Source of the DNA: Treponema sp.
Lineage (GTDB): Bacteria > Spirochaetota > Spirochaetia > Treponematales > Breznakiellaceae
Length of the DNA: 45,059 nt
Assembly: GCA_031286205.1 (NCBI GenBank)
Contig: JAITUR010000121.1
Coordinates: 1 to 45,059 of the forward strand
Direction: 5' to 3'
This document shows, one piece after another, positions 1-45,059 of this stretch. The stretch's first letter is position 1, and each line of letters opens with the position of its first letter. The notes beneath the pieces are model-generated. The model worked only from the letters and a program-made list of their open reading frames with translations. It made no database searches and was not told where the DNA came from. The translations under genes and the position numbers were made by a program.

Positions 1-356
1 TCCTTTGATAATTTACATCCGTAAGCTACCAGATTACCAGCCACACCTAAATACTTTTTATCCTTTCCAATATTGAATGGAGCACTTTCAATCAGATTCA
101 AAAACACATAACCCTCGTCTTTTTTTAACGATATTAAACCGTGTATAATATCTGGTTTATTTATTGTTATAAGTTTATACACATGCCAATCAGGATCAGC
201 ACTCTCTGATTTCCAGTCAAAAAGCCAACCTTTCTGTTTATTAACCTCTTTCAAGTCCGCTTGGCTTATCGGCAAAACAAGCGTTTTATAGACTTCGCCT
301 GTCTGTGAGTCTTCTATGGATTCTGTTATTTTGTCTATTTCAAAGTCCAATTCCAT
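1..356 (-). CDS. Small accessory protein, possibly GNAT-like (3' end outside window)
   Basis: The minus strand is open from an ATG at 354-356 to the window edge, giving 118 residues of an incomplete protein that starts MELDFEIDKITESIEDS. There is no signal peptide or membrane segment. The later part (SAPFNIGKDKKYLGVAGNLVAYGCKLS) has the look of a small acetyltransferase-fold accessory family that I recall from mobile regions of Bacteroidetes and spirochaetes. That assignment is a recollection and is weak. No Shine-Dalgarno sequence precedes the start; a TATAAT hexamer ends 6 nt before the ATG, so the message may be leaderless. The gene lies beyond the last recognisable attC-like site, in the same orientation as the cassette genes, and no attC-like site separates it from the pseudogene upstream. 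Its function is unknown. Confidence 0.65.
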   Translation of the reverse strand, partial: MELDFEIDKITESIEDSQTGEVYKTLVLPISQADLKEVNKQKGWLFDWKSESADPDWHVYKLITINKPDIIHGLISLKKDEGYVFLNLIESAPFNIGKDKKYLGVAGNLVAYGCKLSK

Positions 357-362
357 GCTTAT

Positions 363-368
363 ATTATA
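363..368 (-). promoter_or_regulatory. Possible -10 box of a leaderless transcript
   Basis: TATAAT on the minus strand with only six bases before the ATG at 356. No good -35 is seen at the usual distance, so this is tentative. Confidence 0.35.
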
Positions 369-433
369 TCATATTTTTAACCTTTTCGCCGTATTTTTCT
401 TAATTTTTCCTTAAAATTTATTATATATATTTA

Positions 434-902
434 TTATTCTCCATTAACCAATCTTATCAATTGATTTTTTTGCCGAATATATTCATTACGATTAATCCTT
501 AATGATATAGATCCTCTTCCCATAGTTGATGAAAAACATATATTCATGAATCCAGTTCTAGCATTTCCATATCGTACAAATGCATGAATATCAGGGTATT
601 CCTAGCGGCAGCAGTTTTCGGTATCCATTTTAATGATAGATAATAATAACCATTTAAGTTAGGTCTAGAACCTCTAGTTACTCTTGATGGTTCTCTTTAG
701 ATTTCATCAAAAAAACTTAAATAAACAAAATTAGCAGTTGTTTCCTGAGCAGTTATAATTCTATCAAATTGTTCCTTGGATATTACTGTGAATTCTAAAT
801 CCCAATCATCATTTTCGTATACTGCCCATGTTTGAGAATAAGCAGTTAATGAGCAAAAAACACAAAACACAAAACACAAAACACAAAAAAGCAATTTTTC
901 AT
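434..902 (-). pseudogene. Decayed secreted-protein gene with a heptamer-repeat signal peptide
   Basis: A GGAG Shine-Dalgarno (911-914) sits 8 nt before an ATG at 900-902, but that frame stops after 18 codons. The long open frame (from a TTG at 892-894) encodes a hydrophobic signal-peptide-like stretch ending SLTAYSQ, then TWAVYENDDWDLEF, and stops at a TAA at 697-699. The frame resumes in register after that stop (REPSRVTRGSRPNLNGYYYL) and shifts again near 595-610. It then continues as PDIHAFVRYGNARTGFMN to a stop at 434-436. I therefore see three lesions in one ancestral reading frame of about 155 codons: a frame offset at a 7-bp tandem repeat, a nonsense codon and a frameshift. The family is not recognised. 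It is the last gene of the cassette-like array on the minus strand and has its own strong promoter. Confidence 0.7.
861..888 (-). repeat. Four tandem heptamers (CACAAAA on +) in the signal peptide
   Basis: Four perfect copies of CACAAAA on the plus strand (TTTTGTG in coding sense), flanked by A-runs. They lie between the SD-supported ATG at 902 and the rest of the signal peptide. Since 7 is 1 mod 3, gaining one unit (or losing two) would put that ATG in frame with the secreted protein. This is the arithmetic of a slipped-strand phase switch. Confidence 0.85.
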
Positions 903-939
903 ATTTTTTTCTCCATTATTTTCAAGTAATGTTTTCTTA

Positions 940-968
940 ATTATATATAACATTTTCCAATTTGCCAA
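940..968 (-). promoter_or_regulatory. Sigma-70-type promoter of cassette 0
   Basis: On the minus strand, -35 TTGGCA (963-968), a 17-bp spacer and -10 TATAAT (940-945). It lies just inside the cassette boundary at 1004 and upstream of the pseudogene start. Confidence 0.7.
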
Positions 969-995
969 CCCTTTTTCAAATAAAATTTGCAAATT

Positions 996-1175
996 GCACA
1001 TAACGTTCTAGGTAACTGACATTTTTTTGTGCCCGATAAGGAAAATACGAAGTATTTTACGGGCACAAAAAATGTGGTGGAGAGAAAATTGCACAAAGGC
1101 GTTTACGCCGACTGCGGTTTTTCGGAGCCCAAAATGCCCGAACAGGGTATTTTGCAGTTACCGTTTGTTAAGCGC
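996..1175 (-). repeat. attC-like recombination site 1 (repeat A, copy 1)
   Basis: A 180-bp element bounded by R''-like GCGCTTAAC (minus strand, 1175-1167) and R'-like GTTATGTGC (minus strand, 1004-996). Next inside are complementary L-type boxes: CAGTTACC (plus 1155-1162) and GGTAACTG (plus 1011-1018). The interior folds into three hairpins: 1023-1035 with 1060-1072 (perfect, with inner stem 1042-1048/1052-1058); 1086-1093 with 1113-1120; and 1130-1139 with 1145-1154. Imperfect pairs are G-T wobbles on the plus strand but A-C mismatches on the minus strand. The TAA stop of the 1158-1889 gene lies inside the L box. The layout is that of an integron attC site, though longer than most. The second copy is at 2139-2316. 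Confidence 0.7.
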
Positions 1176-1889
1176 AGTTCTATTCTTTTGCCATAATATC
1201 ATTTTTCCATTCTCAATTAATATTTTATTCATATAATTTAATAAATCATTATAATCATTTTCATTTTTAATTAATACAAAATTGGATTCTATTCTCCTAA
1301 TTTCATTTTCAGTCAAATAAGGTGAAACAATTCGTTTTGTATTTTCAAATTTATTGACTTTGCTTTCTATTGCAGTTTCAGTTGATAAAACCATTACTCC
1401 AACAAAAATATATATAAATAAAGCAATATAAAATATTAGTTTATCTCTAATAGAATATTTATTAATTTTAATTCTTTTTTGTTCCAATTCTTCCTTTTTA
1501 TAAATAATTTCTTTTTCAACTTCCTTTTTTTTAATTAATTTTTTATTATTTTTATCTACATTTTCTTTAGAACCATCTATCATTAATTTACTATTATATT
1601 CACCTATTATATTTAATAAATTATTAACTGATTTTTTATAATTTAAAAATATATAAATCAATATTATTATAGAAATATTAAATAAAAATAAATATATGAA
1701 TTTATCTATATTATAATTTCGTGTAGCTACTCTCTGATAAAGATAATTATTAAATTCTGTGAAATTTATTGAGGCATTAAAGATAATATCTCCAAAAACA
1801 CTTGCTAAAAACGGTATTAAATATGTAGCAATTAAAATAGAAATTACAGAAATGGTTATTGTTTCAATATTTTTCTTCTCAAAAATCAT
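1158..1889 (-). CDS. Cassette 1 membrane protein of unknown function
   Basis: This 243-aa protein begins MIFEKKNIETITISVISI. It has three likely membrane segments (about residues 10-37, 60-85 and 147-169). Between the second and third is a lysine/glutamate-rich cytoplasmic-type stretch (about 100-146) that may form a coiled coil. The ATG at 1889 has an AAGGA Shine-Dalgarno and a near-consensus promoter. The base composition is far more AT-rich than the V-ATPase genes nearby, which suggests acquisition. The C-terminus (RTALNKR) is encoded by the attC-like site: codons for ALNKR come from the R''-box region and the stop lies in the L box, as is common in integron cassettes. I do not recognise the family. 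Confidence 0.75.
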   Translation of the reverse strand: MIFEKKNIETITISVISILIATYLIPFLASVFGDIIFNASINFTEFNNYLYQRVATRNYNIDKFIYLFLFNISIIILIYIFLNYKKSVNNLLNIIGEYNSKLMIDGSKENVDKNNKKLIKKKEVEKEIIYKKEELEQKRIKINKYSIRDKLIFYIALFIYIFVGVMVLSTETAIESKVNKFENTKRIVSPYLTENEIRRIESNFVLIKNENDYNDLLNYMNKILIENGKMILWQKNRTALNKR

Positions 1890-1991
1890 ATTTTTCCTTA
1901 TATATAATTTATATCAAAATTTTCAAACAATGTCAATGATATTTTATATTGATTTTACCTTTTTAAAATGTTAAATAGAATTGCGCTTAAC
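1167..1991. repeat. Inverted termini bounding cassette 1
   Basis: Plus 1167-1184 and 1974-1991 are inverted copies matching at 17 of 18 positions, including the 9-bp core GTTAAGCGC / GCGCTTAAC. They delimit a unit of about 800 bp holding the promoter and gene of cassette 1. In integrons the first bases of a cassette derive from its own attC, so its two ends should match in exactly this way. Confidence 0.75.
1908..1936 (-). promoter_or_regulatory. Sigma-70-type promoter of cassette 1
   Basis: Minus strand: TTGACA (1931-1936), 17-bp spacer, TATAAA (1908-1913). The predicted start near 1901 leaves a short leader containing TAAGGA before the ATG at 1889. Confidence 0.7.
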
Positions 1992-2146
1992 TCGTTTATA
2001 TATGAAAACGGAAATAAATAGCAGAAAATAAAATAAGTAGTGGAAAAAAACCAATGGCGGCTTACGAAGTCCAACCGCAACAGCAAAGCTGTAAGGCTGG
2101 ATTTCGTAAACCGCTGCGATAGGCGGCGTTTTAATGCCGCTTATCG
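1983..2146 (-). repeat. Repeat B, copy 1: ORF-less hairpin unit inside a compound attC-like site
   Basis: A 164-bp unit running on the minus strand from CGATAAGCGGC (2146-2136) to GTTAAGCGC (1991-1983). It contains one hairpin with arms GCCGCTTATCG / CGATAGGCGGC around an AT-rich loop. It also contains a roughly 20-bp imperfect stem (GCGGCTTACGAAGTCCA on plus, pairing near 2095-2115) with a smaller AGC/GCT stem in its loop. Both fold better on the plus strand. A second copy lies at 3025-3164. GATAAGC at its 5' end may be a degenerate R' box (GTTAAGC with one changed base). Translation through it gives an open frame (1971-2237) that I regard as a by-product. Confidence 0.75.
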
Positions 2147-2316
2147 TTCTAGGTAAGTGAAGGTTTTTTGTGCCCGATAAGAAAAATACGAAGTATTTTA
2201 CGGGCACAAAAAATATGGCGGAGAGAAAATCCCACAAAGGGCGTTAGCCCGACTGGGATTTTTCGTAGCCCAAAATGCCCGAACAGGGTATTTTGCAGTT
2301 ACCGTTTGTTATGTGC
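2139..2316 (-). repeat. attC-like recombination site 2 (repeat A, copy 2)
   Basis: This is the second copy of repeat A, highly similar to 996-1175. R''-like GCACATAAC is on the minus strand at 2316-2308. The L-type boxes are CAGTTACC (plus 2296-2303) and GGTAAGTG (2152-2159, one mismatch). The hairpin with GTGCCCG/CGGGCAC arms and an AAATCCCA/TGGGATTT stem are conserved by sequence or by compensating pairs. Its distal core box has decayed to GATAAGC; the next intact R'-like box (GTTAAGCGC) appears only after repeat B. The functional site may therefore be the compound 1983-2316. Confidence 0.7.
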
Positions 2317-2337
2317 TGGTTTTGTTTATTCAATATT

Positions 2338-2943
2338 TCATTTTGAAACTTTAAAATATTGAATAACTCCACACATTCCAATATATATAAGTAAAATAAT
2401 CCAATAAAATATTGATGGTTTAAAATACATACCAAATATTGTATAAATAATTACTATAAATACAATATTTAATATTGTACCAACAAAAAACATATTTCTC
2501 AAAATACTGAAAGATATTTTGAGAAATGGCATAATTATCAATGCAATAGGAATAATTAATAATATGAAAATAACAACACTTAAATTAATTCCTATTTGAT
2601 TATTTTCATATATATCCAATAAAATATCATTTAATGTTACATCTTTCTCTTTAATTTGAATTAAATCAATTTCATTTGATTCAACTTCTGTAGTATTTTC
2701 GATGATTTCTAAATTATCTATTTCAGAATATTCAATTTCTGTATTTTCAAGTATTTTCTTTAATTCGTCATCAATTAATTCTTTTTCTTTAACAATTAAA
2801 GTCTTAAACCTAATTGTAGAAATTTGCCAACCAGAAAGAGCTATATTACTATTATTTGTATATTGGATAACAGGTAACATAAAGAAAAATATGCATAATA
2901 GAAATGCCACAACACCAATAATTCCTTTTTTTGTTTCTTCCAT
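2338..2943 (-). CDS. Cassette 2 four-helix membrane protein of unknown function
   Basis: The protein is 201 aa from the ATG at 2943 (MEETKKGIIGVVAF). I chose this start because GGAG lies 9 nt upstream at 2953-2956; an upstream TTG would overlap that SD. Four membrane segments are visible: about residues 6-27, then three clustered in the C-terminal half. Between the first and second is an acidic outer or inner loop rich in Glu, Asp, Ile and Asn. The gene is very AT-rich. It ends before the R''-like box of attC-like site 2. The topology (one helix, soluble acidic domain, three helices) resembles many small toxin, immunity or phage-defence membrane proteins, but no family is recognised and I assign no function. 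Confidence 0.72.
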   Translation of the reverse strand: MEETKKGIIGVVAFLLCIFFFMLPVIQYTNNSNIALSGWQISTIRFKTLIVKEKELIDDELKKILENTEIEYSEIDNLEIIENTTEVESNEIDLIQIKEKDVTLNDILLDIYENNQIGINLSVVIFILLIIPIALIIMPFLKISFSILRNMFFVGTILNIVFIVIIYTIFGMYFKPSIFYWIILLIYIGMCGVIQYFKVSK

Positions 2944-2965
2944 AATTTGCAACTCCTATATTTTT

Positions 2966-2994
2966 ATTATACATTATTCCATTTTATTTGTCAA
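2966..2994 (-). promoter_or_regulatory. Consensus sigma-70 promoter of cassette 2
   Basis: Minus strand: TTGACA (2989-2994), exactly 17 bp, TATAAT (2966-2971), a perfect match to both hexamers. The predicted start near 2959 leaves a leader of about 16 nt carrying GGAG. Confidence 0.85.
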
Positions 2995-3024
2995 GCAATA
3001 TTCCCCAAATATTTTGCAAAACTT

Positions 3025-3164
3025 GCACATAACATTTATATATGAAAATAAAAAAAGTAGTAAAAAAACCAATGGCGGTTTACGAAGTCCAACTGCAACA
3101 GCAAAGCTGTAAGATTGGATTTCGTAAACCGCTGCGATAGGCGGCGTTTTAATGCCGCTTATCG
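3025..3164 (-). repeat. Repeat B, copy 2
   Basis: This repeats the unit at 1983-2146, from GCACATAAC (plus 3025-3033) to GCCGCTTATCG (3154-3164). The large GCGGTTTACGAAGTCCA stem is better paired here than in copy 1. Here it is not attached to a repeat A: the cassette side is intact and the distal side runs into a different hairpin at 3171-3204. It marks the chromosomal-side end of the array in this window. Confidence 0.75.
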
Positions 3165-3170
3165 TGCTTG

Positions 3171-3204
3171 TAGGCGCAGCCTGACTACAGTCAGGTTGCG
3201 CTTA
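3171..3204 (+). repeat. Strong 16-bp hairpin between the array and atpK
   Basis: TAGGCGCAGCCTGACT (3171-3186), two-base loop, AGTCAGGTTGCGCTTA (3189-3204). All 16 pairs form on the plus strand, two of them G-T wobbles; on the minus strand those two are A-C mismatches. It lies 9 bp past the atpK stop, but no T-run follows in the atpK direction, so a terminator role is uncertain. It may belong to the repeat array. Confidence 0.6.
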
Positions 3205-3212
3205 CAATGCGA

Positions 3213-3647
3213 TTATAAGCTTATCATTGTTAAAACCATAGCAAACAGCGCAACGGTTTCTACAATACCTACAACAGCTATATACTGAGCAAAGCCCTTG
3301 CCGGTTTCACCCTGGGCATCAGCGGCGGAGGCTCCTGCCTTTCCCTGGAAGATAGCGGAAGCCGCGATAGCCAAGCCGGAAGCAATGCCAAAACCAATAT
3401 ACATCCAGCCGTTTCCAATATTTGTTTCGGCGGCTTTTACCATTTCGAGCATTAAAATATAACCATAAAATGTCTGTGTTAACGGCGCGCCGGCAAATGC
3501 CAGAAGCGTCATTGGGGCGGGCTTGTCGGCCGCGTAACATTTTTTCCATGCACCGATTGTTGCCGCGCCTGCAATACCAATTCCAATTGCCGATCCAAGG
3601 GCTGAAATTCCCATAACTAACCCGGCTCCTAATAAACCTAAATTCAT
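3213..3647 (-). CDS. atpK: V-type ATPase subunit K (membrane rotor ring)
   Basis: The protein is 144 aa from the ATG at 3647, chosen because AAGGAG lies just upstream (about 7 nt); a longer frame adds seven residues without support. Four membrane helices form two hairpins, the duplicated V-type proteolipid arrangement. The ion-carrying glutamate is in the second hairpin (GIVETVALF). The first hairpin has PLTQTFYGY, and a Gln (IFQGKAG) lies 29 residues before the Glu. These positions correspond, as I recall the Enterococcus hirae NtpK site, to Thr64, Gln65, Gln110 and Glu139 of a sodium-binding pocket, so a sodium-coupled ring is plausible. It is the last gene of the V-ATPase operon, 29 bp after atpI. 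Confidence 0.95.
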   Translation of the reverse strand: MNLGLLGAGLVMGISALGSAIGIGIAGAATIGAWKKCYAADKPAPMTLLAFAGAPLTQTFYGYILMLEMVKAAETNIGNGWMYIGFGIASGLAIAASAIFQGKAGASAADAQGETGKGFAQYIAVVGIVETVALFAMVLTMISL

Positions 3648-3676
3648 TTTTTTCTCCTTAATGTACAAGTGTACAT

Positions 3677-5620
3677 TTATTTATTTTTTTCCGCAAATGG
3701 TTTATAGGCTATCCCTGACCAGGACAAACCTATATGCGATGAAAATTCCAAAATATTAAGACGCACTCCATGAACAAGAACCGATAAAACATTAAGTATA
3801 AGGTTAAGCCCATGTCCAAAAACCAAAAGTATAATTCCTATAAAAATCAGGAAATTACCCAGCATAGGACCAGCCATTGTATTTACCGTATTTGCTATAG
3901 AAGCTCCTGCAAGTCCAACTGCCCATAATCTTATATATGACATAACATCTGAAAAAATATTCGCTATTCCAAGAACAACAGAAATAAAATTTTTGCAGCT
4001 GTTTAAGATAGACATTCCAATACTACCCTCGTAAGAAGCAAATACAAAATTTAATATAAAACCGCCGCCCATAATGTACAGCGAAACCGGTAATAGCGGT
4101 ATTTGTCTTGCATCATTGCTTACAATAAGCCACAATACAACATTAAACATACCCCAAATCATTCCCAAAGAGCCTATTTCAGAAAGAAATTTTAAAGATT
4201 TTAATCTTATACAGCTAAAGAGACACCTTACATGGGCAATTGTCAACTGCAAAAGACCAAGACTAAAACAGAAAATTAACAGGTTTTGGTCTACAATGGC
4301 GCTATCTCTTTTAGCTGTAGAAATATAAGAAAGCGAAATATCTCTTGGAACTTGCGGCAATAAGTCTAGCTCAACTCCAAACCACGAACAAGTAGCAATA
4401 CCCCAGGCTGTATTACAAATTCCCAGCAAAAAAAGCATTTGTAATGGTACCGGCACGCCTTTCTTTGCAGTTTTTATAATTCCAAAAACTGCGGCAAGGG
4501 TAAGAATAAGCCCGTACGCTGCATCTCCAAATATCATTCCAAAGTAAATACAGAAGAAAATAAGAAACCATGCGGAAATATCAACTTCCCTATACCCCGG
4601 AGTAATTCCTAAAAAATCTGTTATCGGATTTAGCAGATTTACAAATTTACTGTTTTTTAATTTAGTGGGGACTTTTTCATCATCTTCCGCAGGATCAACA
4701 GCAGAAAGAGCCCAGCCATTATCTACGGCTGTTGCCCTAAGCTCGGACATATCTTCTGCGGGAACATAACCTGTTAAATAACAAAGCCCCAGATTTTCGG
4801 GTATTTCTTCGACTTTCTCCACAACAGCCGCGGCGCTTTCAAACTCATAAGCCATTGTAGCCAGGATCATTTCTTTTTTTAGCGCGGACATTCTGCTTAC
4901 AAGATTATTTAGTTTAGCATTTAACTCTTCCAGTTCCAGTTTAATTTCGTCAATTTCACGGCGCATTGCTGAAATGGATTTTTCCGGTAATATTACAGGT
5001 GTTGAATTTTCGAGCTCCTTTCCAAAAACAATAATTCTAACTTTATTTTTTTCAGAAGCTTTTATAATATACTCAACTTCCTTGTCTAATCTATTAAAGG
5101 CATCAAGTGTTAGTTCGTATAAATAAACAGGCTGACCTAAACCGGCAATTTCTTTTACGGCTGCGGGATCAAAGTCGCCCCAGTTTTCTATGCGTATTAT
5201 TTCCTTTTTAAGGTGGAACATACGATCTTCCAGCGATTTTCGCTCCCTTCCAATATTTACAATATAGTCCGGTAATTCCATACGGGATGCAGCATTAACC
5301 GCTTCCAGCGAGTATGGTTCCTGTTCCTCTGTTCCGTATATATCTGTAGAACGCCTGCCGCGGCGTAGCCCTGCACCGGATACACGCGGTGCATTAACTG
5401 CAGAAACCGGGGAAGATTTTTTCCTTTTTTTATATGTTTCAGATAATAATCCAATAGCGCTTTCTACTTTATTTTTTTGTTCGGCAGATTTTGCAACACT
5501 TTCCGGAGAAGCTCTTTTTTCTATATGCAATACACCTGCTTCGCGCAATTTCAATAAAGCGTTATTTTGAGAATGTTCTTGTACCACAAGGCACACTTTT
5601 TTCATTGGTAAAATTGCCAT
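3677..5620 (-). CDS. atpI: V-type ATPase subunit I (membrane stator, a-subunit type)
   Basis: The protein is 647 aa and starts MAILPMKKVCLVVQEHSQNN. The N-terminal half (to about residue 340) is soluble and rich in charged, heptad-like helices. The C-terminal half has seven to eight membrane segments starting near FLIFFCIYFGMIFGDAAYG, including LFGxxxGDxxYG-like and SYIRLWAVGLAG motifs typical of the 116-kDa/subunit I family. It forms the stator half-channel next to the K ring and links it to the peripheral stalk. The ATG overlaps the atpD stop by one base (TAATG), so the pair is translationally coupled. Residues 60-115 hold a basic, low-complexity insertion (PRVSGAGLRRGRRSTD). Confidence 0.95.
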   Translation of the reverse strand: MAILPMKKVCLVVQEHSQNNALLKLREAGVLHIEKRASPESVAKSAEQKNKVESAIGLLSETYKKRKKSSPVSAVNAPRVSGAGLRRGRRSTDIYGTEEQEPYSLEAVNAASRMELPDYIVNIGRERKSLEDRMFHLKKEIIRIENWGDFDPAAVKEIAGLGQPVYLYELTLDAFNRLDKEVEYIIKASEKNKVRIIVFGKELENSTPVILPEKSISAMRREIDEIKLELEELNAKLNNLVSRMSALKKEMILATMAYEFESAAAVVEKVEEIPENLGLCYLTGYVPAEDMSELRATAVDNGWALSAVDPAEDDEKVPTKLKNSKFVNLLNPITDFLGITPGYREVDISAWFLIFFCIYFGMIFGDAAYGLILTLAAVFGIIKTAKKGVPVPLQMLFLLGICNTAWGIATCSWFGVELDLLPQVPRDISLSYISTAKRDSAIVDQNLLIFCFSLGLLQLTIAHVRCLFSCIRLKSLKFLSEIGSLGMIWGMFNVVLWLIVSNDARQIPLLPVSLYIMGGGFILNFVFASYEGSIGMSILNSCKNFISVVLGIANIFSDVMSYIRLWAVGLAGASIANTVNTMAGPMLGNFLIFIGIILLVFGHGLNLILNVLSVLVHGVRLNILEFSSHIGLSWSGIAYKPFAEKNK

Positions 5621-6222
5621 TATTTAGCCGCCCTCTCCAATCCGCTTTTTGCGATTTTTCCCCGTACAACAGCAGATGTCTGCTGATCGCCCAAGTAAAC
5701 CTGGATTCGTTTTATATTTCCATTTGTTTCCGGAATTTTAACTTTTTCAAAAAGATTAACTCGTTGTGTAGTTGTACGAAGCTCCTTGTCCAGCCTCTTT
5801 TTTTGTTCTTCTACTACCTTTGCTTCCAAATCCAACAGTAAAACCTTCTTCATTGCCTCTATAGCCTTATCCAGCCATACCGGAGTAAGTAAAAGGTCGT
5901 ATGGAGCAATTTCAAAATCGGCTCCTTCAAAAATCGGAATCGATACCCCTGCAATATTTCCGTGACCAGTTCGCAGACTGGTAATTTTTAATATTTTTTT
6001 TGTAAAAAAACCGGTTTCGCCAAAAACACCAATCCATGTTTTGAACGATTCGTCCAGATTTTCTTTTGCTGCCTGTATTTCTTTAAGGCGTATTTCAGTA
6101 AGGCGTATTTCTCCCTGTAGCTGCTGTTTTTTTAACATTAGCGTCGGCAAATAACGCTTGTACATTTTAAGAGAATCTTTTTGTTTTTTTAGCTCATTTT
6201 TAGTGAGCCTTATTTTTGCCAT
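5620..6222 (-). CDS. atpD: V-type ATPase subunit D (central shaft)
   Basis: The protein is 200 aa, MAKIRLTKNELKKQKDSLKMYKRYLP, the classic N-terminus of the V/A-type D subunit. Long amphipathic helices at both ends (about 1-60 and 110-170) form the antiparallel coiled-coil rotor that passes through the A3B3 head. It lies 13 bp after atpB and overlaps atpI by one base. The length is normal for the family. I see no gene for the partner subunit F in the operon. Confidence 0.93.
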   Translation of the reverse strand: MAKIRLTKNELKKQKDSLKMYKRYLPTLMLKKQQLQGEIRLTEIRLKEIQAAKENLDESFKTWIGVFGETGFFTKKILKITSLRTGHGNIAGVSIPIFEGADFEIAPYDLLLTPVWLDKAIEAMKKVLLLDLEAKVVEEQKKRLDKELRTTTQRVNLFEKVKIPETNGNIKRIQVYLGDQQTSAVVRGKIAKSGLERAAK

Positions 6223-6235
6223 TATTCCCCAGCCT

Positions 6236-7534
6236 TTAAGCCTTCTGCGGCCAAAATTTGTTAATTAATTCTGTTCTTAACCCTGTTTCTTCCGGATTAA
6301 AACACGACGATAAAATTTCCCAGCCAAGATCTAACGCTCTTTCCAGCGGAATGTTAACCGATAAATCCATCATTCTTGTTTCAAACATTTCTCCGTATTT
6401 TAAAAGTTTTTCGTCCCACGGGGTCATAATAAAGCCCATGGCTTTCTTTTCCAATGTGTCTCTGTAAGACGAATACAGCTTGATCATGCCGTCCATGAGC
6501 GCGCGGTGGTCCTCGCGTGTTTTACCGTTAACCTGCTGTTTAAGACGAGACAACGAACCAAACGGTTCTATGCGCCCGTTTTTCAGGTAATACTGCCCTT
6601 CCGTAATATATCCTGTATTGTCAGGGACGGGGTGAGTAACATCGTCGCCGGGCATTGTTGTAACGCCAAGGACGGTAATGGAACCCGCTGTTTCAAAGTC
6701 AACGGCTTTTTCATAACGGCTTGCAAGCTGGCTGTAAAGGTCTCCGGGATAACCGCGGTTACTGGGAACCTGTTCCTGAATAATCGATATTTCTTTCATT
6801 GCGTCCGCAAAGTTTGTCATATCGGTAAGAAGTACAAGAACATCTTTGCCTTTAAGTGCAAACTGCTCCGCTACCGCCAAAGACATATCGGGAATCATTA
6901 AACATTCAACTGTTGGGTCGCTTGCAGTATGAATAAACATTACGGTGCGCGCAAGAGCTCCGCCATTTTCCAAAGTATCCTTAAAATAAAGATAGTCGTC
7001 GTATTTTAATCCCATGCCGCCAAGAACAATAACATCAACTTCCGCCTGCATTGCTATTCTGGCAAGCAGTTCGTTGTAAGGTTCGCCGGAGACGCTAAAA
7101 ATTGGCAGCTTTTGCGATACTACCAATGTATTAAAAAGGTCGATCATGGGAATACCCGTGCGGATCATATCTCTGGGGATAATCCGCTGAGAGGGATTTA
7201 CAGAAGGTCCGCCAATGGGAATTACATTATCGTGTAACGCAGGCCCGTTGTCGCGCGGATTACCGGAGCCGGAGAATACCCTGCCCATAAGGTTTTCGGA
7301 AAACGGAACCTGCATTGGCCGTCCCAAAAAGCGCACTGTATCGCCTGTAGAAATACCGCGGCCGCCTGCAAAAACCTGTAAAGAGACAATATCGTCCTGC
7401 AAACGGTTTACTTCCGCCAAAGAAGTGCCAAATACGGTATCAACCTCGGCAAGGTCGCCATAGCGAACCCCATCCGCCTTAACCGTAATTACGCTTCCTG
7501 TAATAGATTCGATCTTGCTGTATACTTTATTCAT
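6236..7534 (-). CDS. atpB: V-type ATPase subunit B (non-catalytic nucleotide subunit)
   Basis: The protein is 432 aa with the usual three-part structure: N-terminal barrel ([27 protein letters not shown]), central nucleotide fold and C-terminal helical bundle. As expected for B, the P-loop is degenerate ([17 protein letters not shown] in place of GxxxxGKT). Family landmarks include [18 protein letters not shown], which carries the arginine-containing segment that contributes to catalysis at the A-B interface, and [31 protein letters not shown]. It lies between atpA (17 bp upstream) and atpD. Confidence 0.97.
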
Positions 7535-7551
7535 ATTATTTCCCCTCTGCC

Positions 7552-9312
7552 TTATATTAAATATTTTTCGGCAGATTTATCTAAGCCTTTTGACTGATCA
7601 TTCAATGCCTTTGTAATTTCACTTTCCAAAGCCTGAAACTTTTCGCTCTTCCATTCCGAACCATTGTAATCTAAAAACCTTTGTCTTAATCTGTTAAACC
7701 AGGCTCTTGCCTCGTTTTTATCTGTAAAATCAAATTTCGATGCCAGTACATGGAGCAGTTTAGAGAATACATATATTTGTCTTTCCGGTTTTACCGCCGC
7801 ATCAATTGCGTCAAATGAGTTTTGCTGGAAGTACACGGAATCAATAAGTTCGCCTTTCAGATAAATAACATAATCCTCTATGCTTGTTCCTTCTTCGCCT
7901 ACAACTTTCATCATTTGTTCTACTTCGGATCCGCGTCTTAAAAATCCGTGCGCATAACCAACCTTTTCAGAATCGATAATACCCTTGTACTTTGACCATG
8001 ATTCTAAAGGATGAATGGCAGGGTATTTGCGCGCATCGGATCTTTCGCGGGAAAGTCCGTGGAAAGCGCCTACAACTTTAAGAGTAGCCTGTGTTACGGG
8101 TTCTTCAAAGTTACCGCCCGCAGGAGATACTGTTCCTCCGATAGTAACCGAACCAAGAGAACCGTCGCGGAGTTTTACAATACCCGCTCTTTCGTAGAAG
8201 CTGGCAATGGTGGATTCCATGTAAGCGGGGAATGCTTCTTCGCCGGGGATTTCTTCTAAGCGGCCGGACATTTCGCGCATTGCCTGTGCCCAACGGCTTG
8301 TTGAATCCGCCAAAAGAAGAACATGCAAGCCCATCTGCCTGTAGTATTCGGCAAGCGTTACCGCCGTATAAACAGAAGCTTCGCGGGCGGCAACCGGCAT
8401 GGAAGAAGTATTACAAATTATAATTGTCCGTTCCATTAGCGAGCGTCCTGTGCGTTCATCTGTTAATTCGGGGAATTCTTTAAGAGTTTCTACAACTTCG
8501 CCGGCGCGTTCGCCGCATGCCGCTACAATTACAATATCAACATCGGCAAAACGGGAAGTTATTTGCTGTAGTACTGTTTTTCCCGCGCCGAAAGGACCGG
8601 GAATACAATAAGTACCGCCGCGGGCGACAGGAAAGAATGTATCTATTAAACGAACACGGGTTACCATTGGGTCTACCGGTTTAAGCCTGTCGGAATAACA
8701 GTCAACCGCTCTTTTTACAGGCCAGCGGAAACTAAGTGTTATAGGAAGTTTATTTCCTTTTTCATCGATAAGTTCCGCGATTGTTTCGCGGAGTTTGTAC
8801 GAACCCGCAGGTTTTATCCAGGCAACAGTAAAGCTGCCGTTCATATAAAACGGAACCATAATACGATGCGTAAATGATCCTTCGGGAACAGTGCCAAGAG
8901 TATCCGCTCTTTCGACCTTGTCGCCTTCTTTTACAATTGGCGTAAAATTCCAGGCAGATTCGGTAGAAAGCGCGTCAAGGTAGACTCCCCTTTCCAGAAA
9001 GAAACCCGCTGCTTCAGCAAGCTGCGGAAGCGGATTCTGAAGCCCGTCATAAACCTGCCCCAAAAGACCAGGACCCAGCTCTACAGACAACATATCGCCT
9101 GTAAATTCAACCTCGTCTCCTACGGTTATACCCTTGGTAATTTCAAAAACCTGAAGCTGGCTGATATTGCCTCTAATACGAATAACTTCGCTCTTCAGTC
9201 TTTGACCTTGAGTTGTTACATAGCCAACTTCGTTCATGGATACGATTCCATCAAAACGAACGCTTACCATATTGCCGTTAACGGCTGTTACAACACCTTT
9301 TGTTCCAATCAT
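7552..9312 (-). CDS. atpA: V-type ATPase subunit A (catalytic)
   Basis: The protein is 586 aa. It has the N-terminal barrel ([19 protein letters not shown]), the A-specific non-homologous insert (about residues 110-190), a Walker A loop GPFGAGKT (about 240) and the catalytic glutamate segment [12 protein letters not shown]. Next come [32 protein letters not shown] and a C-terminal helical domain. All catalytic motifs are intact. It overlaps the upstream DUF2764-like gene by four bases (ATGA type) and is followed by atpB after 17 bp. Confidence 0.97.
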
Positions 9313-9872
9313 ACAGTTTCTCCCAGAGAATTATTTGCATCCTCGATAATTTGCGTATATAACGATTTATATTCTGAAAATCCTTTTTCCGCATTTTGAG
9401 CCTCGCGGCGTTCAAGCAGTAAAAGTTTTAATAAATATGCAAAAACATGATTTCTTGAAAAATAGTCTGTGCCCGCAAGCTCGTCTATTGCGTTCCAGCG
9501 CGCTCTGTCAATAATTATTTCTCCTTCCAGGGGCGAACAATCACTGTTAACAGCTTTGGAAGCGGCTGCCGCCGCATCTTGAGGCACATAGGGCGGTTCA
9601 TTTGTAAGAGTATCCCTGTGCAGGCGGGCAGATCTATTTTTTGCCGCGTTAAGACGCAGTGTCCTTTCCCATTCCTGCCAGGTATCTATAAATTTACAGC
9701 CCGTTGTATATTGATCATCAATAAAACCGAGTGATATTTTTTCTAAAAGATCTGTATCAGTTTTATTCATTAAATCTTGCGCCAAAGAAATAAAAGCACC
9801 GCTTGTCATTGGCGGTTTTTGTTCGAAACCAAGATGCGGAAGCTGTGCCATCAAATAGTAATATGATCCCAC
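9309..9872 (-). CDS. DUF2764-like protein of V-ATPase operons
   Basis: The protein is 187 aa, MGSYYYLMAQLPHLGFEQKPPMTSG, soluble and helical by composition, with a Trp-rich centre (DTWQEWERTLRLNAAKNR). I recall this family (DUF2764) as a constant companion of V-ATPase genes in Treponema, Borrelia, Bacteroides and Chlamydia, at this same place between E and A. No canonical subunit C gene is present. The protein could do part of the C job of docking the rotor to the K ring, but that is an inference from position only. It starts immediately after the atpE stop and overlaps atpA by four bases. Confidence 0.8.
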   Translation of the reverse strand: MGSYYYLMAQLPHLGFEQKPPMTSGAFISLAQDLMNKTDTDLLEKISLGFIDDQYTTGCKFIDTWQEWERTLRLNAAKNRSARLHRDTLTNEPPYVPQDAAAAASKAVNSDCSPLEGEIIIDRARWNAIDELAGTDYFSRNHVFAYLLKLLLLERREAQNAEKGFSEYKSLYTQIIEDANNSLGETV

Positions 9873-10487
9873 TTAATTTCCTTTTGCCGTCTTGTTTAAA
9901 ATTTCAGCAAGCTTTGGATTTAAATATGCCGAAAGTAAATCAGATACTGCCTCGGCCGAAAAATCGTAATAAATAGATCCATCTTTATTGGAAATTCTAA
10001 AACCTTGCGTTAATTTACGGTTAGATTTTAACTCGATACCTTTCCAAAGTTCGCCTGTCATTTTTTCGCTAAAGAATGCTTTAAGCTTTGCAAGCTGCTC
10101 TTCCGGTAAAAGAACAGCAAGATCGTTGCCGCCCTTTGCTGCCCAGGATTTAAGCACTTCCGGCAGCGCGTTTTTAAGAACTTCTTCGTTGTAATTGGCG
10201 GATACATGCTCGTTTATAATATTGTTTAATAAAGCCTGAATCTCGTCCTTAAAAACAAGAACAAGGTTCCTGGAAGCCTGCTCCAAAGCGGCAATTCCCG
10301 CTTTTTCCGACCGCTCCGCATCCTGTTTTCCGCTGCGAATAATATCTTCCGCCTCTTTTTTGGCAGAATCCAGTATCCTCTTTGCTTCGGCTTCAGCCGC
10401 GTTTTTAATTCGCGATGCTTCTTCCGTTGCGGCAGTTATTCCGTCCTTTTTTATCTTGTCAATTAATTCCTGTACCTGAATTTCCAT
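9873..10487 (-). CDS. atpE: V-type ATPase subunit E (peripheral stalk)
   Basis: The protein is 204 aa. Residues 1-100 form a long charged helix rich in Ala, Glu, Lys and Arg (ATEEASRIKNAAEAEAKRIL), the right-handed coiled-coil stalk. Residues 110-204 are the globular domain that binds the head (LPEVLKSWAAKGGNDLAVLLPEEQ). It normally pairs with a G subunit, which is not encoded in this operon. It lies 9 bp after the 504-aa gene and directly before the DUF2764-like gene. Confidence 0.9.
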   Translation of the reverse strand: MEIQVQELIDKIKKDGITAATEEASRIKNAAEAEAKRILDSAKKEAEDIIRSGKQDAERSEKAGIAALEQASRNLVLVFKDEIQALLNNIINEHVSANYNEEVLKNALPEVLKSWAAKGGNDLAVLLPEEQLAKLKAFFSEKMTGELWKGIELKSNRKLTQGFRISNKDGSIYYDFSAEAVSDLLSAYLNPKLAEILNKTAKGN

Positions 10488-10496
10488 GCGTTTCTC

Positions 10497-12011
10497 CTAC
10501 TGCGTACAAAGACGCATTAATTGTATAAAATAATTTATTTTTTTATAATCGGCTACCATTCTTTGGTCTAAATCTTCTTTTGAATACATTTTTAATTCTT
10601 TCCAGTTAATAAGCAGTTCAGGGTGCTTCTTTTTTTCGTCTTCTACGAGCATTTTAAGGTGTTTTCCAATAACAATCAAGGACTGAGCAGCTTCGTTTAT
10701 AATTTCCAGCGCTTCGGCATTAATCCTTGCCAGAATACTGTTAATATACCTTGCCTGAGTTGGATCGCGGTCTACACGCATCATGGCGGATCTTAAGCGG
10801 CCGCCGTCAGAACCGTCTTCCGACATAACTATATCTAAATCGAGTATTGGCTGAAAACATTCTGTCACCCTGTGTAAAGATTCGCTCATTTCCCGGGACA
10901 TATGATTATTTGTCCACTGACCTCGGATTATTAAAATATCGCAAAGTTCTTTAAGTTCAGTTTCCGAAAAGTCGTCCATAAAGGCTTTTAGATAGTTTAA
11001 ACCTTCGGCATAAAAGAAATAATCCAGATTTCTTTTACGGAAATTTTCGCTTAATTGAATGGTATAATTTTCCAGTCTTACAAGATCGGCGGATTCAAAA
11101 ATCTGGGCGGTAAGCGCCCTAATCTGGCGGTTTTTCTTGGCATTGTTAATTATAGCGATATAACCCGCGCCTTCATTTTTCTTAACCTGAAGCCAGTCCT
11201 CCCCGATTGTTTCCTTGAAATTCGCGCTTTTATATTGCCAAACAGGATTTCTTAGGGTGTATTGAATCATTAATTCCAGTATTTTTGTGGTATGCAGTTC
11301 CCTAAGGGTCTTAATCAAATTGTTAAATTGTGTAAGTTCTACAAGATCGCTGCCTTCGCAGACTTTTAACAACTGTAAAAGGCTTGTCCAGTCATCTTCC
11401 GGCCTTAAATGCTGGGTAACTGTAAGAAATTCACTAATTTGATCGACTATTAATATGGTTTTTATTACCGGAAATCTGGGCTCTATTATAAAGCTTCCGT
11501 CGGCAAAATGAGGGTCAAATTTTTTAAAAAAACCAGCAAAATCGTAATTTACGAACCTTCCAAGAATACCCGCAAGCTCATATCGGCGGTTTGCTGTTAC
11601 TATTTTAACTATATCAAACTGGTTGGTTAATAAATCGATATCTTTTTGGATTGATACTATCAGTTCTTCTCCGGGCGTGGTTTTGGATTTTTCGTCCAAA
11701 ACTGCATAATCCAGGCGTTTAAGGGTTTCCCGGATATTGTCGTCCAGGCAGGATTCTACAACCAAGGACTTTAATTGCCCCTGTTTTTTGACATCTTTGT
11801 AAAACTCTTTTATTGGATAAATGGTCTTGTATATGGAGAAAAGGAATGACGAAAAGGAAGGGTCTGCTTCTTCGCTGCGAACCCTAAAAAATTTGGAAAA
11901 TTTGCTGTTTCCAAGCTCTTTTGCTATGCCTTTTAGCATATTTTGCTTGTCATCGGTTAGATTTTCTCCGGAAAAGAAAGAAAATACCTTGTCCATTAAA
12001 TCTTCAGCCAT
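10497..12011 (-). CDS. Spirochaete-conserved protein leading the V-ATPase operon
   Basis: The protein is 504 aa from the ATG at 12011 (MAEDLMDKVFSFFSGENLTDDKQ). The frame extends 14 codons further upstream, but those codons overlap the promoter, so I reject them. It is soluble, with no signal peptide or membrane helix, and is mostly helical with a basic, Lys-rich C-terminus. I recall similar proteins in treponemes (possibly DUF5312) but know no function. It is 9 bp upstream of atpE and appears to share the operon promoter, so a role in assembly or regulation of the V-ATPase is a reasonable but unproved guess. The message may be leaderless: the predicted transcription start falls on or next to the ATG. 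Confidence 0.8.
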   Translation of the reverse strand: MAEDLMDKVFSFFSGENLTDDKQNMLKGIAKELGNSKFSKFFRVRSEEADPSFSSFLFSIYKTIYPIKEFYKDVKKQGQLKSLVVESCLDDNIRETLKRLDYAVLDEKSKTTPGEELIVSIQKDIDLLTNQFDIVKIVTANRRYELAGILGRFVNYDFAGFFKKFDPHFADGSFIIEPRFPVIKTILIVDQISEFLTVTQHLRPEDDWTSLLQLLKVCEGSDLVELTQFNNLIKTLRELHTTKILELMIQYTLRNPVWQYKSANFKETIGEDWLQVKKNEGAGYIAIINNAKKNRQIRALTAQIFESADLVRLENYTIQLSENFRKRNLDYFFYAEGLNYLKAFMDDFSETELKELCDILIIRGQWTNNHMSREMSESLHRVTECFQPILDLDIVMSEDGSDGGRLRSAMMRVDRDPTQARYINSILARINAEALEIINEAAQSLIVIGKHLKMLVEDEKKKHPELLINWKELKMYSKEDLDQRMVADYKKINYFIQLMRLCTQ

Positions 12012-12018
12012 AACCGAT

Positions 12019-12047
12019 ATTTTACTATAAATTGTATTATTTGACAA
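12019..12047 (-). promoter_or_regulatory. Promoter of the V-ATPase operon (leaderless)
   Basis: Minus strand: TTGTCA (12042-12047), 17-bp spacer, TAAAAT (12019-12024). The expected start, about 7 nt on, is at 12012 next to the ATG at 12011. No Shine-Dalgarno is present. Confidence 0.6.
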
Positions 12048-12056
12048 GTACACGAA

Positions 12057-12085
12057 TTGACATTTTTCGTAATAACTGTCATAAT
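12057..12085 (+). promoter_or_regulatory. Promoter of the 12095-16202 unit
   Basis: TTGACA (12057-12062), 17-bp spacer, CATAAT (12080-12085). The predicted start near 12092 leaves about 3 nt before the ATG at 12095, too short for a ribosome binding site. It diverges from the V-ATPase promoter within about 70 bp. Confidence 0.65.
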
Positions 12086-12094
12086 ACTGGAATA

Positions 12095-12790
12095 ATGAAA
12101 AATATTAAAATATCGTTATTACTATTGCTTATTTTCTCTATGCATAATGTCCATTCTTTCGAACTTTCAATTACAGACAAGGCGGCAGAAGCATATTTGC
12201 ATGGTGAATTTAACCGCGGATCGGTTCACGAAGGCAATCTTTCCATAATTGGAGAGCTTGAACTAAATTCTCTTTTTTTAGTCAGGGGCGGTCTTTCTTT
12301 TGGCAGAGCAGGCGAAGCTACAGATTTAAGAGCATTCACAACTGTCGGCGCGTCTCCATTCGATAATATTCCGCTTAAATTTTCCCTGTCATGGATTTAC
12401 AATGGGTATATCGAATTCGAAGCTCACTCTCATTCAATTTTACCCGTTATTTCCTATGGCACTGACATAGCGGGGGTTTCACTTGGATTGAATTTACGTT
12501 TTACTTCGTTTTTTAATGAACCCGCGCAATTTGAATCCATCTTAGCTTTTTTATTATATTTTAATTTTATTAACAGCGAAATATTGCGTGTTGGCGTAAA
12601 CTTTGGAACTTACGATGAATTAAAAGCCAGAAACCTTGGGGCATTTGCGCTTGGTTTTGATGTCGCCGTACGAATAAACGAAAACTGGCAGATTATCAAC
12701 AAAGTTACGGTTATGCAAAGCGGTGCCGAAGGATTAAGCGCCAACTTTTACGGCTTTATCTGGAAAGGGGGAGTAAGATTCTCATGGTAA
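12095..12790 (+). CDS. Predicted outer-membrane beta-barrel protein
   Basis: The protein is 231 aa from the ATG at 12095 (MKNIKISLLLLLIFSMHNVHSF). I chose that start because an upstream in-frame ATG would lie ahead of the promoter. A signal peptide ends near residue 21. The rest alternates polar and hydrophobic residues in strand-length blocks rich in Gly, Asn, Ser and aromatic residues. It ends ...FIWKGGVRFSW, an aromatic C-terminus of the kind recognised by the BAM machinery. The size suits an 8-10 strand barrel. The specific family is not recognised. The next gene starts within its last codons (7-bp overlap), so the two are coupled. Confidence 0.7.
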   Translation: MKNIKISLLLLLIFSMHNVHSFELSITDKAAEAYLHGEFNRGSVHEGNLSIIGELELNSLFLVRGGLSFGRAGEATDLRAFTTVGASPFDNIPLKFSLSWIYNGYIEFEAHSHSILPVISYGTDIAGVSLGLNLRFTSFFNEPAQFESILAFLLYFNFINSEILRVGVNFGTYDELKARNLGAFALGFDVAVRINENWQIINKVTVMQSGAEGLSANFYGFIWKGGVRFSW

Positions 12791-13650
12791 AAAAAATAAG
12801 TTTAATTTTAAGTATTATTATCTTGACATTCTGTTTAATTATAAACAGCTGTGATCAAAACGATCTTTTTGGTTTATTTTCTTCATTGGAGCTTGATGAA
12901 CGGTTAAAAGAACAAAATAAATTTGTTTTTCTTAATAACCAAACTAATTCAAGCGGCGTTTCTATTAATCCATTCGCTCTTACACTGGGAGCCAATTATT
13001 CTTTTGTCGTATTAACCGATACCCATTTGGAAGATGATAAAACTTTCGATTTAGATAAACTGGCAGGTATCGTTAACGGTAACCCCGCTATAAAGTTTGT
13101 TATTATTACGGGCGATATTACACAAAAAGGCGCTGAAACAGAAATTAATAATTTTATTAAATTTGCAAACAGTGTTGATGTTCCGGTTTATCCTGTTATC
13201 GGGAATCATGATTTTTATTTTGATAACTGGGAATTTTGGCGGGATAAAATTGGATCAACCTTGTACAAGATAGATGCCGATACAGCAACACTTATTATTC
13301 TGGATGCCGGAAACGCATTTTACGGAAAAACACAGCTTGACTGGCTGGAAACTCAACTGGAAGAAACCAAGGGGACTGTTTTTGTTTTTTCCCATTCCAA
13401 TCTTTTTGCGGAAGGAATTTACAATATGCAGCAGTCGACAAGCGAATATGAAAGAGCCCGTATTGTTTCTTTACTTAAAAAGAATAAAAAGCGCAATGTT
13501 ATGATTATGGGTCATACACACAAAGATCAGTACAACAAAGTCGGCACTACTGAATATATTGTTTTAGAAGATTATGTAAAGGCGCGGTCCTACTACATTA
13601 TTAATGTAACCGGTTCCGGTATTACTCGTACCAAACAAACAATAAATTAA
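12784..13650 (+). CDS. Lipoprotein metallophosphoesterase
   Basis: The protein is 288 aa. The N-terminus MVKKISLILSIIILTFCLIINSC is a lipoprotein signal with the lipid-bearing cysteine at residue 23. The rest is a calcineurin-like phosphoesterase with every metal-binding block visible: DTH (LTDTHLED), GD (ITGDITQKG), GNHD (VIGNHDFYF), SH (FSHSNLF) and GHTH (MGHTHKDQ). It should be a two-metal phosphoesterase anchored to a membrane and facing the periplasm or cell surface. The substrate cannot be told from sequence. It overlaps the barrel gene by 7 bp and hisS by one base. Confidence 0.9.
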   Translation: MVKKISLILSIIILTFCLIINSCDQNDLFGLFSSLELDERLKEQNKFVFLNNQTNSSGVSINPFALTLGANYSFVVLTDTHLEDDKTFDLDKLAGIVNGNPAIKFVIITGDITQKGAETEINNFIKFANSVDVPVYPVIGNHDFYFDNWEFWRDKIGSTLYKIDADTATLIILDAGNAFYGKTQLDWLETQLEETKGTVFVFSHSNLFAEGIYNMQQSTSEYERARIVSLLKKNKKRNVMIMGHTHKDQYNKVGTTEYIVLEDYVKARSYYIINVTGSGITRTKQTIN

Positions 13651-14978
13651 TGCCGTCATATATAGAACCAAGAGTATTAAAAGGTTTCAGAGATTTTCTT
13701 CCTCCTGCAGAAATTGTCCGCCGCAGTCTTACGGAAAAAATAGAAGCCGGATTCCGCTCTTTTGGTTTTGTACCGATAGACACACCCGCGCTTGAATACG
13801 CGGATATTCTTTTAGGCAAGGGCGGCGGAGAAACGGAAAAACAAATTTACCGCTTTACCGACAATGGCGGCCGTGATGTCGCTCTCCGTTTTGATTTAAC
13901 CGTCCCATTTGCCCGTTTTACCGCCTTGCACGCCCTTGAGCTTACCTTTCCTTTTAAGCGCTACCATATCGGCAAAGTATGGAGGGGCGAAAATACTCAG
14001 CGCGGCCGTTACAGGGAATTTACACAATGCGATTTTGATATTATCGGAAGCGACAGCGCGGCGGCGGATTTTGAAATACTTTTATTAATCCGCTCTACCC
14101 TGCGCAATCTTGGTATTGATATTACTATTCATGTAAACCACCGGGGAATTTTTAACCGCTTTTTGAATCACATTGGACAAAGTAATAACTCGTGCGAAAT
14201 ACTTCGCGCTGTAGACAAACTTTCTAAAGTTGGCAAAGACGAAACATTAACAAGTCTTTCGGAACTTGCAGGGGAAGCACATGCGCAAAAAATTCTGGAG
14301 TTTATTGGCGCTAAAGGTTCGTTTAACGAAGTGCTTAACAAGATAACCGAATTGGCGGGCGGAGCCTGTCCGGAATCCGAGCGGCTTTCCGTTATTAACC
14401 AATATATGCGGGACATTTGCGTTAACGAAGCAGCCGATACTTCTATCGATCCTTTTGTACTTGACCCCTCGATAACACGCGGACTGGATTATTATACCGG
14501 CGTAGTTTTCGAAACCTTTTTAAACGATATGCCGGATATTGGATCTATTTGTTCCGGCGGAAGATACGACAATCTTGCCGGTTTATACTCAAAGAATAAT
14601 TCTATAAGCGGAGTCGGCTCCTCTATTGGTCTTGACCGTCTTCTTGCCGCTCTTGAAGCCCTGGATAAATTGCCTTCGTCAGGTAGTTGTAAAGCGGCAA
14701 TAGCCTGTATCGATGCGGAAAAATCAGGGCAGTATCAGGTTTTAGCAGATAAATTAAGGCAAAAAGGAATTCAGTGCGAAGTATTTGTAGATGCCTGCGG
14801 CGAAAAAAACCTTGTAAAACAATTCCAGTTTGCCGAAAAAAAAGGCTTAAAATGGGTTATTATTCCGGACGAAAACCCGTTAAGCGGAACAGTTACCTTG
14901 CGTGATTTAGCTGCTCGTAAAAATATTGATCTTTCTATCGGGGAATTAATCGATTTTTGCGGTAAGGCTATTCCATAA
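13650..14978 (+). CDS. hisS: Histidyl-tRNA synthetase
   Basis: The protein is 442 aa, MPSYIEPRVLKGFRDFLPPAEIVRR, the normal N-terminus of class II HisRS. Visible are motif 2 (RGRYREFTQCDFDIIG), the two HisRS-specific histidine-binding blocks (TRGLDYYTGVVFE and GGRYDNLAGLYS), motif 3 (GVGSSIGLDRLLAALE) and a C-terminal anticodon-binding domain (about 345-442). It charges tRNA-His in the cytoplasm. It starts on the last base of the preceding stop codon (TAATG), so it is translated by coupling with an unrelated phosphoesterase gene. Confidence 0.97.
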   Translation: MPSYIEPRVLKGFRDFLPPAEIVRRSLTEKIEAGFRSFGFVPIDTPALEYADILLGKGGGETEKQIYRFTDNGGRDVALRFDLTVPFARFTALHALELTFPFKRYHIGKVWRGENTQRGRYREFTQCDFDIIGSDSAAADFEILLLIRSTLRNLGIDITIHVNHRGIFNRFLNHIGQSNNSCEILRAVDKLSKVGKDETLTSLSELAGEAHAQKILEFIGAKGSFNEVLNKITELAGGACPESERLSVINQYMRDICVNEAADTSIDPFVLDPSITRGLDYYTGVVFETFLNDMPDIGSICSGGRYDNLAGLYSKNNSISGVGSSIGLDRLLAALEALDKLPSSGSCKAAIACIDAEKSGQYQVLADKLRQKGIQCEVFVDACGEKNLVKQFQFAEKKGLKWVIIPDENPLSGTVTLRDLAARKNIDLSIGELIDFCGKAIP

Positions 14979-15005
14979 ATATTAAAACTGTGCTATGTTA
15001 TTTCC

Positions 15006-16202
15006 ATGAATAAAATACAAATGAAAACACCCCTTGTCGAAATAGACGGGGACGAAATGACACGGGTTCTTTGGGAAGTTATCAAGGAAAAATTACTCCT
15101 TCCGTTTATAGAATTAAAAACAGAATATTACGATCTAGGGCTTAAAAACCGCGACAATACCAACGACGATGTAACATTCAAATCGGCTGAAGCCATTAAA
15201 AAATATGGGGTAGGCGTAAAATGCGCAACCATTACGGCAAACGCGGCAAGAAAGGTCGAGTACGATCTACAGTATATGCACGCAAGCCCCAATGCTACAA
15301 TCAGGGCTATTTTGGACGGTACGGTTTTCCGAAAGCCAATATCCGTAAGCCGCATTAAACCTTCGGTTAATACATGGAAAGCGCCTATCGTTATCGGTCG
15401 TCATGCCTATGGCGATGTTTACAAAGCGGCAGAAATGGAAATTGAAGCTCCCGGCAAGGTGGAACTTGTTTATACAAAAGCCGACGGCACTGAACGCCGG
15501 GAAACTATAGCGGACTTTACAGGATCGGGCATTGTACAGGGAATGCACAACCTGGATGAATCTATCCGCAGTTTTGCCCGCGCCTGTTTTGTTTACGCGC
15601 TTGCGGAAAAACTTCCTGTCTGGTTTGCGACAAAAGATACAATTTCCAAAAAATACGACGGACGGTTTAAGGAAATTTTCCAGGAAGTTTACGATAAAGA
15701 ATATAAATCCAAATGCGATGCCGCGGGTATCGATTATTTTTATACATTAATAGATGATGCTGTCGCTCGTGTTGTAAAAGCCGAAGGCGGTTTTTTATGG
15801 GCGTGTAAAAACTATGACGGCGATGTTCAAAGCGACATGATCGCCAGCGCAGCAGGAAGCCTTGCAATGATGACCAGCGTACTTGTATCCCCGTCAGGCG
15901 TGTTTGAATATGAAGCGGCGCATGGAACTGTACAGCAGCACTACTACCGCTGGCAAAAAGGCGAAAAAACAAGCACAAATCCCGCGGCGTTAATCTTTGC
16001 ATGGACAGGAGCGCTTGCAAAACGGGCGGAATTGGACAATATACTGGAACTTGCGGATTTTTCCAAACGGCTGGAAGCAGCTTTGCTTAACACAATCGAA
16101 GACGGTATTATGACGGGCGATCTTGCAAGACTTTCGGATCCGCCGCCGCAAAAGGTTCTTAATTCCTGGGAGTTTATCGACGAAATAGCGGGAAGAATTT
16201 AA
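15006..16202 (+). CDS. icd: Isocitrate dehydrogenase, type II (eukaryote-like) homodimer
   Basis: The protein is 398 aa. The type II family is clear from VEIDGDEMTRVLWEVIKEKL, GTVFRKPISVSRIKP, KNYDGDVQSDMIASAAGSLAMMTSVL and TSTNPAALIFAWT. It converts isocitrate to 2-oxoglutarate. Some normally invariant sites differ. The substrate loop reads SPNATIR (residues 94-100) instead of SPNGTIR. The cofactor loop reads HGTVQQH (306-312) where NADP enzymes have HGTVTRH, so the arginine that binds the 2'-phosphate of NADP (Arg314 in human IDH1, from memory) is Gln. NAD use or relaxed specificity is possible. There is no Shine-Dalgarno; an extended -10 (TGCTATGTT, 14991-14999) ends 6 nt before the ATG. 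The stop codon shares bases with the convergent gene's stop. Confidence 0.93.
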   Translation: MNKIQMKTPLVEIDGDEMTRVLWEVIKEKLLLPFIELKTEYYDLGLKNRDNTNDDVTFKSAEAIKKYGVGVKCATITANAARKVEYDLQYMHASPNATIRAILDGTVFRKPISVSRIKPSVNTWKAPIVIGRHAYGDVYKAAEMEIEAPGKVELVYTKADGTERRETIADFTGSGIVQGMHNLDESIRSFARACFVYALAEKLPVWFATKDTISKKYDGRFKEIFQEVYDKEYKSKCDAAGIDYFYTLIDDAVARVVKAEGGFLWACKNYDGDVQSDMIASAAGSLAMMTSVLVSPSGVFEYEAAHGTVQQHYYRWQKGEKTSTNPAALIFAWTGALAKRAELDNILELADFSKRLEAALLNTIEDGIMTGDLARLSDPPPQKVLNSWEFIDEIAGRI

Positions 16203-17458
16203 GTTTTTCTTAAAAGCTCCATCGGTTTAAGCTTTCCTGCACGGATAGCAGGAATTAATGATGCCAGTATCGAACAAACAACCGCAAAAAACCCTATTAA
16301 AAAAACCGCATTCCAGTCGATTATAATGGGGATAGTTTCCAGGTAAAAACCCGGATCCAATATTCTGACATCTCCGCCCCTGAATAAATGAGAAAAGAAA
16401 CTTAAGAACTTTTCCAGGGATCTAATAAGAAAATTAATATTTATTCCAATAAGCAGCCCAAAAGAAATTCCTATAATCGACCCAAAAAGACCTGTAAGAA
16501 AACTTCCCCAAAGAAAAATATCCGCTATTCCTTTTATATTGGAACCCGATATTTTTAATATTGCAATATCCTTTTGGCGTTCCAGAACAAGCATACTTGT
16601 AGCAGAAGAAACATTTACAGCGGCAACAATTACTATTAAAGCCATAATAAACAACAGCATCTGCCGCGTGGATTCGTAAGAACTATACTGAGACCGTAAA
16701 AGATCTTTCCATGTGTAAATATTAAACCCGCCTCCAAGCTCCATGTACAAATCCCATATAAAAGAATCCGCATACTTGTAAGGATTATTAATTTTTACAA
16801 GTAAACTGGAAGTTGACTGCTCTGCAGAAAGGACACGCTTACCGCCTTCCCAGCTTGTAATACACCACAAAGCATCAAGCTCGTTATAACCGCAGGAAAT
16901 AATACCCCTTACAGTAAAAGATGCCGTTCTTGGAATAATATTTCCGTTGTCGGCTGTTCTTACAGTCATAAGCCTGACTGTATCTCCAACATTAACTCCA
17001 ATATTTAACGCAAGAGCCTCTCCTAAAACAATATCACGGTCTGTCTGTGGCGCAGGAACTCCATCTTTAATTTTTAGAAATTTCGCGCTATCGGAATATT
17101 CCCAGAAAGACGGCTCTGTGGCTCGTACTGTAACCCCGGTTTTTCCGGTTTTTCCGGCAATTACACCCATTCCCTTTCTTTCGGGCCATACGCCTCTTAC
17201 ACCCTTTATATTTTTAATAAGTTCAGCTTGATCTTCCACATTGCCCGATGGATCAAAAATCTGTATATGTCCTGTTCCAAATTCAAGGTATCGATCTATA
17301 ATTCCGGTAATCATTCCATCCGCTACAATTAATGTTACAATAATTGGAATAAGGCTTACAGCAATCCCTGTGGCTGCCCCTCTAAGATAACGGCCGCCTT
17401 CATGCGCCCTGCACCAAAGGTATCTTAAAGCAATAAAAAATGACGCTCTTTTTTTCAT
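16199..17458 (-). CDS. LolC/LolE-type ABC transporter permease 2
   Basis: The protein is 419 aa. One membrane helix lies near the N-terminus (about 27-50), then a large periplasmic domain (about 50-260: FGTGHIQIFDPSG, DIVLGEALALNIGVNVGDTVRL) and three helices at the C-terminus with the FtsX-type core. This is the LolC/LolE/MacB topology. With the ATPase and second permease directly upstream it forms an exporter most likely releasing lipoproteins from the inner membrane. The ATG overlaps the ATPase stop by 4 bp. Its stop overlaps that of the convergent icd gene. Confidence 0.88.
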   Translation of the reverse strand: MKKRASFFIALRYLWCRAHEGGRYLRGAATGIAVSLIPIIVTLIVADGMITGIIDRYLEFGTGHIQIFDPSGNVEDQAELIKNIKGVRGVWPERKGMGVIAGKTGKTGVTVRATEPSFWEYSDSAKFLKIKDGVPAPQTDRDIVLGEALALNIGVNVGDTVRLMTVRTADNGNIIPRTASFTVRGIISCGYNELDALWCITSWEGGKRVLSAEQSTSSLLVKINNPYKYADSFIWDLYMELGGGFNIYTWKDLLRSQYSSYESTRQMLLFIMALIVIVAAVNVSSATSMLVLERQKDIAILKISGSNIKGIADIFLWGSFLTGLFGSIIGISFGLLIGININFLIRSLEKFLSFFSHLFRGGDVRILDPGFYLETIPIIIDWNAVFLIGFFAVVCSILASLIPAIRAGKLKPMELLRKT

Positions 17459-18129
17459 AATTTACCGTTTTCCAAAATAAATCGCATTGATGCATAAGAG
17501 GCTACTCTTTCGTCATGTGTGACAACAATTAATGTCTTGCCTCTTTTTTGAGCGCTGGAAAAAAGAAGCTGCGTTACAATTTCGCTGTTTTGCGGATCCA
17601 GGTTTCCGGTGGGTTCGTCTGCCAGTATAAGATCAGGATCGTTAACCATAGAGCGCGCAACCGCTACCCTTTGGCGTTCTCCTCCAGATAACTGCGAAGG
17701 AAAATGTCCCGCACGATCTTCCAATTTAACATCCGCTAAAAGGGATTTTGCCATTTCCAGGACATCCTTTTTTTTAACTCCCGCAATGTAGGCGGGAAGC
17801 ATTATATTTTCCAAAGCCGTAAAATCTTTTAAAAGATAATGGAACTGAAAAATAAAGCCTACTTTTCTGGATCTGTAAATTGACATTTCTTTTTCATCAA
17901 GATTTGTTATATCTTCTCCCTGGATAAAGACGCTTCCTTCGTCGGCACGATCAAGGCCGCCAATAATATTTAACAGGGTGCTTTTACCGCTTCCGCTTTT
18001 TCCAGAAATTGCGGCAGTTTTACCCTGTTCCACAGTAAGGTTTATCCCTTGCAGGATTTTTAGGGTTTCTGTTCCTGATACATAATTTTTAACAATGTCA
18101 CGCACCTCTAATAACACAGAATTATTCAT
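17455..18129 (-). CDS. lolD: LolD-type ABC transporter ATPase
   Basis: The protein is 224 aa. Walker A is GKSGSGKST (about residues 41-49), the signature is LSGGERQRVAVARS, Walker B is LILADEPTGNLD, and the switch histidine is in VVTHDERVA. Closest family by motif pattern and size is LolD/MacB. It powers the two adjacent permeases from the cytoplasm. It overlaps both neighbours (8 bp upstream, 4 bp downstream), so the three proteins are probably made in fixed ratio. Confidence 0.92.
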   Translation of the reverse strand: MNNSVLLEVRDIVKNYVSGTETLKILQGINLTVEQGKTAAISGKSGSGKSTLLNIIGGLDRADEGSVFIQGEDITNLDEKEMSIYRSRKVGFIFQFHYLLKDFTALENIMLPAYIAGVKKKDVLEMAKSLLADVKLEDRAGHFPSQLSGGERQRVAVARSMVNDPDLILADEPTGNLDPQNSEIVTQLLFSSAQKRGKTLIVVTHDERVASYASMRFILENGKL

Positions 18130-19417
18130 AACGCAAAACCTCCGCAGGCTGTATTTTAATTACTTTTCTTGACGCAAACCATGCCGCCAAAAGAGCAGAT
18201 AAAAATCCAAACATAAATATTATAAATACTTCCATAGGCAAAACCCTGGAAGGAATTTCTTTAATATAAAATATCTGCGGCGAAAAAACGGCAAAATTTT
18301 CCGCCCAGCCCATGCCAAAAATACCGGCTATTAAATTTAAAATGCCAATAAAAAAGTTTACAATATTTTCTATTACGGAAAAAAACCTTTGAATATTTGT
18401 TGCAATGCCAAGACCCGCAATAAGCCCTATACATGCTCCTGTAAACCCAATAATTGCACCGTCCAGCACAAAAACAAACCTTACAGCATTTTCTGTTCCG
18501 CCAATAGCCCGTAAAAGCCCGATTTCTTCCCGTCTTTGCAGGACAGATCTTCTTTGTGCCTGAAAAATATTTAACCCAACTACAATAAAAATAAGCCCGA
18601 CAAGAATAAACATAAAAAGTTTTTCTGTCCTTAAAGCGCCAAAAAAAGAACTGTTATAATCCCGCCATGTTGTTATTTTAATATTTTCGAATTCATGGTA
18701 TGTCCACAACGCTTTATTAATTCTTTCCATAACTATTTTATCATGGAAACGGTTAGTAATTTTAATTCCAAGAATTGGCTCGCTTTCGTTTATTATAAAC
18801 GAATTATTGTTAATATTTATAATTGCCCATGTACTGTCATATTCGTAATAACCTGTTCTGAATACTCCCGCAACATTGTAATTTTCCAGGGCGGATTCTT
18901 CGCTGGACATAATTCCTGTAATGGAAAACATTGTTACTTCATCGCCAATAAATACGCCTAGCTTTCTTGCCAGTTCTCCTCCCAGTAAAATAGAGCCGGA
19001 ATTTTTTATGTCAAATTCACCTTCTTCGAAATCCAGTCTTTCCGCCATTTTATTATCCAGTTCCAGGGTATTTCCGTTTAGCCCCCTTACAAAAATCGCC
19101 TGCTGGCCTATTCTTCTTCCCCTTGCTATTGCCTGAAATTCCCTGAATGGAACTGCGGCTTCTACACCAGAAACAGAGTTTATTTTTTCCGTAAGCAAAT
19201 TAAGGTTTTCTTCTTTAAAAGATTCTATTCTAATATGATACGAAGAAATTTCCAGGATACTTTCTATAAATCCAAGCTGAAAACCGTTCATAACAGAAAT
19301 TATAATAATTAATGCAAGAACGCCTGTAGCTATCCCTAAAATCGCAAGAACCGGAGAATTACTGCGTCCCTTAAAAATAAAACGAGAAGCTGTAAATAAA
19401 ACCCATTTATTTTTCAA
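18122..19417 (-). CDS. LolC/LolE-type ABC transporter permease 1
   Basis: The protein is 431 aa, starting at a TTG (LKNKWVLFTASRFIFKGRSN) that overlaps the stop of the upstream gene by 4 bp (TTGA). It has an N-terminal helix (about 22-45), a periplasmic domain (about 45-265, with SGSILLGGELARKLGVFIGDEV), then three helices including QRRSVLQRREEIGLLRAIGGT, the cytoplasmic coupling segment of LolC/E permeases. It pairs with the permease at 16199-17458 and the ATPase between them as a heterodimeric LolCDE complex. Confidence 0.9.
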   Translation of the reverse strand: MKNKWVLFTASRFIFKGRSNSPVLAILGIATGVLALIIIISVMNGFQLGFIESILEISSYHIRIESFKEENLNLLTEKINSVSGVEAAVPFREFQAIARGRRIGQQAIFVRGLNGNTLELDNKMAERLDFEEGEFDIKNSGSILLGGELARKLGVFIGDEVTMFSITGIMSSEESALENYNVAGVFRTGYYEYDSTWAIININNNSFIINESEPILGIKITNRFHDKIVMERINKALWTYHEFENIKITTWRDYNSSFFGALRTEKLFMFILVGLIFIVVGLNIFQAQRRSVLQRREEIGLLRAIGGTENAVRFVFVLDGAIIGFTGACIGLIAGLGIATNIQRFFSVIENIVNFFIGILNLIAGIFGMGWAENFAVFSPQIFYIKEIPSRVLPMEVFIIFMFGFLSALLAAWFASRKVIKIQPAEVLRYE

Positions 19418-20664
19418 TTATTTATTATCCTTGTTTCTGATATTTTTCTGCCATCATCCCATACAGCACGAAGAACAATAACATTATCCAAATACAGTTC
19501 TTCTATTTCTATTTTTCCGTCTATGCGAACAACCCTTTCCAAAACTCCGTTTTTAGAATTACTTTCTCTTACTACTTTTCCTTCGGAATTGTATACATAG
19601 GAAGCTGTCATTACCGTATCGCCTTCCCTTTTTGTAATTGACTCTATTCGTTCGCCTTTCCATGTATTTGTAATAACCCATACAACTTTATCTTCCGCGT
19701 CGTAAAGCGTTTGCGTTAAAATTCTGTTTCTATCATCTGTCCTGTAAACCATTTTATAATCTTTGCTGACAGACGCAGCGCCAAAAAATTCGGGAAGCGA
19801 ATTATATCTAGCCTCTAAAAACAGTTTATCGTCTATGGCTTTTTTTATACTGGAAGGAAGGGTAAGTCTTACAGGTTCGTCCAAAAAAGAAACCTGTTCG
19901 TCTTTGTAATATCTTCTTTCGACTCCACGCAAAAACATGGAGCGGTTATATAAATAAGTATCGATATAAGACAAAAAATAATCTTTTGCTTCTTCTTCCC
20001 AATCATAAACAGCGGAGGTAATAAGCATTGTGTTGTTAAAAGAATATTCCGTTTTGTTTCTTTTTCCTTCTTCCAAAAAACCATATTCTACCTGTAAAAG
20101 CCCGGAATCGTCATATTTTTCTATAAAGCCTGTCCTGTCTTCTTTTTCTGAAAAAACAGCAACAAGTCTTTGTTTAGCGTTTATGTCCCTGAATATCCAT
20201 TGCGTCCTTGACTGAATGCCGTTTTCATAAAGAAAACGAACTTCGATATAATCTTCGTCGTCATTGTAAAACGGAAAAACCTCGTCCGGCAAATCTTCTT
20301 TATAGGCAAAATCCACGGCAAGAGAATACTCGTGGCGAAGAGCGGAAAGCCGCGACGGCATCTCTTCTATGGCAATACCTCCCGCATTGGAACGAAACCA
20401 GCGCCTTGGCTGTACCCAATTTGGTATCTCTCTTGCGTAAATATAACCCCTGTAAGGCGGCACATCTTCGTAATCATCATCAAAATCTAAACTAAAATCC
20501 AATTCTTCGGCTAATTCATCCATTTCAGATATTTCAGATATTTCTGTTGTTTCTTCGGTTTCCGGTACATCAATAAAAAACTCGGCTTCCTGTGTTAATG
20601 CAATAAAACCTGCGGTAAAAATGAGAATTATAACAATAATAATCGCAATAGACTCTTTATTCAA
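19414..20664 (-). CDS. Membrane-anchored acidic protein of unknown function
   Basis: The protein is 416 aa. It has one N-terminal helix (about 6-24: IAIIIVIILIFTAGFIALTQ), then a strongly acidic linker (about 28-70, ETEETTEISEISEMDELAEELDFSLDFDDDY cut into shorter runs here). The remainder is a periplasmic-type region of beta-rich, YD-like units (YDDSGLLQVEYGFLEEGKR, YNSEGKVVRESNSKNG). Such units resemble repeated tyrosine/aspartate or MORN-like strands. It overlaps ftsY upstream by 8 bp and the LolC-like permease downstream by 4 bp, so it is locked into the Lol operon. It might act with the transporter in the periplasm, but I recognise no family. Confidence 0.75.
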   Translation of the reverse strand: MNKESIAIIIVIILIFTAGFIALTQEAEFFIDVPETEETTEISEISEMDELAEELDFSLDFDDDYEDVPPYRGYIYAREIPNWVQPRRWFRSNAGGIAIEEMPSRLSALRHEYSLAVDFAYKEDLPDEVFPFYNDDEDYIEVRFLYENGIQSRTQWIFRDINAKQRLVAVFSEKEDRTGFIEKYDDSGLLQVEYGFLEEGKRNKTEYSFNNTMLITSAVYDWEEEAKDYFLSYIDTYLYNRSMFLRGVERRYYKDEQVSFLDEPVRLTLPSSIKKAIDDKLFLEARYNSLPEFFGAASVSKDYKMVYRTDDRNRILTQTLYDAEDKVVWVITNTWKGERIESITKREGDTVMTASYVYNSEGKVVRESNSKNGVLERVVRIDGKIEIEELYLDNVIVLRAVWDDGRKISETRIINN

Positions 20665-21526
20665 TTCCGGTAAATTCCTTTGTAAACTTTATTGGATCAA
20701 AAAAATCAATATCTGTGTATTTTTCGCCTGTGCAGACAAATGCAACAGGCAACTTTAATTCTGACGCAAGCGAAAAAATTACTCCGCCTTTGGCGGTGGA
20801 ATCGTACTTTGTAAGAATAACTCCATCCAATGCTACAGCTTCGTTAAAAACTTCTGCCTGCGAATATGCGTTTCTTCCTGTAGTAGCATCCAGTACCAGA
20901 TATTTTAAATAACGCGCGCCTTCTGCCTTTGATTCCACTACCCTGTCTATTTTGCGAAGCTCTTCTACAAGCGCCGATTTTGTATGCATTCTGCCGGCAG
21001 TATCGGTAATTACAAGATTATATCCCGACGAAACAGCCGCTTCCAAGGCATCATATACAACCGCCGCAGGATCGCCGCCATGCTTGTGCGCAATTACTCT
21101 GGTGTTTAATTTTTCTCCATGAATTTTTAATTGATCTATTGCCGCTGCCCTGAATGTATCTGCGGCAGCAAGAATTGTCTTTTTTCCGTATTTTTCCGTA
21201 TATAAATTTGCAAGTTTTGCGGCACTGGTTGTCTTTCCAACTCCATTTACGCCTAAAATAAGAACAGCGGTTAACTTATCGTCCGCCGCAGGAACATTTA
21301 CCGGTTTTGCCTTTGCAAGTTCTTCGTTTAACAATTTCGCAAGTACGGGAAGAGGTGTATCCGTATTTTCTTTTTTACATTTTGCTTTTAACATTTCTGT
21401 AATTTTATACGCCTCGGCCGCGCCAAAATCGCCTTCTATAAGCAAGTCACAAAGATCTTCCAAAAGCTCGTCCGAGACACCTTGTTTTCCGGAAAAAAAC
21501 TTTTTTATTCTTTCGCCAAATTTCAT
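20657..21526 (-). CDS. ftsY: Signal recognition particle receptor FtsY
   Basis: The protein is 289 aa, an NG-domain-only form without the long acidic N-terminal A domain of E. coli FtsY. The N domain is about 1-80. In the G domain are G1 GVNGVGKTTSAAKLA, the insertion-box start DTFRAAAIDQL, G3 DTAGRMHTKS and G4 TKYDSTAKGG. It brings ribosome-SRP complexes to the membrane. The ATG directly abuts the PEGA gene stop (TAAATG), so the genes are coupled, and it overlaps the next gene by 8 bp. Co-transcription with Lol genes ties insertion and sorting of exported proteins together. Confidence 0.96.
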   Translation of the reverse strand: MKFGERIKKFFSGKQGVSDELLEDLCDLLIEGDFGAAEAYKITEMLKAKCKKENTDTPLPVLAKLLNEELAKAKPVNVPAADDKLTAVLILGVNGVGKTTSAAKLANLYTEKYGKKTILAAADTFRAAAIDQLKIHGEKLNTRVIAHKHGGDPAAVVYDALEAAVSSGYNLVITDTAGRMHTKSALVEELRKIDRVVESKAEGARYLKYLVLDATTGRNAYSQAEVFNEAVALDGVILTKYDSTAKGGVIFSLASELKLPVAFVCTGEKYTDIDFFDPIKFTKEFTGIE

Positions 21527-23005
21527 TTATTTGCCTGTCCTTACAGTAGTAGAATCCCTGTTGGATACATAGATATATCTTGCCATCAATATTAAATCCA
21601 ACGCTACAAAAGCGCCCAAAGCAATAAGTGTTCCCATATAAACATTATACATTGTATTTGTATCGTTATATAAGCCAAGATTATTGGAGCCGCCCTGAAC
21701 AAAAGCCGTTGCCAAATTATTATATTCATGATAGGATATCCACGCGGCAATACCGGAAGCCCAAGTACCTGCCCATGACCAGTAGTACAATCGCCGCGCC
21801 GTATCTACGCTTCCCTGACGCGGCTGCCTGATTGTACGAATATTTATGGAATTTGCAATTCCATTTGCATCCGGTGTAGAAAAAACAATCCTGCCTTTAT
21901 CTCCCGATTCAATTTGTAATTCCATTAATTCCAAATAATTTACAGGCAGCCGTAAAGTTAAAGGTGCTTCTCCTACATACATTGCTCCATGATACACATT
22001 GCCTGAAAGCCCCTTATGGTTTCCGGTAATTTCTACATCTGCATATTCTATTGGCTTAAGATTGATACTAATTTGAGACAGCTCCCCCGGAGCAATATCT
22101 GTTTCAAAAGTAATACTTTCAAAATCAGGGGCGGCTGCCGTTACCGTAATTCTTCCGGGCGGAAATTCCAGAACATCGGTTTTTCCTCTGCCGGCAAAAG
22201 ATCTGTTTATAAGGACAAGGGCTTCTTCCGGCTCAGCGGTTATCTCAACAGCGCCCGGCTTGTTTCCGGAAAGAACGATAATCAATTTACGGGAAAATTC
22301 TTCCAACACGCTTTCCAAATCTTCGTGGGAAAATATTATTCGTTCTTCCCAAACAAACGATCTTGTAAAAATTGTGTATAGTTTTAATGTAACTATAAAT
22401 CGCCCGTGATAATCAGATATTGTCCCTATAAGAGCGGCATCCGCTTTTTGAGATGTGCAAAATCTGTATTCATTGCCGGATACCGGAGCCTCCGGAAACT
22501 GAAAAGATAAATTACCGGAAAACAATTTAAAAACAGGCTCTTTATTTATAACTGGAGCGTTTTTATCGATTTCTTCCAGCTCAGCTTGCAGCTTTTCTAT
22601 TTCCGAATCTAACTTTGCAAGATTGGCTCTATATCTCCAGTCAGGTTCGCCGCGAAACAATAAAAGAGAGCGTTCATTTTGTTTTACCGCTAAATTTTTT
22701 GCGGCAGTTGATCGTTTATTTGCCCATGCCGCCTCTTCATAATAGGCATATTCACTTGATATTCGCGTGCGGAAATTTATGGATTCTATATTTTCCACCA
22801 GCCTTCTTAAAATTACACCTGTAACAATTCTTTTTTCCGGTTCTAAAGCTGTAGTATTTAAATTGGTAATGCAAAGAATCCATTCGTCGTTTTGGGTTTT
22901 TACTTCTTCTTCATCAGCCTTTCCTCTGGCAAAAATAAGCGGGCTTAACAAGAAAAAAATAATCGGTAATAAAAAAATCTTTCTAATCAATTTAATAACT
23001 CCCAA
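21527..23005 (-). CDS. PEGA-domain envelope protein
   Basis: The protein is up to 492 aa. The signal peptide (IRKIFLLPIIFFLLSPLIFA) ends near residue 27. Residues 30-250 form a soluble domain with a Glu/Lys coiled segment (KLDSEIEKLQAELEEIDKN). A PEGA-type beta domain follows (about 255-325: GAVEITAEPEEALVLINRSF, FPPGRITVTAAAPDFE), then possibly a second, weaker one. Two C-terminal hydrophobic segments (about 415-480) suggest membrane attachment. The longest frame starts at TTG 23005. A TTG at 22990 has a better-placed GGGAG and gives a cleaner signal peptide (MIRKIFLLP), so the true start may be there. It lies 9 bp after prfB. PEGA domains are thought to bind surface carbohydrate or protein; the role here is unknown. 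Confidence 0.8.
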   Translation of the reverse strand: MGVIKLIRKIFLLPIIFFLLSPLIFARGKADEEEVKTQNDEWILCITNLNTTALEPEKRIVTGVILRRLVENIESINFRTRISSEYAYYEEAAWANKRSTAAKNLAVKQNERSLLLFRGEPDWRYRANLAKLDSEIEKLQAELEEIDKNAPVINKEPVFKLFSGNLSFQFPEAPVSGNEYRFCTSQKADAALIGTISDYHGRFIVTLKLYTIFTRSFVWEERIIFSHEDLESVLEEFSRKLIIVLSGNKPGAVEITAEPEEALVLINRSFAGRGKTDVLEFPPGRITVTAAAPDFESITFETDIAPGELSQISINLKPIEYADVEITGNHKGLSGNVYHGAMYVGEAPLTLRLPVNYLELMELQIESGDKGRIVFSTPDANGIANSINIRTIRQPRQGSVDTARRLYYWSWAGTWASGIAAWISYHEYNNLATAFVQGGSNNLGLYNDTNTMYNVYMGTLIALGAFVALDLILMARYIYVSNRDSTTVRTGK

Positions 23006-23014
23006 GCAAGTTCC

Positions 23015-24122
23015 CTATACATTATTCCGCCAGCTAAATCTTAAATATTCCTCGATAAATGGATCTATATCTCCGTCCATTACTGCCTGGATATTTCCCT
23101 TTTCTACTTTTGTACGATAATCTTTTACCATTGTATATGGCTGAAACACATAAGATCTTATCTGGTTACCCCAGGAAATATCTTTTTTTTCCTGCGAAAA
23201 TTTTGCGTTTTCTTTTTCTTTTTCCTGCCTGTAATGTTCGTACAAACGCGCCTTTAGCATACTCATGGCTGTCGCGCGGTTTTTTATCTGGCTGCGTTCG
23301 CTTTGACAAGCGACAACAATCCCCGTAGGCAAATGGGTAAAGCGAACCGCGCTGTCCGTTTTGTTTACATGCTGCCCACCCGCGCCGCCGGAACGGTATG
23401 TGTCCACACGCAGATCTTCGGGTTTTACCTCTACTTCGATTGTATCATCAATAACCGGAAAAAGATAAACCGATGCAAAAGAAGTATGTCTTCTTGCATT
23501 AGAATCGAACGGACTTATCCTTACAAGACGATGTATGCCGGATTCGCCTTTTAAATAACCGTATGCAAAATCGCCTTCGATTTTACAGGTAGCGGATTTT
23601 AGGCCGCCCTCTGCTTCCTGAGAATCAACTTCTTCCGCAGAAAAACCTTTCTGCTCTGCCCAGCGCAAGTACATACGGTAGAGCATCTGCGTCCAATCAC
23701 AGGCTTCTGTTCCGCCCGCTCCCGAATGAACGGTAAGAAAACAGGCTTGTTTATCCATTTCGCCCGTCATAAGCTCGAAAATATTTTGTTTTTCGTATCT
23801 TTCGGTTAAACCTTTTAAGGATACTTCTATGCCGACAGCTTCTTTTTCGTCTTTTGCTTCTATGGCAAGCTCGAAAAGGGTTTGAAGGTCGGCAGCTTCT
23901 TCGCGCAGGGATTTCCACGGTTCGTATCGATTTTTAAGACTTTTAAGAGAGGACATGGTTTTTTCGACCATTTCCTGATTGTTCCAAAAACCCGGTTCGG
24001 CGGATTTGGCTTCCAGTTCTGCTATACGCCCCGCAAAGTCAGCGTCTTCAAAGACGCCTCCAAGTTTCGTTAATTTTATTTAGTAAATCGGCAATGGGCG
24101 TACCCAATTCGGTAAGTATCAC
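23015..24122 (-). CDS. prfB: Peptide chain release factor 2, programmed +1 frameshift
   Basis: Reading starts at GTG 24120-24122 with AGGAG 7 nt upstream (24130-24134). It gives 24 residues (MILTELGTPIADLLNKINET...) and reaches UGA at 24048-24050. A +1 slip at CTT then enters the frame EDADFAGRIAELEAKS, which runs into the 23015-23971 frame, for 368 aa in all, close to the 365 of E. coli RF2. The GGQ loop is present (RSGGAGGQHVNKTDSAVRFTH), and the stop-recognition tripeptide region reads SPFDS. It releases chains at UGA and UAA and regulates itself through the shift. It is followed by the PEGA gene after 9 bp. Confidence 0.96.
24048..24061 (-). promoter_or_regulatory. RF2 programmed frameshift site
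   Basis: Minus strand GGAGG (24057-24061), then CGT, CTT and TGA (24048-24050). This is the canonical RF2 arrangement of an internal Shine-Dalgarno three bases before the CTT slip codon and an in-frame UGA. The site also lies in GCGTCT/AGACGC arms that leave TTGA as a loop. Confidence 0.95.
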
Positions 24123-24293
24123 TATAAATCTCCTATTTTAATACTAACAATTATATAGATATTTATCAAGCATTTTTATATTTGATATATTGACTCATTC
24201 AATAGCGCGCTGATTTTATACTATAAATTTTGACTAAATGCCGATATTATAATAACATTATAATTTATGTAAGATATTTTTAAGGAGATTAAA

Positions 24294-24902
24294 ATGGCTG
24301 CAAAAACAGAAAAAACCAAAAAAGCGCCTGCAAAAAAACCGGAAAAATCGGTTGCGGCACTTGAAAAGGAACTAAAGGCTACACTTGCAAAACTTGCAAA
24401 GGCTAAAGCCAAGGAAAAAGAAAAAGACAAGGCAAAGGCAAAGGTAAAAGCAAAGGCAAAACCGGCGGCAAAAACAAAACAGGCAGCAAAGAAAACTGCT
24501 GACAAGAAGGTAAAAGTTAAAGCGTACAATCCTAAAACAGCAAAACCTCCCAAAAAACCGGCTGTTGCCAAAAAAAAGAAAAAAGTCGAACAACTTTCAA
24601 AACAAGACCAGGTTAGAATGCTTATAACACCCAAAAAAATTACAACAAGATGCGACTATTGCGGTTCTACAAAATTTGGTCCGGGATGCCCAAAAAGCTT
24701 AAATGGATTACACAAGCACAACACGGACGAAAAACGATGCATGTACTGCGGTAAAGCCGAATATGGCTTTGGCTGCCTTGGAGCGCCGAACAGAAGACAT
24801 GTCCACGGCTCGGGCGGCGGAAAATGCAAATACTGCGGCAAAAATGTATTGTCCAATTCAATGGGCTGCGAACATAGCCCCAACCGCAAACACGAAACCT
24901 AA
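24294..24902 (+). CDS. H1-like Lys/Ala-rich protein with three zinc-finger-like repeats
   Basis: The protein is 202 aa with AAGGAG 7 nt before the ATG. Residues 1-103 are almost entirely Lys, Ala, Pro and Glu (PKKPAVAKKKKK, AKAKVKAKAKPAAK), like the tails of histone H1 and bacterial Hc1-type proteins. Residues 120-202 hold three tandem repeats. The first two share C-x2-C-x8-C-x7-H-x-H (C120, C123, C132, H140, H142; C149, C152, C161, H169, H171). The third is C178, C181, C192, H200, then Thr. All carry CxYCG and N-x2-H. A zinc-binding nucleic-acid-compacting or RNA-binding protein is likely; I know no named family. It is monocistronic between prfB (divergent) and uvrA. Confidence 0.85.
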   Translation: MAAKTEKTKKAPAKKPEKSVAALEKELKATLAKLAKAKAKEKEKDKAKAKVKAKAKPAAKTKQAAKKTADKKVKVKAYNPKTAKPPKKPAVAKKKKKVEQLSKQDQVRMLITPKKITTRCDYCGSTKFGPGCPKSLNGLHKHNTDEKRCMYCGKAEYGFGCLGAPNRRHVHGSGGGKCKYCGKNVLSNSMGCEHSPNRKHET

Positions 24903-24918
24903 TTAAAACAGCATATTA

Positions 24919-24988
24919 CCATTTAACACGGAATTCATAGAAAAGAATTAAAACTTAAAGCATTTTCCTTGTTTTTCGTGTTAAATGG
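24919..24988. repeat. 12-bp perfect inverted repeat upstream of uvrA
   Basis: CCATTTAACACG (24919-24930) and CGTGTTAAATGG (24977-24988) are perfect inverted copies with a 46-bp A/T-rich interval. They fill most of the 144-bp gap between the finger protein and uvrA. They could be a protein-binding pair or a long hairpin ending the upstream message; no T-run follows. Confidence 0.6.
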
Positions 24989-25046
24989 CGACCCCGCAAA
25001 TCCACCTATTCCCCACTCTACAAAAATTTAGTATTCTTTCTATAAC

Positions 25047-27887
25047 ATGGACAAACTTATCATAAGGGGAGCGCGCGAGCATAACCTTAAAAACATCAAT
25101 TTAGAACTGCCCAGAAACAAACTAATTGTTGTCTCCGGGCTGTCCGGTTCGGGGAAAAGCTCCCTGGCATTTGACACCATTTTTGCGGAAGGACAGCGCC
25201 GCTATGTAGAAAGCCTGTCCGCATACGCAAGACAATTTTTAGGGCGTATGGACAAGCCCGATTTAGATTATATCGAAGGATTATCTCCGGCAATCTCTAT
25301 CGAACAAAAAACCACCCACCGTAATCCGCGCTCTACCGTAGGAACAGTAACCGAGATCTACGATTACTACCGCCTGCTTTTTTCCAGAGTCGGCGTGCCT
25401 CACTGTCCTATCTGTAAAAAAGAAATCCGCGAACAGCCCGTTGATTCTATAATCGAAACAATTTTGCAGTATAAAGAAGGAACAAAAATTCAGCTTTTGG
25501 CTCCTGTCATTCGCGGGAAAAAGGGCGAGCACCAAAAAATTATAGAAGATGCGCGCAAGGCGGGATTTGCAAGAGCAAGGATCGACGGTGTTCCCGTAAG
25601 CCTGGACGAAAGCATCAAACTGGATAAACAAAAAAAGCACTCCATAGAAATTATTGTAGACAGAATTATCATGGGAAAGGGAATCCGCGCAAGGCTGGCG
25701 GAATCTGTAGAAACCGCCCTGCAAACAGCAGACGGACTTATGAATGTGCTTGTTACCGAAGACAAAAAAACAATGGAGCATATTTTTTCGCAAAAAAATT
25801 CCTGTCCGGACTGCGGTGTATCTATTCCGGAATTACAGCCCAGGCTTTTTTCGTTTAACAATCCCTTTGGAGCCTGCACAGGCTGCGGCGGCATTGGATC
25901 TAAACTGGAGTTTGACCCCGATCTTGTAATTCCTGACCGTTCGCTTTCGTTTAATGAAGGCGCAGTAATACCCTATAATCCGGACGCGGCATGGAACCGC
26001 AGCCGTTTTAAGGCATTAGCTAAACATTACAGCTTTAATCTTGGCACCCCCTTTAACAAACTGCCAAAAAAAATAGTAAACGCTATCCTTTACGGCACTG
26101 ACGATGATATAAAAGTACGATATGTAAACCGCGAAGGCACCGGCCACTTTGAATACCAGTCGCAGTTTCCCGGCATTCTGGAAGAATTAAAACGCCGTTA
26201 TCTGGAAACACAATCGACACAGGTTAAAGATTGGCTGGAAAAATTTATGAGCCATAAACATTGCGAAGACTGCGAAGGCAAACGGCTTAAACCGGAAGTG
26301 CTGGCTGTAACGGTTGCGGGAAAAAATATTTGGGAACTTTCCTGTCTTTCTGTAACGGATTCTCTAAAATTCTTTGAAAATGTAAAATTAAACGCCAGCG
26401 AAAAAAAAATTGCCAATCAGATATTAAAAGAAATAAACTCGCGCCTTGGTTTTATGAAAAATGTAGGGCTGGATTATCTTTCCCTGGAACGCAAAGCGGC
26501 AACACTCTCCGGAGGAGAAGCCCAAAGGATTCGCCTTGCAACTCAGATTGGTTCCAGTCTTGTCGGTGTACTCTATATTTTAGACGAACCTTCTATCGGG
26601 CTTCATCAAAGAGACAACCAGCGCCTGATTGACACCCTCCTGTATCTGCGCGACCTTGGCAACACGCTGATTGTCGTAGAGCATGACGAACAAACATTAC
26701 GGACTGCGGATCATATTGTAGATTTGGGGCCGGGAGCCGGTGTGCATGGCGGAAAAGTTGTCGCGCAAGGAACCGTAAACGATATTATCAAAGTAAAAGA
26801 AAGCCTTACAGGACAATATTTGGCGGGCGCAATTAGAATGATAATTCCAAAACAACGGCGCAAGGGAAACAGCGCGTTTATAAAAATAAAAGGAGCAAGC
26901 GAGCATAACCTAAAAAATATCAATGTTGATATTCCCTTGGGCGTTTTTACATGCATTACAGGCGTTTCCGGTTCCGGAAAATCTACACTTCTTTCCGATG
27001 TCCTATACCCCGCTCTTGCCAACAGGATTTACAATTCCAGTCGTACCGAAGGCGCGTATAAAAAACTTACAGGCGATGAATATATCGACAAAGTTATCGA
27101 TATTGATCAAAGCCCGATAGGCCGCACTCCCCGCTCCAATCCAATAACTTATGTAGAAGGATTTACCGCAATCAGGGATTTATTTTCTAATCTGCCGGAT
27201 GCAAAAACAAGAGGTTACAAACCCGGGCGTTTTTCTTTTAATGTAAAGGGCGGAAGATGCGAAAATTGCGAAGGGGACGGCACTATCAAAATAGAAATGA
27301 ACTTTTTGCCGGATGTTTATATTACCTGCGATGTCTGCCAAGGCAGACGATTTAACAAAGAAACTTTGGAAATTCGATACAAGGGCAAAAATATAGCGGA
27401 TATTCTGGATATGACCATAGAAGAAGCTGCCGTTTTTTTTGCTCCAATTCCGCAAACAGCCCGTAAAATGCAAACACTGCTTTCTGTCGGCCTTGGTTAT
27501 GTAAAACTGGGGCAATCTGCTCTAACCCTCTCCGGCGGAGAAGCGCAAAGAGTAAAACTGGCATTGGAACTTTCCAAGCGTTCTACAGGCAGAACCTTGT
27601 ACATTTTAGACGAACCCACTACAGGCCTGCATTTTGCCGATGTAAAACAGCTTATGGAGGTTATTCAGAGGTTGGTTGATCAGGGAAATACCGTTATAAT
27701 GATAGAACATAATCTGGATGTACTTTTACAAGCAGACCACATTATAGATTTGGGACCGGAAGGCGGCGATAAGGGCGGTTATATAATCGCTGCAGGTACG
27801 CCGGAACAGGTTGCTAAATGCAGTGATTCTTACACCGGCGAATATATTGCCCAAATGTTAAGAAGTAACAAAAAAAATGAAAAATAA
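25047..27887 (+). CDS. uvrA: Excinuclease ABC subunit A
   Basis: The protein is 946 aa and full length. It has two ABC modules: Walker [13 protein letters not shown] (about 31-42) and [11 protein letters not shown] (about 640-650), signatures [12 protein letters not shown] and [12 protein letters not shown], and Walker B LYILDEPS and [10 protein letters not shown]. It has the CxxC zinc modules: [11 protein letters not shown] with CPDCG...CTGCGG, and [11 protein letters not shown]...CDVCQGRRF. It recognises DNA damage and loads UvrB in nucleotide excision repair. No Shine-Dalgarno is seen. The next gene starts inside its last codons (11-bp overlap). Confidence 0.98.
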
Positions 27888-30800
27888 AACGCTTCTTCTT
27901 ATTTGTTTTTTCTCTCTTTTTGTAAATTTAATTGCCGCTCAAGAACCACCTGAAGCAGAAGAAGCTAATAATACATTAACTACGGAACAGCGGCGTATAG
28001 AGATGGAAATTAAAACATCTACACTGCCCGAACTTGCGGCATTATCAAGATCGCTTGGGCTTCCGGAAAGTGGAACAAGGGAAGAGCTTTCCAGGCGAAT
28101 AAGGCAACACTATGAATTGACAGAAACAACACCGGTACCGGAGAATCAAAAAGTAATAACTATAGAATCCGCGCAAACATCCGAGTATTTTAAAATAGAA
28201 GTAATCGACGAAGAATACGCGCGTTTACGGGGCGATGTAAAACTTAACATGAAAGACGGCGATAATATTCACACCATAAGCGCGCAAGAAATAATATTTA
28301 ACCGCACAAGAAATACTCTAACGGCAAGAGGCGGCGTTGTTTATATTAAAACAACGGCATCTGACGGAACAATAGAAACATTCCGCGGAGAAAATATAAC
28401 GGTAAATATCGATAATTGGTCCAGCGTTTTTCTTGATGGAAGCTCTGAAAGAAATCTTGGCGGCGAAGATACCGGATATATGTTTTCCGGCAGGATAATT
28501 TCCAGAACAGGCGAAGATGTTACTATTTTAACTGATGCAACCATAACAAACGCGAATGAGGAAGAATCATATTGGTCAATAACCGCGTCAAAAATATGGC
28601 TGCTTCCCGGATCTGACTTTGCAATTTTTAACGCGGTCTTAAAAGTAGGCGAACTGCCCATGCTGTACATTCCTTTCTTTTTCTACCCCGTAGATGAACT
28701 TCTTTTCCATCCTGTTATAGGTTTCAGATCAAGAGAGGGTGCATTTGTTCAAACAACCACCTATATATTGGGCAGACCAAAATCAGACACGGAAGAACAG
28801 AATACTATTTTAAAAATTCTTGGCGGTGCAAGCGGCATGGAACAGGAATTGCAGGGGGTATTTCTTCGCAGCACCGGAAAAAAAGCTGTAAGCGTTACCG
28901 AACCAACCTTAAAGCTGCTTGTAGATCATTATGTAAATATGGGAACATTCGCAGGAATCGAATTTTCTCTTCCAAGAACAGGTATTCTAAACGAAGCCAT
29001 AGGTTTATCTTTGGGATTTGGCTACACAAGGACAGTCTCGCCTATAAGCAGCGGCAACTATTCTCCTTATGCTCATACTAATGACGGATCATCTGACTGG
29101 AATCATTCCAATTTTTTCTCCATACCTGTTCCTTTCCGTTACAATTTGCATTTTAAAAGCGGAATTAATATGCGCTACGGAAGTATTTCCTGGGATTTTC
29201 CATATTATTCCGACCCTTATGTTCCCCGTGATTTTTCTGATCGCTCGGAAAGCTTGGATTATTTTGAATTGGTTAAACAGATTCAAGAGGGAACATTCGA
29301 GACCACTTCGTCTATATCACCTCTTAGCGCGCCTCTTTGGAAATTAAACGCTAATATAAATCCGCAAGTAAGTTTTTTAAATCCTTATGTAACCAGAGCC
29401 TCTATTACCAATTTGTCCTCAACATTAACATTCAGGGAATCGATAGATCTTGCAATTAATTCTAATTCTCCTACACGCAGTTTTTTTGTTCCGCATCTTT
29501 ATACAATCTATAATGTTTCCGCTGCAATCTCCGGCACTCCTTTGTCGATTGGAAAACAGGGGCAAAGAGCTGCGGCGGCCTCAACTGCCGATATTAAAAA
29601 TCTCCTGGAGGGCATAGGGGAAGTTATATCTCCGTGGGAAAAAGAAAGTGCAGAAGCTCAAAGACCTGCTTCCGATGATATATTAACTCTTCCTGCTTTA
29701 GCACAGCGTTTTGAACTGCCAAGAACGGGAAATATTATTTTTAATATTGATTATTCGATAAACCCAACAAGTTCTTCCGAACTTCAATTTATGTCGGGAC
29801 ATGGCCACTGGGCTACTGCGGAAGATGTTGACTGGAGCGATGTTCAATCGATCATAACAACTGTCAGCGGCACTACAAACATCAATTTTAATTTGAATCA
29901 TTCGACAGGTTTGTTTGCAAATACAATAACATTTTCCGGAAGCGGAACATGGAGAGATTATACATTCATTAACGATGAGGCTCCGTTTTTCAGCACCCCT
30001 CAGTCTCCATCGGGAGTACCGGACCCGGCAAGAGTCGAAGAAGAAAGAAGGAAGCTGTACGGCTTTACAAGATATAATTCAACATACTTGTATAACGGAA
30101 CTGTCCGCCCGCTTCTTAACGATGAAATTTTTGGCCAATCAAACCTGCAATATAATCTTGGAGGCACTCTTGTACATTCAAAAAGATATTCGAATGGAGA
30201 CGGTCCCGAACTTACGCCTGTTTGGGGTTCATGGGCAAAAGAAGATACAAGCGATGGAAAAGATATATACGGATTAAAAAATCACCGTATATCGACAAAT
30301 ATTTCGGCGAATATTCTTAACAAACAGCAAAATTTAACGCTTGGGCTGGATCTTCCGCCGCTTGATCCGTTAATATCAACTAACGCTACTTTAAGATTCT
30401 GGAATTCTGTAACAAATATCAATTTTCGAATAAGGCGGACAGCCGATGACGCATTGGAAAAACCGGGTGAATGGATATATGATCCAATCAATATTACAGA
30501 AACAATTACTTTTGGCAAAAACAGTTTTAATTTAAGCATGGTAATAAAGCCGGAAGAAAACAATGATATTACCAATCTTTCTTCTTCTTTATCGTTATTC
30601 AGCTCCAGTTTTATAACAAGTTTTTCTGCAAGAAAAACACAAAAGTCCGAATTTATTCTGGGTCCGGCAAGCGGAGGATGGGTAGATTATGGCGACCCTG
30701 TATTTCAACCCAGTGAATTATCTTTTACTTATAACAAAAATTTTCCGGAAACAGATATTATTGCCAATCTTCTTAACTTTTCGTTATTCTTGAACTCATC

Positions 30801-31284
30801 ACTTAAATTTGATCTTATAAAACATACCAATTCCAGTTTGAATCTTACCTTAAGAAGCACTTTTAAAATTAACAAATTTCTGGATATAACACTGTCTGCA
30901 ACATCAAATAACTCGGTTATTATGAGGTACTTTAAGAATGTTCCGGGCATGGAAGAATATACATTTATGTACGAGGGTTTACACGACCGTCAATATAATA
31001 TGTTTACGGATCTAATAGACTCTTTTGATTTTTTCGATGAATCTAAACGACAAAGAACAGGCTTTAAGATGAGAAGTTTTAGTATAGGCGCTATTCATCA
31101 CCTGGGAGACTGGGAGGCAAAATTGGAAGTAGATGTTTATCCTCACCTGAATCAAACTAACCCTGTTCTTCCAAGATGGGAAGTTACTACCGATATATCC
31201 TTTGTCGTAAAGTGGACGCCTATATCCGAATTAAAGTCGGATTTCAGTTACGACGGGAAGCAGGATAGATGGTCAATAAGATAA
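27877..31284 (+). CDS. LptD/OstA-like outer-membrane assembly protein
   Basis: The protein is 1135 aa. The signal peptide [22 protein letters not shown] is followed by a SAP-like helical motif (about 48-85: [24 protein letters not shown] split here). A beta-jellyroll OstA domain follows (about 105-260: [31 protein letters not shown]). A very long barrel region rich in Ser, Asn, Thr and aromatic residues completes the protein. In E. coli LptD inserts LPS. T. pallidum makes no LPS yet has a comparable gene just after uvrA (TP0515, from memory), so the treponemal substrate may be another glycolipid. Translational overlap with uvrA suggests shared transcription. It is larger than E. coli LptD (784 aa). 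Confidence 0.85.
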
Positions 31285-31316
31285 TCTTTATTCTTAATAT
31301 AACAACGAAATTCATA

Positions 31317-31344
31317 TTGACATACCCCTATATATGCCTATAAG
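31317..31344 (+). promoter_or_regulatory. Promoter of the phoH-pgpH-ybeY-corC operon
   Basis: TTGACA (31317-31322), 16-bp spacer, TATAAG (31339-31344). The predicted start near 31351 coincides with AAGGAG (31351-31356), which serves the TTG start at 31362. Confidence 0.65.
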
Positions 31345-31361
31345 ATTAGGAAGGAGTTTTT

Positions 31362-32291
31362 TTGGAGGAAGGAATAACCATAACTTTTGACAATAGGGAA
31401 CTTTTGTCCGGGGTATGCGGTGCAAACGATGGGAATCTTCGAATAATAGAGGGTTCCCTTGGCGGGTTTATAACAGCCAGAGGCAATGAGATTCACTTCG
31501 AAAGCCGGGATAAAACCGGGGTTAAACGCTTTAGAAATATGATAGACAACCTTATAGCGGCAGTTAATGAAGGTGATGCACCCTCCGCCGAATTCATACA
31601 CGCTCTAGCAACCGATGTCGAGGTCAGAGATTCCGTAATACAAATTCCCCACGGTATCCACAGAGTTCATCCTCGCAGCAATAATCAAGCGCTTTACATA
31701 CAGGCAATGCGGGAAAACGAAATATGCTTTTGTATAGGTCCAGCCGGAACCGGAAAAACATATCTTGCAATTGCTCATGCTCTTCAGACAGTGCTTTCTA
31801 AAAAAATGCGTAAACTTATTCTTACCCGTCCTGTCGTAGAAGCCGGAGAAAACCTTGGATTTCTGCCCGGGGATCTTGCGCAAAAAATAGATCCTTACCT
31901 AAAACCCCTTTATGACGCAATGGAATCTCTTGTCCCATACGATGTAATTAACAGATTGGAAGAATCAAGGGCTATAGAAATAGCGCCCCTGGCATATATG
32001 AGAGGCAGAAGCCTTAATGACTGCATGGTTATTCTTGACGAAGCCCAAAATACAACAAAAGAACAGATGAAAATGTTTCTTACAAGAATTGGCAATGGAG
32101 CCAGAGCAATAATAACGGGAGACTCCACGCAAATAGATTTGCCGCGCAAAACAGATTCGGGGCTTTTACATGCTCTGGAAATTCTAAGGAATATAGACGG
32201 ACTACATTTTTCTTTTTTGCATACAAACGATGTAGCCCGAAACCCCCTTATAAAAAAAATAATACAGGCATACAATGAAAGAGAAAATTAA
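31362..32291 (+). CDS. phoH: PhoH-family ATPase
   Basis: The protein is 309 aa from a TTG at 31362, supported by AAGGAG five bases upstream. An N-terminal domain (1-110) is followed by the PhoH P-loop ATPase: GPAGTGKTYLAIAHAL (about 127-142), Walker B MVILDEAQNTTKEQMKMFLTR and RAIITGDSTQIDLPR. It is related to the helicase core and is thought to act in RNA metabolism. It heads the classical phoH / HD-phosphodiesterase / ybeY / CBS gene order and overlaps the next gene by 17 bp. Confidence 0.93.
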   Translation: MEEGITITFDNRELLSGVCGANDGNLRIIEGSLGGFITARGNEIHFESRDKTGVKRFRNMIDNLIAAVNEGDAPSAEFIHALATDVEVRDSVIQIPHGIHRVHPRSNNQALYIQAMRENEICFCIGPAGTGKTYLAIAHALQTVLSKKMRKLILTRPVVEAGENLGFLPGDLAQKIDPYLKPLYDAMESLVPYDVINRLEESRAIEIAPLAYMRGRSLNDCMVILDEAQNTTKEQMKMFLTRIGNGARAIITGDSTQIDLPRKTDSGLLHALEILRNIDGLHFSFLHTNDVARNPLIKKIIQAYNEREN

Positions 32292-33948
32292 ATTATCAAC
32301 TAAAATTAAAAAAAGTATATCCGCCTTTTTTGGCTATTTTAAATCAGGCCCCGATCTTTTTAGCATAGCATTATTTATAATAGCGGCTGTTGTAATAATA
32401 TCAAGTCAAAGCTCGGAAGCAATAAGGGATATCGGCAATTTCGAAGCAGGCAAAGTAGCGGACAGGGATATTACGGCATCGATTGCAATATCATATCTTA
32501 GCGAAGAAACCAATGAACAGGCAACAACTACCACTGTTCGCAATATAGAAAAAGGCCAGCGAATAATTAGAAAGGGTTTTATCGTTACAGAATCCGAAAT
32601 GGAAGATCTAAAGGCGCTTTACGCGCAGTTTCCAAAAAAAGACCCGCGCAATATAATCGGCTTTTCGCTTTTAATATTGCTGTTATACTCTTTGTTCAGC
32701 GCTTTACGCGGCTCTATAATTATTGGCAGAACATTAACAACCAGCGAAAAATATATGCTTGCCGTTATAACAGGCTCCTACATTATTGGCACTGTACTTT
32801 TAAATAATCTTTCTCCGGGCCCCGAAGGATTCCCCGTATCGCTTGCTGTCCCTACCGGACTTTTTATAATGATAATATCTGTTTTTTTAGGAACAAGGCC
32901 TGCCATGATAATGGCTTTGGCTCTTCCCATTGGCGCATACTTTGCAGGCGCGTTTGACACTCATTCGTATATTATTGCTTTGGTGTCCGGCGCTGTTGCT
33001 TCCAATGTACTGCACAATGCGCAAAACAGAATGAGTCTAATAAAAGCAGGTCTCCTTATAGCGGCTGCAAATTGTTTTGCCGTTGTTGTTGTACTGTTAA
33101 TTCGTCAGGCGCATATCATGGACTACCCTCCCATGCTTTTTTGGGCAGCATTAAACGGCATAGTTTCCGGAATGTTAACGCTTGGCTTCCTTCCCCCGCT
33201 GGAACACGCTCTTAATGCGGTAACAACTTTTAGATTAATGGAGCTTTCCGATCTTAACGCGCCAATCCTGCGAAAAATGTTTACGACAGTTCCCGGAACT
33301 TACAGCCATTCGCTAATGGTCGCAAACCTTGCGGAACAGGCGTGCCAGGACATAGGAGCAAATGCCCTGCTTGCTCGTGTCAGTTCTTACTACCATGACA
33401 TTGGAAAAATTGACAACCCCGACTACTTTGTAGAAAATCAAACAGAACATAATAAACATGATGATATTAACCCGCGTCTTTCCGCGACAATTATCCGCAG
33501 CCATTTAAAACTTGGAGTAGAAAAAGCGCACAACCTTGGACTGCCAAAGGATGTTATATCCATAATAGGAGAACATCACGGGAATTCGGTAATTTCTTGG
33601 TTTTATAATAAAGCCGCAAAACAGGAAGAAACAGTGGATTCCGAAGATTTTGTATATCCCGGAAATCCCCCTCGTTCGAAGGAATCTGCGGTTGTAATGC
33701 TGGCGGATATTACCGAAGCTGCCGTAAGAACACTGGAAAAACCCACAGCCGGAAAAATAGAAAAATTCATTAAACAGCTTTTTGACTCGAAGATTGAACA
33801 TGGACAGCTTTCTGAATCTGATCTTTCCTTCCGCGAACTGGAAACAATTAAAACGGCATTTGTAAAGGTTCTTGCCGGTTATTACCACACAAGAATAGAA
33901 TACCCCAACCAAAAAAACGATGAAAAAGAAAAAGAGAAAGACAAATGA
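32275..33948 (+). CDS. PgpH/YqfF-like 7TM HD-domain phosphodiesterase
   Basis: The protein is 557 aa. It has one N-terminal helix (about 27-45), an extracytoplasmic loop (about 46-125), a cluster of six to seven helices (about 126-310) and a cytoplasmic HD domain (about 340-540). Metal ligands are visible: H345, H374-D375 (YYHDIGKI), H410, H434-H435 (GEHHGNS) and the Asp of MLADITEA. Firmicute PgpH proteins hydrolyse c-di-AMP. The external loop here, about 80 residues, is much shorter than the roughly 250-residue sensor I recall for that family. It overlaps phoH by 17 bp and ybeY by 4 bp. Confidence 0.88.
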   Translation: MKEKIKLSTKIKKSISAFFGYFKSGPDLFSIALFIIAAVVIISSQSSEAIRDIGNFEAGKVADRDITASIAISYLSEETNEQATTTTVRNIEKGQRIIRKGFIVTESEMEDLKALYAQFPKKDPRNIIGFSLLILLLYSLFSALRGSIIIGRTLTTSEKYMLAVITGSYIIGTVLLNNLSPGPEGFPVSLAVPTGLFIMIISVFLGTRPAMIMALALPIGAYFAGAFDTHSYIIALVSGAVASNVLHNAQNRMSLIKAGLLIAAANCFAVVVVLLIRQAHIMDYPPMLFWAALNGIVSGMLTLGFLPPLEHALNAVTTFRLMELSDLNAPILRKMFTTVPGTYSHSLMVANLAEQACQDIGANALLARVSSYYHDIGKIDNPDYFVENQTEHNKHDDINPRLSATIIRSHLKLGVEKAHNLGLPKDVISIIGEHHGNSVISWFYNKAAKQEETVDSEDFVYPGNPPRSKESAVVMLADITEAAVRTLEKPTAGKIEKFIKQLFDSKIEHGQLSESDLSFRELETIKTAFVKVLAGYYHTRIEYPNQKNDEKEKEKDK

Positions 33949-34421
33949 ATAATGTCGCAATAAACGCGCAGGATATTGATTTACCTGACTGGTCGGATAA
34001 AGCAAGCCAATTTGCCTTAAAAGTACTAAAAGAGATTAATCGAAACAACTGGGAACTTTCTATCCTATTTTGCGGAGACAAAACCATAACCGAGCTTAAC
34101 TTAAAGTATCGAAGCAAAAAAGAACCCACAGATATTCTTTCCTTTAATTTGGGCGAAACTATTACCTGCGATAACGGGGAAGGGGCAGCAACCGTTTATT
34201 TACCCGGAGATATCGTTATTTCCATGGAAACCCTGCAAGAAAACGCCAAAAACCTGCAAATTACCGAAGATGAGGAGTTACGCAGATTGATAATTCATGG
34301 TATCCTACACTTAGACGGTATGAATCATGAAACGAACGATAAACAGGAACCTATGCTTGCTCTTCAGGAGGAAATCCTTGTCAGGCTGGCAGGCGAACGA
34401 ATAATGGGGGGCATAATATGA
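33945..34421 (+). CDS. ybeY: Endoribonuclease YbeY (16S rRNA maturation)
   Basis: The protein is 158 aa. The family block EPTDILSFNLGE and the zinc site HGILHLDGMNHE are both present. The usual third ligand context is GYDH; here it is GMNH, keeping the His but changing Asp to Asn. It processes 16S rRNA 3' ends and takes part in ribosome quality control. It overlaps both neighbours by 4 bp (ATGA). Confidence 0.93.
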   Translation: MNNVAINAQDIDLPDWSDKASQFALKVLKEINRNNWELSILFCGDKTITELNLKYRSKKEPTDILSFNLGETITCDNGEGAATVYLPGDIVISMETLQENAKNLQITEDEELRRLIIHGILHLDGMNHETNDKQEPMLALQEEILVRLAGERIMGGII

Positions 34422-35161
34422 AAACCCCTTTTCAGCTTAATCCCCGCGCAATAAAAGACTTAGAAGAAGATCAACAGGAAATGATCCGCGGTGTTGTAGA
34501 ATTGTCCGACACCACTGTCAAAGAAGTAATGGTTCCCAGAACGGATACTGTCTTTCTTTCGGCATCCGCTTCCAAAGACGAGCTTCTTTCCTGCATTTGC
34601 CAAAGCGAACATTCTCGCTTCCCTGTTTACAAGGACACTGTAGACAATGTAATCGGCATCCTGCATGTAAAAGATGCTCTTAATGCCCTTGTAAACAACA
34701 AATCTTTTGACATTCAGGAACTTGTCAGAAAACCTTTTTTTGTTCCTGTCTCTAAAAAAATTGATGACCTACTGCGCGAATTAAAGCGAAAAAAAATACA
34801 TATTGCCGTAGTGGTAGACGAATACGGAGGAGTATCCGGCATTGTATCCATGGAAGATATTATCGAAGAAATAATCGGAGACATTCAGGACGAATTTGAT
34901 CAAGAAACAGAAGATCTTGTACAGCTTGGTGAAGGTATTTGGCAGTGCGATGCCAGAGTAAATTTGGAGTTCCTTGCCGAAGAAACGGAGATGGAACTGC
35001 CCATTAAGGATTTTGATACCCTTGGCGGATTTGTCTTTGACCTTTTCGGAAAAATACCTGTAAAAAACGAAAAAATATGTTATAAGGATTATGAGTTTAT
35101 AATTCAGGAAATGGACGGACATAAAATAAACTCGATTAAAATTGTTACGAAAAAGGAATGA
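34418..35161 (+). CDS. CorC/TlyC-like CBS-domain protein
   Basis: The protein is 247 aa with no membrane segments. Residues 30-155 form a CBS pair (TVKEVMVPRTDTVFL, SRFPVYKDTVDNVIGILHVKD, VVDEYGGVSGIVSMEDIIEEIIGDIQDEFD). Residues 165-247 are the CorC/HlyC C-terminal domain (WQCDARVNLEFLAEET, DTLGGFVFDLFGKIP). It lacks the DUF21 membrane domain of CNNM proteins and matches soluble CorC. It was named a haemolysin in spirochaetes (TlyC), but a role in magnesium or cobalt homeostasis is better supported for the family. Confidence 0.9.
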   Translation: MKTPFQLNPRAIKDLEEDQQEMIRGVVELSDTTVKEVMVPRTDTVFLSASASKDELLSCICQSEHSRFPVYKDTVDNVIGILHVKDALNALVNNKSFDIQELVRKPFFVPVSKKIDDLLRELKRKKIHIAVVVDEYGGVSGIVSMEDIIEEIIGDIQDEFDQETEDLVQLGEGIWQCDARVNLEFLAEETEMELPIKDFDTLGGFVFDLFGKIPVKNEKICYKDYEFIIQEMDGHKINSIKIVTKKE

Positions 35162-35186
35162 CAATGGTTTTAAGGGAGGGGGGACA

Positions 35187-37169
35187 ATGTTAAAAATCAG
35201 GCTTTTAATTTTTCTATTTTGTATTTTTACAATTATGATATTACCCGTAAATGTAGTTGCCCAACAGAATACCGCAGCAAACCATTACGAGCGGGGCAGG
35301 CATTTTATGGCGGAAGAAAACTGGTATTCTGCCGTAGAATCTTTTCTTGAATGTTTCAGATTAAACCCTGCCCATGCACAGGCTGTAGCAGCTTTGGCTG
35401 AATGTTACTACGAGCTTGCCGAATTTGACGAAGCTCTGGCATGGGTACGAAGAGCAAGGCAGCTTTCGCGGGGCAATATGGCTGCCGCAAACCTGGAGGT
35501 TTTTACCCTTATCGCGCTTGGACAGTTGGATGCCGCTTCTACACTTGTGGCGGAAGTTCTTAGACAGGAACCCTACAACAGGGAAGCGCTTTTTGCGGCA
35601 GGAGAACTGGACATTGCCAGAAACAGGTCGTCCGAAGCGCTTATTCGTTACCGCGAGGCCGTCCGCCGTTATCCCGACGACCGCAGGCTTTTAATCTCTT
35701 TAGCGCTTGTTACCCTTTCCCTTGGAGACGGAGAGGCGGCAATAAACCATATTAACAATGCGCTAAAACAACATTCCGACGATTACCGCGTTTATTATTT
35801 TGCCGCCTATATTTACGCCCAAAACAACAGGCTACAGGAAGCAATCCGTTATGCGGATCGAGCCTTGCACTTTAGACCGCACCACGAACCTACCTTGTCT
35901 TTAATGGCTTCCCTCCGTTATCGTAATAATCAGTTCGAAGAATCAATCCGTCTATGCGACATTATCATAGACCGCAATAGGGAAAATATGAGCGCATGGT
36001 ACTTAAAGGGTTTATCTTTAACAAGATTAAGGCGGAACAACGAAGCAATTACTATTTTATCTACTGCCACCACCATTAACGAAGATGAATTTATCCGCGC
36101 TATTTTGGAAGATACATTAATTGCATCAACCACTTTGGAAGATCCCCGTCGCGCAAGATGGGCGGCATGGCATTTCGAAAAGGCAAGAAATTTCCGCTCC
36201 CGCCACATGATGGATCAAGCGTTATTCGAATACAGGCGCGGTTTAAGACTAAACCCCTTTGCCGCTGACAGACGCGAATACGCGGAGCTTTTACGGCTTC
36301 AGGGCTACCCTGCCCGCTATTTGGAAGAACTGCGCTTTTTGCAGGATCAGGGAATCGCGGATCGCAGTTTAAATGATGCCGTAGAAACATACGGATCTTT
36401 ATTATCCAATAATCTTTTTAGGCAATGGCGGGTTGATCCTGTAGATCTTGCAGAACGCCACTGGAAAACAGCCGTATTTTCGCTTGCAGGCCAATCCAGC
36501 TTTTACCATGCAGATGCCGGCGCAGTTGCGGCTTCTGTAGTAAGAGAGTTGTTAATTCACGACCGAAACATAACACCCATGAATTTGGAACTGCGTCAGG
36601 CTTCGTTTTCTCAGGCTTTTAGGCAGGCGCGGGAAGCAGGTGCTGATTATTTTATGCTGATATCCGTAACAGAAAACGAAAGAGATATTTCCATAAAAGG
36701 AGAACTCTTTGTTGCCAGAACAGGTTCCAGCGCCGGAACTTTTCAAACATTTCGCACGGGAACAGACAGACTGCGCGATGCTTCCAAGGGAATAGTGGAT
36801 CAATTATCAAGCGCCATGCCTCTGCGCGGACGGCTGTTATCCCGCAGGCAAAACCAGGGGCTTATTAACAAGGGAAAAGCGGATCGTGTTCAGGCAAATG
36901 CAGTTTTTGATATTGTAAAAAAAGGCAGGCCGCAAGTATCCAACGAAGGTATTGGTTTAACATTCAGCGCCGACGAACTTGTAGGAAGATTAACAATTAC
37001 CAATGTAGACGAAGAAATATGCATAGGTACTTTGACAGTTAACGGTTTTTTTGATCGTATCGAACCCGGAGACGAAGTTATTCTTCAGCAGGAAATATCT
37101 GCAGCCCGAATAGCACCGGAGTCAGCGGCAAACCCCGAATTAAGAGCCTTGCTTAGAACACTGCGGTAG
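35187..37169 (+). CDS. Secreted TPR protein with FlgT-like C-terminus
   Basis: The protein is 660 aa from the ATG at 35187, chosen for the strong GGGAGGGGGG three bases upstream and the clean signal peptide (LLIFLFCIFTIMILPVNVVA). Residues 30-330 are tandem TPRs (NHYERGRHFMAEENWYSAVE, AVAALAECYYELAEFDEALA, further units). Residues 340-420 hold one or two more. Residues 470-570 look like a CsgG/FlgT-type nucleotide-fold domain (REAGADYFMLISVTENERD), and the C-terminus (VGRLTITNVDEEICIGTLTV, GDEVILQQE) recalls the FlgT C-terminal barrel. It should act in the periplasm as a scaffold. It begins 25 bp after the CBS gene. Confidence 0.8.
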   Translation: MLKIRLLIFLFCIFTIMILPVNVVAQQNTAANHYERGRHFMAEENWYSAVESFLECFRLNPAHAQAVAALAECYYELAEFDEALAWVRRARQLSRGNMAAANLEVFTLIALGQLDAASTLVAEVLRQEPYNREALFAAGELDIARNRSSEALIRYREAVRRYPDDRRLLISLALVTLSLGDGEAAINHINNALKQHSDDYRVYYFAAYIYAQNNRLQEAIRYADRALHFRPHHEPTLSLMASLRYRNNQFEESIRLCDIIIDRNRENMSAWYLKGLSLTRLRRNNEAITILSTATTINEDEFIRAILEDTLIASTTLEDPRRARWAAWHFEKARNFRSRHMMDQALFEYRRGLRLNPFAADRREYAELLRLQGYPARYLEELRFLQDQGIADRSLNDAVETYGSLLSNNLFRQWRVDPVDLAERHWKTAVFSLAGQSSFYHADAGAVAASVVRELLIHDRNITPMNLELRQASFSQAFRQAREAGADYFMLISVTENERDISIKGELFVARTGSSAGTFQTFRTGTDRLRDASKGIVDQLSSAMPLRGRLLSRRQNQGLINKGKADRVQANAVFDIVKKGRPQVSNEGIGLTFSADELVGRLTITNVDEEICIGTLTVNGFFDRIEPGDEVILQQEISAARIAPESAANPELRALLRTLR

Positions 37170-37170
37170 A

Positions 37171-38379
37171 TTACTGCACCATTGCCGCAAGCACAGCATC
37201 GATCCAAATATTGGCTTCTATTTGATGATATGATCTAAAAGATAAAAATTGCATTAATGCTTCGCGATAGCTGCCCGTAAAATAAAGGGATTGCCCAAGA
37301 TAAAAACGGGCGCGAGCTTCGACATCTCTGGATCTTGGCAGAGAAAGAAAATGCCGCAAAATGGTACAGGCACCTTCCCATTCAAATGTTTCAAAGTATT
37401 CTTTAACTATCTGAAACAAAGCGGATTCCTCGCCGCCGGCGGGAGTTTGAAGATCAATTACAAAAACACGAGGTCTTTTTAATTCCAACTGCTCTTTTGG
37501 CAGCGTCTGCGTATTTCTTAACATGATTATAGATTCAGCGCCTAAAGGATGCTGCTGTGTCTGATTCGATAAAAAACCGCCCTGCATATCGCTAAGGGTT
37601 AATTCAGGCAAAGGCCTATAACGCATAGATCTGCCCGCAGCCTGACTTGCCGTTACTACTACTGCCGAAGTAGTTGTGTTAATTCCGGGGTTAATAGATA
37701 TATTCCCGCTTGATACTTCATCTTCATATACCAAAGCATAATACCATGAGGGGCCCGGAACAGGGTAATCTTCATAAAAAGAATCCGTGGCGGGCTGGAC
37801 AATAACAGCGTTCCGCAAATCTTGCGGGCTCCGCACAGGCCGGGTGCTGCGGTAAAGAATTGTATTCCTTCTTGAGTGGGTATTGTTAAAGGTTATTGTT
37901 ACCTTTTCTCCATCCATAACTGCTTTTAAATTAGAAAGCCCTTCTATGGGAGCAGGTTCAGGCATAGTAATAACAGGGGTAGGAGCAGGAGCATCCGGCT
38001 GGGCAAAATTTACATTCGCGCTATTTATCTGCGGAATAATAGTATCATAACGGCGGCCATATATATCGCTTGCCGCGACAAAATAATACAGACTGCCTAT
38101 ATCATCGGTATCATCAATATAATATTGGGTTCCATATCTAACAACAACAGGCCGGATATTAGCCGGAATACTGTCCGTAAAAGGCCGTGCAGAACGGAAA
38201 ATATAGACAGGTCCTCTTGCCTCGGGGGAATCCACCCATGTAAGCCTAATAAGGTTATTTCTGGCTTCCACATTAATCTGCGTAACCGTCGGCACCCCCT
38301 GCCCTGCAGGCGCAGTTTGAGCCGCAAGCCCAGCCGATAAAAAGATTAATATAGCCAAAAAAATAGATAGTTTTTTCAT
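37171..38379 (-). CDS. Exported fibronectin-III-like protein
   Basis: The protein is 402 aa with a signal peptide MKKLSIFLAILIFLSAGLAAQ. Two FN3-like units follow: about 30-130 (VEARNNLIRLTWVDSPEARG, VYIFRSARPF, YYFVAASDIYG) and about 150-235 (LKAVMDGEKVTITFNNTHSR, TILYRSTRPV, WYYALVYEDEV). Then come a linker and a C-terminal TPR-like helical region (CTILRHFLSLPRSRDVEARARFYLGQSLYFTGSYREAL in pieces). It is probably a periplasmic or surface protein. It is convergent with the TPR gene; the two stop codons are one base apart. Confidence 0.75.
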   Translation of the reverse strand: MKKLSIFLAILIFLSAGLAAQTAPAGQGVPTVTQINVEARNNLIRLTWVDSPEARGPVYIFRSARPFTDSIPANIRPVVVRYGTQYYIDDTDDIGSLYYFVAASDIYGRRYDTIIPQINSANVNFAQPDAPAPTPVITMPEPAPIEGLSNLKAVMDGEKVTITFNNTHSRRNTILYRSTRPVRSPQDLRNAVIVQPATDSFYEDYPVPGPSWYYALVYEDEVSSGNISINPGINTTTSAVVVTASQAAGRSMRYRPLPELTLSDMQGGFLSNQTQQHPLGAESIIMLRNTQTLPKEQLELKRPRVFVIDLQTPAGGEESALFQIVKEYFETFEWEGACTILRHFLSLPRSRDVEARARFYLGQSLYFTGSYREALMQFLSFRSYHQIEANIWIDAVLAAMVQ

Positions 38380-38432
38380 TATACTTTAAGTTTAATACAA
38401 AAAACAACAATAAGTCAAATACAGGTTGTGAC

Positions 38433-39248
38433 TCACATTCCTCTCTTTTTCATTTCCTCTTGCTTTTTCATATCCGCTTCCAGTTTTTGTTTCCAAATAG
38501 CGTGTTTTTTCTTTATAGACTCAGATTCTTCGGCTTCTGCAAGAACAATGTGGATCCGTCTTAAAGCGGCTAAATATGAAATACCCGTCTTAAAATCGGA
38601 AAACTGGCTTGTAGAAAGTTCGTATTTTTCGCGGTATCTGTCCGCGGATTGATTCAAAAGTTTCTTTACCAGCCTTAAATGATAAACAGTAGAATCATAA
38701 TAAGGGGATTCAGGAGACGAGTTTGTGTAAACATTTTTTAAATCCAAAATATTTTTTGCGGCGGTTGCAAAACGGCCTTCCAGCTCGACAAATGTCCATC
38801 TCCATTTTGTATTATCTCCGTAGGTATGCACCAAAAGGTCTATGGAAAAGCCCAATTTTCGTATTAAATTATATCTTTGGTTTGGATCGAAATCTACAAT
38901 TAATTTTAATTTATCTTCATAGTCAGAAAAAGGAACATCGATTAAATTACTTACTATTTCTTCCAGATAAATAACGGCTTTATACAGGGATTTTCTGGCA
39001 TCGTTTAAAGATTCTTCGTTTTTTACTCTTAACAATGCCTGAGAAACGCCGTTTACAGCAATATAATTAGAAGCCAAATTTAACATTTCATCGGCAAGAG
39101 CCAGCTTTATCATGGGAGCCTCGGACGGTTTTTTCCTGGCTTCCTGCGCAAGATCTTTTTCGGTTTTTAATAAAGCTTTGGTCACATCCACATAAGACTT
39201 AACTCTTTCGCTATATGCCTGTCTTTCATTTTCCGAAATTTTCGCCAT
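38433..39248 (-). CDS. Cytoplasmic helical protein conserved beside recN in spirochaetes
   Basis: The protein is 271 aa, MAKISENERQAYSERVKSYVDVT, with GGAG five bases before the ATG. No signal peptide or membrane helix is seen. It is long-helical and highly charged, ending in KQKLEADMKKQEEMKKRGM. I recall a similar gene next to recN in T. pallidum (TP0443) but no function. It lies 11 bp after recN and probably shares its message. Confidence 0.7.
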   Translation of the reverse strand: MAKISENERQAYSERVKSYVDVTKALLKTEKDLAQEARKKPSEAPMIKLALADEMLNLASNYIAVNGVSQALLRVKNEESLNDARKSLYKAVIYLEEIVSNLIDVPFSDYEDKLKLIVDFDPNQRYNLIRKLGFSIDLLVHTYGDNTKWRWTFVELEGRFATAAKNILDLKNVYTNSSPESPYYDSTVYHLRLVKKLLNQSADRYREKYELSTSQFSDFKTGISYLAALRRIHIVLAEAEESESIKKKHAIWKQKLEADMKKQEEMKKRGM

Positions 39249-39259
39249 ATCTTCTCCGT

Positions 39260-40990
39260 TTACTTACCATATTTTTTCATTAATTCGTCAGCATGGGCAA
39301 GCGCGGCATCCCCCGCATCCCCTGCCAACATCCTTGCTATTTCTTTCCTGCGGCCTTCGGCGCTTAATGGCCCAATTCCCGTATATGTTCTGCCGCCCTC
39401 GGTTTTCTTTTCTACCTTAAAATGATTATCGGCTCTTACGGCGATACTCGCTAGGTGTGTAACGCAAAAAATTTGCAATATTTTGCCTATTTTAGCCAGA
39501 TATTCGCCTACTTTAAGCGCAATCTCTCCGCCAATGCCGGTATCTATTTCGTCAAAAACAAGGGTTTCCACACCCTGAGAAACCTCTTTAGCTTGATCAT
39601 ACTCTGAAAGAAGGGCGGTTTTAATCGACAGCATAACCCTGGAAAGCTCGCCGCCGGAAGCAATACGGGCAAGGTCTTTAAGCGGCTCGCCTGTATTGGC
39701 GGAAATTTGAAACTCTACATCTTCCGCGCCATAAGGTCCGAAAGAAGGCTTGCCGTCCTGTTCTTTTGTAATAATATTCGTCTTAAAACAGGCATTTGGC
39801 ATTCCAAGATGTTTTAGGATACCAGTAATTAACTGGCTTAATTTAGAAGCCGCAGCGCTTCTTTTTTGGCGTAAGCCCTGCGCTTTTGCGACAATTTCCT
39901 TTTCCAAAGTTGAAATTTGATCTTTTAATTTTCCCTTGTTTTCTTCTGCGCTTGATAATGCTTCTATTTCCGCTTCCGCTTGTATTTTCCATGCAAGGAT
40001 CGCTTCTTCTTCGTTACCGCCTAAAGTTTGCGCATCTTTTGCGTACTTTTTTTTTAATTTTTGAAGCAAAGCCAGGCGTTCGTTAACTTCTTCCAATCTT
40101 TTTGGATCAAAAGAAAGACTTTCTTTATACGATCTAAACTCTCCTGCTACATCTTCCGCTTCATAGTACAGATTTTCGAACCTTCTGTTAATTTCGCCAA
40201 GAGATGAATCAACTCCCAGCGCGCTGTCCAAGGCGTTTTTAGCACGGCGGGAAAGACTTAATATCGATTGTTCTCCGTCAATTATACTTTCTGCCGCTGT
40301 CTGAATAAAACCAGCCAGTTTTTCAAAATCGGAAAGTTTCTGGGCTTCGTTTTCCAGCTCGCGCATTTCTCCTGCATGGATATTTGCCTTTGCGATTTCG
40401 TCGATAGCATAATTTAAAACATCCAGCCGCTCTTCCCTTTCTTTATCGCTCTTTAAGGATGCTTCCAGGGTCTTTCGCTTATCTGTAAGATCAATAAATG
40501 TTTTGGAAAAAACTTTTACTTCATCTTCTATTCCCGCAAAACGATCAAGATACCGGCGGTGGTTTTCTTTTTTTAACAACGATTCATGATTATGCTGTCC
40601 ATGAAGATCAAAAAGCAATGCCATAAATTCCGTTAAGTCCTGCCGTGTTACCGGAATATTTTGAATATAGATAGATCCTCTTCCCGTTGTTTTAATATTT
40701 CTGCGGACAATTATTGTATCTTCGTCACATTCTATATCTCTTGTTTTAAGCCAATCTACAACATCATTGTTATTTTTTTTAATCGATACAACTGCCGATA
40801 CGCTTGCTTCATCACATCCTGTACGGATTACATCAAGCTCAGCTTTTCCGCCCATTAAAAAACTTAAAGAGCCGACAATTATGGATTTTCCCGCTCCGGT
40901 CTCGCCGGATAAAACATTAAAACCGGGACGGAAAGAAAGAGTTACAGAATCAATCAAAGCGTAATTTCGTATCGATAATTCTTCAAGCAT
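39260..40990 (-). CDS. recN: DNA repair protein RecN
   Basis: The protein is 576 aa with the SMC-like layout. The N-terminal ATPase half carries Walker A GETGAGKSIIVGSL (about 30-43). Two coiled-coil arms (about 160-380) flank the centre. The C-terminal half has a signature-like IASGGELSRVMLSIK, Walker B LVFDEIDTGIGG and the His switch in FCVTHLASIA. It acts early in double-strand-break repair. It overlaps nadK by 8 bp, a pairing common in bacteria. Confidence 0.97.
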   Translation of the reverse strand: MLEELSIRNYALIDSVTLSFRPGFNVLSGETGAGKSIIVGSLSFLMGGKAELDVIRTGCDEASVSAVVSIKKNNNDVVDWLKTRDIECDEDTIIVRRNIKTTGRGSIYIQNIPVTRQDLTEFMALLFDLHGQHNHESLLKKENHRRYLDRFAGIEDEVKVFSKTFIDLTDKRKTLEASLKSDKEREERLDVLNYAIDEIAKANIHAGEMRELENEAQKLSDFEKLAGFIQTAAESIIDGEQSILSLSRRAKNALDSALGVDSSLGEINRRFENLYYEAEDVAGEFRSYKESLSFDPKRLEEVNERLALLQKLKKKYAKDAQTLGGNEEEAILAWKIQAEAEIEALSSAEENKGKLKDQISTLEKEIVAKAQGLRQKRSAAASKLSQLITGILKHLGMPNACFKTNIITKEQDGKPSFGPYGAEDVEFQISANTGEPLKDLARIASGGELSRVMLSIKTALLSEYDQAKEVSQGVETLVFDEIDTGIGGEIALKVGEYLAKIGKILQIFCVTHLASIAVRADNHFKVEKKTEGGRTYTGIGPLSAEGRRKEIARMLAGDAGDAALAHADELMKKYGK

Positions 40991-41846
40991 TGGCTTCCCC
41001 CGCTTTGTATGGATGAAAAATCTTTGTCCGTAATGCCGAATAATAATTAAGCCTGTCGGAATATATTAACTCTGCGTCATTTGCCGCCTGTTGAATAAAT
41101 ATTTTATCTCCGTTTTTTAAATTATATGTATCCTGCCCGTCAACTGTTAAAAGCACTCCGGATCTTTGCTCTTGCGCAACCGTTATAACAAGAATATTCT
41201 TGGAAGGCAATACAAACGGCCTGTTCGACAAACTAAACGGACAAATAGGAGTAAGAATCATTGCTTCCATTTCAGGATCCAAAATTGGACCTCCTGCCGC
41301 CATTGAGTATGCGGTAGAACCTGTAGGAGTTGCTACAATAAGCCCGTCGCAGCGGTAACACCCCAAAGATGTTACGCCCGTTTCTGCATTCATATTTACT
41401 TCCAAATTAATTAACTTGGCAATTCCGCTTGCAGAAATAACAATATCGTTAAGACAAATATTTTTTGATTCTATTTTAGATTCTCTTCTTACATATACTT
41501 CCAGCATACAGCGGCGGGAAATAGAGATTTCTCCTTTTTCCCATCTATCAAAAACATCCAGCCATTCGTCTAAAACTCCCGCTATAAAACCCACCGCTCC
41601 TAAATTTACAGGAAGTATAGGCACTCCCAATGGCGACATGCAGCGCGCTGTATATAAAACAGTACCGTCTCCGCCTATAGAAAAAGCAATATCCCATTCA
41701 CCTTCAGGCGGGGTTTCAGGTTTTCCTTCAAAGGTAAAAACAGTTGATTTTATTGATCGTTTTTCCAGCTCTTTTTTTATTTGCTCCGCTTTATTTAAAG
41801 CATTTTCTTTATGGGTATTAACAAAAAGTATGGCGTTTCTTCCCAT
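40983..41846 (-). CDS. nadK: NAD kinase
   Basis: The protein is 287 aa. GGDGT at residues 58-62 is the catalytic and phosphate-binding motif. LGAVGFIA (83-90), LNDIVI (133-138) and TPTGSTAYSMAAGGP (174-188) complete the family signature. It phosphorylates NAD to NADP. AAGGATG precedes the ATG. It lies 10 bp after the DegT-like gene and overlaps recN by 8 bp. Confidence 0.96.
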   Translation of the reverse strand: MGRNAILFVNTHKENALNKAEQIKKELEKRSIKSTVFTFEGKPETPPEGEWDIAFSIGGDGTVLYTARCMSPLGVPILPVNLGAVGFIAGVLDEWLDVFDRWEKGEISISRRCMLEVYVRRESKIESKNICLNDIVISASGIAKLINLEVNMNAETGVTSLGCYRCDGLIVATPTGSTAYSMAAGGPILDPEMEAMILTPICPFSLSNRPFVLPSKNILVITVAQEQRSGVLLTVDGQDTYNLKNGDKIFIQQAANDAELIYSDRLNYYSALRTKIFHPYKAGEANA

Positions 41847-41856
41847 ATTACATCCT

Positions 41857-42888
41857 TTATGGAAGAGTCATAATAAGACGAGATACACTATCTACATCTT
41901 TTGCGCTTAATCTTGGGTACATTGGAAAAAGAACTGTTCTTAATGCCAAAGAATTACTTACAGGGCAATTTTCGCAAGGTCCCAAACCCGCAATTGTTCT
42001 TTCAAACGCATTTTCCAGTATTATATCTTTTCTTTTTGCATAAGCAATTACATCTTTTAACCCTGTTTCCAAAACAAGCGAAAATGAATAATAATTGGTA
42101 TCGTCTTCATCGCCGGATGCTTCGTTGCTAGCACGCATAATAAAACTTTTATGCCTTGTTCTTAAACTGGACTGTTTGTACACATTTGCAATTTCTTTTC
42201 TTCTTTCTAAATTTCTTTGCATTTCCTTAAATTGAACAACAGCTAATGCCGCATTAATATCAGGAAGGCAGTATTCGTCCGCAATTCCGGTAAAATTCCT
42301 AAGAAGCGTGCCGTCCTTTCTGTTTATCGCAAATAAAATCGCGCCGCCGCCGGCTGTAAGGGCATCTCTTTCTTCAAGACCAAGAATGCAAAATACCCCG
42401 TTAACAACGGCTTTATAACTATGGGAAATATCTTCGATAACAGGAATACCCAATTCCACGATAGAAGCGGAATCCGGAACATATCCCAATGTATGATGAA
42501 CAACTATCGCCGCAATTTCCATTTCGGAAGGTTTTTTTGCCAATACATTTTCTATTCCTTCGCGGTTTATACACGGAAAATCGTGGTTTACATCGCAATA
42601 AAGCGGCGTTAGCTGCAAATCTTCCAGTACCTGTAAATAATAACGCGGAGACAATGCAGAAATGACAACCGCCTGCCCGTTCTTTACATTCAGGGCTTTA
42701 AGCGCAAGATACAAAGCAACAGCGGGGCTTCGCAAAGCAAGAGCGTAATCGAATTTTAAATGTTCTTTAGCTGTTTGAATTAAAAGCCTGCTGCGATCTC
42801 CCGGACCAATCTTTTCTTCTACCATAGCAGTTAGTACAGCATCCATTTCTTTGCGTCTGATAGTAGGAGAAGTTACTTCTATTTTCAT
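41857..42888 (-). CDS. DegT/DnrJ/EryC1-fold protein, probable pseudoenzyme
   Basis: The protein is 343 aa with the fold-type I aminotransferase pattern of sugar aminotransferases: N-terminal SPTIRRKEMDAVLTAM, SPAVALYLALKALNVKNGQ, PLYCDVNHDFPCIN and IEDISHSYKA (151-160). The PLP-lysine segment, normally SFxxxKxxxxGEGG, reads ILGLEERDALTAGGG (168-182), with no lysine and the Glu changed to Gly. Asp152-153 region and His156 remain. It probably lacks aminotransferase activity. The gene lies between cheW and nadK, where I recall T. pallidum TP0440 (SpsC-like). A regulatory or binding role is possible. Confidence 0.8.
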   Translation of the reverse strand: MKIEVTSPTIRRKEMDAVLTAMVEEKIGPGDRSRLLIQTAKEHLKFDYALALRSPAVALYLALKALNVKNGQAVVISALSPRYYLQVLEDLQLTPLYCDVNHDFPCINREGIENVLAKKPSEMEIAAIVVHHTLGYVPDSASIVELGIPVIEDISHSYKAVVNGVFCILGLEERDALTAGGGAILFAINRKDGTLLRNFTGIADEYCLPDINAALAVVQFKEMQRNLERRKEIANVYKQSSLRTRHKSFIMRASNEASGDEDDTNYYSFSLVLETGLKDVIAYAKRKDIILENAFERTIAGLGPCENCPVSNSLALRTVLFPMYPRLSAKDVDSVSRLIMTLP

Positions 42889-42911
42889 GATAGTACTCAG
42901 GCTGCCTCGAT

Positions 42912-43406
42912 TTAGCGTCGCAGTTCGGCAATTTTTTGAAGCTCTTTCGGATTAAAAAGATCCCTAATTGCAAGAATGATCAGGTATCCTTCGTTTTGAC
43001 GAACAACCCCTTGAATATATTCGGCTCCAATACCTGAAACCATCTGCGGCGGCGGCTGAACTTCGTCTTTTTCGACTGTAACTACACGAGAAACCCTGTC
43101 GATAATAATTCCAAGCTTCATTCCATCTATATCCAGAATAATAAAACCCGATAATAGTTCGTCTTCTTCTGTAACTGCAAGTTTTTTTAAATGAAACCGC
43201 TTATGCAGGCTTATAATGGGAATAATTTCGCTTCTAAGATTAAAAATACCTTCTACATATGTTGGCGCGTTGGGAATTGCCCTAACCCCCTGTGCGCGTA
43301 CAATTTCCTTGACATCCATAATATTAACGCCATACAATTCTTCTCCAAGCTGGAAAGTTACCAACTGCTTGGAATCTGTTACTATTTTATCAGAGCGTGC
43401 TACCAT
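42912..43406 (-). CDS. cheW: Chemotaxis coupling protein CheW
   Basis: The protein is 164 aa. The CheW fold starts at QLVTFQLGEELYGVNIMDVKEIV, with NAPTYVEGIFNLRSEIIPIISLHKRF in the middle and LGIIIDRVSRVVTVEKDEV after. It couples chemoreceptors to the CheA kinase. GGAGGGAG lies 5 nt before the ATG. The N-terminus (MVARSDKIVTDSKQ) and C-terminus (NPKELQKIAELRR) are short extensions. It has its own promoter and begins a cheW / DegT-like / nadK / recN run. Confidence 0.95.
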   Translation of the reverse strand: MVARSDKIVTDSKQLVTFQLGEELYGVNIMDVKEIVRAQGVRAIPNAPTYVEGIFNLRSEIIPIISLHKRFHLKKLAVTEEDELLSGFIILDIDGMKLGIIIDRVSRVVTVEKDEVQPPPQMVSGIGAEYIQGVVRQNEGYLIILAIRDLFNPKELQKIAELRR

Positions 43407-43427
43407 TTATACTCCCTCCACACATAC

Positions 43428-43456
43428 ATTATATACCGTATTCTGAAAATTGTAAA
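43428..43456 (-). promoter_or_regulatory. Promoter of cheW
   Basis: Minus strand: TTTACA (43451-43456), 17-bp spacer, TATAAT (43428-43433). The -35 box directly follows the stop codon of the SPOR protein gene. Confidence 0.7.
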
Positions 43457-44830
43457 TCATTCTCTTACCCATATTTGATTAAACCCCATAGCTCCCAATC
43501 TTACAGATGCAGGATAAACATCCGGGGCAGAAATCCCAACTGCCATAACCCTGTACATAGAGCCCGATCTTTCCTGATAAACATCAAAACCGGCAGCCGT
43601 TACAAGAGCAGCTGCCCTATTTGCGGCTTCTATTGTTGAAAAAGCTCCTACTTGCAATTTGTAAATTTTGCCCGAATTGCGATCCGGTAAACCGGGAATT
43701 ATTTGTAAATCTTCCGGCCTTACGGGAGCGGGTCCTGTTACTTCGGGATTAGCGCGGGATACAGACTGTGCCTGACTTGCAGAAACTCTTAATTCATTTG
43801 CGGCAGGCGGAGCATTTGATAATCGATTTAATATAGACGGTTTTTCCTGTTCTGCAGGATTTACAGGCGCCGGTATAGGGGCAGCAGGCGCGGGAGCGGC
43901 AGGCTGAACAGGGGCTTGGTTTGACGCATTTGACGCAGTGGAAGTTCTTACTTCACGGGCATCGCGGGCATCTCTTGATTCCCTGGCTTCGCGGGATTCT
44001 CGCGCCTCTCTGGATTCACGGGCTTCTCTTGCTTCGCGTATATCTCTTGCTTCTCTGGATTCACGGAATTCCCTGGCTTCGCGCGCTTCTCTAATTTCCC
44101 TTGCTTCGCGGGCTTCGCGCGCCTCTCTTGCTTCGATAGACATTGCCATAAGCCACGCAAGAAATTCTTTTGACGATTCATTCCCCGCAGCAGCACTAGA
44201 AGCAATTTCCATAAGCTGGGTTTCTGTTATTCTTTCTGTTCTTCTAATTTCGCTAAGATATTCGTCGGTAACTGTATTGCGATTCGCTGTAGAAATTTCG
44301 TTTTGCGGATTTGTTTCCTGTGAAACCGATAAATACTCGGCAGGCACCGATGATAATGTTATTGATTCCGCCGGGGTTTGAGTTTGCGGCAGCGATGCAA
44401 TTTCCGCAGGTTCATTTTGATTCTCTTGTCTTTGCGGTTCGGACGGCATTCTTAGAATTGGTTCCGCAAGTTCAATTATTGGCTCGTCTCTTTGCTGTCT
44501 GGGAGGCGGCGGAGCGCTAACCGTAATAACAACATTTTCCCCTGCTCTTATACCTAAAGCTTGCGCGCTGGAAGGAGAAAGATCTATAATTCGATTTAAT
44601 GATGGTTCTATACGGCCAACAATGGTAACTTCTATTTCTCTGCCGTTTTGGGGATTCGTAACTTTTACCTTGGAATTCATGGGCAGGCTTGGATGAGCGG
44701 CAACAAACCCCTCTGTTCTCATAACCTGACTGGCAGCCCCACGCACGGTAAAATCCCCAAGTCTTGCCTGAGCGGCAGCCTGTGTAATTAATATTGACGC
44801 GCAAAAAAAGCAAAAAATAACCCTTTTCAT
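43457..44830 (-). CDS. RlpA-like DPBB/SPOR protein with acidic-x-Arg triplet repeats
   Basis: The protein is 457 aa. It has a signal peptide to about residue 21 and an RlpA-type double-psi barrel at about 25-105 (AAHPSLPMNSKVKVTNPQNG, RIIDLSPSSAQALGI). Then come a Pro/Gln/Glu-rich linker, 21 tandem triplets of the form [E/D]-x-R (233-295), a Pro/Ala linker and a SPOR domain at about 385-457 (KIYKLQVGAFSTIEAANRAA). SPOR domains bind denuded glycan at division sites. In lytic RlpA the barrel has catalytic His and Asp (AAH and VNDRGP). Here His46 remains but the Asp position is Gly72 (IVGRIEP), so it is probably not a lytic transglycosylase. GGGAG lies 7 nt before the ATG. Confidence 0.87.
   Translation of the reverse strand: MKRVIFCFFCASILITQAAAQARLGDFTVRGAASQVMRTEGFVAAHPSLPMNSKVKVTNPQNGREIEVTIVGRIEPSLNRIIDLSPSSAQALGIRAGENVVITVSAPPPPRQQRDEPIIELAEPILRMPSEPQRQENQNEPAEIASLPQTQTPAESITLSSVPAEYLSVSQETNPQNEISTANRNTVTDEYLSEIRRTERITETQLMEIASSAAAGNESSKEFLAWLMAMSIEAREAREAREAREIREAREAREFRESREARDIREAREARESREARESREARESRDARDAREVRTSTASNASNQAPVQPAAPAPAAPIPAPVNPAEQEKPSILNRLSNAPPAANELRVSASQAQSVSRANPEVTGPAPVRPEDLQIIPGLPDRNSGKIYKLQVGAFSTIEAANRAAALVTAAGFDVYQERSGSMYRVMAVGISAPDVYPASVRLGAMGFNQIWVRE
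43946..44134 (-). repeat. 21 tandem 9-nt units encoding [E/D]-x-R
   Basis: Exactly 189 bp coding for 21 consecutive tripeptides (mostly EAR or ESR, also EIR, EFR, DIR, DAR, EVR). Third-base variation between units shows the repeat is not brand new, but its length could still change by recombination or slippage without breaking the frame. Confidence 0.92.
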
Positions 44831-44871
44831 GGTTTTACTCCCTGTAATATAAACCCTCCCTGTATACTATA

Positions 44872-44900
44872 ATTATAAGCAAAAAAGAGCAAATTAGCAA
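44872..44900 (-). promoter_or_regulatory. Promoter of the RlpA-like/SPOR gene
   Basis: Minus strand: TTGCTA (44895-44900), 17-bp spacer, TATAAT (44872-44877), followed by a leader with GGGAG before the ATG at 44830. Confidence 0.7.
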
Positions 44901-44930
44901 GGAAATGAAAGCTTTTTTGTAAAAAAACTT

Positions 44931-44950
44931 TAAAAAGGGCAAAAAAAAGC
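44931..44950 (-). terminator. Possible terminator of the rRNA operon
   Basis: Directly after the 5S 3' end the minus strand reads a run of eight T, then GCCC and another T-run. The closing stem of 5S followed by a T-run could terminate transcription; a short GGC/GCC stem is also possible. The fit is modest. Confidence 0.4.
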
Positions 44951-45059
44951 CTGGTGACGACCTACTTTCCCGCACCTTAGAGATGCAGTATCATCGGCGC
45001 TAGAGGGCTTGACTTCCGAGTTCGGAAAGGGATCGGGTATAACACCTCCGCAATAATCA
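44950..45059 (-). rRNA. rrf: 5S ribosomal RNA (5' end a few bases outside window)
   Basis: The minus strand gives recognisable 5S blocks: GGAGGTGTTATACCCGATCC near the 5' side, CCGAACTCGGAAGTCAAGCC (loop B/helix III), CTCTAGCGCCGATGATACTG and GTAGGTCGTCACCAGG at the 3' end. About 110 nt are in view. The 5' partner of the terminal stem (CTGGTGA-like) should lie just beyond 45059. By the usual order, 23S and 16S genes are expected further to the right. Confidence 0.95.

Follow-up and report, generated by a model that had tools for sequence, protein, structure and literature searches.

The window, by which we mean the whole stretch of 45,059 bp that was analyzed (contig C7:1-45059 from a draft genome in 126 contigs, 94% complete), carries two gene cassettes on its minus strand at positions 996-3033, each with a long, folded attC-like site (Table 1). 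In the direction of the genes, that is along the minus strand, each cassette presents its gene first and its attC second, like known integrons. A Pfam scan of both cassette proteins (243 and 204 amino acids) gave no match over cut-off. To the right of the cassettes lie genes with V/A-type ATPase domains. No recombinase match was found on the contig, which begins at position 1, and the run in the window is thus of the CALIN type.

Table 1. Cassettes, sites and repeats in the window (positions on the forward strand).
Feature	Position	Strand	Description
attC-like site A1	996..1175	-	180 bp; from repeat comparison, folding and covariation
A1 R'' box	1167-1175	-	GCGCTTAAC
A1 R' box	996-1004	-	GTTATGTGC
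A1 L arms			GGTAACTG/CAGTTACC; three inner hairpins
Cassette 1	1004..1990	-	first base follows the G (1991) of GTTAAGCGC; single gene; its end lies in A1
Cassette 1 gene	1158..1889	-	243 aa
attC-like site A2	2139..2316	-	178 bp; degenerate R' (GAT for GTT); one L-arm mismatch
Cassette 2	2145..3032	-	first base follows the G (3033) of GTTATGTGC; its end lies in A2
Cassette 2 gene	2338..2952	-	204 aa
Repeat B, copy 1	~1992..2144	-	carries two hairpins; its end, by eye, resembles a palindrome (CGTTT...AAACG) and immediately precedes the GTT at which cassette 1 starts
Repeat B, copy 2	3034..3168	-	directly before the start of cassette 2; without attC

The first-pass annotation had described a repeat A in two copies, which we confirmed at 992-1175 and 2133-2316 with 87% identity. 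It had further claimed that each cassette starts with the complement of the R'' box of its own site, and the boxes indeed pair exactly in both cassettes: GTTAAGCGC (1167-1175) is matched by GCGCTTAAC (1983-1991), and GTTATGTGC (2308-2316) by GCACATAAC (3025-3033). Our script located the start of cassette 1 822 bp, and that of cassette 2 723 bp, ahead of the AAC of the attC. Of the GTTRRRY-like cores that it had described at the outer ends of the repeats, the one in the second site reads GATAAGC. GAT in place of GTT is found in some R' cores (window 2143-2145; about 4354-4362 of locus L119) and in the putative attI beside the window genome's own recombinase (about 615-635 of locus L109). The site of about 330 bp that had been proposed dissolves into a 178-bp attC and a separate element, repeat B, whose second copy is free of any attC. 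The two copies of repeat B are 95% identical where they align (2044-2150 and 3062-3168). By eye, their end resembles the attI palindrome described below, and so do the positions just ahead of cassettes on contigs C118 and C23; we tentatively take these, repeat B copy 1 included, for secondary attI-like sites. Within repeat B, a hairpin of about 28 bp (window 2118-2145 and 3136-3163) recurs at loci L031, L032 and L033, on contigs C70, C78 and C68.

The attC-like sites are predicted to fold on one strand. A1 forms R and L stems that bear the inner hairpins, with z-scores of -5.0 and -5.3 on the two strands, and 0 of 200 shuffled sequences folded equally well. Folding of a single strand into an R/L stem, a property by which integron sites are recognized, is seen in the repeated sites with the exception of the degenerate A2, in which the inner hairpins fold well (z -5.6) and the R/L stem is absent. 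In an alignment of 37 sites from the window's genus (referred to as g1), drawn from 47 full-length profile matches, 27 of the 32 consensus pairs have changed on both sides, and 93.0% of the cells are paired, as opposed to 40-46% when the partners are slid against each other. This degree of pairing, together with the two-sided changes, points to selection on pairing. The R boxes fall outside the covariation consensus, as expected, since in an array the right-hand half of the R box belongs to the next cassette. Most sites of the genus measure 150-180 bp, and profile matches reach 226 bp. Upon examination of the L stem in 100 sites, 78 showed an unbroken stem of at least 6 bp and 22 showed none, a count that covers only unbroken stems in these 100 sites. 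In 77 of these 78 sites the unpaired central spacer is longer on the R' side, often with 6-7 nucleotides against 3-4. As described in PMC2727003, the R''-L'' arm of canonical attC sites bears two or three extrahelical bases.

If a cassette has passed through a circle, the bases that follow GTT at its start should match the complement of the bases that precede AAC in its own site, which provides a test of cassette register. Across 14 adjacent pairs in the genus, 85 of 112 positions matched, well beyond a re-paired mean of 65.8 and above the best of 10,000 shuffles (83; p about 1e-4), with the window's own pair scored by the script against the degenerate core of the second site (5/8). We extended the test to named relatives, obtained by a scan with 12 g1 recombinases of which the best 80 loci were kept. 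These 80 include four Treponema MAGs, Brucepastera parasyntrophica, another spirochaete, Paenibacillaceae, many Bacteroidota, archaea, Patescibacteria and others. In 11 named arrays (36 pairs), 216 of 288 positions matched, with 139 expected (p about 1e-4). Across the best 80 loci, a perfect 6/6 register was found in 50 of 79 adjacent pairs downstream of the recombinase, in 0 of 16 upstream pairs (best 4/6) and in 11 of 461 non-adjacent pairs; 48 of these 461 reached 5 or 6 of 6 as well. Downstream sequence was too short to judge in 33 of the 80 loci. Of the 47 testable ones, 19 passed with one or more pairs at 5/6 or better, 17 of them at 6/6 and two (L152, L164) only at 5/6; all belong to Spirochaetota, Bacteroidota and Paenibacillaceae. 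No passing array was found at the other 28, which comprise nine archaeal, nine Patescibacteria and eight Bacteroidota loci, a Nitrospirae MAG, and L124, the g1 contig of L100. Locus L187 failed, with 0/2 pairs. Cassette boundaries at GTT, with starts complementary to the cassette's own R'' box, are thus found here as in integrons, and the complement often reaches GTT plus six bases.

These data bear on one alternative, namely that repeat A is a dispersed hairpin family of the MITE or REP kind and the cassette pattern incidental. Repeat A is indeed dispersed: its strong hairpins match 22 times on 14 contigs of the window genome, many of them close to contig ends, and short hairpin pieces of repeat B are scattered too. 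Yet the six bases at the end vary with the cassette and match its own site, and in the named loci the spaced repeats are direct. Among 29 named loci with at least 5 kb on both sides, spaced direct repeats lie downstream of the recombinase in 18 and upstream in 7, whereas inverted pairs occur downstream in one and upstream in none. In most of 12 aligned loci the repeat ends read NAAC...CGTTN (L158 does not fit). We therefore regard an incidental pattern as extremely improbable. The first-pass annotation had named as evidence against an integron the lack of any IntI gene combined with dispersed repeats whose ends lie off the core; the repeats are dispersed and no IntI was found, but the repeat ends do coincide with the GTT core. 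Matches to repeat A were found in 25 of the 59 genomes searched, all 25 within g1, for which 36 genomes were searched and whose MAGs are presumably of termite-gut origin.

Recombinase genes in the genus lie close to such sites more often than anticipated. When we ran the site profile on 23 g1 recombinase loci (L082-L103 and L109), an attC was present 0.7-1.7 kb away in 11, against a chance estimate of about one locus with a site within 2 kb (at the window genome's 22 sites per 2.3 Mb); the profile found no site in any of 5 loci from other genera. In nine of the 11 the site is downstream, and the cassettes point in the direction of the recombinase; in L094 and L100 it lies on the other side of the gene. 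The remaining 12 loci have no attC nearby. Some of them stop at a contig end within 1 kb; in others, among them L082, L087, L089 and L095, the sequence continues past the recombinase and an array is absent. By eye, the L082 recombinase seems to be followed by tRNA genes. Past the window genome's own recombinase, contig C89 continues for only ~700 bp, in which no attC is seen. A tandem repeat of TTCTCCG occupies about 115-205 of L109, near the contig start beyond this gene.

An integron also has an attI next to the integrase gene, to which the first cassette is joined. We predicted the start of the first cassette from the first attC alone and sought it between that site and the stop codon of the recombinase. 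The predicted attI-like start was present in 10 of 11 named loci and six of seven testable g1 loci (16/18 in all), so that this arrangement exists in the relatives; two further g1 loci had no recognizable left end. Starts predicted from later cassettes, which served as a control, were present in 1 of 37 cases. The prediction failed in L155, where one control start was present, and in L096. In nine loci from three phyla the attI-like point lies 43-148 bp past the recombinase stop, and by eye several of these points are preceded by a palindrome of ~18-20 bp. In the other seven successes the distance is 424-3116 bp, perhaps because nearer sites went unrecognized.

The Brucepastera parasyntrophica chromosome, from a record titled complete genome, is the clearest case. 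There, 30 of 33 attC matches fall on one strand within 42 kb (1528721-1570576), directly downstream of a recombinase gene on the same strand (1572853-1573656), and the genome contains no IntI over cut-off. Perfect register is seen in 17 of the 21 testable cassettes, while three match at 5/6 and one at 4/6; non-cognate pairs were perfect in 23 of 420 cases. The longest ORFs run in the direction of the recombinase in 21/21. A scan of ten of the cassette proteins returned Fic/DOC, NERD, GNAT, PALP, DUF4238 and DUF4365, as well as GmrSD_N under cut-off, and left three unmatched. In G024, G000 and other g1 genomes the cassettes are scattered over many contigs, also mid-contig; in Brucepastera they form a single array. 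We tentatively suggest that the scatter in the window genome may reflect insertion at secondary attI-like sites such as repeat B.

The IntI-type recombinase that the first-pass annotation had expected did not turn up: the IntI model TIGR02249 found nothing over cut-off in the window genome or in any of 36 g1 genomes, an absence that is not absolute in multi-contig drafts. Nor was there an IntI over cut-off in any of the 16 genomes with candidate arrays that were searched (15 of the 19 passing loci, plus L187). One could explain this by supposing that the arrays are leftovers (CALIN) of an ordinary IntI integron that the lineage has lost or the assembly has missed, with the nearby recombinase a bystander. 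T. phagedenis is described as retaining attC sites without intI (PMC3607928), and 10 of the 23 genomes searched in the order's other genera have true IntI. The window genome is a fragmented, incomplete assembly, and the window's run shows no integrase on its contig. Set against this are the absence of IntI across both genome sets, the short distances between recombinase stop and attI-like start in three phyla, and the recurrence of the recombinase-array pairing in Spirochaetota, Bacillota and Bacteroidota, and we consider leftover arrays unlikely.

Sequence comparison provides insight into how the g1 recombinase relates to IntI. Its match to TIGR02249 splits, breaking at positions about 180-232, and remains under cut-off. 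In an alignment to IntI4, 67 chain residues (174-240) stand opposite 25 residues of the query. The GKG and H.LRH motifs stand 66-72 residues apart in 22/22 g1 proteins and 64-67 apart in the named proteins (38 of 80 were measurable by pattern); among the comparators the spacing is 107-108 in 10/10 IntI and 70-75 in 3/3 Xer-type proteins. The g1 recombinase thus lacks the ~41-residue, IntI-specific I2 domain, and the additional domain around patch III by which IntI is recognized was not found in the array-linked recombinases. The columns assigned to the catalytic residues R, K, H, R, H and Y of the tyrosine recombinase family are invariant in 12/12 and 44/44 aligned proteins. Acinetobacter plasmids encode a recombinase that is about 52% identical to the Flavobacterium one and that a single record annotates as TnpF.

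In a phylogenetic tree, ten IntI proteins, all from this order, form one clade (support 100/100) with the array-bearing recombinases outside it. With the exception of L175, the 24 array-bearing recombinases (23 of them) cluster in a single group (support 82/78), which also takes in five proteins that lack a passing array and five unlabelled ones. The array label requires seven changes on the tree. The root was drawn at the midpoint, beside three long-branched Xer-type proteins, and I2 may have been either gained by IntI or lost here.

The resemblance to Xer proteins raises the possibility that host XerC/XerD recombine the folded sites, as they do in CTXphi-type elements, and that the neighboring recombinase only resolves or regulates. 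The best NCBIfam model for the recombinase is the XerA-like NF040815 ('site-specific tyrosine recombinase/integron integrase'; 213-232 bits in four proteins, cut-off 220), and the window genome also encodes three more recombinases that the tree places with Xer. The arrays, however, start at the recombinase gene and extend one way, and no passing array turned up at the nine archaeal and nine Patescibacteria loci whose downstream sequence was long enough. An Xer-driven system is hence very improbable, more so than leftover arrays of an IntI integron.

Taken together, we judge with a probability of roughly 84% that the window contains an integrase-less cluster of cassettes from an integron-like system, in which the enzyme is likely an IntI-related, I2-less tyrosine recombinase; the recombination itself, its single-stranded substrate and the identity of the enzyme are what we infer. 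Of the integron reading in the first-pass annotation, the cassette array stands, based on site structure, register and comparison across species, but its IntI does not. In the mechanism that we propose, a cassette would consist of a gene and a site that folds as single-stranded DNA into an R/L stem bearing inner hairpins. A tyrosine recombinase of the IntI/XerA type, without I2, would probably cut beside GTT and excise the cassette as a circle, in which the R'' and R' boxes pair. The circle would then insert at another attC or at an attI downstream of the recombinase gene, for which several loci suggest a form: the palindrome, a few bases, and then GTT.

It also appears probable, if with less confidence, that these loci represent a second, widespread class of integron in Spirochaetota, Bacteroidota and Paenibacillaceae. 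Its integrase would be related to IntI, perhaps as its sister, and would either have lost I2 or never have possessed it; it would recognize the asymmetric central loop instead of extrahelical bases; such an enzyme would be a living form of the hypothesized pre-I2 ancestor. An I2-less recombinase and sites with an unbroken L stem, the one kind of stem we sought, would fit each other. The I2 domain has been presented as one of the features that define integron integrases and as a requirement for integron recombination (PMC9668308, citing Messier and Roy 2001), and Escudero et al. (PMC4792948) suggested that gain of an I2-like domain let an ancestor use new single-stranded substrates. Smyshlyaev et al. 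2021 (PMC8138268), who treat an integron-like subgroup of tyrosine recombinases, regard the insertion as indispensable for integrons to function; where that paper treats members without the insertion, cassette arrays are not mentioned. If our reading is true, arrays led by I2-less enzymes show that the domain is dispensable for cassette systems, and the origin of integrons becomes testable with living enzymes. Cassette systems would likewise be extended in Bacteroidota and Bacillota, and new cassette genes and recombinases would follow; the account of IntegronFinder 2.0 gives one complete integron in Firmicutes and one in Bacteroidetes apart from Chlorobi and Ignavibacteriae (PMC9024848).

Three known systems invite comparison. 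With the sedentary chromosomal integrons of Treponema (T. denticola type), the present system shares an N-terminal extension that looks alike in the true IntI of the order and in I2-less recombinases, those of g1 included. By contrast, the recombinase here is without the additional domain of IntI, and the long sites carry inner hairpins. The run in the window resembles CALIN, such as that of T. phagedenis, in being a cassette cluster with no integrase on its contig, but in the relatives the clusters are attached to a recombinase, which we expect intI-based tools not to score as IntI. XerA and other Xer-type recombinases, the proteins of NF040815, have the same fold and likewise no I2 insertion. 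Whereas the Xer proteins known so far have one chromosomal dif site as their target, the present recombinases lead cassette arrays with attI-like sites.
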